In this document: positions 1 through 64,000 of the stretch, in pieces
Layout of the letters: each line of letters opens with the position of its first letter
Position numbering within the stretch: position 1 is the stretch's first letter
Assembly (NCBI RefSeq): GCF_014596745.1
Contig: NZ_JABTCF010000001.1
Span: forward strand, 186,001 to 250,000
Origin: Maribacter aquimaris
Lineage (GTDB): Bacteria; Bacteroidota; Bacteroidia; Flavobacteriales; Flavobacteriaceae
Direction: 5' to 3'
DNA: 64,000 bases
Position numbers and translations under genes: made by a program
Notes under the pieces: model-generated
The model's database searches: none
The model's input: the letters and a program-made list of their open reading frames with translations, nothing else
Told to the model about the DNA's origin: nothing

Positions 1-163
1 TGTAGTTTTGTTACAGTACTATGTATAAAAAGGTACTATTTTATATAATATTTAACAATAAGGGGTATGCAATAGGGGAGTAGAAAAATACTATATATCT
101 CATTTACAGTCTTTTATACTTATTTACAAGTAAGAATGCAAAAATCAATAAAATGTAATAAAA

Positions 164-696
164 ATGACTTGGGTCATTGTTTTAGGGTTAGTGTTCATCT
201 TCCTTTTCCTGAAAATAGGTTATGACATTGCTTATTGTCCTAATACTCCTATGTGTATTCATGCGGTTCCTATTATTGATGAAAGTGGTTCTTTTCATTG
301 TTACGGGTACCCTTGAATATTTTATACAAGCCAAAGGATTGGAGGGGGCAGTTGATTCGGATTCACATTAAGGCCTTGTTCATGGATTTCTATTTCCATC
401 CTTTAAATCGAATAAGTTCCCAGGAAAAGGAAAAAAACATAAAAAACAATAGGTTTCTAAAAAGAGGCATCTCAAAATAAATGGTATTCTTAAGGCTTTA
501 CAAACCTAAAGTCAGTCAACTAGTATTGAATATTGATACAGGGAATTGTATCACAGATGCCAAATTGTATCCTGTATTTGCTTTTTTAAACCTTAGCCAG
601 GGACAATTCAATATTAATTTTATGGGACAAAACCAATTCATACTTCCTATACAGAATAGACCAATACTTGTAATTAGAGCACTTATTAACACTTAA
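164..696 (+). pseudogene. Decayed membrane-protein gene, possibly the usual partner of gerW
   Basis: Three coding pieces follow each other here. At 164-316 a 50-codon frame starts with a hydrophobic segment (MTWVIVLGLVFIFLFL) and then stops. From about 298 another frame reads through a piece ending in FMDFYFHPLNR. It meets a TAA at 478-480 and continues in the same frame to 696 with LVLNIDTGNC, TDAKLYPVFAFLN and INFMGQNQF. An N-terminal membrane anchor followed by this C-terminal block is how I remember the small DUF2953-like proteins found beside GerW genes, and the block ends only 11 bp before the gerW remnant. I infer one gene broken by at least one frameshift and one stop. The family name is weakly supported; these could also be independent spurious frames. 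Confidence 0.4.
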
Positions 697-707
697 AACC
701 CAATACT

Positions 708-1070
708 ATGGAATTCCGTTTTGAAAAATTATTGGCAAAGACCACAGACTTTATGAAGGCCGAGGCCGATACAGAAACTGTAGTTGGCAAATAATTTAAA
801 CTGGGTGAATTTAAATGTGTACCCGTTATAAAGGTAGGCATGGGATTTGGCTCTGGTAGGGGTGAAGGCACAAAAGGCCAGGGCATGGGTGCTGGTGCGA
901 CTGTGGACATTGAACCTATTAGCTTTTTAGTGACCATAGGTGATCAAATTTCATTTTTGAAAGCAGGCAAATCACACGGATTGGCTACTGCATTTAAAAA
1001 GGTTCCTGGCCTTATTGAAATAAAACCAGAAATAGGAAAGCCGAAGAAACCGGCGCTTAAATCTTCCTAA
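708..1070 (+). pseudogene. GerW/YtfJ-family protein with an in-frame stop
   Basis: Reading from ATG 708 gives MEFRFEKLLAKTTDFMKAEA...VVGK, then a TAA at 792-794. The same frame continues without shift through FKLGEFKCVPVIKVGMGFG, a Gly-rich stretch, EPISFLVTIGDQISFL and a C-terminal tail ending at 1070. This is the complete 121-codon layout of the GerW (YtfJ) family, originally described from Bacillus spores but common in non-sporulating bacteria, where its role is unknown. In relatives the position after VVGK is a sense codon, so one substitution to TAA fits a recent nonsense mutation. A restart at ATG 840 would give only the Gly-rich C-terminal half. The upstream neighbour is decayed too. 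A terminator hairpin follows. Confidence 0.75.
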
Positions 1071-1091
1071 AAGGCGAAGGATCTATAATCA

Positions 1092-1128
1092 AAGGATGGT
1101 TTTCCTTAAGGGCAAACCATCCTTTTTT
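1092..1128 (+). terminator. Intrinsic terminator after the gerW remnant
   Basis: An 11-bp perfect stem (AAGGATGGTTT at 1092-1102 with AAACCATCCTT at 1114-1124) is followed by a T run to 1128. It sits 22 bp past the end of the gerW frame. The rest of the gap to 1347 is AT-rich leader for the next gene. Confidence 0.7.
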
Positions 1129-1206
1129 ATGGGAACGTTTGTACCGTGTGAAGAACTACATAAGCAACAAAATCTTTTACTATTATTAAATTAATTAGCA
1201 AAACCT

Positions 1207-1214
1207 TATATTTG
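1207..1214 (+). promoter_or_regulatory. -7 element for the cold-shock-domain gene
   Basis: TATATTTG matches the Bacteroidota sigma -7 element TAnnTTTG. No good -33 TTG is visible at the usual distance. It would give a leader of about 125 nt before ATG 1348, which fits the long leaders often seen on cold-shock genes. Confidence 0.4.
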
Positions 1215-1347
1215 CATAAGTTTTTGAATTAGGGACCATTTTTCAATGAAATGGTCATATGTTTTCTCCAAGATTGTTTTTTTTCATAGCACGATTTGTT
1301 TAAGCCCTTTTTCTTAAATTTAAAACAAAAATTTATTGTAATAAAAT

Positions 1348-1803
1348 ATGGCCAAGTCGCAACAGACATTTAACAAAAGTGAAAAAGAAAAGAAGCGTTT
1401 GAAAAAACGTGAGGAAAAGAAAAAGAAAAAAGTAGCTCGAAAAGCTGCAGCTAAAGAAAGTGGCGGCGGCATTCAGTTTGCTTACGTTGATTACAACGGC
1501 AATTTAACCGATACCCCTCCAGATCCATCCCAAAAGATAGAAATCGAGGCAGAGGATATTGTTTTGGGAATTCCTAAGAAAGAGGAAAGTGATGAGGAGA
1601 AATTCGATCCAGTAAGAACAGGTAAAGTTTCTTTCTATGATTCTTCCAAAGGATTTGGTTTTATCATAGATGCGGTTGACCAAGAAAAGTATTTTACCCA
1701 TGTCAGTGGTTTAATTGATGAAATCGAAGAAAACGATAAAGTATCCTTTGAACTTGAAAAAGGGCAACGTGGTATGAATGCCGTTAGGGTTAAGAAAATC
1801 TAA
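1348..1803 (+). CDS. Cold-shock-domain protein with Lys-rich N-terminal extension
   Basis: A 151-residue protein. Residues 1-38 are extremely rich in Lys, Arg and Glu and should be disordered and nucleic-acid binding. Residues 40-90 are a linker. Residues 91-151 form a single OB-fold cold-shock domain, with the RNP-1-like motif KGFGFI (about 101-106) and the RNP-2 position YFTHVS (about 115-120), where most CspA proteins have FVHFS. It probably binds single-stranded RNA or DNA as a chaperone. Classic CspA proteins are about 65-70 residues, so this is an extended form that I recall from Flavobacteriaceae. It is monocistronic, between its own -7 element and a terminator at 1836. A short classic CspA begins at 63853. 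Confidence 0.88.
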   Translation: MAKSQQTFNKSEKEKKRLKKREEKKKKKVARKAAAKESGGGIQFAYVDYNGNLTDTPPDPSQKIEIEAEDIVLGIPKKEESDEEKFDPVRTGKVSFYDSSKGFGFIIDAVDQEKYFTHVSGLIDEIEENDKVSFELEKGQRGMNAVRVKKI

Positions 1804-1835
1804 CACCATACCATTTCATAACAAATTTGATTTAT

Positions 1836-1865
1836 AAAGACCGTGATACATTTGCGGTCTTTTTG
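1836..1865 (+). terminator. Intrinsic terminator of the cold-shock-domain gene
   Basis: AAAGACCG (1836-1843) pairs perfectly with CGGTCTTT (1855-1862) across an 11-nt loop, and the stem runs into a T tract, 33 bp past the stop codon. Confidence 0.75.
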
Positions 1866-2088
1866 TTTCTTACCATTTCAAGCCTGCCACCAATAGAGGG
1901 CATAAGCCCCCCTAAAAGCATATCAAAATAAATGTTCGCCCTACATTGATTCGGCCGATTATCAAATGATCAAAAATACCCAATCTTAGGATAGGGATTA
2001 TCCAAATTCGTTGTTTTGAAACGTAGTCCCATTCGAAAAAGGACATACTGATATCATAACAATTTGACTGTGTGAATACCTTCAAGGT

Positions 2089-2117
2089 GTGGACTTTTAT
2101 TGGTCCACCTCTTTTTT
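2089..2117 (+). terminator. Terminator-like hairpin in the 1866-2181 gap
   Basis: GTGGAC (2089-2094) pairs with GTCCAC (2103-2108) and is followed by TTTTTT at 2112-2117. No gene on the plus strand ends just upstream, so it may be an attenuator or the end of an unannotated transcript. I see no convincing coding frame or RNA in the remainder of 1866-2181. Confidence 0.35.
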
Positions 2118-2181
2118 ATGCTAATTTTACTGTTTTAATCAAAGGATAATTATAGTATGGGGTCAGAATTCAAACAAAGGA

Positions 2182-3108
2182 ATGGTAATGGGTAAACCGC
2201 AGTCTTCAATGCTTATTCTACTGGCATTCTTCTCCATATATGTTATTTGGGGTTCTACCTACCTTTTAAATAAAATCGCCGTAAATGAATTACCCCCTTT
2301 TATGCTTGCGGCCATCCGTTTTACTGTTGCTGGGATATTGATATTCATTATCGCCATAATGATGGGAAAAAGTATTGCCATAAGCTGGCGGCAATTGAAG
2401 AATACCATAATTGCCGGTTTCCTGTTCTTATCCTTTGGAAATGGGATAGTAGTTTGGGCCCTTAGGTTTGTTGATAGTGGGTTCGCCGCTTTGGAAGTTT
2501 CTGCTCAGCCATTGATTGTTCTCCTACTTATGCGTATCCTCCAAGGTAAAAAAATACAGTTGATGTCCATTGTTGGGGTAATCCTAGGTTTGATCGGAAT
2601 TTATTTACTGGTGAGCCAAAAGCAAATCCTCAGTCAAGAGAATTCCATTTTAGGAATGACCATGATCTTTCTATGTATGTTGAGTTGGGCCTATGGAAGT
2701 ATTTTTGTCGGAAAGGCAGATTTACCAAGAAACCACTTTGTGAATACGGGTTATCAAATGCTGATGGCGGGTATTATGCTTGCTATTTCGAGTCTGCTTT
2801 TTAACGAGACATGGAGCTCTCCACGGGTATGGAGCAGCCCTGTCCAAATTTCGGTGGTATTGCTTATCATATTTGGCAGTATCGTGGCCTTTACATCGTT
2901 TAATTATTTATTAAAAGTCGTTTCCCCTGAAAAAGTAGCCACCTCTACCTATGTAAATCCCATAATCGCTCTAGCCTTAGGTTGGTATTTTTTGGATGAA
3001 ACGATTACCCTACAGTCCATTATAGCCGCAGTAGTACTGCTTACAGGTGTTTATTTTATCAACACGAAACGAAAATTCATGGTTTTTACCCGTTTTTTCC
3101 GATCATGA
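2182..3108 (+). CDS. EamA-family (DMT superfamily) transporter, YedA-like
   Basis: A 308-residue integral membrane protein with about ten hydrophobic helices arranged as two EamA repeats (roughly residues 12-145 and 155-295). The first repeat starts with the family signature YVIWGSTYLLNKIA; the second has SFNYLLKVVSPEKVATSTYVNPIIALALGWYFLDE, shown here only as a landmark of the drug/metabolite exporters. It most resembles the YedA-type exporters of amino acids or small metabolites; the substrate cannot be read from sequence. ATG 2182 and ATG 2188 are both possible starts. Monocistronic, and convergent with the rhodanese gene that ends at 3196. Confidence 0.85.
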   Translation: MVMGKPQSSMLILLAFFSIYVIWGSTYLLNKIAVNELPPFMLAAIRFTVAGILIFIIAIMMGKSIAISWRQLKNTIIAGFLFLSFGNGIVVWALRFVDSGFAALEVSAQPLIVLLLMRILQGKKIQLMSIVGVILGLIGIYLLVSQKQILSQENSILGMTMIFLCMLSWAYGSIFVGKADLPRNHFVNTGYQMLMAGIMLAISSLLFNETWSSPRVWSSPVQISVVLLIIFGSIVAFTSFNYLLKVVSPEKVATSTYVNPIIALALGWYFLDETITLQSIIAAVVLLTGVYFINTKRKFMVFTRFFRS

Positions 3109-3195
3109 CGATTTCCCATGTTCGTTTTAGAGGATATTGAAGCAGTGGATTCAGAGTAGGGTAAAGGACGGATTTCCACTATATATCAAGAAAAA

Positions 3196-3804
3196 TCAAC
3201 AACCACCCTCTGGTTTTCGTTTTTTCTTTTTCTTCACTGCTATAACCTTTTTGGGAGTTACCGGAGCCATTGTCTGCTCTCCCCCTGAATTTTCAGTATT
3301 ACCCTTGAAGATATCCAAATAATTGGGTACGGGCTTTTCCAAATCGAAATCTGTCACTAGAAACCGATTATCGACGAGCTGTGTGGTACTGTTCAGGATT
3401 TTTATATTATCATACCCCAATTGGTACAAGATCATCCAGGCACTGTTCGCCTCATTTTGATTTTTGCCATAAAAGACCACTGTTTTTCCCTTATTTGTTA
3501 AATCATCAAACCTTGCAATGCTTTCTGCTTCCAAAATATCCGCTGTAGGCATATTCAGGGCATTATCAATATGGCCCTTGGAATACTCGAACCTATCACG
3601 AATATCGATAAAGACGGAATTTGATGGGTCAACGTTGGAATAGTCGACCAAATAGTCTTGGGTGTTGACCATAGCCAAAGTTTCCCTGTTTGTTTTTTTA
3701 TAGACGTTTGTCGGTTTTTTAAAGGTCAATATTCCAATTAGGATGACCAAAATAAAAACCACGGTAGATATAGAGATATGTTTTGTTTTTTCCAATTCTT
3801 TCAT
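3196..3804 (-). CDS. Membrane-anchored rhodanese-like protein, catalytic Cys lost, C-terminal GGC tail (1)
   Basis: 202 residues. One membrane helix (about 11-28) anchors a rhodanese-like fold (about 48-150; landmark FIDIRDRFEYSKGHIDNA). The active-site loop that normally begins with the persulfide-forming Cys reads VVFYGKNQNEA, so that Cys is replaced by Gly. The only Cys in the whole protein is the final residue, at the end of KKKKRKPEGGC. The next gene encodes a second protein with the same tail and the same loss. I infer that the terminal Cys on a flexible basic arm is the working thiol, analogous in principle to the SoxY GGCGG arm. The fold should face the periplasm. Last gene of the 9381-to-3196 operon, 12 bp from its neighbour. 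The fold assignment is good; the carrier role is a hypothesis. Confidence 0.8.
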   Translation of the reverse strand: MKELEKTKHISISTVVFILVILIGILTFKKPTNVYKKTNRETLAMVNTQDYLVDYSNVDPSNSVFIDIRDRFEYSKGHIDNALNMPTADILEAESIARFDDLTNKGKTVVFYGKNQNEANSAWMILYQLGYDNIKILNSTTQLVDNRFLVTDFDLEKPVPNYLDIFKGNTENSGGEQTMAPVTPKKVIAVKKKKKRKPEGGC

Positions 3805-3816
3805 GACGATACAGTT

Positions 3817-4473
3817 TTAGCAACCTCCCTCTGGTTTTCTTTTTTTCTTTTTCACAATGGGAATGACGACTTTCTTCGGAGTCATATCCTGTTGTTCTAC
3901 TTGATTATGTTGTTTTATACCCACACCAAAATACATCGCGGCTGCCTTTCTGAAATCGTATAGTTCAAAAGCCTCCTTTGCCATATTTTCAGTCGGTTCA
4001 GGTGGATTAAGGATGGTGTTATACCATCCCTTGATACCTCCTTGGAGTACATGCAGGTTTTCATAATCCATTCTGGTCAATATCAACCAAGCTTGGTCTG
4101 CCTTAAAATCATCATTGGAAAACAATACAATATCATATTGACCTTGATTCAAATAGGCTTCATAATCCGCATTTAAGATCGCATCGAAAGGTATATTGAG
4201 GGCTCCTGTCAGGCTATATTCCGCGTATTCTTTTTCGTCCCGCAGATCGATCAGAAGAATCGATGGGTCTTTCGTAATGATCTTATGGGCCAAATCATCT
4301 GAGGTAACATAACGCTCAGGGTTGACTACTTTCGCCAAAAGGTCTTCCGCTGTAACACGTTCGTTTTTTTGATATGCCGGCAACAATAACAGACCTAAAG
4401 CTGCAATAAGGAGCAATGAAGCTAGGATGATATACCGATTAGCGAGAATTTTGGCCAGATTCCTATTGATCAT
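3817..4473 (-). CDS. Membrane-anchored rhodanese-like protein, catalytic Cys lost, C-terminal GGC tail (2)
   Basis: 218 residues. Membrane helix at about 12-33, then a rhodanese-like domain (about 55-152; LLIDLRDEKEYAEYSLTGAL and the HVLQGGIKGW motif). The catalytic loop reads VLFSNDDFKADQ with no Cys. After a short helical region comes a Pro/Lys linker (TPKKVVIPIV) and the tail KKKKRKPEGGC, whose last residue is the only Cys in the protein. Outside the tail and linker it is only distantly similar to its neighbour at 3196-3804, so the shared tail looks selected rather than a trace of a recent duplication. It lies 11 bp downstream of the YeeE gene in the same operon and probably handles periplasmic sulfur for the PsrABC-like complex or the permease. 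Confidence 0.8.
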   Translation of the reverse strand: MINRNLAKILANRYIILASLLLIAALGLLLLPAYQKNERVTAEDLLAKVVNPERYVTSDDLAHKIITKDPSILLIDLRDEKEYAEYSLTGALNIPFDAILNADYEAYLNQGQYDIVLFSNDDFKADQAWLILTRMDYENLHVLQGGIKGWYNTILNPPEPTENMAKEAFELYDFRKAAAMYFGVGIKQHNQVEQQDMTPKKVVIPIVKKKKRKPEGGC

Positions 4474-4484
4474 GATGCTTTATT

Positions 4485-5075
4485 TTAGTAAAATACTTTT
4501 TTAATCCGCTTTCTAACAATATCCGAAACAAAGAAGGCCACCAAGGCAATCAAGGTGACCCCAAAAATGATATAATTCGCTGGGATATCGAAACTATCCA
4601 CCAAAGTGATATTCCCTAAAAAAGAGCCATTATAAAGTCCTTCAAATACCCCATAGGCCTCTGAAAAAATGAATACCCCGACCATTATGCCAAAAACATA
4701 GACCCAAGCATCCAATTTCCCGATAGCGACGGCACACAGACTGGTACCCGGACAAAATCCGCCTGCGACGAAACCTACCCCCATAATGGCCCCTCCGATA
4801 ATCGCAGCCCATAAATAAGTGGGATGCACATATAACATGCTTATATCAACCCATCCCAGATAATCCATATAATACAAGCCGATCACCGAGACAACGGCAG
4901 CTGTGAAAAACACTTTCAGTACGGCAAAATCATATCCATAAAAAACACCTGCCAATTTCCGGGAAGAAGAAAATCCCGAAGCTTCCAAAATAAAGCCAAA
5001 GGCCAACCCGATCAGCACGGCGATAATGATGTTCCATTCATTTGTTAATATTCCATTAGGTATCAGAGGTCCCAT
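4485..5075 (-). CDS. YeeE/YedE half-size sulfur permease subunit with GGFCPGTS motif
   Basis: 196 residues with about five or six membrane helices. The YeeE/YedE (DUF395) signature VGFVAGGFCPGTSLCAVAIG lies at about 99-119, with Cys108 as the conserved permease Cys and an additional Cys114. Full-length members such as TsuA, which imports thiosulfate, are about 330-350 residues and contain two such halves. Here the two halves are separate adjacent genes (this one and 5099-5638), so a heterodimer is likely. In the family, conserved Cys residues pass thiosulfate or related sulfur species across the membrane by transient interaction. The role here is inferred from that precedent and from the rhodanese-like neighbours. 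Confidence 0.85.
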   Translation of the reverse strand: MGPLIPNGILTNEWNIIIAVLIGLAFGFILEASGFSSSRKLAGVFYGYDFAVLKVFFTAAVVSVIGLYYMDYLGWVDISMLYVHPTYLWAAIIGGAIMGVGFVAGGFCPGTSLCAVAIGKLDAWVYVFGIMVGVFIFSEAYGVFEGLYNGSFLGNITLVDSFDIPANYIIFGVTLIALVAFFVSDIVRKRIKKVFY

Positions 5076-5098
5076 ATGCCTTATATTTTACTATTAAT

Positions 5099-5638
5099 CT
5101 ATATCCAATTTTTTCTAAAAAAGTATGCAAAAAGATATGCCGTTCCGAAGATGGCCAGCATAGTGATAAACCCACCGGTCGACAATACGGCCATACCACT
5201 CAAGGCCGCCCCACTGGTACAGCCTCTGGCAATCTGTGCCCCAAGTCCAAAGAGGATTCCACCGAACAAGGCAAAGACCAAACGTCTTCGTGAAGTGATC
5301 TTTGGGGAATGTTGTACCCTAAAACCCATACGACCCGATAGGGACCCTGAAATAAAGGCTCCGGCAAGGACACCAAGGCTTTCAAAAACCAACCAGGTGT
5401 TCATGGGTGATTCATCATCCTTAACGAATTTACTGTAATAGGCATTGTTGATGGTGTGCTCATGGGAAACCTTATCGACCAACGTAACAACACTACTTTT
5501 CATAGCACCGCTAGCCCCAAGGCCACGCCCCGTCATATAAAAAGTAAAGATGATCAAAAGTCCCAATAGGAAACCTCCGAAATAAGGATTCCAATATACG
5601 TGTCTGTTATTTTCACTTGATTTATCCATTACATGCAA
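5099..5638 (-). CDS. YeeE/YedE half-size sulfur permease subunit with RGCTSG motif
   Basis: 179 residues, about four membrane helices. The signature LGAQIARGCTSGAALSGMA (about 132-150), with Cys140, is the other half-signature of YeeE/YedE permeases. It precedes the gene for the matching half by 23 bp. Its start is either the ATG at 5638 or the one encoding MDKSSENN three codons later. It lies 3 bp downstream of the NrfD gene, so the six genes from 9381 to 3817 read as one unit. The long loop at about 50-80 should be extramembranous. Substrate probably thiosulfate, sulfite or another small sulfur species; which one cannot be seen. Confidence 0.85.
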   Translation of the reverse strand: MHVMDKSSENNRHVYWNPYFGGFLLGLLIIFTFYMTGRGLGASGAMKSSVVTLVDKVSHEHTINNAYYSKFVKDDESPMNTWLVFESLGVLAGAFISGSLSGRMGFRVQHSPKITSRRRLVFALFGGILFGLGAQIARGCTSGAALSGMAVLSTGGFITMLAIFGTAYLFAYFFRKNWI

Positions 5639-5641
5639 TTA

Positions 5642-6583
5642 TTAATATAGATAACGTGTTAATTGTCCCGCTTCCACCATAACAAATCGGAATACCAGTC
5701 CACCTATGAGGATGAGAATGGCGGGGACCACAACGGGAACCTTATAACCTTTCAACTCCAAAATTTCCAAAAGTCCGGGCAACAGCAAACCGAGAATAAC
5801 CACAAAAACAAAGAACATAACGGTAAATTCGCCATTGGTCAAGAGTTGCATGGCTTCCAATTGCACTTCAGAACCTGCCCAATATCCCATGATCATATGT
5901 ACGATAAGGGCCAATTCTATAACAATAAGGACAATATCAATCTTACTGAAAAGGCTTCTTTCACTTTTCGATTTTGAAAAAAGAATAATGGTAGCCGCTG
6001 CCGTCGAAAGTCCTGATACCAAGAACAGGGGACCTAAAATGGCGTTGTTCCATAATGGGCGTGCATTAAAGGCCGATAGCAGTATCCCGGTATATATCCC
6101 AAGTACTATGGAAAGGGGAATCAATACATACGCCATATTCATTCGATTTTTGACCACAAAGGCTTGGAATTTTTTCAAAAACCCGAATTTCAAATCCATT
6201 TTAGGGAAAACCTCCTTCCAATAACTAAAAACCCAAAGCATGGATAAAGGGGTAATAATAAGCAATACCCAAGCTCCCCAGGACATGGGGGATTCAATCC
6301 TAACGGTTGTATACAACTGCCAAAAAAATATTTTATGGGTAAGGTCATAAAACAAGGCCAATAGCCCAAGTACCAAGGCTATAGGTGCTATCATAACGGC
6401 ATACTTGACCGTGGCCGGGGTTTCCTCTTCTTTTTTAATAACGGTAAATACCGCTGCAAAAAATAAGAGTCCGGCTGCCAAGCCCCCTAAAAACAGATAA
6501 ACTGAAATCGGCCAGTGCCATATTTGCAACGATGGGTCGATGTTCGGTAGGTTTCTACCACTGGTGAATAGTTCTTCTTCCAT
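5642..6583 (-). CDS. NrfD/PsrC-type membrane subunit of a molybdenum oxidoreductase
   Basis: 313 residues with about eight membrane helices and the family opening WHWPISVYLFLGGLAAG. NrfD/PsrC proteins anchor periplasmic molybdopterin/iron-sulfur enzymes and exchange electrons with menaquinone. It follows the ferredoxin gene by 9 bp, giving the standard catalytic-ferredoxin-anchor order of polysulfide, thiosulfate and tetrathionate reductases and of SoeABC sulfite dehydrogenase. Direction of electron flow is not determined by the sequence. Confidence 0.9.
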   Translation of the reverse strand: MEEELFTSGRNLPNIDPSLQIWHWPISVYLFLGGLAAGLLFFAAVFTVIKKEEETPATVKYAVMIAPIALVLGLLALFYDLTHKIFFWQLYTTVRIESPMSWGAWVLLIITPLSMLWVFSYWKEVFPKMDLKFGFLKKFQAFVVKNRMNMAYVLIPLSIVLGIYTGILLSAFNARPLWNNAILGPLFLVSGLSTAAATIILFSKSKSERSLFSKIDIVLIVIELALIVHMIMGYWAGSEVQLEAMQLLTNGEFTVMFFVFVVILGLLLPGLLEILELKGYKVPVVVPAILILIGGLVFRFVMVEAGQLTRYLY

Positions 6584-6592
6584 TGTAAGGGT

Positions 6593-7126
6593 TTATATTA
6601 AATAATAAACATGGGGTTTTGTACCCGCTTCCGGCGCCAAGGTTTTATGCTTTCTGGCTTTGAGCAATTGCGACACTTCACTGTTCGGGTTATCCAAATC
6701 CCCAAAATACATGCATTTGGTAGGACAAACCGAAACACAGGCTGGAAGTTGGCCTTTCTCGAGCCTATGATGGCAAAAAGTACACTTGTCAACATAACCA
6801 TCAGGATGTTGGTATCTTGCATCATAAGGACATGATTCTATACATGCGCCACAACCAATACATTCATCGGGGGTCACCAAAACGATTCCTCCTTCAATAA
6901 TATGGCTTGCACCTGTAGGGCAGCAGCGTACACAGGGTGCATTCTCACAATGATTGCACCGCTCGGATCGCAATTCCAACTCAAGAATGGGATAGGCTCC
7001 TTCAACCCGTTCAGTAATCCAGTCCCTGCAATACCCAATAGGAACATTGTTCTCGGTTTGACACGCAACTACGCAGTCACTGCAACCTACACACTTTTTG
7101 GTGTCGATGACCATGGCATATCTCAT
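6593..7126 (-). CDS. Four-cluster [4Fe-4S] ferredoxin subunit (PsrB/NrfC type)
   Basis: 177 residues containing sixteen cluster Cys in four groups: 12/15/18/22, 57/60/65/69, 89/92/95/99 and 115/118/130/134. This is the full complement for four [4Fe-4S] clusters that wire the molybdenum subunit to the NrfD anchor. No signal peptide is present, as expected, because these subunits are co-exported with the Tat-tagged catalytic partner. Its start overlaps the end of the catalytic gene by 4 bp (ATGA), so translation is probably coupled. Confidence 0.93.
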   Translation of the reverse strand: MRYAMVIDTKKCVGCSDCVVACQTENNVPIGYCRDWITERVEGAYPILELELRSERCNHCENAPCVRCCPTGASHIIEGGIVLVTPDECIGCGACIESCPYDARYQHPDGYVDKCTFCHHRLEKGQLPACVSVCPTKCMYFGDLDNPNSEVSQLLKARKHKTLAPEAGTKPHVYYLI

Positions 7127-9381
7127 ACTTCTACAGTTTTAGATGGATTTTCAGTGAGTATCTTAACAAAGTTTCCACGCATTCCTGTTCCTCCCATAAT
7201 GGGATCAATGGCCACTTGACTGATCAATTGTGTATCACTGGCGCCCTTGCCATGTGCACGACCCAATTTTTTGTTGTTATGCCCAAAACCATGGACCATA
7301 TATACGGAATCCCATCGGATCCTCTCGGTAACACGAACCCGAATAGGAAATGAGGATTGGACCCCATCCTGATTCTCTAGCCAAACGTATTGTCCTTTCT
7401 TCAAACCAAGTATTCGAGCCACCTTTGGATTGACCCACAGGTCGTTCTCACTCTTTAAATCGTTGAGATTGGGGTTGTTTACCGTTCTACTGAAGGTATG
7501 CATGGGTGATCTACCATAATTCAATCGATAGTATCCCGGTGCAGGCTCTGGGTGTTTCGTATACTTGGGCATAGGGTTAAATCCCTCTCTTTCCAAAGCT
7601 GCCGAGTAGAACTCTATTTTACCACTATCGGTATAGAATTCATAATCCTGTCCTTCTTCCAAATACATAGGGCCAGACTTTCTTGGGAATTTTTTCACCC
7701 CTATTTTTTCCATTTCCTCCAAGGAGGTTCCCATTTGTTTCAATTGCCAAGCAATGACTTCTTTATAATCATCATATTTAAAATAGTCGTGCAGGCCCAG
7801 TTTTTCCCCCAATTGTTTGGCAATCCACCAAGCCGGTTTCGAATCGAATCTTGGTGGAACCGCGGGCATTCGCAAGGCAATGGAGGGTTCCCGATTGGTG
7901 GCTGATCGAATGCCATCATAACGTTCCAAATAGGTACATTCGGGCAAAACCACATCGGCATACCCAGTGATCTCCATAGGCATGGTATCTACGACCACCA
8001 TAAAATCCAACGCATTGATAGCCTCTTCCAATAACTTTTTGTTCGGAATGGAATTGTTCAAATTGGTGCCGGCCACCAACCATGCCTTTATAGGGTATGC
8101 ATTCTCCTCTGAAGGTAAAGAGGCCCTTATGAGCTCATTGGTAATGCCCATTTCTGCAAAAGGATATTTTTCACCAATTTCTTGCCAACCCCATTTTGGG
8201 GTAGGATAGGGGGGATGGGGAAACTTCGGAATACTTATTTTCTCCTTGAAGTAGAATCCGCCCCTACGGCCCCAAGAACCTAATAGTCCATTCAATATGG
8301 CCATAGCCCTTGCCCGTTGGGTATCGTCCCCATACCAAGTCACATGGCGTCCTGGATGTATTATGGTTGCAGGGGCGGCTGCGGCCATAATCCGTGCCGT
8401 TTTTCTGATTTCCTCAGGCTTTATTGTGGTAACACCATAGGCCCATTCTGGAGTGTACTCCTGTACGTGGTCTTTTAACTCCTCAAATCCCAGGGTATAC
8501 CTATCCACATATTCCTTATCATATAAATTCTCGTTTATTATGACATTCATCCAGGCGAGCAATAAGGCAATATCGGTAGAAGGCTTGATGGCCAACCAAT
8601 GTTGCGACTTACTTGCTGCCGTTGAAAGTCGCGGATCCACCGTGATAATGGTAGCACCACGATCAATGGCATCTGACATTTCCTGTACTTGGGTATTATG
8701 CATGTTCTCACCAATATGAGACCCTATCAATACCAGACATTTCGTGTCCCGTATATCGGTTGGTTCCGGTGAACCCACCCATGACCCAAAAGTTAGGCTA
8801 AAGCCTGCCTCCCTTGGCCCGCGACACTGTGCATATGCCGGCTCCGCTATACTTTCAGAGCCGAAAGCCTTGAATAAATGTTCAAAATGGGAGCCTGGGG
8901 ATCCATGTTTCAGTAATCCTAAACTCTCAGCACCGTATTCTTTCTTTATCCCCTTCATTTTTGTTGCGATCAAGGTCAATGCCTCATCCCAATCCGTTTC
9001 CACAAAAGTTTCCTCACCATCGATAACCTTTCGCACTAAGGGTTTCCTTAAACGATCGTTGTCGGTATACATACCAACACCACCAGTTCCGCGGGGACAT
9101 AGCCTTCCGTTGCAATGGGGGTCAATATCGTTACCTATGATTTTATGAATGGTACCCTTACTGTCAGCATGCACCCATCCGGCACATTTCCAAAAGCATA
9201 CCTCACAATAGGTTGCAGTCTGTCTTAATTTTTCAAGGGAATCCTCCAATGCAAATCCCTCTAAATAGGAATTTACACCCATGGATTCCAATGACGTAGC
9301 CGCAACAGCTACACCTCCAAAACCTAATGCGGAAATCTTAATAAATTTTCTTCTTGACGTACCCATAGACTTTTTAATCAA
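7123..9381 (-). CDS. Tat-exported molybdopterin oxidoreductase, PsrA/PhsA-like
   Basis: 752 residues. The N-terminus carries a twin-arginine signal (SRRKFIK at 9-15, followed by a hydrophobic stretch), placing it in the periplasm; this argues against the cytoplasmic SoeA type. Cys59, 62, 66 and 95 bind the proximal [4Fe-4S] cluster. Cys186 in AQCRGPREA is the probable molybdenum ligand. The rest is the usual bis-MGD fold, ending with the cofactor-capping domain (DLWVNPKVARILGLKKGQ). The family reduces or oxidises sulfur oxyanions, polysulfide or arsenicals. Adjacent sulfur genes favour thiosulfate, tetrathionate or polysulfide; an arsenic enzyme cannot be excluded. First gene of the operon, behind an unusual palindrome-rich regulatory region (9391-9492). 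Confidence 0.9.
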   Translation of the reverse strand: MIKKSMGTSRRKFIKISALGFGGVAVAATSLESMGVNSYLEGFALEDSLEKLRQTATYCEVCFWKCAGWVHADSKGTIHKIIGNDIDPHCNGRLCPRGTGGVGMYTDNDRLRKPLVRKVIDGEETFVETDWDEALTLIATKMKGIKKEYGAESLGLLKHGSPGSHFEHLFKAFGSESIAEPAYAQCRGPREAGFSLTFGSWVGSPEPTDIRDTKCLVLIGSHIGENMHNTQVQEMSDAIDRGATIITVDPRLSTAASKSQHWLAIKPSTDIALLLAWMNVIINENLYDKEYVDRYTLGFEELKDHVQEYTPEWAYGVTTIKPEEIRKTARIMAAAAPATIIHPGRHVTWYGDDTQRARAMAILNGLLGSWGRRGGFYFKEKISIPKFPHPPYPTPKWGWQEIGEKYPFAEMGITNELIRASLPSEENAYPIKAWLVAGTNLNNSIPNKKLLEEAINALDFMVVVDTMPMEITGYADVVLPECTYLERYDGIRSATNREPSIALRMPAVPPRFDSKPAWWIAKQLGEKLGLHDYFKYDDYKEVIAWQLKQMGTSLEEMEKIGVKKFPRKSGPMYLEEGQDYEFYTDSGKIEFYSAALEREGFNPMPKYTKHPEPAPGYYRLNYGRSPMHTFSRTVNNPNLNDLKSENDLWVNPKVARILGLKKGQYVWLENQDGVQSSFPIRVRVTERIRWDSVYMVHGFGHNNKKLGRAHGKGASDTQLISQVAIDPIMGGTGMRGNFVKILTENPSKTVEV

Positions 9382-9390
9382 ATTCTAAAG

Positions 9391-9492
9391 TGCAATATTG
9401 CATGCGTAGGAATGTAAATTTACACACCTCTATAGCTTTAAATAATGATAATTATCATGTTTTCAGTAAGTTAAGTGTAACAAATGTTACAC
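9391..9492. promoter_or_regulatory. Cluster of four perfect palindromes between the divergent operons
   Basis: The 169-bp divergent gap holds TGCAATATTGCA (9391-9402), TGTAAATTTACA (9413-9424), ATGATAATTATCAT (9445-9458) and GTGTAACAAATGTTACAC (9475-9492). The last has the TGTAAC-N4-GTTACA form of Crp/Fnr-family sites. The third, read as 9441-9459, matches 15 of 19 positions of the Fur consensus. Their centres lie 22, 33 and 32 bp apart, close to multiples of 11, so all would face the same side of the helix. Candidate operators controlling both the oxidoreductase operon and the cytochrome by oxygen/redox state and iron. Confidence 0.6.
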
Positions 9493-9522
9493 AGGAATCC
9501 CTTTTAAAACTGATTTAAATTG

Positions 9523-9530
9523 TAATTTTG
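9523..9530 (+). promoter_or_regulatory. -7 element of the multihaem cytochrome gene
   Basis: TAATTTTG fits TAnnTTTG, 20 bp before ATG 9551. The Crp/Fnr-like palindrome is centred about 53 bp upstream of the expected start site, a position compatible with activation. Confidence 0.5.
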
Positions 9531-9550
9531 ATAAGGAAAACCAAAGGTTT

Positions 9551-11449
9551 ATGAAGAAGAATGCATTTGGGAATATAAAAAAAGTTGCCGTTGCATTATT
9601 GATCTTGATGGTGTTGGGTGCCCTAATTTTCATAAAATATTGGGGCTTTGGAAACATAGGGAGTGCGGCACCTTCAGAGTATGTTGATATCTCACCTACT
9701 TCAGAGAGTTGTCTGCAATGCCACTCCAATACGAGTGGTTTTTCTGATTATCACAATCCTGAATTCATAGGTTGTATGAGTTGCCATCTGGGTAATGGGA
9801 AGGAATCGGACAAGAACAAATCACATGAGGGAATGGTACTTATCCCCGGTAACCTCAGTAACGCCTCCGAAACCTGTGGAAAATGCCATCCGAATGAATT
9901 GTCAAAAATAAAGGTCTCCCTAATGACAACGAATAGTGGTATCGTGGCCGTGGATAAATATATTTTTGGCGAAGCTGAAACCCCTAATGACCATTACCAT
10001 ATAAAAGATATAAAGCATACCGCCTCTGAAAAACACTTGCGGGACCTATGTGCCAATTGTCATTTGGGGGCAGACAAAACGGAGTTCGGGAAAATTACCC
10101 AATTGAGTCGTGGTGGTGGCTGTATCGCGTGTCATTTGAACTATACCAAGGAGGCCCATAACGAATTGACCCAATATCTCGATTCCAATAATAAAACGAT
10201 TCCAAAGACCCATCCCTCTGCCGACATCTTCGTGAATGACCTTCACTGCTTTGGATGCCATAGTCGATCCAGTCGAATATCAACCAATTATGAAGGTTGG
10301 CAAGAAACCCTATTGGATGAAGAGGATGTCCAAAATAAACCGAATTATCGGGTTATGGAAGATTTGAGGGTTTATGCCAAAAAGGAGGCCGATGTACACC
10401 ATACCAACAATATGCTATGTGTTGATTGTCATTCCAGCCATGAAGTAATGGGTAATGGCATATCCTATGCCCATGAGGAACAAGCGGTTACCTTGAAGTG
10501 TTCCGATTGTCATTATAAGGAAAAACCACAAACAATCCCCTATGATTCCCTTGATCAAGAATCCCTACTGGTTTTTATGCACAGGAAATACACCCATACC
10601 GATAAACCCATACTGGTAGCCGAAAATGACGGTCACCCTTTGGTTAATTCGTATATGGAGGGTGACCAAGCCTATTTGGTCGGCAAAAAAGATGGTAGGC
10701 TCCATAAGATAAAACCGCAATCTGAAAGCTGTTCACGGGATAGTGCCCACAAGAATGTCAGTTGCGCTACATGTCATTCGTCCTGGACCAACAAATGTAT
10801 TGGTTGTCATAATGTATTTGATAAAAAAGACCCTAACGGATTTGACTTGCTCGATAAAACAAATGTCACCGGGCAATGGGTAGAGCATGTCGCGGAATTT
10901 TTGACTTCATACCCCACATTGGGGGTTAGGGAATCCGAGGATGGTAAAAGGTACGAGCCAGCCATCCCTGGAATGATCATGACCCTTGATAAGGGGAGTT
11001 TCGAATCGGATCGGGCAGGGGAGGATGTTTCCTTTCATCGCCTATATGCCCCAAATTCGCCACATACAACCACAAAGTCCGTCAGGGACTGTAAATCGTG
11101 CCATTCAAACCCCACAGCCTTAGGCTATGGAAATGGGAAATTGATATATAACACATCGACAGGCAAGGGTCAATGGGAATTTACACCGGAATATGCCATG
11201 AATCCCAATGATAATTTACCCGAAGATGCTTGGATTGGTTTTATGAATTCCCGGAATCAAGATAAGGTCAATACCACCCGGACCGATTTTAGACCCTTGT
11301 CCATCAAGGAACAAAAACGGATGCTATTGGTCGGGGCTTGTTTACAATGCCACTCCGATAATTCCAAGGTAATGCGGCAAAGTCTGGGGAATTTCCAGTA
11401 TCTCCTCGATAATATGGATGCGCGTTGCATACGACCGAACAATCCTTAA
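9551..11449 (+). CDS. Membrane-anchored dodecahaem cytochrome c
   Basis: 632 residues. A membrane helix at about 11-30 acts as an uncleaved anchor, and the remainder should be periplasmic. Twelve CxxCH motifs are present, reading in order CLQCH, CMSCH, CGKCH, CANCH, CIACH, CFGCH, CVDCH, CSDCH, CATCH, CIGCH, CKSCH and CLQCH. Motif spacing resembles the octahaem tetrathionate reductase/hydroxylamine oxidoreductase-like multihaem families, but I cannot place it in a named one. It is the only gene transcribed away from the molybdenum operon, with which it shares the regulatory gap. It probably exchanges electrons with that complex or the quinone pool. It might instead be a sulfur or nitrogen oxyanion enzyme. 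Confidence 0.9.
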   Translation: MKKNAFGNIKKVAVALLILMVLGALIFIKYWGFGNIGSAAPSEYVDISPTSESCLQCHSNTSGFSDYHNPEFIGCMSCHLGNGKESDKNKSHEGMVLIPGNLSNASETCGKCHPNELSKIKVSLMTTNSGIVAVDKYIFGEAETPNDHYHIKDIKHTASEKHLRDLCANCHLGADKTEFGKITQLSRGGGCIACHLNYTKEAHNELTQYLDSNNKTIPKTHPSADIFVNDLHCFGCHSRSSRISTNYEGWQETLLDEEDVQNKPNYRVMEDLRVYAKKEADVHHTNNMLCVDCHSSHEVMGNGISYAHEEQAVTLKCSDCHYKEKPQTIPYDSLDQESLLVFMHRKYTHTDKPILVAENDGHPLVNSYMEGDQAYLVGKKDGRLHKIKPQSESCSRDSAHKNVSCATCHSSWTNKCIGCHNVFDKKDPNGFDLLDKTNVTGQWVEHVAEFLTSYPTLGVRESEDGKRYEPAIPGMIMTLDKGSFESDRAGEDVSFHRLYAPNSPHTTTKSVRDCKSCHSNPTALGYGNGKLIYNTSTGKGQWEFTPEYAMNPNDNLPEDAWIGFMNSRNQDKVNTTRTDFRPLSIKEQKRMLLVGACLQCHSDNSKVMRQSLGNFQYLLDNMDARCIRPNNP

Positions 11450-11541
11450 TAATGTAAAAAACACTTCGAGGAGCTCTTCTTTCTTAACTATATGATTTTA
11501 ATATTCATCATCTAACGGTGGTCTCGGAAGTATTCCTACTG

Positions 11542-11569
11542 ATAACCCTATGGTTATGCCTTATTTTTT
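11542..11569 (+). terminator. Possible terminator after the cytochrome gene
   Basis: ATAACC (11542-11547) pairs with GGTTAT (11552-11557), followed by a T-rich run to 11569. The stem is short and lies about 90 bp past the cytochrome stop; it could equally be an operator half of the adjoining iron promoter. Confidence 0.35.
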
Positions 11570-11586
11570 AGATTAGACTAAAAATA
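11565..11586 (+). promoter_or_regulatory. DtxR/IdeR-type operator in the feo operon promoter
   Basis: TTAGATTAGACTAAAAATA (11568-11586) matches 14 of 19 positions of the DtxR/IdeR consensus TTAGGTTAGSCTAACCTAA. Seen as an inverted repeat it is TTTTTAG-N6-CTAAAAA (11565-11584). It lies immediately upstream of the -7 element, where a bound repressor would block RNA polymerase. The first gene of the operon encodes a DtxR-family protein, so metal-dependent autoregulation is likely. Confidence 0.6.
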
Positions 11587-11591
11587 TTTTA

Positions 11592-11599
11592 TATTTTTG
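11592..11599 (+). promoter_or_regulatory. -7 element of the feo operon
   Basis: TATTTTTG fits TAnnTTTG. Transcription would begin near 11606, so the in-frame codon at 11597 cannot be the start and ATG 11615 is chosen for the regulator. Confidence 0.55.
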
Positions 11600-11614
11600 C
11601 TAAAAATTATTGTC

Positions 11615-12268
11615 ATGTTATCCCAGGCCGAGGAAAATTATTTAAAGGAGATCTATGCATTGGGCGAAGAAACCCAGAAACTGGTGAGTACCAATTCGAT
11701 AGCAAAAAAAATGAGGACCAAGGCATCTTCCGCGACCGATATGCTTCAGAAACTTGCCAATAAAGGATTGGTGGACTACACAAAATACAAAGGGGCCAGA
11801 CTCTCTAAAAAAGGGGAAACCAGGGCGATGGTCATTGTGCGAAAACATCGTTTATGGGAAACCTTCTTGGTGGACAAGCTTGGTTTTAGTTGGGATGAGG
11901 TACATGACATCGCAGAACAATTGGAACATATTCAATCGAAAACATTGACCGATAGACTCGATGCTTTCCTGGAATATCCTTCCCATGATCCCCATGGCCA
12001 TCCCATACCCAACACAAACGGTAAAATCGTTGCTTCGGAGAGCATTATACTCGCGGAGTTGAAAGTAGACCAAGAAGGGATTGTAGTTGGGGTAAAGGAT
12101 GCCTCGGATAGTTTTTTGAAATATTTGAACAAGATCAATATTACCATTGGGGATACCATTAAAATAGTGGAAATAGAACCCTTTGATAATTCTGTGACAA
12201 TCGATAACAATGCACAACAAATCACAATCTCCGGAAATGTTGCTAAAAACCTCTATATAAAAAGCTAA
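11615..12268 (+). CDS. DtxR/MntR-family metal-dependent transcriptional regulator
   Basis: 217 residues from the ATG giving MLSQAEENYLKEIY. The N-terminal winged helix (about 5-65) is followed by the dimerisation/metal domain with the ligand-type motif HRLWETFLVDKLGF...VHDIAEQLEH (about 80-110), the loop DPHGHPIP, and a C-terminal SH3-like/FeoA-like domain. The residues matching MntR Asp8 and Glu11 are Asn and Lys, so the metal site differs from MntR; an iron or manganese sensor is possible. It heads an operon with the DtxR-FeoA fusion and split feoB. Its stop overlaps the next ATG by one base. A DtxR-like box lies in its own promoter. Confidence 0.88.
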   Translation: MLSQAEENYLKEIYALGEETQKLVSTNSIAKKMRTKASSATDMLQKLANKGLVDYTKYKGARLSKKGETRAMVIVRKHRLWETFLVDKLGFSWDEVHDIAEQLEHIQSKTLTDRLDAFLEYPSHDPHGHPIPNTNGKIVASESIILAELKVDQEGIVVGVKDASDSFLKYLNKINITIGDTIKIVEIEPFDNSVTIDNNAQQITISGNVAKNLYIKS

Positions 12269-13287
12269 TGAACACATACGATCCACTTTTGGCACTTTTG
12301 GTATTCTTGGGTATTTGCCTATTGGGCTTTCTGTTTTTCAGGCCTAATAACGGCTGGTTCTGGTTGATCAACAAAGGATCCCAGTCCACCGATAAAATAA
12401 TTGTCGAAGATATCCTTAAACGATTATACCACAATGAAAATGCAGGCAAATATCTGAATATCAATGATATTGTACGCACACTGAAACAAAGTGACAAAAT
12501 GGTCATTGATAGTATCGATAATATGGCCACCTTAGGATTGGTACGCATTTCAGGCGATGTTGTGAAATTGACGAAATCGGGCAGCGATTATGCCTTGCGG
12601 ATTATAAGGGCGCATAGATTATGGGAAAGATATCTAGCCGATAAAACCGGTTTTAACAAGACCGAATGGCATCAACGGGCCGAAAGAAAAGAGCATGAGT
12701 TATCTATGGATGAAACCAACCTCTTGGCCCATAAACTGGGCAATCCACAATTTGACCCGCATGGGGATCCCATACCCACCATAACCGGTAAAATGGCTGA
12801 ATTAAAGGGGGTTCCCGTATCCGAATTAAAGACGCATACTATTGGAAGGATAATCCATATAAAAGACAAACCCGATATCATTTACAAACAGATAATGGCC
12901 GAAAACATCCATATAGGCTCCATTATACGGGTCGTTGAAAAATCCCCGGAACGGATTGTTTTCCATTCCGAAGGGGAGGCTTTTAAGTTGGCACCGATTA
13001 TGGCGGGTAATATTACGGTTTCCATTTTGGAAAAAAATATTTCCTATGAGGAAGATATTTTAAGGCTCAATATCCTAAAGGAGAATGAAAAAGCAAAAAT
13101 TATCGGTATTTCAAAGGAAATTAGGGGAGAAAGTAGAAGACGGTTATTGGACCTTGGATTTGTAAAGGGAGCCAATGTAAGTATTGATCTTTTAAACCCA
13201 TTGGGTGAGCCCAAAGCTTATTTGATAAAAGGAACAAGTATTGCCTTGAGAAACGATCAGGCATCTAAAATTTTAATTAAAAAATAG
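12268..13287 (+). CDS. Membrane-anchored DtxR-FeoA fusion protein
   Basis: 339 residues. An N-terminal membrane helix (about 6-24) is followed by a DtxR-like winged helix (about 45-105) and metal/dimerisation domain (HRLWERYLADKTGF, AERKEH, DPHGDPIPT; about 110-180). After a linker come an SH3-like segment and a C-terminal FeoA domain (about 262-339; RRRLLDLGFVKGANVSI, KGTSIALRND). FeoA is a small partner of the ferrous iron transporter FeoB. The fusion therefore joins a DNA-binding-type sensor to a transporter accessory module at the membrane. I recall similar fusions in Bacteroidota. Whether the membrane-held HTH still binds DNA is unknown; it may only sense iron. The gene overlaps the previous stop and is followed 3 bp later by feoB. 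Confidence 0.88.
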   Translation: MNTYDPLLALLVFLGICLLGFLFFRPNNGWFWLINKGSQSTDKIIVEDILKRLYHNENAGKYLNINDIVRTLKQSDKMVIDSIDNMATLGLVRISGDVVKLTKSGSDYALRIIRAHRLWERYLADKTGFNKTEWHQRAERKEHELSMDETNLLAHKLGNPQFDPHGDPIPTITGKMAELKGVPVSELKTHTIGRIIHIKDKPDIIYKQIMAENIHIGSIIRVVEKSPERIVFHSEGEAFKLAPIMAGNITVSILEKNISYEEDILRLNILKENEKAKIIGISKEIRGESRRRLLDLGFVKGANVSIDLLNPLGEPKAYLIKGTSIALRNDQASKILIKK

Positions 13288-13290
13288 GTC

Positions 13291-14067
13291 ATGGAAGTTA
13301 AACCTAAAAGTGCATGTGATAGCTGTGCGCATTTCAATGCGGCCGGATTAAAAAAATTAGGGGTGGACACCTCCTCTTTTGACCATGTTATTGCGTTGGC
13401 CGGAAATCCGAATACAGGTAAAAGTACCGTTTTCAATGCCCTTACCGGTTTGCGTCAACATACGGGAAACTGGCCCGGTAAAACGGTAACCAGGGCAGAA
13501 GGTGGATTTGAATACAATAATGAAAAATACAAACTGGTGGATTTGCCGGGCACCTATTCCTTATTATCGACTTCCGAAGATGAGGAAGTAGCCCGAAACT
13601 TCATTCTTTTTGGGAAACCTACAGTTACGGTAATCGTAGTGGACGCCAGTAGATTGGAAAGAAATCTGAACTTGGTTTTACAGATATTGGAAATTACCGA
13701 TCGGGCGGTGCTATGCCTAAACCTAATGGATGAGGCCAAACGTAACGATATAGAGATAAACACGCGTACGTTAGCGCGCGACCTCGGCATTCCTGTGGTT
13801 CCCGCAAGTGCTCGATACAATGAGGGAATCCCTGAATTGATACAGACCATCAGTGAGGTTGCCAATGGTACGATCGTTTGCAAACCCCATCGCATTAAGA
13901 ATATCCCAAAAAATATTGAAAAAGCTGTTGAGGATTTAAGTGTGGAAATCCTTAAGGAATATCCCGATATGCCTAACAGTCGTTGGATTGCCTTTCGCCT
14001 TTTGGAAGGTGACCAACACATCATTAATTTACTCCAAACCGGTGAATTTGAAGAATATATCTCATGA
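13291..14067 (+). CDS. feoB: FeoB, N-terminal GTPase part (split feoB)
   Basis: 258 residues: the G-protein half of the ferrous iron transporter. It has G1 GNPNTGKST (about 38-46), switch region [11 protein letters not shown]3 DLPG (84-87), G4 NLMD (about 143) and a helical GDI-type region after 180. Before G1 is a short extension with CxxC (Cys9, Cys12). It stops at 14067, and the membrane half starts at ATG 14064 with a 4-bp ATGA overlap. Because this is a clean stop/start overlap with no residual homologous overlap, the split looks like a genuine two-gene arrangement rather than a sequencing frameshift. Both proteins presumably reassemble at the inner membrane to drive Fe(II) uptake. Confidence 0.9.
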
Positions 14068-15482
14068 AGCAAAAGAATATAGACAATATCATAGCCCTCT
14101 CCAATGATCTTCGTTGGCAAATCGGTGACGAATTCCATGATAACCTTGCTGAGGGTATATACGCCGATGCAGCCGAAATCGTAAAGGTATCCGTTCACAA
14201 GCCGAATGGCGACAATAGATTGCGATTAGATGCCAAAATCGATAAGATCATCACCAGTAAAACATGGGGGTTCCCCTTAATGTTCCTTATTTTGGCGGTC
14301 GTACTTTGGTTGACCATTGTTGGTGCCAATTACCCTTCCTCAATGCTGGCGGAATTGCTTTTAAATACCATTCATCCGGCATTGAAGGGATATGCATCGG
14401 CCTTAGGTTTACCTTGGTGGCTCGATGGTTTTTTAATTGACGGTGTTTATATGGCTGTAGCTTGGGTCATTGCAGTGATGTTGCCCCCAATGGCCATATT
14501 TTTCCCATTGTTTACGCTTCTGGAGGATTTCGGTTACCTACCACGGGTCGCTTTTAATCTAGACCATTTATTCAAATTATCGGGAGCCCATGGCAAACAG
14601 GCCCTTACCATGAGTATGGGTTTTGGTTGTAATGCCGCCGGTGTCGTTGCAACGCGGATCATCGATAGTCCACGGGAACGTTTGATCGCCATTATCACGA
14701 ACAATTTTTCGCTCTGTAACGGGCGTTGGCCTACCCAAATCTTGATTGCCACCATATTTATAGGTGCTACCGTACCGGCTTCCTTTGCGGGTATTGCTTC
14801 CCTAGGGGCTGTTATTGGTGTCGCCGTACTCGGTATTTGTTTTATGTTCCTGACCTCATGGGCGTTATCAAAAACCGTGTTAAAGGGAGAGGTCTCTACA
14901 TTCAACCTTGAATTACCGCCATATCGCCCACCAAGGTTCTGGAAAACGATTTACACCTCGATCATTGATAGAACGCTTATCGTTCTTTGGCGAGCCATCG
15001 TTTTTGCTGCCCCCGCGGGTGCTGTAATTTGGCTTATTTCCAATATCCATGTCGGGGATTTAAGTATTGCAGCTTGGATGATTGATTCCTTTGACGGATT
15101 TGCATTCCTTTTTGGTTTGAATGGGGTGATCCTAGTGGCTTATATCGTCGCGATTCCTGCCAATGAAATCGTGATACCCACCATCTTGATGCTTACGGTC
15201 TTGGTTACCGGAATCTCAGGTGGGGCAGGGGCTGGCGTGATGTTCGAATTGGACTCGGCCAATGCGACCGGTGAAATCCTTAGAGCTGGGGGATGGACGT
15301 TATTGACAGCCGTCAACCTCATGTTGTTCAGCTTGTTGCACAACCCCTGCAGTACAACGATCTATACCATTTATAAGGAAACCAAAAGTGTGAAATGGAC
15401 GGTTGTAGCTTCCATTTTACCTGTGATTTTAGGCTTCGTGGTAACATTTCTTGTAGCCCAAGTATGGAGGTTGTTCGCTTAG
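14064..15482 (+). CDS. feoB: FeoB, C-terminal membrane part (split feoB)
   Basis: 472 residues. After about 75 cytoplasmic residues come the gate domains: [25 protein letters not shown], then [21 protein letters not shown] with the conserved transport Cys (about residue 191), and a second gate block near the C-terminus ([11 protein letters not shown]). About eight membrane helices are visible. It lacks a GTPase domain, which is supplied by the preceding gene. The two together equal a normal full-length FeoB of about 700 residues. Last gene of the operon. Confidence 0.92.
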
Positions 15483-15583
15483 TATTTCCCCGAAGTAAAG
15501 AACAAAATGGTGCTTATCCATAAAAACCTTAGCGACCAATTATCAATAAGGATTAAATAGGTATATTGAACCTTTAAAAACAC

Positions 15584-16276
15584 ATGGTTATCAGAAATCT
15601 ATTTACAATCCTTTTCTTTGCGACGGTCACATGGAATGGTACATCACAAACAACCATTGGCCTTTTCAATGGTAAAGATCTTGAGGGCTGGCATATCGAT
15701 GTACCGGCAATGGACAGCATTCCCGAGGCGATCAATCCGTTTATCATACGCAACGGAATGCTTGTAAGTCTTGGGGAACCACAAGGTCATTTGATCACGG
15801 ATACGAAATACCATGATTTTCGGTTGGATATCGAATATCGATTTTCCGGAAAACCCGGTAATTGTGGGGTTTTGGTATTTGCCTCTACACCAAGGTCGTT
15901 GTACAGGATGTTCCCAAAATCGATAGAGGTACAGATGAAGCACAAAAATGCAGGTGATTTTTGGTGTATCGTTGAGAATATCGAGGTGCCCCATATGGAA
16001 GAGCGCAGAGGCCCGAAAAAAGAATGGGGCATTACAGAAGGGAAAAAACGCAGGATCCCCAATTTGACCGATGGTTCTGAAAAGCCATTAGGGGAATGGA
16101 ACCATATGCGGATTGAATGTTTAAAAAACGAAATCAAAGTGTGGGTCAATGACGAACTGGTCAATCATGGCTATAATGCCACGGCCAGTACGGGACAAAT
16201 AGCCTTACAGGCAGAAGGTTCAGAAGTGGAATTCCGTACCGTGAATCTGACCCCGATTACAACATTAAGCAAATAA
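15584..16276 (+). CDS. Secreted DUF1080 (3-keto-disaccharide hydrolase-like) protein
   Basis: 230 residues with a signal peptide (about 1-22, ending near TSQ). The remainder is a single DUF1080 concanavalin-like domain that begins with the signature LFNGKDLEGWH and contains the landmark blocks YHDFRLDIEYRF, NCGVLVFA, SIEVQMKHKNAGDFW and GEWNHMRIECLKNEIKVWVN. Some family members hydrolyse 3-keto-glycosides; others lack a known activity. Located in the periplasm or outside the cell. Not a Sus-type locus member here, and convergent with the transporter gene ending 12 bp downstream. Confidence 0.85.
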   Translation: MVIRNLFTILFFATVTWNGTSQTTIGLFNGKDLEGWHIDVPAMDSIPEAINPFIIRNGMLVSLGEPQGHLITDTKYHDFRLDIEYRFSGKPGNCGVLVFASTPRSLYRMFPKSIEVQMKHKNAGDFWCIVENIEVPHMEERRGPKKEWGITEGKKRRIPNLTDGSEKPLGEWNHMRIECLKNEIKVWVNDELVNHGYNATASTGQIALQAEGSEVEFRTVNLTPITTLSK

Positions 16277-16288
16277 GTCCCTCTAGTA

Positions 16289-18481
16289 TTATGCCAAGAT
16301 ACTCTCATGGCCCGAGTCCTTTACAAAAAGGCAGGAACTCCCTGTTTTTGCACTGATCTCCTTGACAAATTCAAATTGCAGATTGCCTTCCATCCCAAAA
16401 ATATTTAAGTCAGCTACCGGTGATTTCTCCACTATTTCCTTAAAACTACCGACATACACCTCGGTCAAGGTCTCTGGCAATCGGGCAAGGTTTATCAGCG
16501 TTAATAAAAATTGTTGGGCATTTTCCTTTTCCCCTTCTTCATCGATCACAATAATCAATCTAATATTGGCATCCCAATTCTTTTTTAATTTATACGCCAC
16601 TAAAATAGACAGGTCCAAGTTTCCTATATCCCAACCCAAATCCCAATTATCCTTCCTGTCCCTTACCCAAACATTGATCATATTCCGTTGGCCCAATTGG
16701 GCCATAGGGTGCGACAGATATAGTAATACCCCAATCTCCAACCGTATACACTCCTTGATAACAGGTCGTAATTCCGTTTCGTAATCGTCGTGTTCCTGCA
16801 GATTAAGAAATACGATATTGGGTTTGAAAAATGCACCTTGTAAGGCTTGGTTACCGTAATTTACGCCCTGTGCAAAATCATCACTGTGAATAACCGTCCA
16901 TGAAGAAAACACCCCTTTCTTCCGGAATGACTCCGATAGATTGGCCAACTCATCCCTAAACCCGGTTTTTTCCGAAAAGGGCTCAATACCAAGAAGCTTA
17001 ATGGAACCTTTTGGTTTGGCAATATTCCTTAAAAACTGGAAATTGCCCTTTGCACCATGGATATCGCGGATGGGAACCATTAGATTCGGTTTCCACGCCC
17101 GTTGTTGCATACTTTTCATGCCCCAAGTATGCTTTGCCGCCCATTCCGCAAAAGAAACGAACAACCCTGATCGGACATCCTCAAAAGGGGTTTCCAAATT
17201 CTGCCGGGCCAAAAACCAATACACCACAAACACGATACTAATGGAAACAAGGCTAATGGTTGGATTAATAATGAACATGGCCAAAACAGAGGATGAAAGC
17301 CCCAACCATGGTATCCATTTATAGACTTTGAATATCGGTCGATAACTTATGAGACCAAGGCGCTGTTCTATGATCACAACAATATTGATCATGGCATACG
17401 TAATCAGAAAGAATAGGGTGACCAACGGAGCTATAGCATTAAGGTCCCGTAAAAGCATGGTTGCAAAAATGATGACCCCCGTAACGACCATTGCATTTCT
17501 TGGCTGGCCGTTAGTGCTTTTGCCCGAAAGAAAATCGCCATAAGGCAATACCCGGTGTTCACCCATTGCAAAAAGTATTCGAGAAGAACCTACAAGGGAC
17601 GCCAATGCGGAGGAAAAAGTGGCACCAAGAATACCCGCTACTATCAACGGCCCAACATAAGACTTCTCAACTATGATGTTATAATTTGAGATCAATTCTT
17701 GTTCTGTAGCCGTACGGGCCAACCAATACGCTAACACCATATAAATCAGGAAACTGACCCCAATGGCCCAAAGTGTACCTTGCGGAATGCTCTTCTTGGG
17801 GTTTGCCAACTCACCAGACATATTCGCGCCTGCCATTATACCTGTGGCGGCAGGAAAGAACACAGCGAAAACCAGCCAGAAATCACTACCTGTGAATCCG
17901 TTTTCGATTGACCCCTTGAAGGTTCCCCAACGTATGGCATCTTCAACTGGAATATACATTGAACCATAATATGCGGCCAATACTATGGAAAACAATGACA
18001 GAATTATAATGACCATGATAAAAAACTGTGTTTTTATGGCAAGGTCGGCACTTATATAGGCGATAGTCAATAGCACCCCAAAAACAAGAATATCCACTAA
18101 AAAAGGTTCATGTCCCGGGAAGATGGTCAACCACCCCTCCCTAAAACCAAAAATGTACATGGTAACCGCCAATCCTTGGGATATATACCTGGGTATACCA
18201 AGGCTACCACCCACCTCGAGACCAAGCGATTGGGAAATAATGGCATAGGCGCCCCCAGCACCAATACGAATGTTCGTTGTAATTGCAGACATCGATAAAG
18301 CTGTACATAACGTAATGAGGAAAGAAACGATAATAATCAGCCAAGCCCCCAGTAAACCGGCATTACCAACCACCCAACCCAAACGTAGGTACATGATAAC
18401 CCCTAGGATAGTAAGAAGGGTAGGAGTGAAAACCCCACCGAACGTGCCAAACTTTTTGATGTCTTTTTCTACTGCTTTCAT
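16289..18481 (-). CDS. SLC12-type (cation-chloride cotransporter-like) APC permease
   Basis: 730 residues. The first about 430 residues hold twelve hydrophobic helices and begin GTFGGVFTPTLLTILGVIMYLR, a block characteristic of the Na-K-Cl/K-Cl cotransporter branch of the APC superfamily. RIGAGGAYAIISQSLG follows. About 300 C-terminal residues form a soluble cytoplasmic domain with alternating beta/alpha pattern, also found in eukaryotic SLC12 proteins. It probably moves an ion or amino acid; chloride coupling is not proven for bacterial members. Monocistronic on the minus strand. Confidence 0.85.
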   Translation of the reverse strand: MKAVEKDIKKFGTFGGVFTPTLLTILGVIMYLRLGWVVGNAGLLGAWLIIIVSFLITLCTALSMSAITTNIRIGAGGAYAIISQSLGLEVGGSLGIPRYISQGLAVTMYIFGFREGWLTIFPGHEPFLVDILVFGVLLTIAYISADLAIKTQFFIMVIIILSLFSIVLAAYYGSMYIPVEDAIRWGTFKGSIENGFTGSDFWLVFAVFFPAATGIMAGANMSGELANPKKSIPQGTLWAIGVSFLIYMVLAYWLARTATEQELISNYNIIVEKSYVGPLIVAGILGATFSSALASLVGSSRILFAMGEHRVLPYGDFLSGKSTNGQPRNAMVVTGVIIFATMLLRDLNAIAPLVTLFFLITYAMINIVVIIEQRLGLISYRPIFKVYKWIPWLGLSSSVLAMFIINPTISLVSISIVFVVYWFLARQNLETPFEDVRSGLFVSFAEWAAKHTWGMKSMQQRAWKPNLMVPIRDIHGAKGNFQFLRNIAKPKGSIKLLGIEPFSEKTGFRDELANLSESFRKKGVFSSWTVIHSDDFAQGVNYGNQALQGAFFKPNIVFLNLQEHDDYETELRPVIKECIRLEIGVLLYLSHPMAQLGQRNMINVWVRDRKDNWDLGWDIGNLDLSILVAYKLKKNWDANIRLIIVIDEEGEKENAQQFLLTLINLARLPETLTEVYVGSFKEIVEKSPVADLNIFGMEGNLQFEFVKEISAKTGSSCLFVKDSGHESILA

Positions 18482-18571
18482 CTTTTACTAAAGCTAGTAA
18501 AAAATAAATTGAAAAAAACAATAATTCTTTGGCTTAGAGCGACACATCGAATCTATGGGTGCGATGATAGA

Positions 18572-19159
18572 TTACCCCAGTAAATCGTCTACCGGATGCA
18601 CCGAACCTGACTCCATATTATCCAGCGTGACTTTACCTATCCGCACCCGAACCAAACGTAAGGTTGGAAAGCCTACGGCAGCGGTCATCTTGCGTATCTG
18701 GCGAAACTTGCCTTCGGTTACGGTTATACTGATCCACGAATTGGGGCGATGCCTACCAATTCGGATTTTTTTACTGGCATCTGGCAAAAATTGAGGTACC
18801 GCAAGCGTTTTTACTTCACATGGTTTTGTTGAATATCTTTTTCCTTCAAACCCGATTTCAACACCTTTTTGTAATATTTCAATGGCATCCTCATTTATTT
18901 CACCATCCAATAGTGCATAATATTCCTTTTCTATCCCTGAGCGGTTAATGGTATCGCTCAGTTTTCCATCAGTGGTCATCAGTAATAATCCCTCGGATTT
19001 CTCATCAAGCCTTCCAATGGGCATTGTTCCTTCTGGAAAATCATACAATTCACCTAAAAATCGCTTCTTCCGAATCTGCCGATCCTCATTGGAGGATAAT
19101 TGGCTGAGCATCCCGAAAGGTTTATAAAGCTTAAAATATTGGTGTTGTTTTATAGGCAT
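18572..19159 (-). CDS. rluE: Pseudouridine synthase, RluE/RsuA family
   Basis: 195 residues. It lacks an S4 domain and starts directly with YFKLYKPFGMLSQ. The catalytic motif MPIGRLDEKSEGLLLMTTDG contains the active-site Asp. EGKFRQIRKM and GFPTLRLVRVRIG near the end are typical of the RluE branch, which modifies one uridine of 23S rRNA. The length fits RluE. A TATTTTTG -7 match on the minus strand at 19167-19174 leaves almost no leader, so either that match is fortuitous or the message is nearly leaderless. Confidence 0.85.
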   Translation of the reverse strand: MPIKQHQYFKLYKPFGMLSQLSSNEDRQIRKKRFLGELYDFPEGTMPIGRLDEKSEGLLLMTTDGKLSDTINRSGIEKEYYALLDGEINEDAIEILQKGVEIGFEGKRYSTKPCEVKTLAVPQFLPDASKKIRIGRHRPNSWISITVTEGKFRQIRKMTAAVGFPTLRLVRVRIGKVTLDNMESGSVHPVDDLLG

Positions 19160-19417
19160 GTAATTACAAAAATAACAAAGGTTGTTATATCATGACCTTA
19201 TAAGTTAAATCTTAGGTTATTTATTTGGAAAACTGAGGTTTCATATTGTAATTTCAACCTTTATTACCTCAGCGGTCAAGGCGCAAGCATCAACTGGGAA
19301 AGTAATCTCCTTAAAACCAATATATATTTACATATAAGTGACAACATAAGACTCTAAATACATATCACCATATTAAAAATTGCTGCTGAATAAAATAAAT
19401 CAGATACCATTCAAGAA

Positions 19418-20461
19418 ATGAAACTTACATTCAAAACAATTCACCTAAAAAAAAGATTCCCACTGCGTATTAGTCGGGGATTGGTTACGGGATCCGACAA
19501 CCTTTTTGTAGGGGTTACCAAGAACGGTGTTACCGGATGGGGCGAAATGGCACCTTCATCGACCCTAGGAAATGAATCGGCGGAAGACGGTCAACGGTTA
19601 CTTGAGCAGTTTTTCAATACCGGAATCAATCAACTATCGATAACCGAAATTTATAAAAAAGGCAGGGAATTCAATCTGCCTTTGTGTGTTTTAGCAGCCT
19701 TGGACATTGCCTTATGGGACCAATTGGCCAAGACGGCAAAACTGCCATTGTACCAGTTATTCGGCATTCCCTTGCCCAAAGTAGCTACTTCGGTAACCAT
19801 AGGAATTAATCCGCCTGAAGTGGTCAAAGAACGAATTCCATTATTATTGGAAGGAACCGGGGTGCGCTTTTTAAAAGTTAAATTGGGATCAAAAGATGGC
19901 ATTGAAGCCGACAAAGCCATGTTTTCCCAAGTTGTGGAAAGCACAAAAAATTATAATGTAGGGTTACGCGTAGATGCCAATGGGGGTTGGGATGTTGACC
20001 AATCCATTCTCATGATGAAATGGTTGGCCGATTTAGGGACCGATTATGTAGAACAACCTTTGGTTCATGGGAGGGAAGAAGACCTTCCTTTTATTTTCAA
20101 AAACAGACCACTACCTATTTTTGTAGATGAGTCCTGCTGTTTTTCAACCGACATTCCCCGATGGGCCAATTCGGTCGATGGTGTAAATTTAAAGCTGATG
20201 AAATGCGGTGGTCTAACGGAAGCCCTGAGAATCATAGCCACAGCTAAAGCCTTTCATCTTAAGACCATGATAGGCTGCATGGGGGAATCCTCCCTTTCCA
20301 TATCCGCAGCAGCGGCAATAACCGGACTTTTGGATCACGTGGATTTGGATTCCCACCTTAATTTGGATCCCGATCCTTTTTCAGGTGCACAATTGATAGA
20401 TGGGGTGATTATGCCAACAGAACGCTACGGACATGGGGCTATTTTAAAAGAAGAATTTTAG
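19418..20461 (+). CDS. dgcA: Enolase-superfamily racemase/epimerase, DgcA-like
   Basis: 347 residues. An N-terminal capping domain is followed by the TIM barrel with the muconate-lactonising-subgroup motifs KVKLG (catalytic Lys), VDANGGW, YVEQPL and FVDESC (metal ligands) and NLKLMKCGG (second Lys). Such proteins are usually named L-Ala-D/L-Glu or dipeptide epimerase. The next gene, 3 bp away, is a DUF1611 protein. The pair matches DgcA/DgcN of D-glutamate catabolism, in which DgcN acetylates D-Glu and DgcA racemises N-acetyl-D-Glu. The specific substrate is inferred from that pairing; a murein-peptide epimerase is the alternative. Confidence 0.8.
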   Translation: MKLTFKTIHLKKRFPLRISRGLVTGSDNLFVGVTKNGVTGWGEMAPSSTLGNESAEDGQRLLEQFFNTGINQLSITEIYKKGREFNLPLCVLAALDIALWDQLAKTAKLPLYQLFGIPLPKVATSVTIGINPPEVVKERIPLLLEGTGVRFLKVKLGSKDGIEADKAMFSQVVESTKNYNVGLRVDANGGWDVDQSILMMKWLADLGTDYVEQPLVHGREEDLPFIFKNRPLPIFVDESCCFSTDIPRWANSVDGVNLKLMKCGGLTEALRIIATAKAFHLKTMIGCMGESSLSISAAAAITGLLDHVDLDSHLNLDPDPFSGAQLIDGVIMPTERYGHGAILKEEF

Positions 20462-20464
20462 ATT

Positions 20465-21502
20465 ATGATAGGAAAAGAAAAGAAATTGGCTATTTATATG
20501 GAAGGGAATTTGGATTCCATTTATGCCAAGATGGGGTATGGGGTTATGCGTTATTCAGAAAACCCTATCGTTTGTGTCATCGATTCTGATTATTCAGGGA
20601 AAAAAGTAAGTGAAGTTATTGACCAACCCTTTAATATCCTTATCGTTTCTTCGGTTGAGGAAGCTATTGACATGGGGGCGGAAGTCATGGTTTTAGGATT
20701 GGCCCCTACAGGAGGCAAGTTGCCCGATACCTGGGTTACGGATGTTGAGAAGGCGTTGACATTGGGAATGTCACTTGTAAATGGTTTGCACGACCTTCTT
20801 GGTGATCGTTTTGCCCATCTTTTGAATGCCGATAAGCCCGAACAGGTTATTTGGGATGTACGCAAGCCTGTAACCGACTATGCCATCGCCAGGGCAAGGG
20901 CAAGCTCCTTGAAAAACAAACGGGTGCTTATGATCGGTACCGATATGGCCGTTGGAAAAATGACGGCAGGACTGGAAGTTTACAAATGGATAAAAGAACA
21001 AGGTATATCCACCGATTTTCTTGCTACGGGCCAGATTGGGATAACCGTCACAGGAAAAGGAATCCCATTGGATGCCATAAAGGTAGATCAAGCTTGCGGT
21101 GCCGTTGAACACATGGTTCTAGGAGCCAAGGACAAGGACATCGTTTTTATAGAGGGCCAAGGCTCTTTATTACACCCAGGGAGCACTGCAACCTTACCTT
21201 TATTGCGGGGTAGCTGTCCAACACATCTTATTTTGTGCCATAGAGGCGAAATGACAACGTTAAGGGATGTAAAGGAAATAAAGATTCCCCCTTTTAACGA
21301 GGTTATCAAATTATTTGAGGCGGTAGCCCATGCCTGTGGAACCTTTCCCAAGGCAAAAACGGTCGGAATTGCAGTAAACACAAGTAAACTCAGTGAAAGT
21401 GAAGCGCTTCAGGTTATTGAAAAGATAGAGAAAGAAACCGGTTTGCCGGTAACCGATGTTGTCCGCTTCGGGGCAGAAAAAATAGGACGTACATTAATTT
21501 AA
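20465..21502 (+). CDS. dgcN: DUF1611 protein, DgcN-like D-glutamate N-acetyltransferase
   Basis: 345 residues with the two DUF1611 parts: an N-terminal Rossmann-like domain (about 1-130) and a C-terminal P-loop domain with GTDMAVGKMTA (about 157-167) and GQGSLLHPG. The family includes DgcN, reported as a D-glutamate N-acetyltransferase in marine bacteria. It forms a two-gene operon with the epimerase upstream (3 bp gap). Together they would convert D-Glu, released from peptidoglycan or D-amino-acid pools, to N-acetyl-L-Glu. The pathway assignment rests on gene pairing plus family knowledge. Confidence 0.8.
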   Translation: MIGKEKKLAIYMEGNLDSIYAKMGYGVMRYSENPIVCVIDSDYSGKKVSEVIDQPFNILIVSSVEEAIDMGAEVMVLGLAPTGGKLPDTWVTDVEKALTLGMSLVNGLHDLLGDRFAHLLNADKPEQVIWDVRKPVTDYAIARARASSLKNKRVLMIGTDMAVGKMTAGLEVYKWIKEQGISTDFLATGQIGITVTGKGIPLDAIKVDQACGAVEHMVLGAKDKDIVFIEGQGSLLHPGSTATLPLLRGSCPTHLILCHRGEMTTLRDVKEIKIPPFNEVIKLFEAVAHACGTFPKAKTVGIAVNTSKLSESEALQVIEKIEKETGLPVTDVVRFGAEKIGRTLI

Positions 21503-21654
21503 TGTTGAATTAAAAAAAGGAAGCACAAAAGTTAAGTCTATATCATAAAGATGTTAAGCATACAAAATCAAGATGCCAAACCCTATTGGATTATATATAG
21601 GTGTCCCATACCAAGACTTATACGTAACTTCGATATTCGTTCCGATAAATAGCT

Positions 21655-22725
21655 ATGAACATAAGAACCAAAAGAAGGTGGATAATTATAAGGGATTATA
21701 TGATCGGTTGGACGCTTGCTTTCCTGTTTCTTGTCATTGTTCGTGGTATAGGAACCATTGAGGTAAGCTCCATACATTTTGAATTCAAGGAAGCCTTATT
21801 GGCTTCTTTTATATTCGGTCCCATTTTTGGAAGTATTTCCGGCTTTGTACAGAACCTTGCCGAACATCGCTACAATCAAAGGGTCTCAATATACAGGTTG
21901 GTTGGGTTTCGATTACTCTATGCCATCATTTTCTTGTTATTCCTTAACTTTATGGTCTATGTCATGGTAACCCAATTTTTTGGGGAAGCCAAAGGATTTT
22001 TGGCCTTTGCCTTTGAGCCAGGAAGTATTCCAATATATTTCTATATCCTTACCGTAGATAGTTTAATGCTACTCGTACGACAAGTCAATTTAATGTTGGG
22101 TGAAAACAATCTGTCGAAATTGTTGATGGGGAAATTTTATAAACCAAGGGAAGAGGAACGGATATTTATGTTCTTGGACCTACAATCCTCTACAGAGCAT
22201 GCAGAAAAACTCGGACATATTGCCTATAGTCGTATGATCCAGGATTGTTTTAACGATTTGGGGGTCGTCATTGAGAATGAGGCTGAGATTTATCAATATG
22301 TTGGTGACGAGGTGGTCCTCTCTTGGATTTTAAAAAAGGGACTGCGCCATCAAAATTGCCTTAACGCCTTCTTTTCCTTTAAAAACAAAATCCACAAGAA
22401 GAAGGACTATTACCAAGCCAATTACAACTGCCTTCCTTTCTTTAAAGCCGGTCTCCATTCCGGTAAGATCACGGTAACGGAGGTGGGTAAATACAAAAAG
22501 GAAATTGCCTACCATGGGGACACGATCAACACCACCTCCCGAATCCAAGGCAAATGCAATGCATTGAATCAAGACCTATTGGTATCCCAACAATTAAAAG
22601 ACCAATTGGACACGACCGGTTTTAACTTTGAAAATATGGGAAGTATCCCTCTAAAGGGAAAAGAAAAGGAAGTCGTAGTCTTTGGAGTAACCCAAGCTAT
22701 CCCTAAATCAAAAAAGCCCAGGTAA
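21655..22725 (+). CDS. Membrane adenylate/guanylate cyclase (class III)
   Basis: 356 residues. The first about 150 hold several membrane helices of no recognised sensor family. The class III catalytic domain (about 165-345) has FMFLDLQSST (first metal Asp), YQYVGDEVVLSW (second metal Asp), GLHSGKITV and YHGDTINTTSRIQ (transition-state Asn/Arg). All expected metal-binding positions are present, so it should be active, making cAMP or, less likely, cGMP in response to a membrane signal. Monocistronic, with a weak hairpin that begins inside its last codons. A Crp/Fnr-like site occurs elsewhere in the window (9475), but no link is shown. Confidence 0.85.
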   Translation: MNIRTKRRWIIIRDYMIGWTLAFLFLVIVRGIGTIEVSSIHFEFKEALLASFIFGPIFGSISGFVQNLAEHRYNQRVSIYRLVGFRLLYAIIFLLFLNFMVYVMVTQFFGEAKGFLAFAFEPGSIPIYFYILTVDSLMLLVRQVNLMLGENNLSKLLMGKFYKPREEERIFMFLDLQSSTEHAEKLGHIAYSRMIQDCFNDLGVVIENEAEIYQYVGDEVVLSWILKKGLRHQNCLNAFFSFKNKIHKKKDYYQANYNCLPFFKAGLHSGKITVTEVGKYKKEIAYHGDTINTTSRIQGKCNALNQDLLVSQQLKDQLDTTGFNFENMGSIPLKGKEKEVVVFGVTQAIPKSKKPR

Positions 22726-22737
22726 AACCCGGGCTTT
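22713..22737 (+). terminator. Hairpin overlapping the cyclase stop codon
   Basis: AAAGCCC (22713-22719) pairs with GGGCTTT (22731-22737) with extra G-C pairs inside. The stop codon is in the loop. The T run is only three bases, so it is a weak or Rho-assisted terminator. Confidence 0.45.
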
Positions 22738-23121
22738 CCACCAACCAATCACTAAACTTAATACAATTTATTGAATCATTTCTTTCTCATAGCAAATTGT
22801 ATATATTCTAAGTCGTAAACAAAACAAATTCCTTACAACTTATAATCCAATAAGGAGGGAAATGGCAACAACTTTATTGGCGGTATAACAATGGAAAGGT
22901 TTTCTCCTTTATATACGGTTGAATCCTGATACCCCTTGATACATACCCCTCGATTTCCCCTATCAAAGAATTAACAGATTTTTGAGAGTACAAATATGGA
23001 AAATACCGTAAATTAAGGGTAGTAAAGGTCTATAAGGCAAAGCTTTCCATATATGGGAATACCCGTGGGAATAATACTTAGGCAATAGGTAAAAAAGTTG
23101 ATCAACTAAAAAATAGGACCT
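22738..23121. other. Intergenic region without recognised features
   Basis: AT-rich, with stop codons in all frames and no hairpin, repeat or exact TAnnTTTG match that I can support. It must contain the promoter of the DUF4251 gene, whose start is a GTG at 23122. Confidence 0.4.
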
Positions 23122-23700
23122 GTGAAAAAAATTAAACATTTAGTATTTTTAGGTTTAACAGCAGTAGTGTTCTGGGCATGTAATAGTACCCAAAGTGCTG
23201 GCGCTATTGCCCATAAAACCGAACAGTTCGAGGCCTTGAAAGAACTTGTGGCCACAAAATCATTTACCATTGATGTAAAAACCGCCCATCCTATGCAGAC
23301 CCAAGCGGTAACCCAAGTTACCACGACCTTATTGCGAAACACCGGAAATACGGCTGGCCGCATAGATGTTAACGGTGACTTCGTAAAAGTAATGCAAGAT
23401 AGCGTAAAGGGCTCACTCTCTTATTTTGGGGAAGTACAGGTTGTCAGCACCTTGAACCCACAGGATGCCGGTATTCATTTCCAGGGTAAACCGTCAACCT
23501 ATGAAGTTACCGAGAACAGCAAAAAACAATACCTCAAAATTGAATTCGATGTCAAGGGGAAAGCGGAATCCTATGAGGTCATTATGACCTTATACCCCAA
23601 TAAGAAAGCTACTGTTTTCGTAAACAGCGCATATCGAAACTCCATTCGGTATGACGGGGATATAATTGCCATTGAGGACCGGGAAAATCCAAAAAGTTGA
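23122..23700 (+). CDS. DUF4251 lipoprotein
   Basis: 192 residues from a GTG start. The N-terminus KKIKHLVFLGLTAVVFWAC is a lipoprotein signal with lipobox Cys at about residue 20. The rest is one DUF4251 domain: an initial helix (FEALKELVATKSFTI), NVNGDFV-like and GSLSYFGEVQVV blocks, and QYLKIEFDVKG. The family is common and uncharacterised in Bacteroidota; members are probably periplasmic or outer-membrane lipoproteins. Convergent with the AraC gene ending at 23773. Confidence 0.85.
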   Translation: MKKIKHLVFLGLTAVVFWACNSTQSAGAIAHKTEQFEALKELVATKSFTIDVKTAHPMQTQAVTQVTTTLLRNTGNTAGRIDVNGDFVKVMQDSVKGSLSYFGEVQVVSTLNPQDAGIHFQGKPSTYEVTENSKKQYLKIEFDVKGKAESYEVIMTLYPNKKATVFVNSAYRNSIRYDGDIIAIEDRENPKS

Positions 23701-23772
23701 GCTTGGTAAATTAATATTGGAGGCCATAAGAATGACATTCGCGGTTAAACCTAGGACTAGTGATGCCCGTCT

Positions 23773-24657
23773 TTAAGCAACACAGGAATTTCGTTTTAAG
23801 AGCATATACTCTCCCTTGTTCTTAAAATCACGGATAGAGGTCCCTACATACCGCTTAAAAGTCTTTGATAAATGACTCACATCGGTAAAACCCAAATCAT
23901 CGGCAATCTCGGTAAGGGTATAATCTGAATTCAACAAACGTATTTCGACCAATTTGAGTTTAGCCTTGATGATATACTCCCGAAGTGACATATGAACCTG
24001 TTTTCTAAAGTACTCACTGACATAAGTAGGCGACATTAAAAAGGTGTTTGCCAAATTTTCCACTTTTAAAAGTTCCGGTTTATCGATATGCTCATTGATA
24101 TAGGTCAACATTCGGGTTATTCTGTCATCTGTTTTCCGCTGGATGCCCTCAAAATAGTGGCTCTTTTTAATATTCCGTATCAGAATCTCCAAAATACTGG
24201 TCATTAGACTTGTGACGAGACTTACGGAATCTTCCCCATAATTCCTGGATTCCTGCAATATCATTTCAATGAGGTTCTCCAAATACCGTCTATCCATTTC
24301 ATTTTTAATGATATCACCGGGCAATTGATTGTAATTGGATAATATATAAGAGGCTTCCTTAAACCATTCATCCCTATCTATCGCTTTTCTGCCCACATTC
24401 TTGAAAAAAGAATCCGTAAACTTCAGAAAGACGAATTTTGTGGGGTCGTCAATGGTGAAGGAATGACATTTCAGTGGGGGCAACAAAAATATGCTTCCTT
24501 TCCCATAGGTATATTCATTGTAATTTATGCATTGCGAACCCCTTCCTTCCTTTATCAAAACCAATTCGAAAAAGTTCTTCTTAACGGCCCGTTGCTTCCA
24601 TTCCTCCAACTCCAATTCTTGTATTTCAAAGGGTTTATAAGCTTCTAATACTTGCAT
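23773..24657 (-). CDS. AraC-family transcriptional regulator (redox/stress operons)
   Basis: 294 residues. The N-terminal cupin-like sensing domain (about 1-165) begins MQVLEAYKPFEIQELELEEW. The C-terminal double HTH (about 190-285) contains YVSEYFRKQVHMSLREYI and IADDLGFTDVSHLSKTFKRYVGTSIRDF, standard AraC signatures. It is divergent from the monooxygenase-Dps-AKR-thioredoxin operon. That promoter and the next operon's promoter (27825) each carry the same 21-bp-spaced direct repeat with identical geometry, so I infer that this protein controls both. The signal is unknown; the target genes suggest oxidants or electrophiles. The gap to 24970 holds the shared control region. Confidence 0.88.
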   Translation of the reverse strand: MQVLEAYKPFEIQELELEEWKQRAVKKNFFELVLIKEGRGSQCINYNEYTYGKGSIFLLPPLKCHSFTIDDPTKFVFLKFTDSFFKNVGRKAIDRDEWFKEASYILSNYNQLPGDIIKNEMDRRYLENLIEMILQESRNYGEDSVSLVTSLMTSILEILIRNIKKSHYFEGIQRKTDDRITRMLTYINEHIDKPELLKVENLANTFLMSPTYVSEYFRKQVHMSLREYIIKAKLKLVEIRLLNSDYTLTEIADDLGFTDVSHLSKTFKRYVGTSIRDFKNKGEYMLLKRNSCVA

Positions 24658-24734
24658 AATTCCGGTGTTATCATCATTTTGAATGGCTAAACTATAAAAA
24701 TCATTTCAAGATCATTAATAATTCCTTCCATAAA

Positions 24735-24771
24735 CCTTTAAAAATACATCATTACCCCTTTTAAATACATC
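24735..24771 (+). promoter_or_regulatory. Direct-repeat activator site, copy A
   Basis: CCTTTAAAAATAC (24735-24747) and CCTTTTAAATAC (24757-24768), both followed by ATC, have their ATAC ends exactly 21 bp apart. The second ends 24 bp before the -7 element at 24793. Tandem sites two helical turns apart are the classic AraC-family arrangement. The same pattern recurs at 27766-27800. Confidence 0.65.
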
Positions 24772-24792
24772 CCTTGTCGATCTATTTTGGTG

Positions 24793-24800
24793 TAACTTTG
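24793..24800 (+). promoter_or_regulatory. -7 element of the monooxygenase-dps operon
   Basis: TAACTTTG fits TAnnTTTG. No TTG -33 element is seen at the right distance, consistent with an activator-dependent promoter. The leader to ATG 24971 would be about 165 nt. Confidence 0.55.
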
Positions 24801-24970
24801 TATCGTAAAATTTTGAAAAACAAGAACGGGAGTCTCGATAGCATTTGCGATATCTGGTATTTGAATCCTCCTTTTACAGGGAACGTTGGACTTACACCCT
24901 ATTAAATATCAAGACTGAAATAGCAACAAAACTATTGGGAACCACAAACCTATAAAAACGATATATTGAC

Positions 24971-25270
24971 ATGAAAAAACCGTACCTAACCATCGTAGCA
25001 CGAATTTTGGTAAAAGAAGAACAGAGGGAATCCGTAAAGGCTGAATTGTTGAAATTACTGGACGTAACCAGGGCAGAAGAGGGTAACATCAGCTATGATC
25101 TACATCAGGACAATGAAAACCCAAATCTCTTTTTGTTCCATGAACGATGGGTAAATCAGGAGTACTTGCAAAAACATTCCCAAAGCGTCCATTTTGTGCA
25201 ATTTCAAAAAGCTACGGAAGGCAAATTAGAGGATTTTACAGTTCATAAAATGACAGAAATCGAAAACTAG
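24971..25270 (+). CDS. Antibiotic-biosynthesis-monooxygenase (ABM/YgiN) domain protein
   Basis: 99 residues, a single ABM ferredoxin-like domain: YLTIVARILVKEEQRESVKAEL, then TRAEEGNISYDLHQD, FLFHERW, and HSQSVHFVQF. The family includes YgiN quinol monooxygenases; others are dimeric heme-degrading or unknown enzymes. Cytoplasmic. First gene of an operon with dps (64 bp gap), an aldo/keto reductase and a thioredoxin-like protein, which suggests a role in quinone or electrophile stress. Confidence 0.85.
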   Translation: MKKPYLTIVARILVKEEQRESVKAELLKLLDVTRAEEGNISYDLHQDNENPNLFLFHERWVNQEYLQKHSQSVHFVQFQKATEGKLEDFTVHKMTEIEN

Positions 25271-25334
25271 TCGGTAATAACGCAATCCTGGAAACAGGGT
25301 GCAGCTTTACCTTTTGAATTAAAATATAGCATCA

Positions 25335-25808
25335 ATGAAAACGAATATTGGAATTTCAGATGAAAATCGTCAGGCTATCGCCGATGCTTTAGCCAAGATT
25401 TTAGCGGATGAGTATGTACTCTACACCAAAACCAGAAATGCACATTGGAATGTAGAGGGTCCTGATTTTTATGATAAGCATAAATTTTTTGAAGGACAAT
25501 ATGAACAATTGGCTGCGGTTGTCGATAGTGTTGCGGAACGTATCCGTGCTTTAGGACACTATGCACCGGCTACCCTGAAGGAATTTTTGGAACTGACCCA
25601 CCTCACAGAGCGGGAACAGAACGACAATAGCGCCCAAGGCTTTATCAAAGAGCTTTTACAAGACCATGAAACAATTTGCATACACTTGAGGGAAGTCATC
25701 ACTCCGTTTGCAGAAACGTATCAAGACCATGGAACCAGTGATTTTGTTACAAGCTTATTGGAAGAACATGAAAAAACCGCATGGTTCTTACGCGCTCATT
25801 TAAAATAA
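25335..25808 (+). CDS. dps: Dps-family DNA-protecting mini-ferritin
   Basis: 157 residues, one Dps four-helix bundle. The ferroxidase ligands are recognisable in KTRNAHWNVEGPDF and KHKFFEGQYEQL (His and Asp/Glu positions of the inter-subunit site). AERIRALG follows as expected. It stores iron and removes peroxide as a dodecamer. The reductase gene begins 8 bp after its stop. Its place in an AraC-controlled redox operon, rather than next to an OxyR gene, is the notable part. Confidence 0.93.
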   Translation: MKTNIGISDENRQAIADALAKILADEYVLYTKTRNAHWNVEGPDFYDKHKFFEGQYEQLAAVVDSVAERIRALGHYAPATLKEFLELTHLTEREQNDNSAQGFIKELLQDHETICIHLREVITPFAETYQDHGTSDFVTSLLEEHEKTAWFLRAHLK

Positions 25809-25816
25809 ATTGGAAA

Positions 25817-26761
25817 ATGGAAAAAGTAACCATAGGAAATACCGATTTAGAAGTATCCCGTATTAATTTTGGAGGAAATGTTTTTGGCTGGACCTTGGAT
25901 GAAAAACAGTCTTTTGAAATTTTAGATGCTTACGTAGAGGCGGGATTCAATTTTATCGACACGGCGGACACCTACAGTTGGTGGGTAAATGGCGTTGGTG
26001 GTCAATCGGAAACCATCATTGGCAAATGGATGAAAGCCCGTGGCAACAGAGATAAATTGGTCATTGCGACCAAAGTCGGTTCAGAGACGAAAGAACATCC
26101 TGTCGACATTAGCAAAAAACACATTCTAAAGTCGGTAGACGAATCCTTAAAACGTCTTCAAACAGATTATATAGATTTATATTATACGCATTTTGACGAT
26201 GAGGTTACCCCCGTGGAGGAGACTTTATCCACTTATGATCAGATCATAAAAGCGGGTAAAGTACGGCATATTGCGGCATCAAACTTATCCCCGGAGCGAT
26301 TGGAGGCTTCCTTTAGGGCTTCGGAGGAAAACAACCTTCCAAAATATGTGGCCTTACAACCCCATTACAATTTGGTTGAGCGTACAAATTACGAGACCAA
26401 ATATGCAAACTTAGTAGAAAAGTACGGACTCAGCGTTATGCCCTATTTTTCCTTGGCAAGCGGATTCTTAACCGGAAAGTACCGTTCTGGGGATGATTTA
26501 AGCAAAAGTGTACGAGGTGGGAGTGCAAAAAAATATTTAAACGATAAAGGCCTAGGCATTTTAAAGGCCTTGGATACTGTTTCAGAAAAACACAACAGCA
26601 AACCCGCTACCGTAGCTTTGGCTTGGTTGTTGGCCAAACCACATATTGCCGCACCAATTGTAAGTGCCACAAGTAAGCACCAACTGCAAACGTTGTTTGA
26701 TGCCCCTAAACTACATTTGGATGCAGAAGACCTAGGGATATTGGAAATTGCCAGTAATTAA
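25817..26761 (+). CDS. Aldo/keto reductase
   Basis: 314 residues from ATG 25817. An upstream in-frame ATG at 25781 lies inside dps and is rejected. The sequence shows the AKR fold start LEVSRINFGGNVFGW, FIDTADTYSWW (catalytic Asp and Tyr), VIATKVG (Lys) and YYTHFDD (His), with the NADPH-binding segment near the end. It reduces aldehydes or ketones with NADPH; the natural substrate is unknown. The next gene starts 12 bp later. Confidence 0.9.
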   Translation: MEKVTIGNTDLEVSRINFGGNVFGWTLDEKQSFEILDAYVEAGFNFIDTADTYSWWVNGVGGQSETIIGKWMKARGNRDKLVIATKVGSETKEHPVDISKKHILKSVDESLKRLQTDYIDLYYTHFDDEVTPVEETLSTYDQIIKAGKVRHIAASNLSPERLEASFRASEENNLPKYVALQPHYNLVERTNYETKYANLVEKYGLSVMPYFSLASGFLTGKYRSGDDLSKSVRGGSAKKYLNDKGLGILKALDTVSEKHNSKPATVALAWLLAKPHIAAPIVSATSKHQLQTLFDAPKLHLDAEDLGILEIASN

Positions 26762-26773
26762 AAATAGAAAAGT

Positions 26774-27328
26774 ATGTCTTTAGCTTTATCGAACATGATG
26801 GAATTAGGTACCAAGGCACCCGATTTCACTTTATTGAATACCATAACGGGCAAACATGTTTCCCTCTCCGAATTAAAGTCGGACAAAGCAACTGTTGTTG
26901 TTTTTATCTGCAACCATTGTCCGTTTGTACATCACATAAATCCAAAATTGGTAGCAGTTGCTAATAGCTACCAGGCAAAAGGGGTACAATTTATTGCCAT
27001 TAGCAGTAATGATGTTGATAATTATCCGCAGGATGCACCGGAATATATGACGCAGGTGGCGAAAAAGGAAGGGTATCCTTTTCCTTATTTGTATGATGAA
27101 ACCCAGGAAGTTGCCAAAGCGTACCAAGCAGAATGTACTCCAGATTTTTTTGTTTTTGACAACAATATGGAATGTGCATACAGAGGTCGTTTTGATGAAA
27201 CCAGACCCGAAATGGGACAACCTTCGGGCAAAGACCTATCCGATGCCTTAGATGCTTTATTGGCAGGCAATACAGTAAATACGGAGCAAAAACCAAGTAT
27301 GGGTTGCAATATTAAATGGAAGTCCTAG
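26774..27328 (+). CDS. Thioredoxin-like/AhpC-TSA family protein with CNHC site
   Basis: 184 residues. It begins GTKAPDFTLLNTITGK (peroxiredoxin/TlpA-like entry strand) and has the redox motif VVVFICNHCPFVHHI, a CxxC with His between, at about 43-57. QEVAKAYQAECTPDFFVFD contains the cis-Pro region (TPDFF) with a third Cys. No signal peptide, so probably a cytoplasmic thiol oxidoreductase or peroxiredoxin-like protein. Last gene of the operon. Confidence 0.88.
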   Translation: MSLALSNMMELGTKAPDFTLLNTITGKHVSLSELKSDKATVVVFICNHCPFVHHINPKLVAVANSYQAKGVQFIAISSNDVDNYPQDAPEYMTQVAKKEGYPFPYLYDETQEVAKAYQAECTPDFFVFDNNMECAYRGRFDETRPEMGQPSGKDLSDALDALLAGNTVNTEQKPSMGCNIKWKS

Positions 27329-27765
27329 GACGAGGTAGTAAGAACGGTTCCTGATAATTGTAAATACGGCCTAAACCGGAATTTGATATACCAGGAACCG
27401 ATTTACCCAAAACATGAATTTATTCCGTATAAAGGAAGGCAACAGCTTTAACAATCGTTTCCTTGAAAATACAATTTTAGGAATAAGGCCGTATAATCAT
27501 ATCTAAAGGGCTGATTCACTTGCCACATAGTCTTAAAAAACCTTCTCCCCGTTCTTATATAGGACGCTACACAAGACCTTCGGAGGCATTAGTTACAGAA
27601 GACCGTAAAACAGATTCAACCAAGAATCAATCTTTGTTTTAAATAGTTACCTCAAACTAATCATGTATTAATAAAGGATAAACTATTATTTATTGGCGTT
27701 AAATCGAGGATGTTCCCCTTCAAAACCATTTTATTGGCAAAATTTTAGGATAAAACCCTTCTAAA
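27329..27765. other. Intergenic region without recognised gene
   Basis: About 440 bp with stop codons in all frames and no clear terminator, repeat or small gene. The regulatory part of this gap begins at 27766. Confidence 0.4.
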
Positions 27766-27800
27766 ACCTTTTTTTATACCAACAACACCTTTTTTTATAC
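27766..27800 (+). promoter_or_regulatory. Direct-repeat activator site, copy B
   Basis: The 14-mer ACCTTTTTTTATAC occurs at 27766-27779 and again, identically, at 27787-27800. The period is 21 bp, and the second copy ends 24 bp before the -7 element at 27825. Sequence (CCTTT...ATAC), period and distance to the promoter equal those of copy A at 24735-24771. Confidence 0.68.
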
Positions 27801-27824
27801 TCTAATCCGGACAGGTTACCGATG

Positions 27825-27832
27825 TACCTTTG
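27825..27832 (+). promoter_or_regulatory. -7 element of the nitroreductase operon
   Basis: TACCTTTG fits TAnnTTTG, 36 bp before ATG 27869. There is no -33 TTG at the usual distance. Confidence 0.58.
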
Positions 27833-27868
27833 TCTAAAAATTTTCAATCAACATACTAAAACATACAA

Positions 27869-28534
27869 ATGAATTTACAAGACACATTAAACTGGAGATA
27901 TACTACGAAGGAATTTGACCCAACCAAGAAAATATCTGATGCAGATATGGCACAGGTTAAAAACTTATTACGAATGAGTCCTTCAAGTGTAAACCTTCAG
28001 CCTTGGCACTTTATCGTTGCTGAAACTACAGAAGGAAAAGCGCGTATGACAAAAGGAACCCAGGGCTTTTTTCATTTTAATGAACCTAAGATTACAAATG
28101 CTTCTGCGGTAGTATTGTTTTGTTCAAAAACAAGTGAAGATGCAGATGATACTTTTTTTAAACACCTTTTAGAAGTACAGGATAAAGACGGAAGATTTCC
28201 AAATGAAGACATAAAAAATGGTATGTACGGAGGAATGAACGCTTTTGCTGACATTCATAAATACGATTTGAAGGATTATCAACATTGGATGGAAAAGCAA
28301 GTATACCTTAACATTGGTAACTTTTTATTAGGAGTTGCAAGTTTAGGTATTGATGCAACACCCATGGAAGGTATTGATGTAAAAGCATTAGATGAAGAAT
28401 TCGGATTACGAGCAAAAGGGTTTACGTCTTTGGTTGTTGTTTCCTTAGGTTATAGAGCAGCATCTGATTTTAATTCGACGGACAAAACTCCAAAATCTAG
28501 ATTGGCAGAAAGCGAAATTATCACTGTAATATAA
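27869..28534 (+). CDS. NAD(P)H nitroreductase, NfsB-like
   Basis: 221 residues of the FMN-dependent nitroreductase fold: LNWRYTTKEFDPTKK, MSPSSVNLQPWHFIV (FMN binding), a long middle with KQVYLNIGNFLLGVASLGIDATPMEGID, and LVVVSLGYRA near the end. It is typical of NfsB/dihydropteridine-reductase-like enzymes that reduce nitro compounds and quinones. It is followed 20 bp later by an MDR dehydrogenase. A second, divergent nitroreductase is at 35339-35971. The base composition from here to 30 kb looks more AT-rich by eye than in flanking genes, compatible with acquisition. Confidence 0.9.
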   Translation: MNLQDTLNWRYTTKEFDPTKKISDADMAQVKNLLRMSPSSVNLQPWHFIVAETTEGKARMTKGTQGFFHFNEPKITNASAVVLFCSKTSEDADDTFFKHLLEVQDKDGRFPNEDIKNGMYGGMNAFADIHKYDLKDYQHWMEKQVYLNIGNFLLGVASLGIDATPMEGIDVKALDEEFGLRAKGFTSLVVVSLGYRAASDFNSTDKTPKSRLAESEIITVI

Positions 28535-28554
28535 TTGCAAAAATTTTAATTCAG

Positions 28555-29562
28555 ATGAAAGCAATAGGATACAAAGAGAATTTACCGGTTGATAATGTAA
28601 ACTCGCTACAAGACATTATTTTAGACACCCCAAAAGCAACAGGCAGGGATATTTTGGTGGAGATTAAAGCCATTTCGGTAAATCCTGCAGATTACAAAGT
28701 ACGTGCAAATATGCCTGTACAAGGTGACGATTGGAAAATTATTGGATGGGATGCTACCGGAATTGTAACTGCAATTGGTGACGACGTTACCCTTTTTAAT
28801 GTTGGTGATGAAGTTTGGTATGCTGGCGATTTTACCCGTCAGGGTAGTTATGCGCAATTTCAGGTAGTTGATGAACGCATTGTAGGTGAAAAACCAGCAA
28901 GTTTATCCTATGCGGAAGCTGCTGCCTTACCATTAACAACACTTACTGCTTATGAAATGTTGTTTGATAGATTAGAGGTTTCTAAAGACGATGCCAATAA
29001 ATCCATTTTAATAATAGGAGCAGCTGGAGGTGTTGGTTCTATAATGGTGCAATTAGCCAAAAAGTTAACAAAACTAAATATTATCGCTACCGCTTCTCGA
29101 GAAGAAACTACCGATTGGTTAAAAGAATTAGGTGCAGATACGGTTATCAACCACAGAAATAAATTGAGTGAGGAGTTTGAGAAATATAGCCTACCTGCTC
29201 CTGAATATGTGGTGAGTCTAAATGCTACAGAACAACACGTAGACGAAATTATAAAGCTGATCAAACCCCAAGGAAAATTCGGTTTTATTGACGACCCAAA
29301 ATCATTGAACGTAATGCCTTTTAAAGGTAAAGCGGTGTCTACGCACATTGAGTTGATGTTTACAAGATCTATGTTCCAAACCGATGACATGATTGAGCAG
29401 CACAACATTCTCAATAAAGTTTCCAAGTTGATCGATAACGGAACGATTAAAACCACTTTAGGGGAAAATTTCGGAACTATAAATGCCGAAAATCTTCGTA
29501 AAGCGCACGCTTTTTTAGAAACAGGAAAAGCAAAAGGTAAGATTGTTTTAGAGGGATTCTAG
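28555..29562 (+). CDS. Zinc-independent MDR alcohol dehydrogenase/quinone oxidoreductase
   Basis: 335 residues. Catalytic-domain motifs ILVEIKAISVNPADYKVR and GWDATGIVTAIG; cofactor domain SILIIGAAGGVGSIMVQLAK (about 156-176), the NADPH-binding Gly motif. No Cys/His zinc-ligand pattern is visible, so it is of the quinone-reductase type (zinc-binding alcohol dehydrogenase family in name only). Forms a two-gene operon with the nitroreductase under the direct-repeat promoter. After it begins a repeat- and pseudogene-rich stretch. Confidence 0.88.
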   Translation: MKAIGYKENLPVDNVNSLQDIILDTPKATGRDILVEIKAISVNPADYKVRANMPVQGDDWKIIGWDATGIVTAIGDDVTLFNVGDEVWYAGDFTRQGSYAQFQVVDERIVGEKPASLSYAEAAALPLTTLTAYEMLFDRLEVSKDDANKSILIIGAAGGVGSIMVQLAKKLTKLNIIATASREETTDWLKELGADTVINHRNKLSEEFEKYSLPAPEYVVSLNATEQHVDEIIKLIKPQGKFGFIDDPKSLNVMPFKGKAVSTHIELMFTRSMFQTDDMIEQHNILNKVSKLIDNGTIKTTLGENFGTINAENLRKAHAFLETGKAKGKIVLEGF

Positions 29563-29593
29563 GCTCAACGGGTTAGATAATTAAGTAGAAATT

Positions 29594-29720
29594 GTCACTT
29601 CTAGTGTTTTTATCGAAATAGAGTGAAAATAAAAATGTATTGAGAAGCACAGTAATCAGAATGGTTCTCGATACAATCCCGAAGCTTCGGGACTGAAAAA
29701 GAATTTCACTCGAACTGACA
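29594..29720. repeat. Inverted-repeat intergenic element, copy 1
   Basis: Begins GTCACTTCTAGTG and ends CACTCGAACTGAC, so the ends form an imperfect inverted repeat. Inside are GAGAAGCAC...GGTTCTCGATACAA and the perfect palindrome CCCGAAGCTTCGGG. About 127 bp and non-coding. Similar elements are widespread between flavobacterial genes in my recollection. Confidence 0.7.
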
Positions 29721-29753
29721 ATCTAGATTATTAAAAAATCATCATAAACGGAC

Positions 29754-29874
29754 GTCACTTCGAGTGAATTTTGAGGCACGAGAAATTTGTATCGAGAAGC
29801 CTAACAGATAAGATTGGTTCTCGATACAATCCCGAAGCTTCGGGACTGAAAATAGAATTTCACTCGAACTGACA
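29754..29874. repeat. Inverted-repeat intergenic element, copy 2
   Basis: Begins GTCACTTCGAGTG and ends CACTCGAACTGAC. It contains TATCGAGAAG and GGTTCTCGATACAA and the same CCCGAAGCTTCGGG palindrome as copy 1. It is the best preserved of the three: the ends are complementary except for one base. Confidence 0.75.
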
Positions 29875-29902
29875 AACTAACTATTAATCAATATATAAGA
29901 AT

Positions 29903-30018
29903 GTCACTTCGAGTGTTTTTATTGAAATAAAATGGAAATAAAAATGTATCGAGAATTTGGGAACACGCTTGCTTTTCGATACTAATAACTTTATAAAAAA
30001 TTTCTTTCGAACTTGACA
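29903..30018. repeat. Inverted-repeat intergenic element, copy 3 (degenerate)
   Basis: Begins GTCACTTCGAGTG like copy 2 and ends TTTCGAACTTGACA. The inner GTATCGAGAA/TTCGATAC arms are kept, but the CCCGAAGCTTCGGG centre is lost. Confidence 0.6.
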
Positions 30019-30037
30019 TATTCAATAAAATATAGAA

Positions 30038-30166
30038 ATGAAAAACACACTAGCAGCACTAGCTGTAACAGCTTTATTTGCTAGTAACACAGCAAACGCT
30101 CAAGCAAACATTATTGCCTCTGTTGCAACATCAAAAATGCAATATTTCAATTTTGATGAAATGTAG
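30038..30166 (+). pseudogene. Orphan signal-peptide fragment
   Basis: A 42-codon frame reads MKNTLAALAVTALFASNTAN..., a good signal peptide with AxA-type cleavage near residue 20, followed by only about 20 residues before a stop. It abuts the flavoprotein remnant in another frame. Most likely the 5' end of a secreted-protein gene left behind by a deletion; a real 42-residue exported peptide is the alternative. Confidence 0.45.
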
Positions 30167-30570
30167 TGCCAATTGAAAATTATGACCAAGGACCTATGCC
30201 AACTGTGCAACATCAACCAGGGCGGGTACAACTTCTTAAAACCTTGGGCTATAAAGCGGCCTGGCCGCACGATGTTCCTTTTAATGTGCCTACTTTTGGC
30301 GATGCAGGTCAGACTTTTCACCCATTTACCCATTTGGGTTATTTAGCAAGACAAACATCAGAAATTACATTGGAAGTTTCTAGTATTGCTTTGCCTTTAC
30401 ATCATCGGGTACATGTTGTAAAATAAGCCGCAACTATAGACCAATTATCCAGTGGCAGAATAATTTTAGGCATGGCTTCCGAAGATAAATATGATGAAAA
30501 CCCGGCGATAAATCCTATTTATGCCAATTGCGGGGAATTATTCAGGAAAGCTTTTCAATACATTAGTAAT
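30166..30570 (+). pseudogene. Truncated luciferase-like flavin monooxygenase
   Basis: The frame starting VPIENYDQGPMPTVQHQ, with LGYKAAW, DVPFNVPTFGDAGQTF, PFTHLGYLARQTSEITL and SIALPLHH, is a clear LLM-class flavin oxidoreductase. A TAA at 30424-30426 interrupts it. The same frame then gives AATIDQLSSGRIILGMAS and YANCGELFRKAFQYI, again as in the family, before homology ends near 30570. The first residues and about the last 60% of the protein are missing. The same frame continues into the helicase gene by chance of the junction. Conserved positions look eroded (for example HRVHVVK for HPVHVAK), so it is not functional. Confidence 0.8.
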
Positions 30571-30586
30571 AACTTATTGAAGGTAT

Positions 30587-30594
30587 TACCTTTG
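30587..30594 (+). promoter_or_regulatory. -7 element of the helicase gene
   Basis: TACCTTTG fits TAnnTTTG at the end of the flavoprotein remnant, 21 bp before ATG 30616. It shows that the helicase has its own promoter and that the upstream in-frame ATG at 30472 belongs to the remnant. Confidence 0.5.
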
Positions 30595-30615
30595 AAGATT
30601 CCAGAAAAAGATATC

Positions 30616-32169
30616 ATGCAAGAGACTTTAATAGAATTACAGGAAAAAAAGACGGACAAAGAACTTTACGACTACCAGCAAGGTGCCATTCATCAAATTT
30701 TTGAGAAGTTCGACAATGAAAGAGATGATTACCACCTTTTATATCAATTACCTACTGGTGGCGGAAAGACCGTAATTTTCTCTGAAATGGTCCGGCAATA
30801 CCTTAAAAACCACTCGAAAAAGGTCTTGGTCATGACACACCGAGTAGAGCTCTGTAACCAGACTTCTAAAATGCTCACCAGTTTTGGAGTTGTCAATAAA
30901 GTAGTCGATAGCAAAGCCAATTTAGATGACCATGAACGCTACAGTTGCTATGTCGCCATGGTAGAAACACTGAATAATAGGCTTAACGACGGTATATTGG
31001 ATATCTCGGACGTTGGTTTGGTCATTGTAGATGAGGCCCATTATAATTCCTTTACAAAACTGTTCAAATTTTTCAAAAACTCTTTTATTCTTGGTGTCAC
31101 TGCTACGCCCTTGAGTTCCAATAAGGAGTTGCCCATGAACAGCAACTATGATGAGTTGATTCCTGGGGAATCCATAGAAAATTTAATTGAAAATGACTTT
31201 CTGGCCAAAGCCGAAACGTATCAGTATGATATGGGGCTGACTTCTTTGGAAGTAGGTTCCAATGGGGATTATACGGTTAAATCATCTTCGGACCTCTATA
31301 CGAGTCCGTCTATGTTAAATAAATTACTGGAAGCTTATACGAAACATTCCAAGGGGAAAAAAACATTGATATTCAACAATGGTATAGAAACCTCAATCCA
31401 GGTATACCATACCTTTAATAATGCGGGATTGCCGATTATGCATTTGGACAATACCGCTACCAAGAAACAACGAAAACATATTTTAAAGTGGTTTCATGAA
31501 ACCCCGGACGCGATACTAACATCTGTAAGTATCCTGACAACTGGTTTTGATGAACCCACTATAGATACCATTATCCTAAACAGGGCCACAAAGTCCTTGA
31601 CCTTGTACTACCAAATGATCGGTAGGGGTTCTCGGGTGTTGAACAACAAATCTAAATTTACCGTTATAGATCTTGGCAATAACATCTATCGTTTTGGTCC
31701 TTGGGGTGCCGATCTAAACTGGGAGGCCATTTTTAAATCCCCAAATTTCTACATAGACCGCATCAAGGACGATGAAGCTATTGAAAGCACCTTTAAACAT
31801 GAGTTGGCCGAGGACATTCGGTCCGAATTTTCAAAATCCAAGGACACTTACCTGGATATTAATGCCATATATAAGGAAGCTACCTTTTCCGGGGAATCCT
31901 CTAAAGTGGTATTGGAAAAATCCATTGAACAGCATGCCTATATCTGTATAGAAAACAGTGAAGATGTGTTTGATGCCCTTGCGTTGGCAAAATTACTTAA
32001 AGAAGACATTGATAATAGAATACAAGTTTATAGCAAGTGTATCAGTAAAAGCACCTATAATTTTATAAGTTGGCTAAAACTGGATTATCAAAAAAAGCTC
32101 AACGCCTATCTTCGTGAAAATTTTGACGCCGTTTTTGAACAGATTCATGGTCATCCACCAGAAGATTAA
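30616..32169 (+). CDS. DEAD/DEAH-box (SF2) helicase
   Basis: 517 residues from ATG 30616 (MQETLIELQEKKTDKELYDYQ). It has a Q-like entry (LYDYQQGAIHQI), Walker A LPTGGGKT, motif Ia MTHRVELCNQ, motif II VDEAH, motif III GVTATP, and in the second RecA domain LIFNNGIETSIQVYHTF, LTTGFDEPTID and YYQMIGRGSR (motifs V and VI). The C-terminal about 120 residues have no recognised domain. It resembles the UvrB/RecG-fold SF2 helicases annotated as generic DEAD/DEAH proteins. A longer start at 30472 would add flavoprotein residues and is rejected. Convergent with the DJ-1 gene; a strong hairpin lies between them. Confidence 0.88.
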   Translation: MQETLIELQEKKTDKELYDYQQGAIHQIFEKFDNERDDYHLLYQLPTGGGKTVIFSEMVRQYLKNHSKKVLVMTHRVELCNQTSKMLTSFGVVNKVVDSKANLDDHERYSCYVAMVETLNNRLNDGILDISDVGLVIVDEAHYNSFTKLFKFFKNSFILGVTATPLSSNKELPMNSNYDELIPGESIENLIENDFLAKAETYQYDMGLTSLEVGSNGDYTVKSSSDLYTSPSMLNKLLEAYTKHSKGKKTLIFNNGIETSIQVYHTFNNAGLPIMHLDNTATKKQRKHILKWFHETPDAILTSVSILTTGFDEPTIDTIILNRATKSLTLYYQMIGRGSRVLNNKSKFTVIDLGNNIYRFGPWGADLNWEAIFKSPNFYIDRIKDDEAIESTFKHELAEDIRSEFSKSKDTYLDINAIYKEATFSGESSKVVLEKSIEQHAYICIENSEDVFDALALAKLLKEDIDNRIQVYSKCISKSTYNFISWLKLDYQKKLNAYLRENFDAVFEQIHGHPPED

Positions 32170-32340
32170 TCAAGTCTTATCATCCAAAAGATCTTTTAGA
32201 TGGTAGAAGGCGTTCCATTTAAATATCGATTGTAATTTTATAAATGATGATTGCTGATGCCAATCGGTAAAATTTAGAGCAAAACACCTCGTTTTATAGG
32301 CATTTTTTGATTTAACGACCACCTCATTCAACCAAATACA

Positions 32341-32378
32341 AAAGAGCCTGCAAACTAAAATAAGTTTACAGGCTCTTT
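32341..32378. terminator. Bidirectional hairpin between helicase and DJ-1 genes
   Basis: A 16-bp stem with a single mismatch (32341-32356 with 32363-32378; core AAAGAGCCTG/CAGGCTCTTT) and a 6-nt loop. It serves the convergent genes; the T run is better on the minus strand. Confidence 0.75.
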
Positions 32379-32401
32379 GCTCAATAAACAACCAACACTT
32401 C

Positions 32402-33079
32402 CTATTTCAAGGAAGCCAATAATTTTTCAGCCACCAATTCGGACGAAGCAGGATTCTGACCTGTGATCAAGTTTCCATCCTGAATGGCAAATGGGGCCCA
32501 ATCCTCTGCATTGGAATAAAATGCTCCATTTTCTACAAGCATATTTTCAAGCAGAAAAGGAACGACTTCCCTTAACCCTACAGCTGATTCTTCAGAATTT
32601 GAAAATCCGGTTACTTTTTTACCTTTTACCAATCGGGTACCATCGGTATTTTTAACGTCTTTCAATACTGCTGGGGCATGACAGACAAAAGCAATCGGCT
32701 TTTGCTGACTATTGAATTTCTCAATCAAGGCAATGGAATTCCCATCTTTGGTCAAATCCCACAATGGTCCATGTCCGCCAGGATAAAAGACAGCATCAAA
32801 ATCATCTGGATCCATATCGGCCAAAACTTTTGTATTCGCTATTTTTTCCTTTGCCACAGTATCCTTATTGAATCGGTCCGTAGCAGCAGTTGCCGCATCC
32901 GGCGCATCACTACTAGGGTCAATGGGTGCAGCACCCCCTTTTGGGGTAGCAATTGTAATATCGGCACCCTTATCCAATAAGGTGTAATATGGACTTGCAA
33001 ATTCTTCGACCCAAAAGCCTGTTTTTTTTCCTGTATCCCCTAATTTATCATGGGATGTCAATACAAACAATATTTTCAT
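32402..33079 (-). CDS. DJ-1/PfpI superfamily protein (class I glutamine amidotransferase-like)
   Basis: 225 residues. Elements of the DJ-1/Hsp31 branch: FYPGGHGPLWDL, nucleophile elbow FVCHAPAVL (Cys133-His134), the conserved Glu in GFWVEEFASPY (about 25-26), and DKGADITIATPKGG. Close relatives are glyoxalase III-like or deglycase-like enzymes handling methylglyoxal. It is the last gene of a five-gene minus-strand run headed by a TetR regulator, which fits an aldehyde-stress role. Confidence 0.88.
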   Translation of the reverse strand: MKILFVLTSHDKLGDTGKKTGFWVEEFASPYYTLLDKGADITIATPKGGAAPIDPSSDAPDAATAATDRFNKDTVAKEKIANTKVLADMDPDDFDAVFYPGGHGPLWDLTKDGNSIALIEKFNSQQKPIAFVCHAPAVLKDVKNTDGTRLVKGKKVTGFSNSEESAVGLREVVPFLLENMLVENGAFYSNAEDWAPFAIQDGNLITGQNPASSELVAEKLLASLK

Positions 33080-33137
33080 TTCTTATTCTTTTTTAATTTT
33101 TTTACCACCTATAATTTCACACGTAAATCGTGTGCTA

Positions 33138-34298
33138 TCAATAAGCCATTTTTACGATTTTCTCAACTTTGTCCGGACTTAAGGATTGATGTTCCCCTAG
33201 GCCTAACCAACCACGATTTGTAAAGCGTTCCGCTATTTTTTCGGCAGTTCCCTCATAATCCTTGGTATAATCAGAAAGTTTGGTGTCAATTCCCAATTCC
33301 TTAAAAAAAGCTTCTGTTCGCTCTATGGCGGCATAAGCCTTATCATCCGTACTACCTTCGGTAATGTTCCATACCCTATCGGCATATTGTGCCAATTTCT
33401 CTTTTTTGTCCTCAAAATTGAATTTGTAATGACTTGGCGCTATTACAGCTAAAGTACGAGCATGGTCGATACCAAACAAAGCGGTTAACTCATGGCCCAT
33501 GGCATGTACGGCCCAATCTGAAGGCACTCCTTTTTGAATCAATCCGTTTAAGGCCATGGTACAGCTCCACATAAAATTGGCAGCAGCGTTATAATCGGAG
33601 GGGTCTTTTAAAACCTTAGGGGCTACTTCTATCAACGTCTGTAAAATGCTTTCGGCAAAACGATCTTGCAACAAAGCACCGACAGGATAGGTCATATACT
33701 GTTCCAACACGTGTGTAAACGCATCGGTAATGCCATTCACCAATTGCCGTTCTGGAATGGAAGTGATGACCTGGGGATCTAAAATGGAGAATACCGGAAA
33801 CAATCCTGGTCCGCCCATAGCCAATTTCTCTTTGGTTTCAGCCCTCGTGATCACGGCTCCTGAATTCATTTCCGAACCTGTTGCCGGCAACGTCAATACC
33901 GTACCAAATGGCATTCCCTTTTCTGTTTTTACATTTTTGGTTAAAATCTCCCACGGTGTATCCCCGTCATAAACCGCGGCCGCAGAAAGAAATTTGGTGC
34001 CATCAATTACAGAGCCTCCACCTACCGCTAGGAGATAGGTGATTTTTTCATCTTTGACCACCTTTAGGGCGTTCATTAAAACAGCGTATTCAGGATTTGC
34101 GGGTATTCCACCGAACTCAACGGTATCGATTTTGGCCAATGCTGTTTTAACCTGGTCATAAATTCCGTTCTTTTTGATACTACCACCTCCATAAAGCAAT
34201 AACACCTTGGCATCTGCAGGAATTTCTTCCGTAAGTTTTTTTATAGTGTCCTTTCCAAAAATGATTTTGGTAGGATTTTTGAATTCAAAATTGTTCAT
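33138..34298 (-). CDS. yqhD: YqhD-type iron-containing NADPH alcohol dehydrogenase
   Basis: 386 residues, the usual YqhD length and closely YqhD-like throughout: NPTKIIFGKDTI, LLLYGGGSIKKNG, EFGGIPANPEY, LLAVGGGSVIDGTKF (cofactor), TLPATGSEMNSGAVI, and the metal ligands in NGITDAFTHVLEQY, MGHELTALFGIDHA and the final LGEHQSL block. YqhD reduces a wide range of aldehydes with NADPH. Spacing of 26 bp to the upstream MDR gene and 58 bp to the downstream DJ-1 gene supports one operon. Confidence 0.93.
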   Translation of the reverse strand: MNNFEFKNPTKIIFGKDTIKKLTEEIPADAKVLLLYGGGSIKKNGIYDQVKTALAKIDTVEFGGIPANPEYAVLMNALKVVKDEKITYLLAVGGGSVIDGTKFLSAAAVYDGDTPWEILTKNVKTEKGMPFGTVLTLPATGSEMNSGAVITRAETKEKLAMGGPGLFPVFSILDPQVITSIPERQLVNGITDAFTHVLEQYMTYPVGALLQDRFAESILQTLIEVAPKVLKDPSDYNAAANFMWSCTMALNGLIQKGVPSDWAVHAMGHELTALFGIDHARTLAVIAPSHYKFNFEDKKEKLAQYADRVWNITEGSTDDKAYAAIERTEAFFKELGIDTKLSDYTKDYEGTAEKIAERFTNRGWLGLGEHQSLSPDKVEKIVKMAY

Positions 34299-34324
34299 CT
34301 TCTTTTTCTTTTTTGTTTTAAAAC

Positions 34325-35329
34325 TTAAATCTTAACGATCATCTTTCCTTTGTTTTTCCCGTCAAACAAATCGATAAAAGCATTCGGTATATGATCAAAA
34401 CCAGTAACAACTGTTTCTGAATAGGTCAATTTTCCTTCGGCTAACCAAGCTGATAAGTGTTTCATCGCCTCGGGAAACTTTTCAGCATAATTGGAAACGA
34501 TAAACCCTTGCATTAAAGCGCTGTTTTTCACCAAGAAAGGTTGTACGCTAATACTTTTAGGTAATTCGGTGTTGTTATAGACTGAGATGGCCCCACAAAC
34601 TATAATCCTTGCAAATCGGTTGATATTGAATAACACGGCATCGGATATGGGTCCGCCAACGTTATCAAAATAGATGTCCACACCATGGGGTGCGGCTTTC
34701 GCGATGTCGGCTTTGATATCCTTACTTGTATTGTAATTTATACCCGCATCAAAACCGAATTTACTTTTCAGCAGTTCAATTTTCTCATCGGTACCCGCGA
34801 TTCCAATGACCGTAAGGCCTAGGATTTTCCCGATTTGGCCCACGACACTTCCTACGGCCCCGGCAGCACCTGAAACAACAAGTGTTTCCCCTGCCACGGG
34901 TTTACCTATTTCATGCAATCCTAAGTACGCTGTCAATCCCGTCATGCCCAAAATCCCTAAATAAGCACTTAGAGGGGCTTTCGAAGCATCAACTTTTAGG
35001 AGTCCTTCCCCAGTGGATTTTTGTTTGGTCTTCCAAGATAACATCCCGGAAACAAAATCGCCTACCGCAAAGTTTTCATTTTTGGATTCGATTACTTTGG
35101 CAACAACACCCGATTGTATGGGTTTATTTAGTTCAAAGGGGGGGACATACGATTTAGCATCGCTCATTCTACCCCTTAAATAGGGGTCGACGGAAACATA
35201 GGTTGTTTCCAACAGCACTTCGCCCTCACTGATTTTTAAATCAGGATCTTCGGTGACAAATTCAAAATCCGAAATTGAGGGTTTACCTTTAGGTCTGTTT
35301 TTTAATAAAATTGTCTTTTCCATAATCAA
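34325..35329 (-). CDS. NADP-dependent MDR oxidoreductase (CurA/prostaglandin-reductase type)
   Basis: 334 residues: ILLKNRPKGKPSISDFEF opening, YVSVDPYLRGRMSDAKSY, GMTGLTAYLGLHEIG and the cofactor motif ETLVVSGAAGAVGSVVGQIGKILG, which are hallmarks of the 2-alkenal/prostaglandin/curcumin reductase branch. It reduces activated double bonds of reactive enals with NADPH. It starts 9 bp after the nitroreductase gene, so the two are co-translated neighbours. Confidence 0.9.
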   Translation of the reverse strand: MIMEKTILLKNRPKGKPSISDFEFVTEDPDLKISEGEVLLETTYVSVDPYLRGRMSDAKSYVPPFELNKPIQSGVVAKVIESKNENFAVGDFVSGMLSWKTKQKSTGEGLLKVDASKAPLSAYLGILGMTGLTAYLGLHEIGKPVAGETLVVSGAAGAVGSVVGQIGKILGLTVIGIAGTDEKIELLKSKFGFDAGINYNTSKDIKADIAKAAPHGVDIYFDNVGGPISDAVLFNINRFARIIVCGAISVYNNTELPKSISVQPFLVKNSALMQGFIVSNYAEKFPEAMKHLSAWLAEGKLTYSETVVTGFDHIPNAFIDLFDGKNKGKMIVKI

Positions 35330-35338
35330 TCTAATCTT

Positions 35339-35971
35339 TTAGTCTATGACAGTCACCAAATCCTCAGTAGGTTTTCTCACCTTGACCAGGTTGACCAACC
35401 AATCCTGATCTTCTTGTCTGTAGCCCAAGGGCAACAATACGGCGCTACGAAGTCCTTTTTCCCTTAATCCTAAAATTTTATCAACTGCATCAGGGTCAAA
35501 CCCTTCAATAGGGGTGGCGTCGACACCTTCAAAAGCGGCAGCGGCAATTGCTTGGGAAAAAGCGATATACGCTTGTTTTGCGGCATGATTAAAATTCTCT
35601 TCCGCATCTTTTTGGGGATAAGAGCTTAATAGCATCTGACGGTAATTTTCCCATCCTTCGTTTTTGAATCCACGAATTTCATTGGTCAAATCGAACATAT
35701 AATTGATACGTTCCTCGGTATAGGTATCCCAGGCAGCGAACACCAAAAGGTGCGAACAGTCGGTAATAACGGACTGGTTCCAAGCCACGGGCTTGATTTT
35801 CTCTTTGATTTCTTGATTGGTGATCACGAAAATCTCAAAGGGTTGCAATCCACTGGAGGTTGGTGCCAAACGAGCCGCCTCTAGAATGTGGTCTACTTTT
35901 TCCTGGGGTATTTTTTTACCATTCATCGCTTTGGCAGCGTATCTCCATTTCAATTTATCTAATAATTCCAT
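35339..35971 (-). CDS. NAD(P)H-dependent nitroreductase
   Basis: 210 residues: LLDKLKWRYAAKAMNGKK, RLAPTSSGLQPFEIFVI, KQAYIAFSQAIAAAAFEGVDATPIEGFDPDAVD landmarks, and AVLLPLGYR. Same FMN fold as the enzyme at 27869 but clearly a separate subgroup (shorter insertion, different dimer helix). It follows the TetR gene by 47 bp. Confidence 0.9.
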   Translation of the reverse strand: MELLDKLKWRYAAKAMNGKKIPQEKVDHILEAARLAPTSSGLQPFEIFVITNQEIKEKIKPVAWNQSVITDCSHLLVFAAWDTYTEERINYMFDLTNEIRGFKNEGWENYRQMLLSSYPQKDAEENFNHAAKQAYIAFSQAIAAAAFEGVDATPIEGFDPDAVDKILGLREKGLRSAVLLPLGYRQEDQDWLVNLVKVRKPTEDLVTVID

Positions 35972-36018
35972 TCTTTATATTTATCGTTTTAATTATACTT
36001 GGTACTATGTATTTGTAA

Positions 36019-36600
36019 TTAGGTTAATTGGATACTGTCCCATGCTGCCTGATAGGCATCTTCAATATGGGCGTTATCGATGGCACAGGCCCCACGTTCC
36101 TGATTGATCATCAAAAACGATAGCGGATTGATCGTATAGGCATATAGCAGGTAATCTGAAATGGGTTTAATGATTCCTTCCTCTTTTCCCCTTTGCCATA
36201 AATCGAGTAGAGGCTGAAGGTGTTTTATCCCTTCTTTCCTACTGGACTCATCGATCATGGGCGTATTATCACATTGGGCGAGGAACAAAGCCTCCTCACA
36301 TTTATTCAATTTAAAATCTGCAATGCGTTTCCATATTATTTCAAATCCTTCTTTGACCGACATATCCTCGGTATAGGTTGCAAAGGCATATGCGGTAAAA
36401 GCAGCCTTCACTTCGATATACGCCTTGTTCACCAAATCTTGTTTATTCTCAAAGTACAGATAGATGGTGGCCGGCGATACATTGGCCATTTTGGCGATTT
36501 TCGACATGGGTGTTGCATGAAACCCATTGTTGTTCACAAGGGTTATCGTTGCCTTAATCAGGGCGTTGCGCTTGTCTATGCTTTTCTGGAGTTTAGCCAT
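36019..36600 (-). CDS. TetR-family repressor of the aldehyde/electrophile operon
   Basis: 193 residues. The N-terminal HTH (about 10-55) reads ALIKATITLVNNNGFHATPMSKIAKMANVSPATIYLYFENKQDL in the usual TetR pattern (given as one landmark, key residues G, F, T, I, S, Y, F, K). The C-terminal ligand domain is divergent. A perfect 14-bp palindrome overlaps the promoter just upstream, so it should repress itself and the four enzyme genes behind it until an aldehyde or enal-type inducer binds. Confidence 0.88.
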   Translation of the reverse strand: MAKLQKSIDKRNALIKATITLVNNNGFHATPMSKIAKMANVSPATIYLYFENKQDLVNKAYIEVKAAFTAYAFATYTEDMSVKEGFEIIWKRIADFKLNKCEEALFLAQCDNTPMIDESSRKEGIKHLQPLLDLWQRGKEEGIIKPISDYLLYAYTINPLSFLMINQERGACAIDNAHIEDAYQAAWDSIQLT

Positions 36601-36619
36601 TTTCTTTTTATATTCAGGG

Positions 36620-36627
36620 CAAAGCTA
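36620..36627 (-). promoter_or_regulatory. -7 element of the tetR operon
   Basis: TAGCTTTG on the minus strand fits TAnnTTTG; transcription should start near 36613, 12 bp before the start codon. Confidence 0.5.
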
Positions 36628-36633
36628 CAAATA

Positions 36634-36647
36634 AATGAACGTTCATT
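36634..36647. promoter_or_regulatory. Probable TetR operator
   Basis: AATGAACGTTCATT is a perfect 14-bp palindrome lying about 6 bp upstream of the -7 element, in the -33 zone. Size, symmetry and position are those of TetR-family operators. Confidence 0.6.
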
Positions 36648-36814
36648 CTTTTTTTTAACAAAGATTTATAGCATTCCACATGTATCGGTTATGAAGAAAG
36701 GTTCCTTTCATCCATAATCTATGTCATTAGCAGGGCTTTACACTAAGGATGATACACAAGACATACGATCGTTGATAATTTCATGGTATTTGTTTTATTG
36801 ATATAGCAGTAAAC

Positions 36815-36836
36815 CCCGTACTTTTACGGGCTTTTT
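36815..36836 (+). terminator. Terminator-like hairpin directly before a start codon
   Basis: CCCGTA (36815-36820) pairs with TACGGG (36825-36830) and is followed by TTTTT (36832-36836). ATG 36843 comes only 6 bp later. It may end an unseen upstream transcript or act as an attenuator or translational switch for the small gene that follows. Confidence 0.5.
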
Positions 36837-36842
36837 ATACCT

Positions 36843-37199
36843 ATGGAAAAACTTAAGATCGGCGACAAACTATACAACACCAAACAAGACGGATTTACCG
36901 ATTTTGTACGGTATTCCTTTTCAGAAGTAGTGGAACTCACCAAGACCTTGGCCGTTTTAAAAAATGGGGTAAAATTGATAAACGAGCCCAAGGAATCATA
37001 CATCACGGAAGATATAGGCTACTCCGTTAACCGCAAGAAAGGGGTACACTGGCATTTAGTCTCCTTGGAGGCAATACGAAAGGCCCAAATGGAAAATGAG
37101 AAGATAGCGGCCCATGACTGGTTTGAAAACAAAGAATTCTCCCTTAAGGAAAAAGTATGGATTTATAGGCAGTTTAAAGCCTTCGACAAAAAGGAATAA
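36843..37199 (+). CDS. Small conserved-looking protein of unknown function
   Basis: 118 residues with no signal peptide or membrane segment. The N-terminal half looks like a small beta domain (LKIGDKLYNTKQDGFTDFVRY, VELTKTLAVLKNGVKLINEP); the C-terminal half is helical and rich in Lys, Glu, Trp and Phe (AHDWFENKEFSLKEKVWIYRQF). I do not recognise the family. Codon use and composition look native. It is isolated, with a hairpin immediately upstream of its start. Confidence 0.7.
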   Translation: MEKLKIGDKLYNTKQDGFTDFVRYSFSEVVELTKTLAVLKNGVKLINEPKESYITEDIGYSVNRKKGVHWHLVSLEAIRKAQMENEKIAAHDWFENKEFSLKEKVWIYRQFKAFDKKE

Positions 37200-37312
37200 G
37201 TAGCTGTGCTATCAACATTTGAAGAATACAACCAACTTTAAGCCTATATGGTCTGAAGTTGGCAAAACCTTATTTAGATAGTCAAGAAATGGAATATAAA
37301 TTTACCTTTGTA

Positions 37313-37320
37313 CTTCATTA
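37313..37320 (+). promoter_or_regulatory. -7 element of the cytochrome c lipoprotein gene
   Basis: TACCTTTG fits TAnnTTTG, 24 bp before ATG 37345. Confidence 0.5.
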
Positions 37321-37344
37321 CGTGGTATTTATATTTTGAAAGCT

Positions 37345-37761
37345 ATGCGTTTAATACTATTGTTTATCGGTTTTCTTTTTTTGAGTAGCTGCAAGGATGA
37401 GAAAAAATATATTGAAGGTGCAAAAAAACCGATGCCTGAACGTGCCGCACTGAGTAGGGATTCCCAAATTTTCTTGGGCAACAGGTTGTTTTCTGAAAAA
37501 ACATGCATCACCTGCCATGATATAAACAGAAAGAAGACGGGTCCCTCCATCAAGGAAATCATGAAGGTCTACAAAGCCCAAAATGGCGATATTTTTGCCT
37601 TCCTTAAAGGTAATGCCAAGCCTATTGTTGATACCACTGCCAGCCAAGTAGCCATTATGCAGGCCAACATCAATGGTTTTTTAAAAGGAATTTCCGACGA
37701 GGAATTAAAAACCATAAGCACCTATATGTTGCATGTTGATGAATTAAACCCTGACCAATAA
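37345..37761 (+). CDS. Monohaem cytochrome c lipoprotein
   Basis: 138 residues from ATG 37345 (a TTG at 37336 is in frame but less likely). The lipoprotein signal MRLILLFIGFLFLSSC has its lipobox Cys at 16. The single haem site is CITCH (about 53-57) and the probable distal Met is in VAIMQANI. SDEELKTISTYMLHV is the usual C-terminal helix of class I cytochromes. It should be a periplasmic electron carrier attached to a membrane. No oxidase gene is adjacent. The Asp-box protein gene follows after 168 bp with its own promoter. Confidence 0.88.
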   Translation: MRLILLFIGFLFLSSCKDEKKYIEGAKKPMPERAALSRDSQIFLGNRLFSEKTCITCHDINRKKTGPSIKEIMKVYKAQNGDIFAFLKGNAKPIVDTTASQVAIMQANINGFLKGISDEELKTISTYMLHVDELNPDQ

Positions 37762-37873
37762 TTTCCAAACCAGAATTACCATTACTACCAAACATTTTCT
37801 TTACCCTTTGAAAACTACAAGGATAGGCTCCATATTAAGCTATCAATTCTGTTTTTGAACCATTTTTCTTTCC

Positions 37874-37881
37874 TATCTTTG
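37874..37881 (+). promoter_or_regulatory. -7 element of the Asp-box protein gene
   Basis: TATCTTTG fits TAnnTTTG, 48 bp before ATG 37930. A TTG at 37855-37857 lies upstream with a 16-bp spacer, shorter than usual. Confidence 0.5.
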
Positions 37882-37929
37882 ATTAGCCTTCTTTCATAAG
37901 GTATTTTCCTTTAACCAATACATTCCAAC

Positions 37930-40900
37930 ATGTCAAAACCAACCCTAATTGCACTATTGTTTTTGTGTCTGGGCCTTCAATTTGGTCATTCCCAAAAATC
38001 AAAAAAAATCACCCAACAACCGCTTGATGAAATTTCGCTTAATGGATTAAAATGGCGGAGTATAGGTCCGGCCATAACCTCTGGAAGAATTTCCGATATT
38101 GCCGTTAACCCTAACAATCCGTTTGAATATTATGTAGCGACCTCTTCAGGGGGGGTATGGAAAACCGATAATTCCGGGGTTTCGTACACTTCATTATTTG
38201 ACAATGAAGGTTCCTACTCCATTGGCTGTGTGACCATAGATCCTACCAATCCGAATGTTATCTGGATTGGAAGTGGGGAAAACAACAACCAACGTTCCGT
38301 TTCTTATGGTGATGGCGTCTATAAATCGATGGACGGCGGTAAAAGTTGGAAAAATATGGGTTTACAAACATCCGAACATATAGGGAAGATCATTGTGCAT
38401 CCTGAAAATCCCGATATGGTCTATGTTGCGGCCATTGGCCCGTTATGGAGCAAAGGTGGTGAACGGGGATTGTACAAAACCAGCGATGGTGGTACAACCT
38501 GGGAAGCCATACTAACCGTAGACGAACACACGGGTGTCAACGACATCGTTATGGATCCCAGAAATCCAGATATCTTATACGCATCCACATTCCAACGCAG
38601 AAGACATGTATATACCTATGTGGGTGGTGGTCCTGGTTCGGGAATGCATAAAAGTACCGATGGTGGTGCAACTTGGATGGAAATCAATAACGGACTCCCT
38701 ACCGTGGAATTGGGAAGAATAGGGTTGGCCATTTCCCCTGCCAATCCGGAAATCCTATATGCCATTGTCGAAGCTGCGGATGGTAAAGGCGGATTTTATG
38801 TCTCAACCGATAGGGGAGCGAGTTGGGAAAAACGGGGCGACCATAAAACCAGCGGTAATTACTATCAGGAAATTATAGCAGACCCTATTGACGAGAACAC
38901 CATCTATTCCATGGATACCTGGATGACCGTTAGCCACGATGGGGGCAAGTCCTTCAAGAATGTCGGTGAGGATTTTAAACATGTGGACAACCACTCCATG
39001 TGGATAAACCCTAACAATAATAGCCATTGGTTGGTAGGTTGCGATGGTGGTATTTACGAAACCTTTGATGCGGCCAAAAACTGGGATTTCAAAGAAAACC
39101 TTCCTGTGACACAGTTCTATAAGGTAGCCTTGGACAATGATGCTCCCTTTTACAATGTATATGGGGGTACCCAGGATAACTTCAGCCTTGGAGGACCTTC
39201 CAGGGTGCTTACAAACCATGGTATTCGAAATAGTGATTGGTTTATCACCAATGGAGGTGATGGTTTTGAGTCCCAAGTCGATCCCTATAATCCGGATATC
39301 GTTTATGCACAATCCCAATACGGATTTTTAGTACGTTACGATAGAAAGAGTGGTGAAAAAATCGGTATCCAACCCAAGGAGCGAAAAGGGGAGGATGCCT
39401 ATCGCTTCAATTGGGATGCGCCATTGGCTGTTAGTAAGCATGCCAAAGGTCGTTTGTATTTTGCAGCCAATAAATTATTCCGTTCCAATGATTATGGGAA
39501 TAGTTGGGAAGTGATCAGCGATGATCTTTCGCAACAAATAAACCGAAATAAATTAAAGGTATATGATCGAGTGGTCAGCATCGATGCCGTGGCAAAAAAT
39601 GGTTCCACTTCACTTTATGGCAGTATAGTAGCCTTATCGGAATCGCCAATAGATGAAAACCTAATCGCCGTTGGTACTGATGACGGATTGGTCCAAATTA
39701 CGGAGGATGGTGGAATTACCTGGCGAAAAATCGAAAATATAGCTGGTGCCCCAAAACAGTCCTACGTCAATAATGTGTATTTGTCCCGTCATAATGCCAA
39801 TGTGATGTACGTTGCCTTCAACCATCATAAATATGGTGATTTCAAGCCATATATCTTTACCTCTCTGGATAAGGGTAAAACCTGGAAAAGTATTGCTTCC
39901 AACCTACCGGAAAGGGGTAGTGTTTACGCCATCGAAGAAGACCCCATCGATACCGATCTCATTTTTTGCGGAACGGAATTCGGTGCTTTCTTTTCCCCGG
40001 ATAAAGGACAACATTGGAAAAAGCTTTCTTCTGGATTACCGACCATTGCGGTTCGCGATATTGCCATTCAAGAACGTGAGAACGATTTGGTATTGGCCAC
40101 CTTTGGTAGGGGCTTTTATGTAATGGACGATTATTCTGCCTTGCGTACCATCGATAATACGGTTCCGTCAGAAACCGCCATCCTATATCCGGTTCGGGAT
40201 GCCTTTTCATGGGAAGAAAGTAGTCCGTTAGGGTTACCCGGTAAATCATTTCAAGGCGATAATCTGTATACCGCCCCCAACCTTGGGCCAGAGGCGATGA
40301 TCACCTATTATTACAATGAAGATTATAAAACGTTGACCGAGAAAAGGACCAAGCGTGAAAGTGAACTTATCAAGGGTAAAAAAGATACGTATTACCCCAA
40401 CTATGATGCCCTAAAGGCTGAAAAAGAAGAGGAAGCCGCCCAACTGCTCTTTACGATTACCAATGCCGATGGACTTGTAGTTAAAAAGGAATTTGTAAAA
40501 CCATCGAAAGGACTGCAACGATTCCATTGGAACCTACGATTTACCCCCCAAGACCCCATAGACTTAGATGGACCCGATTTCTATAATCCTTTTGGAGGAG
40601 TTGACGAAGGTACGTTGGTGGCTCCAGGAACCTATACCGTTGCCATGCAACGTTATGAAAATGGTCCTTTGAGCGATTTGGCCAACCCTGTCGAATTTCA
40701 GGTCAAAGCTTTGAATAATACCACCTTACCAGCTGAAGACAGGGAAGCCAAAGTGGCTTTTCAAAGGGAAGTTTCCAAGTTAATGGCCGATTTGAAAATC
40801 TGTCAGAACATCATCAAAGAAAGTAAGCATAAGCTTAAGTATATCAAGGCCGCTATAAAACGTTCAGAGCAACCTTATGGACCTTTAGCAAAATCAGTTA

Positions 40901-41211
40901 CCACCATTGAAAACAACTTAAAGGAAATTGATATCGCCCTATATGGTGACCCCATTAAGTATACATTGGACATCAACCAACCCCAAACTACCGCGAACAG
41001 AATAGGGATTATGGGCTATGAACAAAAATACTCTACGTCGACGCCGACCAAAACGCATAAAGACAACTATGCTATTGCTAAAACAGAATTGACCATCATC
41101 AAGAAAAAGGTGGAAGCTATTTTCAATAGCGATATAAAACAGTTGGAAGATCGATTAATAAAGTCCGGCGCACCGTATACACCGGGTCGTGGGTATGAGC
41201 CTAAGGAATAA
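37930..41211 (+). CDS. Large secreted Asp-box (VPS10/sortilin-like) beta-propeller protein
   Basis: 1093 residues with a signal peptide (about 1-21). About ten Asp-box repeats (SxDxGxxW) are visible, such as SMDGGKSWKN, TSDGGTTWEA, STDGGATWME, STDRGASWEK, SNDYGNSWEV, TEDGGITWRK and SLDKGKTWKS. They build one or two propellers over about residues 40-760. The last about 330 residues contain an immunoglobulin-like part (FVKPSKGLQRFHWNL) and a Lys-rich helical part. Such proteins are usually called sialidase-like, WD40/YVTN or VPS10 proteins; no catalytic function is established and the sialidase residues are not recognised. No type IX secretion tail is seen at the C-terminus. Confidence 0.85.
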   Translation: MSKPTLIALLFLCLGLQFGHSQKSKKITQQPLDEISLNGLKWRSIGPAITSGRISDIAVNPNNPFEYYVATSSGGVWKTDNSGVSYTSLFDNEGSYSIGCVTIDPTNPNVIWIGSGENNNQRSVSYGDGVYKSMDGGKSWKNMGLQTSEHIGKIIVHPENPDMVYVAAIGPLWSKGGERGLYKTSDGGTTWEAILTVDEHTGVNDIVMDPRNPDILYASTFQRRRHVYTYVGGGPGSGMHKSTDGGATWMEINNGLPTVELGRIGLAISPANPEILYAIVEAADGKGGFYVSTDRGASWEKRGDHKTSGNYYQEIIADPIDENTIYSMDTWMTVSHDGGKSFKNVGEDFKHVDNHSMWINPNNNSHWLVGCDGGIYETFDAAKNWDFKENLPVTQFYKVALDNDAPFYNVYGGTQDNFSLGGPSRVLTNHGIRNSDWFITNGGDGFESQVDPYNPDIVYAQSQYGFLVRYDRKSGEKIGIQPKERKGEDAYRFNWDAPLAVSKHAKGRLYFAANKLFRSNDYGNSWEVISDDLSQQINRNKLKVYDRVVSIDAVAKNGSTSLYGSIVALSESPIDENLIAVGTDDGLVQITEDGGITWRKIENIAGAPKQSYVNNVYLSRHNANVMYVAFNHHKYGDFKPYIFTSLDKGKTWKSIASNLPERGSVYAIEEDPIDTDLIFCGTEFGAFFSPDKGQHWKKLSSGLPTIAVRDIAIQERENDLVLATFGRGFYVMDDYSALRTIDNTVPSETAILYPVRDAFSWEESSPLGLPGKSFQGDNLYTAPNLGPEAMITYYYNEDYKTLTEKRTKRESELIKGKKDTYYPNYDALKAEKEEEAAQLLFTITNADGLVVKKEFVKPSKGLQRFHWNLRFTPQDPIDLDGPDFYNPFGGVDEGTLVAPGTYTVAMQRYENGPLSDLANPVEFQVKALNNTTLPAEDREAKVAFQREVSKLMADLKICQNIIKESKHKLKYIKAAIKRSEQPYGPLAKSVTTIENNLKEIDIALYGDPIKYTLDINQPQTTANRIGIMGYEQKYSTSTPTKTHKDNYAIAKTELTIIKKKVEAIFNSDIKQLEDRLIKSGAPYTPGRGYEPKE

Positions 41212-41244
41212 AAAGATAAAACAACTATCCTTATCATATCTAAA

Positions 41245-41272
41245 AAAGAAAGGTCCATGTGGGCCTTTCTTT
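41245..41272. terminator. Bidirectional terminator
   Basis: A stem of about 12 bp (AAGAAAGGTCC with GGGCCTTTCTT, including one G-T pair) and a 4-nt loop, between convergent genes. A-rich on the left and T-rich on the right, so it can work in both directions. Confidence 0.75.
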
Positions 41273-41334
41273 GTTTAACATATTTTTTTTTGGAATTATG
41301 TACTGAACAACCCGTTAATGAATAGTTGCAATGG

Positions 41335-41844
41335 TTAGAAACGTGCCCTAAAGGAAAAGGCGCTTTGTACGTTTCGAACGGAATAGAATTCTTCCTGTTG
41401 ATCACTGATATTTCGATGATATCCCAATTCGAGTAATAAATTGGGATTTATCTTATAGCCCATCCCTATATTCAGGTTGGTTTGTATAAGCTCTCCTTCA
41501 CCAGTAACTTGATTAATATCATACTCGACTTCGGGACCAGCAAAGAGGTATAATTTCCTGTTCAAATGGTATTTGATCAAAAACGAAGAATTAGTACGCT
41601 CGTGCGTTCCAAATTTATCATAGAAATGTTGTAACTGAAGATGTAATCTCCTTGAGATTTGATAGTTTACATAAAAGTTTTTGGACACTTCCCCATTTAC
41701 ACCCACTGGATAACGTGCCCCATAAACCGAGATACCGGTATTTATTTCAAAATCGGTATTTACCGGCGGTTTTTCAATAAGTTCCTGTGCGGTTATAGAT
41801 AAGGGTAGGGTAGTGAGGAACAAAAAAAACAAGGAATATCGCAT
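41335..41844 (-). CDS. Outer-membrane beta-barrel protein, function unknown
   Basis: 169 residues starting at MRYSLFFLFLTTLPLSITAQ, a standard signal peptide; an upstream in-frame ATG at 41886 would place 14 charged residues before it and is rejected. Alternating hydrophobic strands (FYVNYQISRRLHLQLQHFY, SSFLIKYHLNRKLYLFAG, TNLNIGMGYKINPNLLLELGYHR) and the terminal Phe of SFRARF mark a small eight-stranded barrel. No family function recognised. Confidence 0.75.
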   Translation of the reverse strand: MRYSLFFLFLTTLPLSITAQELIEKPPVNTDFEINTGISVYGARYPVGVNGEVSKNFYVNYQISRRLHLQLQHFYDKFGTHERTNSSFLIKYHLNRKLYLFAGPEVEYDINQVTGEGELIQTNLNIGMGYKINPNLLLELGYHRNISDQQEEFYSVRNVQSAFSFRARF

Positions 41845-41983
41845 ACCTAAAAATAGAAAATAATCATTTTTAAAACACTGTTTCATAACATATTATAGAT
41901 TATTTAACAATTAAACCCCTCGTTCAGGAAGCTTATACCAGGGCACATTCCATATGGACTTTTCGGTAAATTCCCGTTAGGCC

Positions 41984-42008
41984 AAAAAAAGCACCCTATT
42001 TTTAGGGT
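41984..42008 (-). terminator. Terminator of the metal-binding lipoprotein gene
   Basis: On the minus strand, ACCCTA-TTTT-TAGGGT region (41993-42008) forms a 6-bp stem and is followed by seven T residues (A run 41984-41990 on the plus strand). Confidence 0.65.
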
Positions 42009-42120
42009 CCTTCAATTATATGATGAATGAATTCCATTAAGTAGACATGGGGCAATTAACACATTCACTTTCACAGATGTAATTCCCATGCTTATGAACC
42101 GTGCAGGTCACCACATTACC

Positions 42121-42342
42121 TTACTTCACTTCCTGTAAGTCCATTTTACAAACCGGACAGGTACCAGGTTCATCATACGTTTTGCCATCCTCACAATCCA
42201 TGGGGCACTGGAAGGTAGCTGAAGCATGTAATTCTTCATGGGTTTCTATCTTGGGTTCGGCTTTTTGGTCCTTACACGAGGTAAGAGCCATCATGGTAAA
42301 TACCAATAATAAAAGAGAAAAGGAGGTTGACTTGATTTTCAT
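42121..42342 (-). CDS. Lipoprotein with heavy-metal-binding domain
   Basis: 73 residues. Lipoprotein signal (lipobox ALTSC at about 19-23), a short linker, and then a complete heavy-metal-binding domain of the type QCPMDCEDGKTYDEPGTCPVCKMDL, with the CPM and CPVCKMDL metal ligands. The domain usually occurs at the N-terminus of RND metal-efflux adaptor proteins and copper proteins; as a stand-alone lipoprotein it may scavenge or chaperone Cu, Zn or Ni. A TATATTTG -7 element is at 42401-42408. A tiny Cys-rich frame lies just downstream (42037-42114). Confidence 0.85.
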   Translation of the reverse strand: MKIKSTSFSLLLLVFTMMALTSCKDQKAEPKIETHEELHASATFQCPMDCEDGKTYDEPGTCPVCKMDLQEVK

Positions 42343-42400
42343 GGAATTTATTTTTTTTAGGATATGTCATTTTTAAGTGGAACATCCTTTGTAATGGTCC

Positions 42401-42408
42401 CAAATATA
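42401..42408 (-). promoter_or_regulatory. -7 element of the metal-binding lipoprotein gene
   Basis: TATATTTG on the minus strand fits TAnnTTTG, about 58 bp before the start codon. Confidence 0.45.
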
Positions 42409-42582
42409 TTAAAATAATAGCCCGTTGTAATTTATTCACACACGTCCGTTTGATGTTTTTTTAATAAAAGAGTGATTTTTGGATTTTAATACATTCTAAA
42501 TAATATCAGGATTTGACGCTATTCGGGTATTCGGAATAAATTTAACTTCCTACCTTAAAACCCTTAAAACAAAACCAACCGA

Positions 42583-43965
42583 ATGTCGAAAAAGCAACAA
42601 ACCGATCAAGAAGGGATTTTGGCCCCTATTGCGCTCAAGGAAAAAATAGGGTATGGACTGGGTGATTTGGGTTTCAATTTCTATTGGGCCAATATTTCCG
42701 CCTTTCTCTTGATCTTTTATACCGATGTCTTCGGAATTTCCGCCGCCGCCGCCGGTACCATGATGTTGGTGACGAAAATTGTCGATGCATTTACCGACCC
42801 CGTAATGGGAGCCATTGCCGATCGCACAAAAACCCGTTTTGGTAAATTTAGACCCTATTTGCTGTGGGGAGGCTTGCCCATGGCGGCTGCCGGAGTAATG
42901 ACCTATACGACACCAGATTTGGCCGAAGGGGGCAAGGTGATATGGGCCTATGGCACCTACACCCTAATGATGATGATGTATACGGTACTAAGTGTCCCTT
43001 ATTCCGCACTATCGGGGGTCATCACAGGAAGAAGTCAGGATAGGACCGAACTGGTCAGTTTTCGTTTCATCGCGGCATTTACCGGCACCACTTTGGTCAA
43101 CTTTTTCACTTTAGACCTCGTAACCTTCCTTGGCAATGGGAATGAAACCTTAGGATGGCAATTGACCATGGGGGTTTATGGTATTTTGGCCACCATTTTA
43201 TTCGCCCTTGTATTTTACACAACCAAAGAACGGATTTCACCCCCGGAACACCAAAAAACAAATGCCTTTGGCGACATTAAGGATTTGTTGAAAAACAAAC
43301 CATGGTTAGTATTGTTCAGCATCGCATTGATCATTATGATTACCATTACCATGCGTGCCGGGGCATCCATTTATTATATTAAATATTTTGTGAAACGTCC
43401 GGACTTGATCAAGTATTTCCTTACGGCCTACGGACTCGCTTTAGCGGCTGGGGCAGCATTGACCCCGTTATTGACAAAGTTCATGGATAAGAAGAACCTC
43501 CTCATGTTACTCATGACCATTACCGGGGTTTTATCCATACTTTTTTATTTTATTCCCAGTGATGCCATTTGGCTCATGTTCACCGTTCATATATTAATTG
43601 GGCTTGCTTTAGGGCCTAAATCCCCTTTGGCGTTCTCAATGTATGCGGATACGGCCGATTATACCGAATGGAAAACAGGTAGAAGAGCCACCGCCATGAC
43701 CTTTTCCGCGGCCATTTTTTCCCAGAAATTAGGTGGGGCCTTGGCCTCATTCGCTATCGGGACGGTATTGGCTACCATGGGATATGTCGCCAATGAGGCA
43801 CAGTCCAACGCCTCCCAAACGGGAATTATATGGACCATTAGTATAATGCCGGGCATTGTGGCCCTATTCGCCGCTTTTGTAATGCGCTATTACACCTTGG
43901 ACAATACCTTGCTCAAAAAAGTACAACGTGAATTGAAAGAACGAAAGTCAGCAGAACAACAATGA
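42583..43965 (+). CDS. GPH-family sugar:cation symporter (MFS)
   Basis: 460 residues with twelve membrane helices. GPH signatures: KIGYGLGDLGFNFYW at the start, the cation-site region KIVDAFTDPVMGAIADRTKTRFGKFRPYLLWG (landmark; key Asp residues of helix 2) and SPLAFSMYADTADYTEWKTGRRATAM in the second half. It should import an oligosaccharide or glycoside with Na+ or H+. Its stop overlaps the start of the GH94-like gene by 4 bp, so uptake and phosphorolysis are coupled. Confidence 0.92.
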   Translation: MSKKQQTDQEGILAPIALKEKIGYGLGDLGFNFYWANISAFLLIFYTDVFGISAAAAGTMMLVTKIVDAFTDPVMGAIADRTKTRFGKFRPYLLWGGLPMAAAGVMTYTTPDLAEGGKVIWAYGTYTLMMMMYTVLSVPYSALSGVITGRSQDRTELVSFRFIAAFTGTTLVNFFTLDLVTFLGNGNETLGWQLTMGVYGILATILFALVFYTTKERISPPEHQKTNAFGDIKDLLKNKPWLVLFSIALIIMITITMRAGASIYYIKYFVKRPDLIKYFLTAYGLALAAGAALTPLLTKFMDKKNLLMLLMTITGVLSILFYFIPSDAIWLMFTVHILIGLALGPKSPLAFSMYADTADYTEWKTGRRATAMTFSAAIFSQKLGGALASFAIGTVLATMGYVANEAQSNASQTGIIWTISIMPGIVALFAAFVMRYYTLDNTLLKKVQRELKERKSAEQQ

Positions 43966-46340
43966 TCCAACCTGTAGAAAACGGAGCTCGACTAGAGCTC
44001 AATAGCCCCATAAAATTACCAAATGCATCCGCTTTTCTGTGGAATAGGAAAATGATGGTCCATATGAATTGTCGTGGTTATACCGTAGCCCAGTTTATGC
44101 AACCGGAACCTTCAAAATATGCCCACGCGCCCAATCTGGAAGCGAAAACCTTTATGCAACCGGAACAACCGTATTATGCACATCATCCCGGTCGTTTTTT
44201 TTACATAAAGGATGAAGAAAGCAAAGAACTGTTCTCGGCCCCCTACGCTCCTATAAAAAAGCCCTTGGATAGTTATATTTTTTCCGCTGGTAAAAGTGAT
44301 ATCCTATGGAAGATCGAACATGACGGACTCTATATTGAAATGCGTTTAAGCCTTCCTTCCAACGAAGCCCTGGAACAGTGGAGCTTTACGATTAAAAACA
44401 ATACTCCAATAACCCGAAAAATCAGTATATACCCTTATTTTCCCGTAGGTTATATGTCGTGGATGAATCAATCCGGGGAATATAATGAAAACCTTAATGC
44501 CATTGTATGCTCCTCGATTACACCCTATCAGAAATACAAGGAATACGATAGGATAAAAACGCTAAAAGACAAGACGTATCTTCTTGCAGACACCGTACCG
44601 ACCTCATGGGAAGTAAACCAAGCTGCTTTCGAGGGCGAAGGCGGACTCCATAATCCCACAGGTATAGCCGGGATCGAACTGCTTAAAGGGGATGCCCGAT
44701 ACGAAACCCCCGCATGTGTACTACAATATCGATTGGAATTGGAACCTGAACAAGAAAAAACCTATCGATTTTTATTCGGCCCCGCCAAAGATGAAACTGA
44801 AATTGCAGATATTGGAAAACGTTACTTTAACGATACTGCCGAGAATGGAGCGAGCGGATTTGATACGGTCAAGCAGGAATACGACAACTACATATCCAAA
44901 GGCAAGGGGTGTCTGCAGATCAAAACCCCGGATCCGGCATTGGATAATTTCGTGAACCATTGGCTGCCACGACAAATTTATTACCACGGGGAAACCAATC
45001 GATTAAGTACCGATCCACAAACCCGGAATTACCTACAGGATAATATGGGTACTGGTTACATACAGAAAGAAGTAGCCCGTCAGGCCTATATTACTGCTTT
45101 AAGCCAACAAGAAGAGAATGGCGCCATGCCCGATGGCATCTTGATCCATGAAGATGCCGTATTGAAATACATCAACCAAGTGCCCCATACCGATCATTGT
45201 GTCTGGTTACCGGTCTGTTTAAAGGCCTATTTGGATGAAACCAATGATTACGGTTTATTACAGGAAATCGTCCCTTTTGCGAATACCAAGAAAACCGCGA
45301 CCGTTGCGGAGCATATATCCCTCGCTATGCTTTGGTTGTATACGACCAGGGATGAAAGAGGTTTGAACTTTATTGAGCAAGGAGATTGGTGCGACCCCAT
45401 GAACATGGTCGGTCCTAAAGGAAAAGGCGTCTCGGGATGGTTATCTATGGGAACCGCTTACGCCTTAAAAACATGGGCTGGGATATGTAGAAATAACAAT
45501 ACCATTGCACTTGCCGAGGAATTTTCCAAAAAGGCAGCGGAATTGAATTCCGCAATCAACACCCACCTGTGGGATGGCAATTGGTACGCTCGGGGTATTA
45601 CCGATGACAATGTTGTTTTTGGTGTTAAGAAAGACCCTGAAGGACGTATTTTCTTAAACACCCAAGGTTGGGCCTTATTATCGGGTTGTGCCGACGAGGA
45701 AAAAAGTAAAAAAATCATAGCTGCTGTACAAAATGAATTGGAAACGCCCTATGGCGTGGAAATGTTGGCCCCTTCATTTACAAAAATGCGTAAGGATGTG
45801 GGGCGTGTTACCCAGAAACACCCGGGTTCTGCCGAAAATGGGGCCGTATATAACCATGCAGCAACCTTTTATATATTTGGCCTGTACACGACGGGGCATA
45901 CTGAAAAAGCCTATGAGGTACTTCGTAAAATGATTCCAGGTCAGGATGAAACCGATTTGGTGCAAAGAGGACAACTACCGGTTTTTATCCCCAATTACTA
46001 TCGGGGTGCCTATCGACAATTTCCGCGCACTGCGGGTAGATCAAGCCAATTGTTCAATACAGGGGCCGCCCCATGGTTCTACCGCTGTTTGATTGATGGT
46101 CTGTTTGGTCTAAGGGGTGATATAGACGGACTCCATATAAATCCACAACTACCGAAGGAATGGGATAGGGTAGAGGTCCTTCGTCAGTTTAGGGGAGCTA
46201 CTTACAAGGTGAACATACAACGGGAAGCCGGTATTTCAAAAACAATAGTCGCTGTAAATGGCCAAATTTTGGAATCACCGGTCATTACAAACATCGAAAA
46301 AGGTATTTTTGATGTAGACGTTCGCATTCCGAAAGTATAG
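43962..46340 (+). CDS. GH94-like glycoside phosphorylase/hydrolase
   Basis: 792 residues, no signal peptide, so cytoplasmic. An N-terminal beta-sandwich (about 1-290) and a linker precede an (alpha/alpha)6 barrel (about 315-720) and a C-terminal beta lid, the GH94 layout of cellobiose and chitobiose phosphorylases. Asp475 in EQGDWCDPMN matches the catalytic general-acid Asp region (DWND in classic members). TRNYLQDNMGTGY and GYVYNHAATF-like AENGAVYNHAATFYIFGLY are further landmarks. Classic members have DWND where this has DWCD, so the subfamily is atypical. Substrate unknown; a beta-linked disaccharide brought in by the adjacent symporter is likely. Confidence 0.83.
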   Translation: MIQPVENGARLELNSPIKLPNASAFLWNRKMMVHMNCRGYTVAQFMQPEPSKYAHAPNLEAKTFMQPEQPYYAHHPGRFFYIKDEESKELFSAPYAPIKKPLDSYIFSAGKSDILWKIEHDGLYIEMRLSLPSNEALEQWSFTIKNNTPITRKISIYPYFPVGYMSWMNQSGEYNENLNAIVCSSITPYQKYKEYDRIKTLKDKTYLLADTVPTSWEVNQAAFEGEGGLHNPTGIAGIELLKGDARYETPACVLQYRLELEPEQEKTYRFLFGPAKDETEIADIGKRYFNDTAENGASGFDTVKQEYDNYISKGKGCLQIKTPDPALDNFVNHWLPRQIYYHGETNRLSTDPQTRNYLQDNMGTGYIQKEVARQAYITALSQQEENGAMPDGILIHEDAVLKYINQVPHTDHCVWLPVCLKAYLDETNDYGLLQEIVPFANTKKTATVAEHISLAMLWLYTTRDERGLNFIEQGDWCDPMNMVGPKGKGVSGWLSMGTAYALKTWAGICRNNNTIALAEEFSKKAAELNSAINTHLWDGNWYARGITDDNVVFGVKKDPEGRIFLNTQGWALLSGCADEEKSKKIIAAVQNELETPYGVEMLAPSFTKMRKDVGRVTQKHPGSAENGAVYNHAATFYIFGLYTTGHTEKAYEVLRKMIPGQDETDLVQRGQLPVFIPNYYRGAYRQFPRTAGRSSQLFNTGAAPWFYRCLIDGLFGLRGDIDGLHINPQLPKEWDRVEVLRQFRGATYKVNIQREAGISKTIVAVNGQILESPVITNIEKGIFDVDVRIPKV

Positions 46341-46512
46341 TTTCTCTATATCGGCAAATAGGTTAGGCCCACCAATGATATTCCGAATTCTAAAGCATGG
46401 GTGGTAATTGTGTGGCATACAATTATTCACGCACACCTCATATTATGTGTTGTTTTATGGGTTTACGCCCAAATTTTGTTCAATCGATCTAATTTTAAAT
46501 TAAGTTCGTAAA

Positions 46513-47109
46513 ATGAAAAAAATACTTGTTCTGTTTTCTCATCCCAAGTTCGAAAGTTCTAGGGCCAATGCCGTTCTGGTCGACCATATCAAGGATATAG
46601 AGGGAGTAACCTTTCATGATCTCTATGAGCGCTACCCTGATTTTCATATTGATGTACCGGCTGAAAAAGCATTATTAGATCAGCACGATGTCATTATATG
46701 GCATCACCCATTGTATTGGTATAGTTGTCCTCCTTTAATGAAACAGTGGATGGATATGGTTTTGGAGTTTAATTGGGCCTATGGCCCAAAGGGTAAGGCC
46801 TTACAATCCAAAATATGCTTCAATACCATTACCGCTGGTGGTTCACGAGATCTTTACTGTTCGGCCGGCACGAACACTTTCTCGGTAAACGAGTTCTTAA
46901 GACCATTTGAACAAACCGCAAAATTATGTGGAATGACCTTTTATCCACCTTTTGCCGTCATGGGAACCCATCAATTGACAAATGATGAATTAATACAACA
47001 TGCCCATCAATACAGTTCCTTGATCGATTTATTACAACAAGGTGTTACTGTGGGCGATTTTAAAGGCTGTGCATTTCTAAACGATATTCCCCAACTAAAT
47101 ACCAATTAA
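46513..47109 (+). CDS. KefF-like NAD(P)H oxidoreductase (flavodoxin fold)
   Basis: 198 residues: KKILVLFSHPKFESSRANAVLVD (flavin-binding loop), DQHDVIIWHHPLYWYSCPPLMKQWMDMVL and FNTITAGG are characteristic of the KefF/MdaB/NQO1-like flavin reductases. It precedes a KefC-type antiporter gene by 3 bp, the same order as kefF-kefC in Proteobacteria, where KefF both activates the channel and reduces quinones. Confidence 0.9.
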   Translation: MKKILVLFSHPKFESSRANAVLVDHIKDIEGVTFHDLYERYPDFHIDVPAEKALLDQHDVIIWHHPLYWYSCPPLMKQWMDMVLEFNWAYGPKGKALQSKICFNTITAGGSRDLYCSAGTNTFSVNEFLRPFEQTAKLCGMTFYPPFAVMGTHQLTNDELIQHAHQYSSLIDLLQQGVTVGDFKGCAFLNDIPQLNTN

Positions 47110-47112
47110 TTT

Positions 47113-49005
47113 ATGACAGGAAGTATACTTTTTCAAGCCATCGTATTTTTAGCGGGCGCCATTATCTGTGTATCCATCGCCAAACGACTGGGTCTAAGCT
47201 CTGTTTTGGGATATTTGTTGGCCGGTGTTTTAATAGGTCCATACGTGTTGGGATATATTGGGGAAGACGGTCAGGATATTCTTCATTTTGCGGAATTTGG
47301 GGTAGTGGTCATGTTGTTTTTGATCGGACTCGAAATCGAACCCAAAAACTTCTGGAAAATGCGGAAAACCATTCTCGGTATGGGGGGCATTCAAGTGGCG
47401 GGGACCATGTTGCTATCGTATGCCCTTTTTTTGTTTATGGGTTTTGAATGGAAAGTATCCCTAGTCATATCAATGGCCGTTGCCCTATCGTCTACGGCTA
47501 TCGCATTGCAAACGATTAAAGAAAAAGGGTTGATGGATACTACCTTTGGTTCTTCTTCCTTTTCTATTTTACTCTTTCAGGATATCATCGTGATCTTCAT
47601 GCTGGGTGCCATTCCCTTATTGTCAAACGCAGAAGGGGGAACCACCGGGGGAAATCATGGCGAGCATGCCAATTTACTCGATACCTTACCGTTAGGGTTT
47701 CAAACACTGGCTATTATTTTATCGGTGGTATTGATTATCGTCGCAGGTAATTATTTAATCGTACCCATGTTACGAAAAGTGGCTAATACCGGGGTACGTG
47801 AACTGTTGATCGCTGCTGCCTTATTGATTGTTTTCGGTATCTCGTACTTAATGGAATATGTAGGGTTGAGTCCGGCATTGGGGGCGTTTCTAGGGGGTGT
47901 TGTACTTGCCAACAGCGAGTTCAAACACGAACTCGAAAGCACATTGGAACCCTTTAAGAACTTGCTTTTGGGATTGTTCTTTATGGCAGTGGGCGCTTCG
48001 ATAAATTTTGTGGTCATTGCTAAAAGTCCCTTGACCATTGGGGGGGTATTGCTTGCCATCATTCTTTTAAAAGCCTTGGTTTTGTTTATTACCGGACATA
48101 TTTTCAAATTAAAACTGGATCAAAAATTATTGCTCACCTTCAGTTTGGCCCAAATCGGTGAGTTTGCCTTTGTATTGCTCTCCTTTGCCTTCAACCTGAA
48201 TATCCTGAATAATGACCAAATGGATATGATGTTGGTGATTACCGCCTTGACCATGACCTTCACACCGATTATCGGGATGCTGAACGAACGATTGATACTC
48301 CCTAGACTTGGAACCAAGGAATCGATACAAAGACCTATGGACCATATTGCAAAATCCCAAAAGATAATCCTTGTCGGTTTTGGACATTTTGGCAGTACCG
48401 TAGGTCGCTTTTTACGCTCACATGGGGTAGAGGCTACCATATTGGAACAAGACTCCAACCGGGTCGATTTTCTTCGTAAAATGGGCTTTGAAGTCTATTA
48501 CGGAGATGCAACACGTATAGATTTGTTGGAATCGGCAGGTATTGCCGAAGCAAAAATACTGATATGCGCCATAGATAACCCCGATGTAACCCGTGAGGTA
48601 GCCAAACTGGTTAAAACCAAATACCCCCATGTGGAACTAATGATCCGTGCACAAAATAGATTTGACGCCTATGGATTGTTGAACATGGGTATTGAAAATA
48701 TTTATCGTGAATCCCTGGAAACTTCCTTAACGCTCGCCAAGGACGTTCTCAGTAAGATGGGCTTCAGAAAATATACACTGAACAGGCAGGTGAAAAATTT
48801 CATAAAGTATGATGAAGAGACCCTAAGGCGGTTGGCAAAGGAACCTAAAGACGAAAAGAACTATATTTTTAAGGCAAGGCAGGAGTTGGAACAACAGGAA
48901 AAATACTTGAATGAGGATTTCAAAAGAGGCATCGTAGAATACGATAAGCATTGGGATAGTGAAGCCATTCGGAAGACGTTATTAAAAACTGAAGACAATA
49001 TGTAG
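47113..49005 (+). CDS. KefB/KefC-like CPA2 cation:proton antiporter with RCK domain
   Basis: 630 residues. About twelve membrane helices (residues 1-380; LGYLLAGVLIGPYVLG, FLIGLEIEP, LSSTAIALQ, ALGAFLGGVVLANSEFKHE). These are followed by a TrkA-N/RCK domain with the NAD-binding motif IILVGFGHFGSTVGRFLRSHG (about 414-435) and a charged C-terminal tail. In Proteobacteria this protein effluxes K+ when a glutathione adduct binds the RCK domain. The ligand here is uncertain because many Bacteroidota lack glutathione. Co-transcribed with the KefF-like gene. Confidence 0.92.
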   Translation: MTGSILFQAIVFLAGAIICVSIAKRLGLSSVLGYLLAGVLIGPYVLGYIGEDGQDILHFAEFGVVVMLFLIGLEIEPKNFWKMRKTILGMGGIQVAGTMLLSYALFLFMGFEWKVSLVISMAVALSSTAIALQTIKEKGLMDTTFGSSSFSILLFQDIIVIFMLGAIPLLSNAEGGTTGGNHGEHANLLDTLPLGFQTLAIILSVVLIIVAGNYLIVPMLRKVANTGVRELLIAAALLIVFGISYLMEYVGLSPALGAFLGGVVLANSEFKHELESTLEPFKNLLLGLFFMAVGASINFVVIAKSPLTIGGVLLAIILLKALVLFITGHIFKLKLDQKLLLTFSLAQIGEFAFVLLSFAFNLNILNNDQMDMMLVITALTMTFTPIIGMLNERLILPRLGTKESIQRPMDHIAKSQKIILVGFGHFGSTVGRFLRSHGVEATILEQDSNRVDFLRKMGFEVYYGDATRIDLLESAGIAEAKILICAIDNPDVTREVAKLVKTKYPHVELMIRAQNRFDAYGLLNMGIENIYRESLETSLTLAKDVLSKMGFRKYTLNRQVKNFIKYDEETLRRLAKEPKDEKNYIFKARQELEQQEKYLNEDFKRGIVEYDKHWDSEAIRKTLLKTEDNM

Positions 49006-49098
49006 CACCCATAATGTTGTTCATCGATGAATTGTACGTGTTTGTCGAGATACTTACTTTATTGGTACATTAACGTTTTCAATACCAAGTGATACAAC

Positions 49099-49106
49099 TA
49101 GCTTTG
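49099..49106 (+). promoter_or_regulatory. -7 element of the EF-hand lipoprotein gene
   Basis: TAGCTTTG fits TAnnTTTG, 32 bp before ATG 49139. Confidence 0.5.
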
Positions 49107-49138
49107 CTTTCAAATAATAATTGTTCTAAACAAAATAA

Positions 49139-49438
49139 ATGAAAAAAATAGTAGTATCACTAACCCTAATAGCTGCATTATCAAGTTGCAATAGTGTTAA
49201 AAACATGAACACTTCAAATATTGCCGACGCAGCGTCCTTATTAAGTTCTTTAAGCTCAAATTCAACGGTACAACAAGTAGCCAGTCTGTTTAGTTTATTG
49301 GACACGAATAAAGATGAAGCCATCCAATCAACCGAAGCCATAGGATCGGTAGCCGACAATTTCGATGTGTTGGATACCAATAACAATTCAAGCCTTAACC
49401 TAACGGAATTGGAAGGAATACTTGCCTTATTAAAATAA
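49139..49438 (+). CDS. EF-hand lipoprotein
   Basis: 99 residues. Lipoprotein signal MKKIVVSLTLIAALSSC with lipobox Cys 17. Two EF-hand-like loops follow: DTNKDEAIQSTE and DTNNNSSLNLTE, each with Asp at positions 1 and (first loop) 5, and Glu at 12. The second has Asn for Asp at position 5 and may bind Ca2+ weakly. The Ser/Ala-rich segment before them is helical. Presumably a periplasmic or surface Ca2+-binding lipoprotein. Own promoter and terminator. Confidence 0.82.
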   Translation: MKKIVVSLTLIAALSSCNSVKNMNTSNIADAASLLSSLSSNSTVQQVASLFSLLDTNKDEAIQSTEAIGSVADNFDVLDTNNNSSLNLTELEGILALLK

Positions 49439-49456
49439 AGGAACTGTTTCTTTAAG

Positions 49457-49490
49457 AAAAGGTATATTCTTTGGAATATGCCTTTTTTTT
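49457..49490 (+). terminator. Intrinsic terminator of the EF-hand gene
   Basis: AAAAGGTATATTC pairs with GAATATGCCTTTT (one G-T pair) around a TTTG loop and ends in eight T residues. Confidence 0.8.
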
Positions 49491-49510
49491 ATGCCTTCTA
49501 ATACCACTTT

Positions 49511-49546
49511 CTGTAAAATGTATACATCATTCCGTAAAATATATAC
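49511..49546 (+). promoter_or_regulatory. 21-bp-spaced direct repeats upstream of the second AraC gene
   Basis: GTAAAATGTATAC (49513-49525) and GTAAAATATATAC (49534-49546) match at 12 of 13 positions and are exactly 21 bp apart. A weaker copy beginning GTAACATCAC is at 49556. A near -7 element TACTTTTA (49568-49575) follows 21 bp downstream. Likely binding site for the AraC protein encoded from 49666. Confidence 0.58.
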
Positions 49547-49665
49547 GTTCTACCCGTAACATCACAGTACTTTTACACCGTAGAAATCCGAACTCCTGAT
49601 GAATTCAAAATACAATGATCAATAAGGAATTATGGAATTGACGGAAAAAATTTATATTTAAGATC

Positions 49666-50574
49666 ATGACAACCTTCATCCATATAGACTCGATTACCAA
49701 AGCGCATGAGTTATTGGGATTGCAGCCACCAAAACACCCTTTGGTTTCTATAATACCCGTTGAGGACGTGCGGCATGACTTTGATTTCGAAGATGTTCGA
49801 TTAACTTTGGGCTTATATATTGTTAGCTTAAAGGAAGGAATGCAATGCAATTTCGGCTACGGACGAAATTCGTATGATTTCACTAATGGTACCATGATCT
49901 TCACGAAACCAGGGCAAGTTTTAACTCCTGAAAATCAAGGCACCTCTGAAAATCCAAAAGGGTGGATGCTTTTGTTCCATCCCGATCTTATCCGTAAATC
50001 GCAATTGGGCAATTCTATCGAAAACTATTCCTTCTTTTCCTATGAAATTTTTGAGGCACTTCATCTTTCTGAAGAAGAAAAACAGACCGTTACGGACCTT
50101 ATCCATAAAATCGAAGCGGAATTCCGTCAGCATATCGACAAGCACAGTCAAAAATTAATCATAGCCACTATTGGGTTGCTGTTAGACTATTGCATGCGTT
50201 ATTATGACCGTCAATTTTATGTACGCACTAACCTGAACCAAGATTATGTGTCGAACTTCGAGACCTTGTTGAGCTCTTATTTCCAGTCGAGCAAACCATC
50301 GGAACTCGGTCTTCCAACCGTGAAATATTGTGGTGAGCAACTTCAGATGTCCTCCAACTATTTAAGTGATCTCTTAAAAAAAGAAACAGGAAAAAGTGCT
50401 AAAGACCATATCAATACATTTGTAGTAAACAGGGCCAAAAACAAACTTATGGGCAGTAAGGCTTCAGTAAGTCAAATTGCCTATGACCTTGGTTTCGACT
50501 ATCCCCAACATTTCAGTACCCTTTTTAAAAAGAAGACCGGTATAAGTCCGGCTAAATACCGAACCCTCAACTAA
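49666..50574 (+). CDS. AraC-family transcriptional regulator
   Basis: 302 residues. N-terminal sensing domain (about 1-180; contains MIFTKPGQVLTPEN, a cupin-like strand). C-terminal double HTH (about 205-300) with GEQLQMSSNYLSDLLKKETGKSAKDHI and QIAYDLGFDYPQHFSTLFKKKTGISPAKYR. It is 6 bp from a metallo-beta-lactamase-fold gene that is likely co-transcribed. 21-bp direct repeats in the upstream region suggest self-regulation. Effector unknown. Confidence 0.88.
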   Translation: MTTFIHIDSITKAHELLGLQPPKHPLVSIIPVEDVRHDFDFEDVRLTLGLYIVSLKEGMQCNFGYGRNSYDFTNGTMIFTKPGQVLTPENQGTSENPKGWMLLFHPDLIRKSQLGNSIENYSFFSYEIFEALHLSEEEKQTVTDLIHKIEAEFRQHIDKHSQKLIIATIGLLLDYCMRYYDRQFYVRTNLNQDYVSNFETLLSSYFQSSKPSELGLPTVKYCGEQLQMSSNYLSDLLKKETGKSAKDHINTFVVNRAKNKLMGSKASVSQIAYDLGFDYPQHFSTLFKKKTGISPAKYRTLN

Positions 50575-50580
50575 AACATA

Positions 50581-51714
50581 TTGAAACGATTTTTAAAATT
50601 TCTTAAAAGAATGATCATAGCTTTAATTCTACTTGTGGCCGTATTGGTTAGTACATACTTTTTATTCAACGCCTACTACCCATCGTTTGGGGGTGAAGTA
50701 AATAAAGAACGACAAACAAAATATGCGACTTCGGCCCAATTCGATAATGGTAAATTCGTAAATATCCACCGTGTGAATATGAATAAAGGTTTTTCTGAAA
50801 CCCTGGCTATGGCCCGCAAATTCTTTTTTGAGAAAGTAGAGAATGGAAGACCTAAGCACGATTTAGCGGTTCAAAAAATAGATTCTTCCAATATTGCCGA
50901 TTATGCAAGTCCGACCCGATTTGTTTGGTTCGGACATTCTTCCTTCTTGATCCAGATGAACCATAAGAACATTTTATTGGATCCCATGTTCGGTGAAGTC
51001 CCGGCTCCGCTTCCCTTTTTAGGGGGAAAACGTTTTAGTGCGGAACTGCCCATTGAAATACGGAAACTGCCAAAAATCGATGCCGTTATCATTTCCCATG
51101 ACCATTATGACCACTTGGATTACGAGTCCATTTCATTGTTAAAGGATAAAGTGGGTACATTTTACACACCCCTAGGCGTTGGTGTGCATTTGGAAACTTG
51201 GGGTGTTTTAAAGGAAAATATTGTTGAGATGGACTGGTGGCAGGAAACCACTTTTGATGATTTACAGTTTGTCTGCACACCAGCGAGACACTTTTCTGGC
51301 CGAAAATTCTCCAATGGCCAAAGTACCTTATGGTCTTCCTGGGTTATTAAATCGGCTACGGAAAATATCTTTTTCAGTGGTGATAGCGGATACGACAGTC
51401 ATTTTAAGGCAATTGGGGACAAATACGGTCCCTTTGATTTTGCCATGATGGAATGTGGACAATACAACAAGATGTGGCCCGATATCCATATGTTCCCCGA
51501 AGAAACGGCCCAAGCCGGAATGGACTTAAAGGCAAAAAGGATAATGCCCATCCATTGGGGTGCCTTTAAATTGGCCTTACACCCATGGACAGATCCCGTA
51601 CAACGTGTTACCAAAAAAGCAAAAGAATTGAATTTACCGATAATTACGCCCCAAATAGGCAATGCCTTTTTACTTCAGGATCAAAACATCGATAACCAGG
51701 ATTGGTGGCGATAA
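50581..51714 (+). CDS. Membrane-anchored metallo-beta-lactamase-fold hydrolase (UlaG/NAPE-PLD-like)
   Basis: 377 residues from a TTG start 6 bp after the AraC stop; the next ATG (50611) would remove the basic residues ahead of the membrane helix (about 11-30). After the anchor comes the MBL fold: FVWFGHSSFLIQ, ILLDPMF, metal motif SHDHYDHLD (about 172-180), PARHFSGR, FFSGDSGYD and MPIHWGAF. This set matches the N-acyl-phosphatidylethanolamine-hydrolysing phospholipase D branch. The N-terminal anchor suggests action on lipids or wall metabolites at the membrane. Substrate unproven. Confidence 0.87.
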   Translation: MKRFLKFLKRMIIALILLVAVLVSTYFLFNAYYPSFGGEVNKERQTKYATSAQFDNGKFVNIHRVNMNKGFSETLAMARKFFFEKVENGRPKHDLAVQKIDSSNIADYASPTRFVWFGHSSFLIQMNHKNILLDPMFGEVPAPLPFLGGKRFSAELPIEIRKLPKIDAVIISHDHYDHLDYESISLLKDKVGTFYTPLGVGVHLETWGVLKENIVEMDWWQETTFDDLQFVCTPARHFSGRKFSNGQSTLWSSWVIKSATENIFFSGDSGYDSHFKAIGDKYGPFDFAMMECGQYNKMWPDIHMFPEETAQAGMDLKAKRIMPIHWGAFKLALHPWTDPVQRVTKKAKELNLPIITPQIGNAFLLQDQNIDNQDWWR

Positions 51715-51841
51715 CTATAGATGACCTATTACCAAACCCATACCTGTATGGCATCCAAATGTTGAAAAAGGGATTTAATACATTGTTTCCCATTTCCGCC
51801 AAAATATAAAAAGTCTGATCCATGGCCATGGATTGCCGATT

Positions 51842-52732
51842 TTAAAAGGATCTCATTGACCTATAATGGTTTCTGAATTCCGACGGGGTACTTTTTGTTT
51901 TTAATTTGAATATCCTTGAGAAATACGCATAATCATCATACCCCAAAATTTCCGCAATAGCTGCCAAAGGGCTTTCGGAATGTACCAAAAGGCGTTTGGC
52001 CTCCAATAAAACACGTTCTGTTATAAGTTCTGAAGAGGTTTTGCTTAGGGTACTCTTTGTAATCCTATTCAAGTGCTTGGTGGTGATATTTAGTTTTTCA
52101 GCATAAAATGCAGGTGATTTTTCCGTTCTATAGAACTCTTGAACCAGGATTTCCAGATGTCGTAACGCGTTGAGGTAGGTCGATGACACCTCGGTGCCCT
52201 GTGATTCGGAAGTCGCGTACAAGCGGGTAAGGTCTATATAGGTAAGATGGATAAGGCTTGATAATTTCTGTTGCTTGAAAGGGTCCATTTTATGATATTC
52301 ATCGTTTATCTCTTTAAAACGGGAAATCACAGGTTCAAGCGTATCGGTGCTCAATTGTAGATTTGGTGGATTCTCATAGGAATAATAAAATGGGAATTGG
52401 ATAAGCTTGGCATTTGAAAAGGTAAATTCAAAGAAATCCTGCGTATGGAAAAAGATATAACCTTCGGGGTCATGCTCGAATTTCCACGAATGGGTCTGTC
52501 CCGGTTTTAGAAAAAACACACTACCAGACAGCACAGGGTAAGTGACAAAGTCAATTTCATGACTTCCTGTACCTTTTGAAAAAACGACACATAAAAAAAA
52601 GTCGTGCCGATGGGGAACATAGACAAGGTCTTTATTCTTACTCAAATGAGGCCCAAGTCGATTACTATAAAAATCATTTAAGGATTCTTCATTCTCAAAT
52701 TGTTCAATATTCAGTATCGGTATCAAGGGCAT
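51842..52732 (-). CDS. AraC-family transcriptional regulator
   Basis: 296 residues starting at the ATG that gives MPLIPILNIEQF; the in-frame ATG at 52801 would add 23 hydrophobic residues atypical of the family. N-terminal cupin (about 35-120; VPHRHDFFLCVVF, GSVFFLKPGQTHSWKF) and C-terminal AraC HTH (about 195-292; YAEKLNITTKHLNRITK, IAEILGYDDYAYFSRIFKLKTKSTPSEFR). The cupin HRHDF/GQTHSW pattern is that of ligand-sensing AraC regulators. No adjacent operon on the same strand; divergent from the DUF983 gene. Confidence 0.88.
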   Translation of the reverse strand: MPLIPILNIEQFENEESLNDFYSNRLGPHLSKNKDLVYVPHRHDFFLCVVFSKGTGSHEIDFVTYPVLSGSVFFLKPGQTHSWKFEHDPEGYIFFHTQDFFEFTFSNAKLIQFPFYYSYENPPNLQLSTDTLEPVISRFKEINDEYHKMDPFKQQKLSSLIHLTYIDLTRLYATSESQGTEVSSTYLNALRHLEILVQEFYRTEKSPAFYAEKLNITTKHLNRITKSTLSKTSSELITERVLLEAKRLLVHSESPLAAIAEILGYDDYAYFSRIFKLKTKSTPSEFRNHYRSMRSF

Positions 52733-52802
52733 ATTCTTTAATAATGTCCTAAAAGTACAAAAAATAGCGATTATTATGTAAGTTAGAAAAGGGTTGTACA
52801 AC

Positions 52803-52810
52803 TATCTTTG
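52803..52810 (+). promoter_or_regulatory. -7 element of the DUF983 gene
   Basis: TATCTTTG fits TAnnTTTG, about 62 bp before ATG 52873. Confidence 0.5.
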
Positions 52811-52872
52811 TTGGTGCTAAAACAGCGGTATTCAGCGATTCTTTAAATAAAAAACAATCAAAACCAGTCGTT

Positions 52873-53262
52873 ATGAGCTTTTTAAAGGGAACAAAGATTT
52901 ATAGTATATTCACAGGTGCATGTCCTGTTTGTCATAATGAAAGTATGTATAGGGTACAAAACCCCTATAAACTTGGCAGTACTTTGAAAATGAACGAACG
53001 CTGTAGTCATTGTGATACGAAATACAAAATGGAGCCCTCTTTCTTTTACGGGGCCATGTATGTGAGTTATCCGGTTGGCCTGTCATTTGCAGGTGCCGCA
53101 TTCGTCCTGTGCTATCTTATCCTCAATTTAAGCTTGATTACGACTTATTGCATTATCGTTGCTGTGATGATCGTGGCACTGCCCATAATACTCCGGATTT
53201 CAAGGAATATATGGATCAATATTTTTAAAAATTATCAGAAACAGGAGTTAGGGACAGAATAA
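52873..53262 (+). CDS. DUF983 zinc-ribbon membrane protein
   Basis: 129 residues: GACPVCHNE and ERCSHCDTKY provide two CxxC pairs for a zinc ribbon, PSFFYGAMYVSY is the family signature, and two membrane helices follow (about 72-110). Function unknown; common in Bacteroidota and Alphaproteobacteria, in the latter near cytochrome oxidase genes. Confidence 0.88.
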   Translation: MSFLKGTKIYSIFTGACPVCHNESMYRVQNPYKLGSTLKMNERCSHCDTKYKMEPSFFYGAMYVSYPVGLSFAGAAFVLCYLILNLSLITTYCIIVAVMIVALPIILRISRNIWINIFKNYQKQELGTE

Positions 53263-53316
53263 AAATAGCCATAGCCAAACGATTTACCATCCTGTACCAT
53301 GCAACCTATGCTTGCC

Positions 53317-53928
53317 CTAGATCTGGATTATTTTGGAATGCTCCATAAAGTAGGACTCAAAACGTTTTAATTTGGGATGTAATTCTTCTGAATACAGCAC
53401 ATATTGGCATTTTTGAATGCTCTGGGTAATGGAAATAATAGCACTGGAGTCTGATTTTTGAATCAAGAAACCTGCATCGTCGATACTGAATATCTTCAAT
53501 TGTGAGGTACTCACCCCATTCAATAGGAACAACTTATTCATGGTCTTGGGCGTTGAAATAAGAATATCCACCCCCTCAAAAATCTCAGATTTCTGTATAT
53601 CGATATGCAATTCTTCATAACCGACATAAACACGTAACGAATTGTATTTGGTATACGTTAAAAAAGCTTGGTATAATTCCAACGCCTTTTCCTTGTTTTC
53701 TACCAGAACGACTGCCCTTGGAGCGTTTCCCACCGCTTCACATTTTAATTTGTGCAACGTGGTAAGTATAAGCGTGGTGGTTTTCCCACTATCTTTTGGT
53801 GCGGCACAAAATACGTTGGCTCCACTTTTTATAACCGGTATACTGCGGCTTTGAAAAGGGGTAGGGGTTGTAATATCCTTACGCTCTAGGCGCTCAAGTA
53901 TATTGGTGTGTAATTTTTTAAAAGGCAT
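53317..53928 (-). CDS. Degenerate single-RecA-domain DEAD-box-like protein
   Basis: 203 residues from the ATG giving MPFKKLHTNI; the -7 element at 53977-53984 rules out the in-frame ATG at 53988. Only the first helicase domain is present. The Q motif survives (TPFQSRSIPVI, about 22-32) and a near-Walker A AAPKDSGKT (42-50). Motif Ib-like STPKTM is present, but DEAD is replaced by IDDAG (149-153) and motif III SAT by SEE. The second RecA domain is absent, so no unwinding is expected. It may bind nucleotide or RNA, or regulate the true helicases encoded nearby at 54715 and 56049. It is not a recent truncation, since the ends are clean and the frame is intact. Confidence 0.78.
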   Translation of the reverse strand: MPFKKLHTNILERLERKDITTPTPFQSRSIPVIKSGANVFCAAPKDSGKTTTLILTTLHKLKCEAVGNAPRAVVLVENKEKALELYQAFLTYTKYNSLRVYVGYEELHIDIQKSEIFEGVDILISTPKTMNKLFLLNGVSTSQLKIFSIDDAGFLIQKSDSSAIISITQSIQKCQYVLYSEELHPKLKRFESYFMEHSKIIQI

Positions 53929-53976
53929 AGGCTTTAAAAGGATAACGTTTTGGTATACTGTTCCATTTGAACAGGG

Positions 53977-53984
53977 CAAATATA
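53977..53984 (-). promoter_or_regulatory. -7 element of the DEAD-like gene
   Basis: TATATTTG on the minus strand fits TAnnTTTG, about 48 bp before the ATG at 53928. Confidence 0.45.
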
Positions 53985-54145
53985 ACACCTTGAAATGAAA
54001 AGAAATCCTCTTCGCAAAATAGTTGCTTTTATACGTTTTGGACCCTTCCCTTTTTTAAAGCTGTTCCGGCTAAAATAAAAAAGCCTGTTTTTACGCTAAG
54101 TGGTTCAGAATAAAGGTGTAGTTTCGCGCCTCGTAAAAAAAGACT

Positions 54146-54595
54146 ATGAAACGTATAAATCAATATAAGAAGCTCTTTGGTGTTGAAAAGGATATCGAAC
54201 TTAAGACATTAAAGACCACATACCGTAATTTGGTAAAGGAATGGCATCCTGATAAATTTCAAGAAGGTGATGTCGAACGGGAAGAGGCTGAAGTGAAAAG
54301 TCGTTCTATTATTGATGGATACCATTTTTTGGTAAGTATCGCCCCAGAAACCTTGACTGCGAATCTAGACGCGTATACTGAGACCATCTCCAATTCAGGA
54401 ATCGCGGAGTTTATCCATAACGGCTTGGTTTTGGAAATCACTTTTTCTGATGGAACGACGTACGAATACTTTGGGGTTACCAAACCTATTTATATAAAGA
54501 TGGTAAATGCCAACAAATTGAATCGATTTGCAAAACGCTCAATCTATCCAAAATACACGTACAGAAAATCAAAACGTACCCTTCAGGAAGCTTAA
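54146..54595 (+). CDS. J-domain/KTSC-domain fusion protein
   Basis: 149 residues. The N-terminal half (about 1-70) is a J-like domain with the loop motif EWHPDKF and a preceding helix LKTLKTTYRNLVKE, i.e. the HPD tripeptide needed to stimulate DnaK. The C-terminal half (about 75-140) is a KTSC domain: SGIAEFIHNGLVLEITFSDGTTYEYFGV and FAKRSIYPKY, with the family motif reduced. Related annotations are 'KTSC domain-containing protein' in Bacteroidota; KTSC proteins elsewhere are linked to RNA metabolism. It lies between the degenerate and true DEAD-box genes. Confidence 0.82.
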   Translation: MKRINQYKKLFGVEKDIELKTLKTTYRNLVKEWHPDKFQEGDVEREEAEVKSRSIIDGYHFLVSIAPETLTANLDAYTETISNSGIAEFIHNGLVLEITFSDGTTYEYFGVTKPIYIKMVNANKLNRFAKRSIYPKYTYRKSKRTLQEA

Positions 54596-54687
54596 ACTGC
54601 GGAATAAACATACATCGTTAAGGCATATTTTATAGCCTTTAAGAAGAATTAGTACAGCACTTTACACGATTGCCCATTTCGTGTAGT

Positions 54688-54695
54688 TATCTTTG
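54688..54695 (+). promoter_or_regulatory. -7 element of the first DEAD-box gene
   Basis: TATCTTTG fits TAnnTTTG. Transcription would start near 54702, after the in-frame ATG at 54670 and before ATG 54715, which fixes the start. Confidence 0.55.
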
Positions 54696-54714
54696 TGCAA
54701 ATCCATTACATTAT

Positions 54715-56043
54715 ATGTCAAATCAATTTTCCGCTTTAGGAATCAATGAACAACTTCTAGAAAGTCTAACCGAATTAAAGATTTCCGTTCCCACGGATAT
54801 CCAAAAAAAGACCATTCCAATACTCTTGAACCAAAAAGAGGATGTCGTTGCTTTGGCAAAAACGGGAACCGGTAAAACGGCTGCGTTCGGTCTGCCTTTG
54901 TTGCAATTGATAAACCCGGAAAAAACGGATGTACAGGCGCTTATATTGGCCCCTACACGGGAATTGGGTCAACAAATTTACACGAACCTCGTTTCGTATG
55001 CATCCCACAGTCCGGCCATTTCCATTGCCTCCGTTTGTGGTGGTATTCCCATAAAACCCCAAATAGAACGCTTAAAAGAAGCGACGCATATTATTGTGGC
55101 CACACCAGGCCGATTGATCGATTTGATCCAGCGTGAGGCCGTCAGCATTAAAAAATTGAAATATTTGGTCTTGGACGAGGCTGACGAGATGGTCACAGCC
55201 TTAAAGTCCGACTTGGATACCTTAGATGCGGAGATGCCCAAATCGAGAAGGACATTGTTGTTTACCGCCACCATGCCGGGAACCGTAAAGCAATTGGTAC
55301 AAAACTATATGTCGAAACACGTGGTGCACCTAGAGGCCGATATGGCCCAAATGGGACACCAAGGTATAGACCATAAATACATCGTCGTTGAGCCCATTGA
55401 AAAGTTGGAGGTTTTACTTCATTTTCTAAATAGCAAGGAAGGACAACGTGGAATTATTTTTTGTAAGACCAAAGCGGCCGTAAATAAATTGGCAAAGAAA
55501 TTGGCCATTAATAAATTCTCCTCCGGGGCCATCCATGGTAGTCTAAGCCAAGGCATCCGTGATCGGATCATGGGACAGTTCAGGGAAGGATACATAGATA
55601 TTCTCGTGGCCACCGATTTGGCAGCCCGTGGTATCGACGTAAAGGAAATTTCCTATGTGGTCAATTATCACCTACCAGATACTTATGAGGCCTATGTACA
55701 CCGTAGTGGCCGAACAGCTAGGGCAGGGGCAAAGGGACTTTCACTAAGCATCATACAAGAAGAGGAACTTCCTGATATTCCCGAGTTTGAAAAGGAATTG
55801 GGACTGGTTTTCTCCGAGTTGAAGAAGGAAAGTGAAGCCGATCGGGAAGAAATAAATTTGGTGCTTTGGGCCAAGAAAATATTCAAAACCAAACCCAACC
55901 GTACCGTTTCTTCTGAAACCAAAGAAAAAATAAAGACTATTTTCCATCATTTGACCAAAGAGGAATTGATGGAAAAAGTACTGGCCGATCATTTGATGCA
56001 CGGTACTCCCCATACTAAAACCGAAGCTTCGCAAAAGAAGTAG
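54715..56043 (+). CDS. DEAD-box RNA helicase
   Basis: 442 residues. All core motifs present: Q motif (TDIQKKTIPILL), Walker A AKTGTGKT, APTRELGQQ, VATPGRL, DEADEM, TATMP (SAT variant), IIFCKTKAAV, ATDLAARGIDV and HRSGRTAR. The C-terminal about 60 residues are charged and helical. A general cytoplasmic RNA helicase of the RhlE/CsdA-like type. The next helicase gene starts 5 bp after its stop, forming an operon of two different DEAD-box proteins. Confidence 0.93.
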   Translation: MSNQFSALGINEQLLESLTELKISVPTDIQKKTIPILLNQKEDVVALAKTGTGKTAAFGLPLLQLINPEKTDVQALILAPTRELGQQIYTNLVSYASHSPAISIASVCGGIPIKPQIERLKEATHIIVATPGRLIDLIQREAVSIKKLKYLVLDEADEMVTALKSDLDTLDAEMPKSRRTLLFTATMPGTVKQLVQNYMSKHVVHLEADMAQMGHQGIDHKYIVVEPIEKLEVLLHFLNSKEGQRGIIFCKTKAAVNKLAKKLAINKFSSGAIHGSLSQGIRDRIMGQFREGYIDILVATDLAARGIDVKEISYVVNYHLPDTYEAYVHRSGRTARAGAKGLSLSIIQEEELPDIPEFEKELGLVFSELKKESEADREEINLVLWAKKIFKTKPNRTVSSETKEKIKTIFHHLTKEELMEKVLADHLMHGTPHTKTEASQKK

Positions 56044-56048
56044 TCCCT

Positions 56049-57362
56049 ATGGCCAATACAATTCGCAATCAACAGGAAATACTGGACAAATTAAGGATTC
56101 CCGCATTGAACCCCATGCAAGAGGAAGCACTCGAGGTCATCGAGAAAACAGGGAATACCGTACTGCTTTCCCCAACGGGTACCGGAAAGACTTTGGCTTT
56201 CTTATTACCGCTTCTACAAAACTTAGATCCTGAATGCACCGAAGTTCAGGCTTTGATACTAGTCCCTTCGCGGGAACTGGCCATTCAGATAGAACAAGTG
56301 GTACGTGATATGGGTTCAGGTTTTAAAGTGAATGCCGTATATGGGGGTAGACCTATCTCCAAGGATAAAATTGAATTGAAACACACTCCCGCTATTTTAA
56401 TCGGAACCCCAGGCAGGATCGCTGACCATTTTGGTAGTGGCCGTTTTTCGAAATCGGATATCAAGACCTTGGTATTGGATGAATTTGACAAATCGTTGGA
56501 AACCGGTTTTGAGGGAGAGATGAGTACCATCATCAATCAATTGCCAAATCTTGAAAAACGTATTCTTACCTCCGCCACCCAGGGTGTTGAAATTCCGGCT
56601 TTTGTACGATTGGACAAGCCGAGCATCATCGATTATCTGGACTTGAAGCAAGAATCCAGACTGGCCATTAAAACGGTGATTTCCCCCGATAAGGACAAAT
56701 TACGGACCCTTGTGGATTTACTCCTCCACATCGGTAATCAACCGGGTATCATATTTTGCAACTTTAAGGACAGTATAGAACGGGTTAGTTCGTTTTTGGA
56801 TAAAAACCGTATCAACCACACTTGCTTTTCAGGAGGTATGGAACAGCGGGACAGGGAACGCTCATTGATCAAATTCAGGAACGGAACTTGCCAAGTATTG
56901 GTCGCTACGGATTTGGCCGCACGGGGCATCGATATTCCCGAAATGAAATACATTATCCACTATGAGCTTCCAAGAGCCGAGGAAGAGTTTACCCATAGAA
57001 ATGGCAGAACCGCCCGGGTAAACGAAAAAGGAACCGCGTATGTGTTGCAATGGGAAAAAGAATTCATACCCGAGTTTATCAAAGGTGTGGAAACTATCGA
57101 TATATCAAAAAAAGCACCCCGTGAACCCCAATTCTGGGAAACCCTCTTTATTTCAGGAGGCAGAAAAGATAAGATCTCCAAAGGGGATATTGCCGGACTC
57201 TTCTTTAAACAAGGCGGTCTCAACAAAGACCAATTGGGTGTTATCGAATTAAAACAGGATTGTGCCTTTGTTTCCGTTCCTTTGTCCATCGCCGATCAAT
57301 TGGTTCAAAAACTGAACAATTCCCGTTTAAAGAATAAGAAAGTACGTGTTACCGTCCTGTAA
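56049..57362 (+). CDS. DEAD-box RNA helicase with DbpA-type RNA-binding tail
   Basis: 437 residues. Motifs: SPTGTGKT, VPSRELAIQ, IGTPGRI, LDEFDKS (DEFD variant of DEAD), LTSATQG, IIFCNFKDS, ATDLAARGIDI and HRNGRTAR. The last about 70 residues resemble the DbpA RNA-binding domain (SKGDIAGLFFKQGGLNKDQLGVIEL, which in DbpA family members recognises 23S rRNA), ending with VRVTVL. Likely a ribosome-assembly helicase. Follows the other DEAD-box gene by 5 bp. Confidence 0.9.
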   Translation: MANTIRNQQEILDKLRIPALNPMQEEALEVIEKTGNTVLLSPTGTGKTLAFLLPLLQNLDPECTEVQALILVPSRELAIQIEQVVRDMGSGFKVNAVYGGRPISKDKIELKHTPAILIGTPGRIADHFGSGRFSKSDIKTLVLDEFDKSLETGFEGEMSTIINQLPNLEKRILTSATQGVEIPAFVRLDKPSIIDYLDLKQESRLAIKTVISPDKDKLRTLVDLLLHIGNQPGIIFCNFKDSIERVSSFLDKNRINHTCFSGGMEQRDRERSLIKFRNGTCQVLVATDLAARGIDIPEMKYIIHYELPRAEEEFTHRNGRTARVNEKGTAYVLQWEKEFIPEFIKGVETIDISKKAPREPQFWETLFISGGRKDKISKGDIAGLFFKQGGLNKDQLGVIELKQDCAFVSVPLSIADQLVQKLNNSRLKNKKVRVTVL

Positions 57363-57420
57363 TAATCGAGGGTGGCCGAACTTTTAACAACTCCTTATTA
57401 TTATTTCTTGGAGCGAATCT

Positions 57421-57428
57421 TATTTTTG
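57421..57428 (+). promoter_or_regulatory. -7 element of the VTT membrane protein gene
   Basis: TATTTTTG fits TAnnTTTG, about 92 bp before ATG 57520. Confidence 0.4.
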
Positions 57429-57519
57429 CAAAAATTAAAATAGGTGTAATACATTGATTTTACCATTAGACAGTTTGTATATACACCCCTTTTCAATTTG
57501 AAAAACAGTAATAATCATC

Positions 57520-58140
57520 ATGGATAAAAGTCCTAAAGTAAGTGCCAAAAAGTCTAGAATACGGTTGTTGCACCAATACTATTCCTATACTGGTTTTTAC
57601 GCCTTTGTCAAGTCCAGCTTAGGTAAGGTAATCATACCTATATCCTTATTTATCATAGGATTGTGGCTCGTTCATTTATATGTTATCGATTTTCATGATC
57701 TATTCACTTCGATTACCACAACGTATAGCCCCATAGTGATCCTTAGTGTTTTCCTTGCTACGGAATCGCTTTTAGGGTTGGTACCTCCTGAGATTTTTAT
57801 TGCTTGGGCCGGTAAGACCGATACACCGATTATCTATTTATCGATCCTTGCGTTTTTATCCTATCTAGGGGGTATAATTTCCTTTTTTGAAGGAAAGGCC
57901 ATTTCAAAAGTACCCTCGATGAAGACCTATTTTGAAGTGAAGATGGCAAAACATATGAAGATGATCCGCAAATGGGGTGGATTTTTAATTATAGTAGGAG
58001 CATTATTACCCATTCCCTTCGCTTTGACCAGTGTTGCGGCCGGACTTATCCATTACCGATTTCGAAATTATTTGCTCTTCGGATTATTGCGATTTGTACG
58101 TTTTTACCTGTATGCTATCGTTATATTCAATGTTTTTTAG
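57520..58140 (+). CDS. DedA/VTT-like (YqaA-type) membrane protein
   Basis: 206 residues. A basic N-terminus is followed by about five membrane helices. The central block SLLGLVPPEIFIAWAG with FLSYLGGIISFFEGKAIS and the C-terminal KWGGFLIIVGALLPIPFALTSVAAGLIHYRFRNYLLFGLLRFVRFY region are those of VTT/SNARE-associated (DedA, YqaA) proteins, including the Gly/Pro re-entrant loop and Arg residues near the end. Family members are lipid flippases or transporters. Some databases call relatives 'short-chain dehydrogenase', which the sequence does not support. Confidence 0.75.
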   Translation: MDKSPKVSAKKSRIRLLHQYYSYTGFYAFVKSSLGKVIIPISLFIIGLWLVHLYVIDFHDLFTSITTTYSPIVILSVFLATESLLGLVPPEIFIAWAGKTDTPIIYLSILAFLSYLGGIISFFEGKAISKVPSMKTYFEVKMAKHMKMIRKWGGFLIIVGALLPIPFALTSVAAGLIHYRFRNYLLFGLLRFVRFYLYAIVIFNVF

Positions 58141-58443
58141 GGAATAGCACTTATTTCTATCGAATTCATAACCGTTACGTGGGTTACGAGCACAGTTTAT
58201 CTACATCGTAATATAAAGTATAAGCCCCTACCTTATACGTTGATTCCAGTTTTGGAAGCAAGGAATAAACGTAATTGCCGCCGCATCTATCCAAGATAAA
58301 AATATCCGAAAATTGATGAAACACGTATTTCAACCTTTTTTAATGCCCCCATGGTTGATGTTAAGATAATAGTACCTAATTCTGTATTATCGTATTTAAT
58401 AATAAAATATCTTTAGACAGAATACATTAACAATCCATCGCAT
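58141..58443. other. Intergenic region upstream of fabD
   Basis: AT-rich. TATCTTTA at 58408-58415 is a one-mismatch -7 element for fabD. No coding frame, hairpin or repeat stands out otherwise. Confidence 0.4.
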
Positions 58444-59319
58444 ATGCATGCATACCTATTCCCTGGACAAGGCACCCAATTTCCCGGTATGGGAAAAGCG
58501 TTATATGAATCCTCCGAATTGGCACAAGACTATTTTAAAAAAGCCAACGCTATTTTAGGATTTTCAATTACCGATGTCATGTTCGAAGGGTCCAATGAGG
58601 ATTTGAAACAAACACAGTTTTCCCAACCGGCCATTTTTTTACATTCCTATATCCTGACCAAGACCCTTGGAAGTACCTTTAAGCCCGATATGGTCGCAGG
58701 ACATTCCCTGGGTGAGATAACCGCTTTGGCCGCCATTGGTTCCTTGGATTTTGAATCGGCATTGAAACTCATCGCCAAACGGGCCTCACTTATGCAAAAA
58801 GTATGTGATGATAAGAATATGGGTATGGCCGTGGTAGTGGGTTTATATGATGTAATCGTATCGGATATCTGTAAGCATATCGACGGTATTGTTGTACCGG
58901 CCAATTACAATGCCCTTAAACAAGTGGTTATTTCCGGAGAAAGGAAAGCACTGAAAGAAGCGTGTGACAAACTACGCCCGGGGGCACTTGCCATCGTGGA
59001 TTTACCGGTAAGTGGCGCCTTCCATTCTCCCCTTATGGAACCTATTGTTGAGGAATTCAGTTTGGCCATTGCCGAAACCGAATTCAAAAAACCAACCTGT
59101 CCCATTTATCAGAATGTCACAGCACGCCCTTGCTATGAAGTTGGAATGATAAAGAAAAACCTCATCGATCAATTGACGCATCCGGTAATGTGGCGACACA
59201 TTATGCTCCATATGGAAGAGGATGGGGCTACTGAATTTACGGAGATCGGTCCAGGAAACTTTTTAAGGGGACTTGTGCGTCAAATCCATAAAAATGTAAC
59301 TACAAACGGAATTTCGTAA
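58444..59319 (+). CDS. fabD: Malonyl-CoA:ACP transacylase FabD
   Basis: 291 residues: LFPGQGTQFPGMGK at the start, catalytic VAGHSLGE with Ser88 as nucleophile, and SGAFHSPLM with His194 completing the dyad; NVTARP and EIGPGN near the end. It loads malonyl onto acyl carrier protein for fatty-acid synthesis in the cytoplasm. Not beside other fab genes, which is common in Bacteroidota. Confidence 0.95.
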   Translation: MHAYLFPGQGTQFPGMGKALYESSELAQDYFKKANAILGFSITDVMFEGSNEDLKQTQFSQPAIFLHSYILTKTLGSTFKPDMVAGHSLGEITALAAIGSLDFESALKLIAKRASLMQKVCDDKNMGMAVVVGLYDVIVSDICKHIDGIVVPANYNALKQVVISGERKALKEACDKLRPGALAIVDLPVSGAFHSPLMEPIVEEFSLAIAETEFKKPTCPIYQNVTARPCYEVGMIKKNLIDQLTHPVMWRHIMLHMEEDGATEFTEIGPGNFLRGLVRQIHKNVTTNGIS

Positions 59320-59377
59320 GTGGCAAGAATACATTCCAAACCATTTGAATTACAATCATTAAAGGACTGCCTAGGTC

Positions 59378-60265
59378 TTATGCGGTTTTCGAGTCAAACC
59401 ACCACAGAATAATCCGGCTTTTCTTATTTCCCTGTGCCATGGGAATGATATGGTAATCCGCCTTTGCTTTTTTTAGTTGTTTTTCAATCTTAAGGAGGTT
59501 TTCCGCCTTGGCGACCAGACTGGAAAATACGCGTACCTGATCTTTGAACACCAAACTTTCCTTGATCAATCGTTTTATGAAGAGCGCCTCCCCACCATTA
59601 CACCAGAGTTCATTCGCTTGTCCCTCGAAATTAAGCCTGAGTTCGTGTTTGTTGATGCCACCTTCCAAATTCCTAAGTTTTCTAAACGAACCTCTTTGGG
59701 CTTCTTCCTTAGTGCTGTGGAAGGGTGGATTGCAAATGGTAAAATCAAATTGCTCCCCGGGTTGGATAATATCCTTAAAGAGATACCCCTTATTCCCTTG
59801 GTGACGCACCTCGACGCGATCTTGTAAGGTTTTGGTGGATTCTATGTTCGCTTTCGCTATGGCTACGGCTTTGGAATCACTCTCCGAACCTACCATAGTC
59901 CAATTGAAATGTTGGGCTCCCAGAATACAATAGATACCGTTAGCGCCCGTGCCAATATCCAGTCCGCATAATTCGGCACCGACATCCATGCCAAATTTTT
60001 CCGAAAGAAAATCTCGTAAATGCAAGAGATAATCCAATCGTCCTGGAATAGGAGGGATGAGATACCCTTCTGGCAATCCGTAATCGGTGAGTTTAAAATC
60101 GGCCAAGAGTATCGCTTTATTCAAAGTATATACCGCCTGGGAAACACTAAAATCAATGGTCTCCTCTCCAGTAGGGTTCAAAACGATATACTTTTTCAAT
60201 TCAGCATGGTGCGCTACCAATCTTTTTAGATCGTATCGTTCACCATATGGATTTTGTGGATGCAT
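59378..60265 (-). CDS. rlmF: 23S rRNA (adenine-N6)-methyltransferase RlmF
   Basis: 295 residues. It starts MHPQNPYGERYDLKRLV, as in RlmF family members. SAM motif CGLDIGTGANGIYCILG (about 110-126) and the catalytic ICNPPFHSTKEEA (NPPF). RlmF methylates one adenine of 23S rRNA. Monocistronic on the minus strand, pointing toward fabD. Confidence 0.92.
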   Translation of the reverse strand: MHPQNPYGERYDLKRLVAHHAELKKYIVLNPTGEETIDFSVSQAVYTLNKAILLADFKLTDYGLPEGYLIPPIPGRLDYLLHLRDFLSEKFGMDVGAELCGLDIGTGANGIYCILGAQHFNWTMVGSESDSKAVAIAKANIESTKTLQDRVEVRHQGNKGYLFKDIIQPGEQFDFTICNPPFHSTKEEAQRGSFRKLRNLEGGINKHELRLNFEGQANELWCNGGEALFIKRLIKESLVFKDQVRVFSSLVAKAENLLKIEKQLKKAKADYHIIPMAQGNKKSRIILWWFDSKTA

Positions 60266-60535
60266 AATGGCAAAGATATAGGATTTAGAAAGGCCAAACT
60301 TGAAAGTTTTGCCTGAATGGAACCTATGCCCATTAAAATTTCAATTCAAGGCCGATATGATCAAACAACCCTTTTTTTATTACAATTTCATTTCCATCTA
60401 GGACAAAAAATCATTAAAAGATCCAAAAAACCGACCATTTTTTAAGATTTTACGTTAAATATTCTTTGAGCCATTTTATAGCCTTTAATTTAGCCGCCGA
60501 TAAAGAATTAAGTTAAATAATTGAAATTTCAGAAT

Positions 60536-60964
60536 ATGAGTAAAGTAAAGGCCAACGATACGGTTAAAGTACACTACACAGGAAAATTAAGTAACGGTCA
60601 AGTTTTTGACAGCTCAGTGGATAGGGACCCTTTAGAGGTAACCTTGGGCCAAGGGGCCTTGATACCAGGTTTTGAAAAAGGCCTTATCGAAATGGAGGTC
60701 AATGAAAACAAAACAATTACCATTCCCAAGGAAGAGGCTTATGGTGAAGTACAAAAAGAACTTTTTCAAAAGGTAAGGAAAGAAGAGCTTCCTGAAGACA
60801 TGGTACCTGAAGTAGGTATGGGACTTATGGCTAAAAATCCCGATGGGACCGAGCAGCCTTTACGGGTAGCCGAAGTAAACGAGGCCGATATTATCATCGA
60901 TGCCAACCATCCCTTGGCTGGTCAAGATCTGACCTTTGAACTGCAAGTGGTTGAAATAAAATAG
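60536..60964 (+). CDS. SlyD-type FKBP peptidyl-prolyl isomerase
   Basis: 142 residues from ATG 60536 (MSKVKANDTVKVHYTGKL); an in-frame TTG at 60521 is not preferred. The FKBP core (KVHYTGKLSNGQVFDSS, LGQGALIPGFEKGL) is interrupted by an 'insert in flap' chaperone domain (GEVQKELFQKVRKEELPEDMVPEVGMGL, given as landmark positions about 72-100), as in SlyD. The His/Cys-rich nickel-binding tail of E. coli SlyD is absent. Cytoplasmic protein-folding helper, with its own terminator. Confidence 0.9.
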   Translation: MSKVKANDTVKVHYTGKLSNGQVFDSSVDRDPLEVTLGQGALIPGFEKGLIEMEVNENKTITIPKEEAYGEVQKELFQKVRKEELPEDMVPEVGMGLMAKNPDGTEQPLRVAEVNEADIIIDANHPLAGQDLTFELQVVEIK

Positions 60965-60995
60965 ATTCCATCAATACATACTATAGAAAAAAAAA

Positions 60996-61022
60996 GGAAG
61001 GCGGTTCGCCTTCTTTTTTTTT
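60996..61022 (+). terminator. Intrinsic terminator after the FKBP gene
   Basis: GAAGGCG (60997-61003) pairs with CGCCTTC (61007-61013) with a 3-nt loop and runs into nine T residues. Confidence 0.85.
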
Positions 61023-61159
61023 GCATATCAAGCGATTTACAAAACCAATATCCCCTAAGGGGAACCATAACCAACCGCTGTCGTTTTATTCTATCAAAAA
61101 TCCTTCTTTTAGACCAATAAAACCCTTCTTCCTACTAACTCTCTTTGGCTGAAATGTAT

Positions 61160-61167
61160 TAATTTTG
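61160..61167 (+). promoter_or_regulatory. -7 element of the universal stress protein gene
   Basis: TAATTTTG fits TAnnTTTG. Transcription would start near 61174, which rules out the in-frame codon at 61165 and supports ATG 61201. The short repeat CAATCAATACAATCAATACAA is in the leader (61178-61198). Confidence 0.5.
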
Positions 61168-61200
61168 ATTGTTCTACAATCAATACAATCAATACAAACC

Positions 61201-62007
61201 ATGAGTATCCTAGTTGCCACAAATTTTTCCAAACTATCTGAAAACGCTATTCTCTATGCAGCTTCCGTAGCGAAAAAACTTCATACCAAGCTAATACTAT
61301 ATAACGCCTTCAAACTTCCTATCCATGCTTCGAATGCCCGTTTGTCAGCAACATTTGTTGAGGGGTTAATCGAAAAGAACAGGAATAGATTGCACGAATC
61401 CGCCCAGGATTTATATCAAAAATTCGGCATTGAGGTAATTGTCGAAACCAGTTTTAGTAGTTTGGACCAGGAAGTGGACCATTTGATGAAAGTACATGAT
61501 TGCCGATTTTTAGTGATAGGGATGTCCCCTAAATCCATGGAACAAAATTTATTGGGAAACCCTGCAACGACCTTAATAAGTATGAAACGGTTTCCGGTTT
61601 TGGCCATTCCGATACATGCAAAGTTCACAGAATTCAAAAAAATACTGCTTGCTTGTGATTTGCTGGAAGATATCCCCGTTAAAACATTGGCCAAATTACG
61701 GCAATTAGCGGTTCAACTAAAATCGGAAGTCACTGTTTTTTATGTGGAGAAAGAACTTAACCAATTGAGGACGGTTACCCATGATTCCATTGATAAGGAA
61801 TTGGAAGATGTGACCTATTTTTATAAGAATGTACAATCGAATACGGTTATTGATGCCTTAGAAGAGGAAATCAAAAAATCACAGCCTGATTTATTGGTAA
61901 TGATGCCCAAAAAATATGGGTTCTGGGAGTCCATCATGCACAAGAGTAAAACAAGGGTAATGGCATCGGGATTGAATATTCCCTTATTGTCGATTCCAAT
62001 CAAATAG
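61201..62007 (+). CDS. Tandem-domain universal stress protein
   Basis: 268 residues from ATG 61201 (MSILVATNFSKLSENAILYA). Two UspA domains are joined: residues about 1-140 and 145-268. The first ends with the nucleotide-loop-like IGMSPKSMEQNLLGNPATTLISMKRFPVLAIP. The second, which ends VMMPKKYGFWESIMHKSKTRVMASGLNIPLLSIP, has a degenerate glycine-poor loop. Tandem Usp proteins of this size are common in Flavobacteriia and respond to stress or starvation by unknown means. Has its own promoter. Confidence 0.88.
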   Translation: MSILVATNFSKLSENAILYAASVAKKLHTKLILYNAFKLPIHASNARLSATFVEGLIEKNRNRLHESAQDLYQKFGIEVIVETSFSSLDQEVDHLMKVHDCRFLVIGMSPKSMEQNLLGNPATTLISMKRFPVLAIPIHAKFTEFKKILLACDLLEDIPVKTLAKLRQLAVQLKSEVTVFYVEKELNQLRTVTHDSIDKELEDVTYFYKNVQSNTVIDALEEEIKKSQPDLLVMMPKKYGFWESIMHKSKTRVMASGLNIPLLSIPIK

Positions 62008-62048
62008 TATTTGAAATCCTGTCTATCAAGATTACTTGGTATGCTTTA

Positions 62049-63425
62049 CTACCAACCGTCCAATACGCATTGCATGGTATACGGTTCTTTTTCCGACAGG
62101 GGTAATTCTTCCAATTGATCACCTAGATAATTACCACTGGCGAAGCCCGTGGTGTTCTTAAAACGGTACGACCAACAGTATCTAAGATTGGTATATTCCT
62201 CGGAATAGGTAACCAGATTATCGACCAATACGGCATTATCAAAATCAGAGAACGCCAAAAAGTACCCGAGGAACTTATTGCGTCGTACGTCGGCATCCGA
62301 ACTTTTATACATGTACATGCCACAATTGTTCATCACATTGTCATGTACGAACGTAATTCTGTTATGACCCTTATCGCCACCGTGGGAGTATTGGATATAC
62401 CCCAAACGACCGTTGGCGGATCCACTGAGCATGGTCACCGTATTCCGGGCGATAATGTTATGGGTCTTATGCCAGCTAACGATAGGTCCGTCAGTATATT
62501 CACTGCCATCACCTTGTTCCATCACATTATCAAGAATATAGACGTTCTCTCCCGTGGCATTGACAATATCACCACCCGAATTGTGATGGAAATAATTGTC
62601 CTGTATCAAAATATCCTCGTCCACACGACCCGGGCCTTCGATATCAATCCCAAATTGTGGCGAAGTACCTTTTATATGATGGATTTCATTGTCCTTTATT
62701 TCAATACGGACACCGCCAACAATGGATATTCCTTGACGTCTGTTGTTATAAATGTTGTTATCGACAAAAGTAACATCGTTGGAGTCGAGTACCAGTGAAC
62801 CATCCCCCGTGAGACTATGTATTTCCATGTTTTGGATCAAGACATTGTTATTGCCCCAAACGCAGATACCGTGTCCTTCATCATGGGCGGTCTTACCATC
62901 CTCGCGTGGGGTAAAAATATGGGTATCGCGTTCCCCTTTGATGACCCCATCACGTACGATGATATTATCGCCATTTAAGCGCAAGACACAGTAGTTCCAT
63001 TTATCATTGGTGTCGATGGTCAATACGGCACCTTCACTGAAAACGAATTCCGTATTCCCGAAAATATCAATACCCCCATAATATATATCATTGATATCCT
63101 CACCCACCAAATATTCACCGGCAGGCAATACCACCCGGGTGTAACCTTCGTCATGGGCCCAATCAATAGCCTCTTGTAGATTGGTAGTGGTCTTGGCCGC
63201 ATCGGTATTCGTATTCGGGATATCCCACCGGTCCAATTCGATCGTATATTCATTGACTGTCGGTATTTGAGGCAATTGGGCACTAAAAATCCGAATAGGC
63301 AAGCCTTCAGCATCCAAATCCTCCTGATCGGGAGTACTTGTTCCGTTTGCATCGGAATCATCATGGCTGCAAGAAGTATTAAAAATAAGGACAAAAATCA
63401 GTAGATAGTAAGAAAGGTGCTTCAT
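62049..63425 (-). CDS. Secreted right-handed parallel beta-helix lipoprotein
   Basis: 458 residues from the ATG encoding MKHLSYYLLIFVLIFNTSC, a lipoprotein signal with lipobox Cys at about 19; the in-frame ATG 19 codons earlier is rejected. After an acidic linker rich in Asp/Ser comes a parallel beta-helix (about 90-420) with the repeated 'xxxVxxNxIxx' ladder: VLIQNMEIHSLTG, VTFVDNNIYNNRRQGISIVGG, IEIKDNEIHHIKG, ILIQDNYFHHNSGG, VYILDNVMEQGDG and ITFVHDNVMNN. The pectate-lyase/polysaccharide-lyase shape is clear, but catalytic residues are not identifiable. It may degrade or bind polysaccharide. Confidence 0.8.
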   Translation of the reverse strand: MKHLSYYLLIFVLIFNTSCSHDDSDANGTSTPDQEDLDAEGLPIRIFSAQLPQIPTVNEYTIELDRWDIPNTNTDAAKTTTNLQEAIDWAHDEGYTRVVLPAGEYLVGEDINDIYYGGIDIFGNTEFVFSEGAVLTIDTNDKWNYCVLRLNGDNIIVRDGVIKGERDTHIFTPREDGKTAHDEGHGICVWGNNNVLIQNMEIHSLTGDGSLVLDSNDVTFVDNNIYNNRRQGISIVGGVRIEIKDNEIHHIKGTSPQFGIDIEGPGRVDEDILIQDNYFHHNSGGDIVNATGENVYILDNVMEQGDGSEYTDGPIVSWHKTHNIIARNTVTMLSGSANGRLGYIQYSHGGDKGHNRITFVHDNVMNNCGMYMYKSSDADVRRNKFLGYFLAFSDFDNAVLVDNLVTYSEEYTNLRYCWSYRFKNTTGFASGNYLGDQLEELPLSEKEPYTMQCVLDGW

Positions 63426-63786
63426 GGGAATACTATAATCAAGGTTAAACGGAAACAACATCCATAAATCAATTTGTAACATGTCTGGATAAAGGTTGTA
63501 GCCATTATTTTAGAAACGTTTGCCTTATGAGTATAGTGTGAAAGATGGTATTTTTTCGATTAGATGCACCCTCAGGAAGACCCCCCGCTTCATTTAAGTT
63601 GACTATTTACCGCTATAAACGATAAGAACCCTGCTCTTGACACGCGCTTTGCCCATAATAATTAAAGTAAGTATCGGATGCGGTAAAACGATGTAACCGT
63701 CTAGCATAAAATGGAATAGCTTTAAAATAACAGTAGATAACCCCAGTGGCTAGACATAATTAATTGAAAAGAAACCAATTAAAATA
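63426..63786. other. Intergenic region between the beta-helix and cold-shock genes
   Basis: About 360 bp with no gene, tRNA or clear hairpin. The minus-strand promoter of the beta-helix gene must lie in its left part, but no exact TAnnTTTG was found. Confidence 0.35.
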
Positions 63787-63816
63787 TTGTCCGTCGGAAA
63801 AATGGCACCATCTTTG
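63787..63816 (+). promoter_or_regulatory. Complete-looking promoter of the cold-shock gene
   Basis: TTG at 63787-63789, exactly 19 bp, then CATCTTTG at 63809-63816 (one mismatch to TAnnTTTG). This is the best -33/-7 pair in the window and leaves an AT-rich leader of about 30 nt before ATG 63853. Confidence 0.6.
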
Positions 63817-63852
63817 CAAACAATAAATTATAATAAATTAAATTACATTACA

Positions 63853-64000
63853 ATGAGTAAAGGAACAGTAAAATTTTTCAACGACACAAAAGGTTTTGGA
63901 TTCATAACTGAAGAAGGAGTTGAAAAAGACCACTTTGTACACGTTTCAGGATTAGTAGACGAGATTCGTGAAGGCGACGAAGTTGAATTTGACCTTCAAG
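63853..64000 (+). CDS. Cold-shock protein CspA-like, 5' part only
   Basis: 49 codons before the window ends: MSKGTVKFFNDTKGFGFITE, with RNP-1 KGFGFI and RNP-2-like HFVHVSG, then LVDEIREGDEVEFDLQ. Standard short cold-shock protein (about 63-66 residues in full), RNA chaperone. Truncated only by the window border. Confidence 0.93.
   Translation, partial: MSKGTVKFFNDTKGFGFITEEGVEKDHFVHVSGLVDEIREGDEVEFDLQ

Follow-up and report, generated by a model that had tools for sequence, protein, structure and literature searches.

The analysed DNA (hereafter the window) is a stretch of 64,000 nucleotides from Maribacter aquimaris. It contains a minus-strand operon that encodes, in order, a molybdopterin (Mo) catalytic subunit, an Fe-S subunit, an NrfD-type membrane subunit, two YeeE half transporters, and two rhodanese-like proteins, here designated R1 and R2 (Table 1). 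The Mo, Fe-S, and NrfD subunits, identified with Pfam and NCBIfam models, occur together in this one operon, as in a Psr/Phs-type reductase; the best NCBIfam model for the Mo subunit is that of the thiosulfate reductase PhsA, at 464.6 bits and thus under its 694-bit cut-off. The two YeeE proteins correspond to an N-terminal and a C-terminal Sulf_transp half with one relay Cys each, indicating a split YeeE of the PmpAB kind, and these residues are highly conserved, being kept in 119 of 120 aligned homologues for the RGCTSG motif of YeeE1 and in 119 of 119 for the CPGT motif of YeeE2.

Table 1. Features of the R1/R2 operon and the adjoining cytochrome gene, in window positions
Feature	Positions	Strand	Basis or remark
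R2, 202 aa: membrane helix at the N-terminus, rhodanese fold lacking the catalytic Cys, tail ending in Cys as in R1	3196..3804	-	
R2 tail KKKKRKPEGGC, final 11 codons ahead of the stop	3199..3231	-	Residues 161-202: block-mean pLDDT 43-65
R2 catalytic-loop position VVFYGKNQ; Gly113 replaces the Cys of active rhodaneses	3457..3480	-	
R1, 218 aa: membrane helix at the N-terminus, rhodanese fold lacking the catalytic Cys, basic tail ending in Cys	3817..4473	-	ORF, Pfam
R1 tail KKKKRKPEGGC, final 11 codons ahead of the stop	3820..3852	-	
R1 catalytic-loop position VLFSNDD; Ser119 replaces the Cys of active rhodaneses	4108..4128	-	
R1 membrane helix, residues 15-33	4375..4431	-	Hydropathy and charge
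YeeE2, half transporter (N-terminal half, PmpB-like), CPGT motif with the relay Cys	4485..5075	-	Pfam Sulf_transp, profile 7-149
YeeE1, half transporter (C-terminal half, PmpA-like), RGCTSG motif with the relay Cys	5099..5638	-	Pfam Sulf_transp, profile 176-309
NrfD/PsrC-type membrane subunit	5642..6583	-	PF03916, 3.1e-50
Fe-S subunit, PsrB/PhsB type	6593..7126	-	PF13247, 9.6e-24, and other 4Fe-4S models
Molybdopterin catalytic subunit, PhsA/PsrA type	7123..9381	-	Tat-like leader (by eye)
12-heme cytochrome, ExtM-like, divergently transcribed	9551..11449	+	238.4 bits, under the 800-bit cut-off

Both R1 and R2 match the Pfam Rhodanese model (PF00581) above its cut-off (2.8e-13 and 1.7e-15 for the two proteins), and for R2 the fold is also indicated by the confident core of an AlphaFold2 model. 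Neither has the catalytic-loop Cys of a rhodanese enzyme, the position being occupied by Ser119 in R1 and Gly113 in R2. The sole Cys of each protein stands at its C-terminal end, and the two share their final 11 residues exactly. The coordinates, Pfam assignment, loops, and tails thus all confirm what the sequence-only reading had described here, namely two rhodaneses with Cys-less loops and a common KKKKRKPEGGC tail. As a control, the source genome was surveyed; 12 of its proteins carry rhodanese domain matches, 14 in all, and of these proteins only R1 and R2 are Cys-terminated.

With a mean pLDDT of 83, the R2 model from AlphaFold2 shows an N-terminal helix at residues 2-27 and the confidently predicted rhodanese core; from approximately residue 161 onwards confidence is low, suggesting that the tail is disordered. 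Three positive charges precede the R1 helix, and the remainder of R1 is therefore predicted to be periplasmic; for R2, the charges flanking the helix give no decision on the side. On the basis of hydropathy, charge, and this one model, the tail is predicted to lie in the periplasm. The arrangement resembles that of swinging-arm carriers, with a conserved Cys near the end of a C-terminal arm whose flexibility is read solely from low model confidence.

To follow the terminal Cys through relatives, named GTDB genomes were scanned with the YeeE1 half (alignment A3), and the best 80 of at least 572 relatives were taken; since these loci were picked by YeeE1, selection on the tail was removed. Among them, R1 (at least 85 bits) was present in 75 loci and complete in 74, and all 74 complete proteins are Cys-terminated, ending in GGC (70) or EGC (4). 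R2 was present in 68 loci of the same best 80 and complete in 67, with 65 of the 67 Cys-terminated. One of the two exceptions, L134, encodes an R2 without a tail, and a downstream tandem rhodanese gene there ends in EGGC; in the other, L135, the R2 frame is broken in the linker and the tail letters sit in another frame. The sequence-only reading had named close homologues lacking the tail as evidence against its proposal, and in the best 80 of at least 572 relatives none was found for R1 (0 of 74 without the Cys), but there were these two for R2 (2 of 67). Of the six remaining loci, five (L117, L141, L159, L170, L189) stop before R1, and L174 is cut within it. R1 was present with R2 uncounted in L146, L148, L173, L174, L179, L187, and L192, which is explained by a contig end in L146, L148, and L174 and by an interrupted gene in L173. 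Matches below 85 bits were not counted, which dropped the two R2 pieces of L173; R1 was likewise dropped at L106-L112, seven of the 40 phylum loci, and these seven are included in the census described below.

A census of 395 Bacteroidota genomes gave YeeE1 profile matches at 69 places in 65 genomes. Two weak places (L277 and L278; E ~1e-18), which represent a different pair and have no rhodanese within 2.5 kb, were dropped, leaving 67 strong places. At 66 of these, YeeE1 is followed by a rhodanese whose final (57) or penultimate (9) residue is Cys; in the single exception, L105, the frame is broken and an EGC tail lies in another frame. In a second phylum, that of G486 (Candidatus Neomarinimicrobiota), matches were obtained in 35 of 149 genomes, and R1 is Cys-terminated in all 26 loci read, ending in GGC in 25 and in GSC in L231. 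The system is spread over Bacteroidota and this second phylum. The Cys stays while the residues preceding it vary widely, as illustrated by the endings KKKKREGC, KRVLGGC, VRMGC, GGCG, GGCS, and GGLCS. An origin of the terminal Cys by chance or as a single-genome oddity was rejected, because R1 and R2 are the only Cys-terminated proteins among the 12 rhodanese-domain proteins of the genome and because the residue is kept in nearly all relatives read. Replacement of the tip Cys by selenocysteine (TGA) was rejected as well: L105, L134, and L135 are the only complete proteins counted that are Cys-less, and all three are without Gly-Gly before the stop. One in-frame TGA was seen elsewhere, in L173.

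Retention of the catalytic Cys in relatives, which the sequence-only reading had also counted as contrary evidence, proved rare. The 121 R1 and 81 R2 rows initially compared included same-genome duplicates, and a recount of distinct proteins gave 116 and 76, respectively. A Cys at the catalytic position occurs in two of the 116 distinct R1 (L088 and L091, both of which carry the tail Cys in addition) and in none of the 76 distinct R2; in a single R1 and a single R2, a Cys lies one column ahead of that position. The earlier statement that no other Cys occurs holds for R1 and R2 of the window but not for the family, since 41 of the 116 distinct R1 have a Cys in the column of residue 132. The tip is therefore the only near-universal Cys rather than always the sole one. 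Among 53 aligned R1 (alignment A4), the invariant columns are P70, D76, R78, W129, G146, G217, and C218, and among 47 aligned R2 (alignment A5) only D67, R69, G201, and C202 are invariant, that is, two residues of the rhodanese fold and the Gly-Cys of the tail.

Partner enzymes at the 67 census places were typed by BLAST against one reference per kind within the fetched stretches. A Psr/Phs-type complex was assigned at 26 places, an octaheme cytochrome at 35, and a thiosulfate-sulfurtransferase-like protein at five, with the contig too short at one. Three octaheme proteins that were scanned match TIGR04315, the tetrathionate reductase family octaheme cytochrome, at 590, 569, and 577 bits (cut-off 375), and a b561-type cytochrome adjoins them. 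Fusion of R1 to YeeE2 is the rule at octaheme-type places (34 of 35, the exception being L110), compared to one of 26 Psr-type places (L092) and none of the five sulfurtransferase-type places; in the fused proteins, an additional helix lies between YeeE2 and the rhodanese. Over the 24 residues that precede the Cys, the net charge averages +5.1 in 27 Psr-type proteins (two of which are R2), +4.4 in 35 octaheme-type proteins, and +3.4 in five sulfurtransferase-like ones, and the lowest octaheme value is -1, indicating that a strongly charged arm is dispensable.

At E <= 1e-40, no close homologue of the Mo subunit of the window was found in 12 octaheme-type genomes, where more distant molybdoenzymes are possible, and one was found in the flavobacterial genome G388, the positive control; the tip Cys of the octaheme-type genomes is therefore independent of that enzyme. 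Genome G388, which falls outside the 67 census places because it lacks YeeE1, provides the complementary case: its locus (L073) encodes Psr together with R1 and R2, both with tails, and no YeeE1 was detected in the genome at E <= 1e-5 with a profile that finds its targets in the census. YeeE is thus not obligatory. Since the Cys is kept both without a close Psr homologue and without YeeE1, neither partner by itself accounts for it, and it belongs to the rhodanese protein. Beyond what the earlier reading could see, YeeE, not Psr, is the more constant partner.

The tails of R1 and R2 were compared in 71 pairs, all distinct and all Cys-terminated, leaving out the GGCG pairs (L042 and L043) and any pair whose R2 is broken or has no tail. 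Body identity within these pairs averages 26% (range 20-34%), consistent with the earlier view that the folded domains are only distantly related. At residues -11 to -4, R1 and R2 agree at 6.61 of 8 positions within a locus versus 3.85 between loci, a value reached in none of 10000 permutations. The tail of an R1 agrees with that of the nearest other R1 at 5.86 of 8 positions, below the agreement with its own R2, and the nearest other R1 bodies average 75% identity. All 11 tail residues are identical in 34 of the 71 pairs, and the linker ahead of the tail displays a weaker trend in the same direction (5.35 versus 3.24 of 13). Where R1 and R2 tails share a residue, the codons agree at 381 of 606 positions (0.629, versus 0.548 expected from the codon use of these genes). 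Recent gene conversion as the only cause is insufficient, given that codons differ at the other 225 of the 606 positions. Selection on the protein would be the simpler reading of the matching tails, to which gene conversion may add.

Read from the sequences, the loss of the catalytic Cys, the conservation of the terminal Cys and of both YeeE Cys, the linkage and fusion to YeeE, the exchange of partner enzymes, and the matching tails point to an arm with a thiol at its tip on a dead rhodanese. The original observation is confirmed and generalised, and this reading is supported in its core. We consider it likely that R1 and R2 are periplasmic sulfur carriers, in which such a tip thiol exchanges sulfur with YeeE. 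Under this model, the N-terminal helix would anchor R1 and R2, or R1 would be held by direct fusion to the YeeE2 half as in other genomes. The rhodanese fold, having lost its catalytic Cys, could serve as a docking platform for partners, and the working thiol would sit on a flexible arm, some 30-40 residues long and mostly rich in Lys/Arg; the arm's basic character may steer anionic sulfur species. The tip Cys would take up persulfide, polysulfide, or thiosulfonate, these species and the direction of flow being part of the proposal, as made or consumed by a periplasmic enzyme for which the Psr/Phs-type molybdoenzyme, the octaheme cytochrome, and the sulfurtransferase are the candidates. The swinging-arm carrier of the sequence-only reading is therefore retained as regards the near-invariant tip Cys, the predicted disorder, the anchor, and the persistence of the Cys across partners; the range of partners is widened, and the carriage of sulfur itself is what we infer from these features.

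The TusA/YeeD family was not found (E <= 0.001) in nine of 12 genomes tested, that of the window included. The absence of this known cytoplasmic acceptor counts against a plain import model and suggests another cytoplasmic acceptor or a different flow, e.g., retention of sulfur at the membrane for use by the periplasmic enzyme.

A close parallel is with SoxYZ, a periplasmic two-protein carrier whose working Cys sits in a flexible Gly-rich C-terminal arm ending in GGCGG and near which a YeeE-type transporter is encoded in some organisms (PMC6067878, PMC11582611). The SoxT paper considers the passage of sulfur from the SoxY Cys along a YeeE-like channel Cys to be conceivable, and this is the nearest published idea that we found (PMC11582611). 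Like SoxYZ/SoxT, the present system comprises two proteins, a predicted periplasmic carrier with a Cys near the end of a flexible arm, and a nearby YeeE. Unlike SoxY, R1 and R2 have a rhodanese fold, are membrane-anchored or fused to the transporter, and carry a mostly Lys/Arg-rich arm with Cys as the last or second to last residue, and their partners are Psr/Phs, an octaheme cytochrome, or a sulfurtransferase-like protein rather than SoxXA/SoxB. In Pfam scans of R1 and R2, only Rhodanese scored above cut-off and no SoxY domain was found; no NCBIfam model scored above cut-off, and the NCBIfam matches included no SoxY model. A terminal GGCGG occurs in none of the 116 distinct R1 and none of the 76 distinct R2.

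A second parallel concerns the cytoplasmic side of YeeE. YeeD contributes a single reactive Cys as one step of the YeeE Cys relay, and natural fusions to YeeE exist (PMC11073785). PmpA and PmpB, which have one conserved Cys per half (PMC11582611), match the YeeE halves, and their residues correspond to C293 and C91, the first and second of the relay; the third, C22 of YeeE, adjoins the 'fourth' Cys, that of YeeD (PMC11582611 and PMC11073785). The YeeE of the present loci is split like PmpAB. Given the relay order C293, C91, C22, and YeeD 'fourth', the R1 tip would be a periplasmic 'cysteine zero', opposite the 'fourth cysteine' of YeeD and exchanging sulfur with the Cys that comes first in the relay of the YeeE pair. 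As in YeeE-YeeD (TsuA-TsuB), one Cys on a small partner would serve YeeE, and fusions to YeeE occur, but YeeD is cytoplasmic with a TusA fold, whereas R1 has a rhodanese fold, is predicted to be periplasmic, and carries its Cys on an arm; Pfam gave no TusA domain match to R1 or R2. By analogy, R1 and R2 probably work like SoxY and YeeD but belong to neither.

Two further sulfur-handling proteins differ more. Sud of Wolinella is a periplasmic polysulfide-sulfur transferase with a rhodanese fold that serves a Psr-type reductase and uses a Cys in its catalytic loop. The R1 profile finds PDB 1qxn, listed as 'sulfide dehydrogenase' (E 4.6e-4), which we take to be Sud. R1 and R2 are distinguished from Sud by Ser or Gly in the loop, the Cys on the tail, and a predicted membrane helix. 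DsrC/TusE carries sulfur on a flexible arm, on a Cys close to its C-terminal end, but it is cytoplasmic with a conserved C-terminal segment, and R1 and R2 differ from it in fold, predicted location, and C-terminal sequence. A search of titles and abstract beginnings in the open-access literature, subscription papers and preprints being outside its scope, found no description of a Cys-terminated rhodanese tail. Whether these proteins form a separate class of periplasmic carriers, present in Bacteroidota and in one or more further phyla, in which dead rhodanese arms are coupled to split YeeE in a covalent relay and serve three unrelated enzymes, we regard as evenly balanced. If true, the swinging-arm solution would have arisen on another fold, and a role would be at hand for the gene cluster with the octaheme tetrathionate-reductase-type cytochrome that recurs across Bacteroidota. 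Because a Cys-tipped arm is naturally fused to a half channel, hand-over to YeeE from the outside is directly testable with two small proteins.

The alternatives assign the terminal Cys other roles. It could act in thiol redox or tethering, forming a disulfide with YeeE or the partner enzyme, or one linking R1 to R2, that holds or gates a complex. A lone exposed Cys on a flexible arm could make mixed disulfides, the matching of the R1 and R2 tails within a locus would fit such a bond, and the frequent R1-YeeE fusion makes a role in assembly conceivable. However, most non-flavobacterial Psr-type places show one rhodanese within 2.5 kb after YeeE1, the Cys is kept where R1 is already fused to YeeE2 and a tether would be redundant, and a fixed disulfide needs no long mobile arm; we consider this explanation unlikely. 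It is quite improbable that the tail instead binds a metal, or a selenium or tellurium oxyanion or product, in selenite/tellurite reduction or metal handling similar to the ext systems of Geobacter. In the best 80 of at least 572 relatives, ExtM-like cytochrome genes are present in 60 of 80 loci and ExtI-like porin genes in 22, and ExtI matters in the selenite/tellurite conversion of Geobacter (PMC5877670), as this reading would have it, but the scanned ExtM and ExtI matches lie under the family cut-offs, neither was seen in the fetched stretches of the 35 octaheme-type and five sulfurtransferase-type places, where the Cys is kept, and the constant neighbours are sulfur proteins.

A recognition or sorting function, in which a receptor, protease, or secretion system would read the tail as a peptide signal and its Cys would be processed or lipidated, is in keeping with a short tail at the extreme C-terminus that is so often identical in R1 and R2 (34 of 71 pairs) and drifts jointly in the two within a genome. 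We find it very improbable, as the residues before the Cys vary widely while the Cys stays, an N-terminal anchor is already present, and the tail lacks hydrophobic character and does not form a folded domain. Least probable is that R1 and R2 act with YeeE in sensing sulfane sulfur or in regulation rather than as bulk carriers, for which SoxT1B, a YeeE-like protein serving signal transduction (PMC11582611), is a precedent and with which the failure to find TusA in nine of 12 genomes would agree, but the genes belong to operons for complete respiratory enzymes, and a Crp-type gene was noticed only beside some flavobacterial loci, to which the regulator search was limited.

Relatives were also seen on plasmids, in four records with 25-30% identity over 43-53% of the query; two are named rhodanese-like, one MoeZ, and one is without annotation. 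In a family represented by L042 and L043, R2 shares the tail KKKAVSGGCG with a third protein, a tandem rhodanese that has Cys in its catalytic loops. The N-terminus of this third protein is lipobox-like by eye, as is that of R2 in these two loci, and their common tail is a form close to that of SoxY.

A gene cluster made up of an octaheme cytochrome, YeeE1 (one half of the split YeeE-type transporter) and a Cys-tailed rhodanese is recurrent in Bacteroidota. At 34 of the 35 octaheme-type places, which were found among the 67 strong YeeE1 places in a census of 395 Bacteroidota genomes, the Cys-tailed rhodanese is fused to YeeE2, the other transporter half, and a b561-type cytochrome gene lies between the cluster genes in the octaheme-type loci listed. 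Genes resembling ExtM, the cytochrome of the Geobacter ext cluster, were present in 60 of 80 loci (the best 80 of 572 relatives). Despite the YeeE pair, the TusA family had zero matches in the window's genome at E <= 0.001; of 11 further genomes tested, 8 likewise gave no match at this threshold.

Features in the window and in related loci
Feature	Position	Strand	Remark
Octaheme tetrathionate-reductase-family cytochrome, YeeE1, Cys-tailed rhodanese	L095:9665-13634		plus 34 other octaheme-type places
12-heme cytochrome, divergent	window:9551-11449	+	ExtM-like (Geobacter selenite/tellurite cluster); below family cut-off
Two tandem rhodaneses, porin, Crp-type regulator gene, after R2	L033:10369-14235; L040:10497-14344; L041:10873-14818
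Tandem rhodaneses, C-terminal PGCD	L125:12755-13777; L133:9776-10798; L038:7789-8811
In-frame TGA in R2	L173:12265-12267		Prolixibacteraceae MAG
R2 and downstream tandem rhodanese	L134:11919-13885

In the window, R2, its smaller rhodanese-fold protein, does not have beside it the tandem rhodanese, porin and Crp-type regulator genes that follow R2 in the relatives L033, L040 and L041. The L033 porin is similar to ExtI, the ext-cluster porin, with a score below the cut-off, and a GGGCG stretch is common to the L033 and L040 porins, the two that were read. The catalytic-loop Cys is present in the tandem rhodaneses ending in PGCD (the loop was read in L038), and this ending provides another Cys near the C-terminus.

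Two R2 variants were also observed. In L173, the in-frame TGA lies at the position of the catalytic loop that is GGA (Gly) in L185, a close relative, and may represent an error, decay or selenocysteine. In L134, the tail is missing from R2, while the tandem rhodanese encoded downstream has EGGC at its C-terminus; it looks as though the tail moved from one protein to the other.
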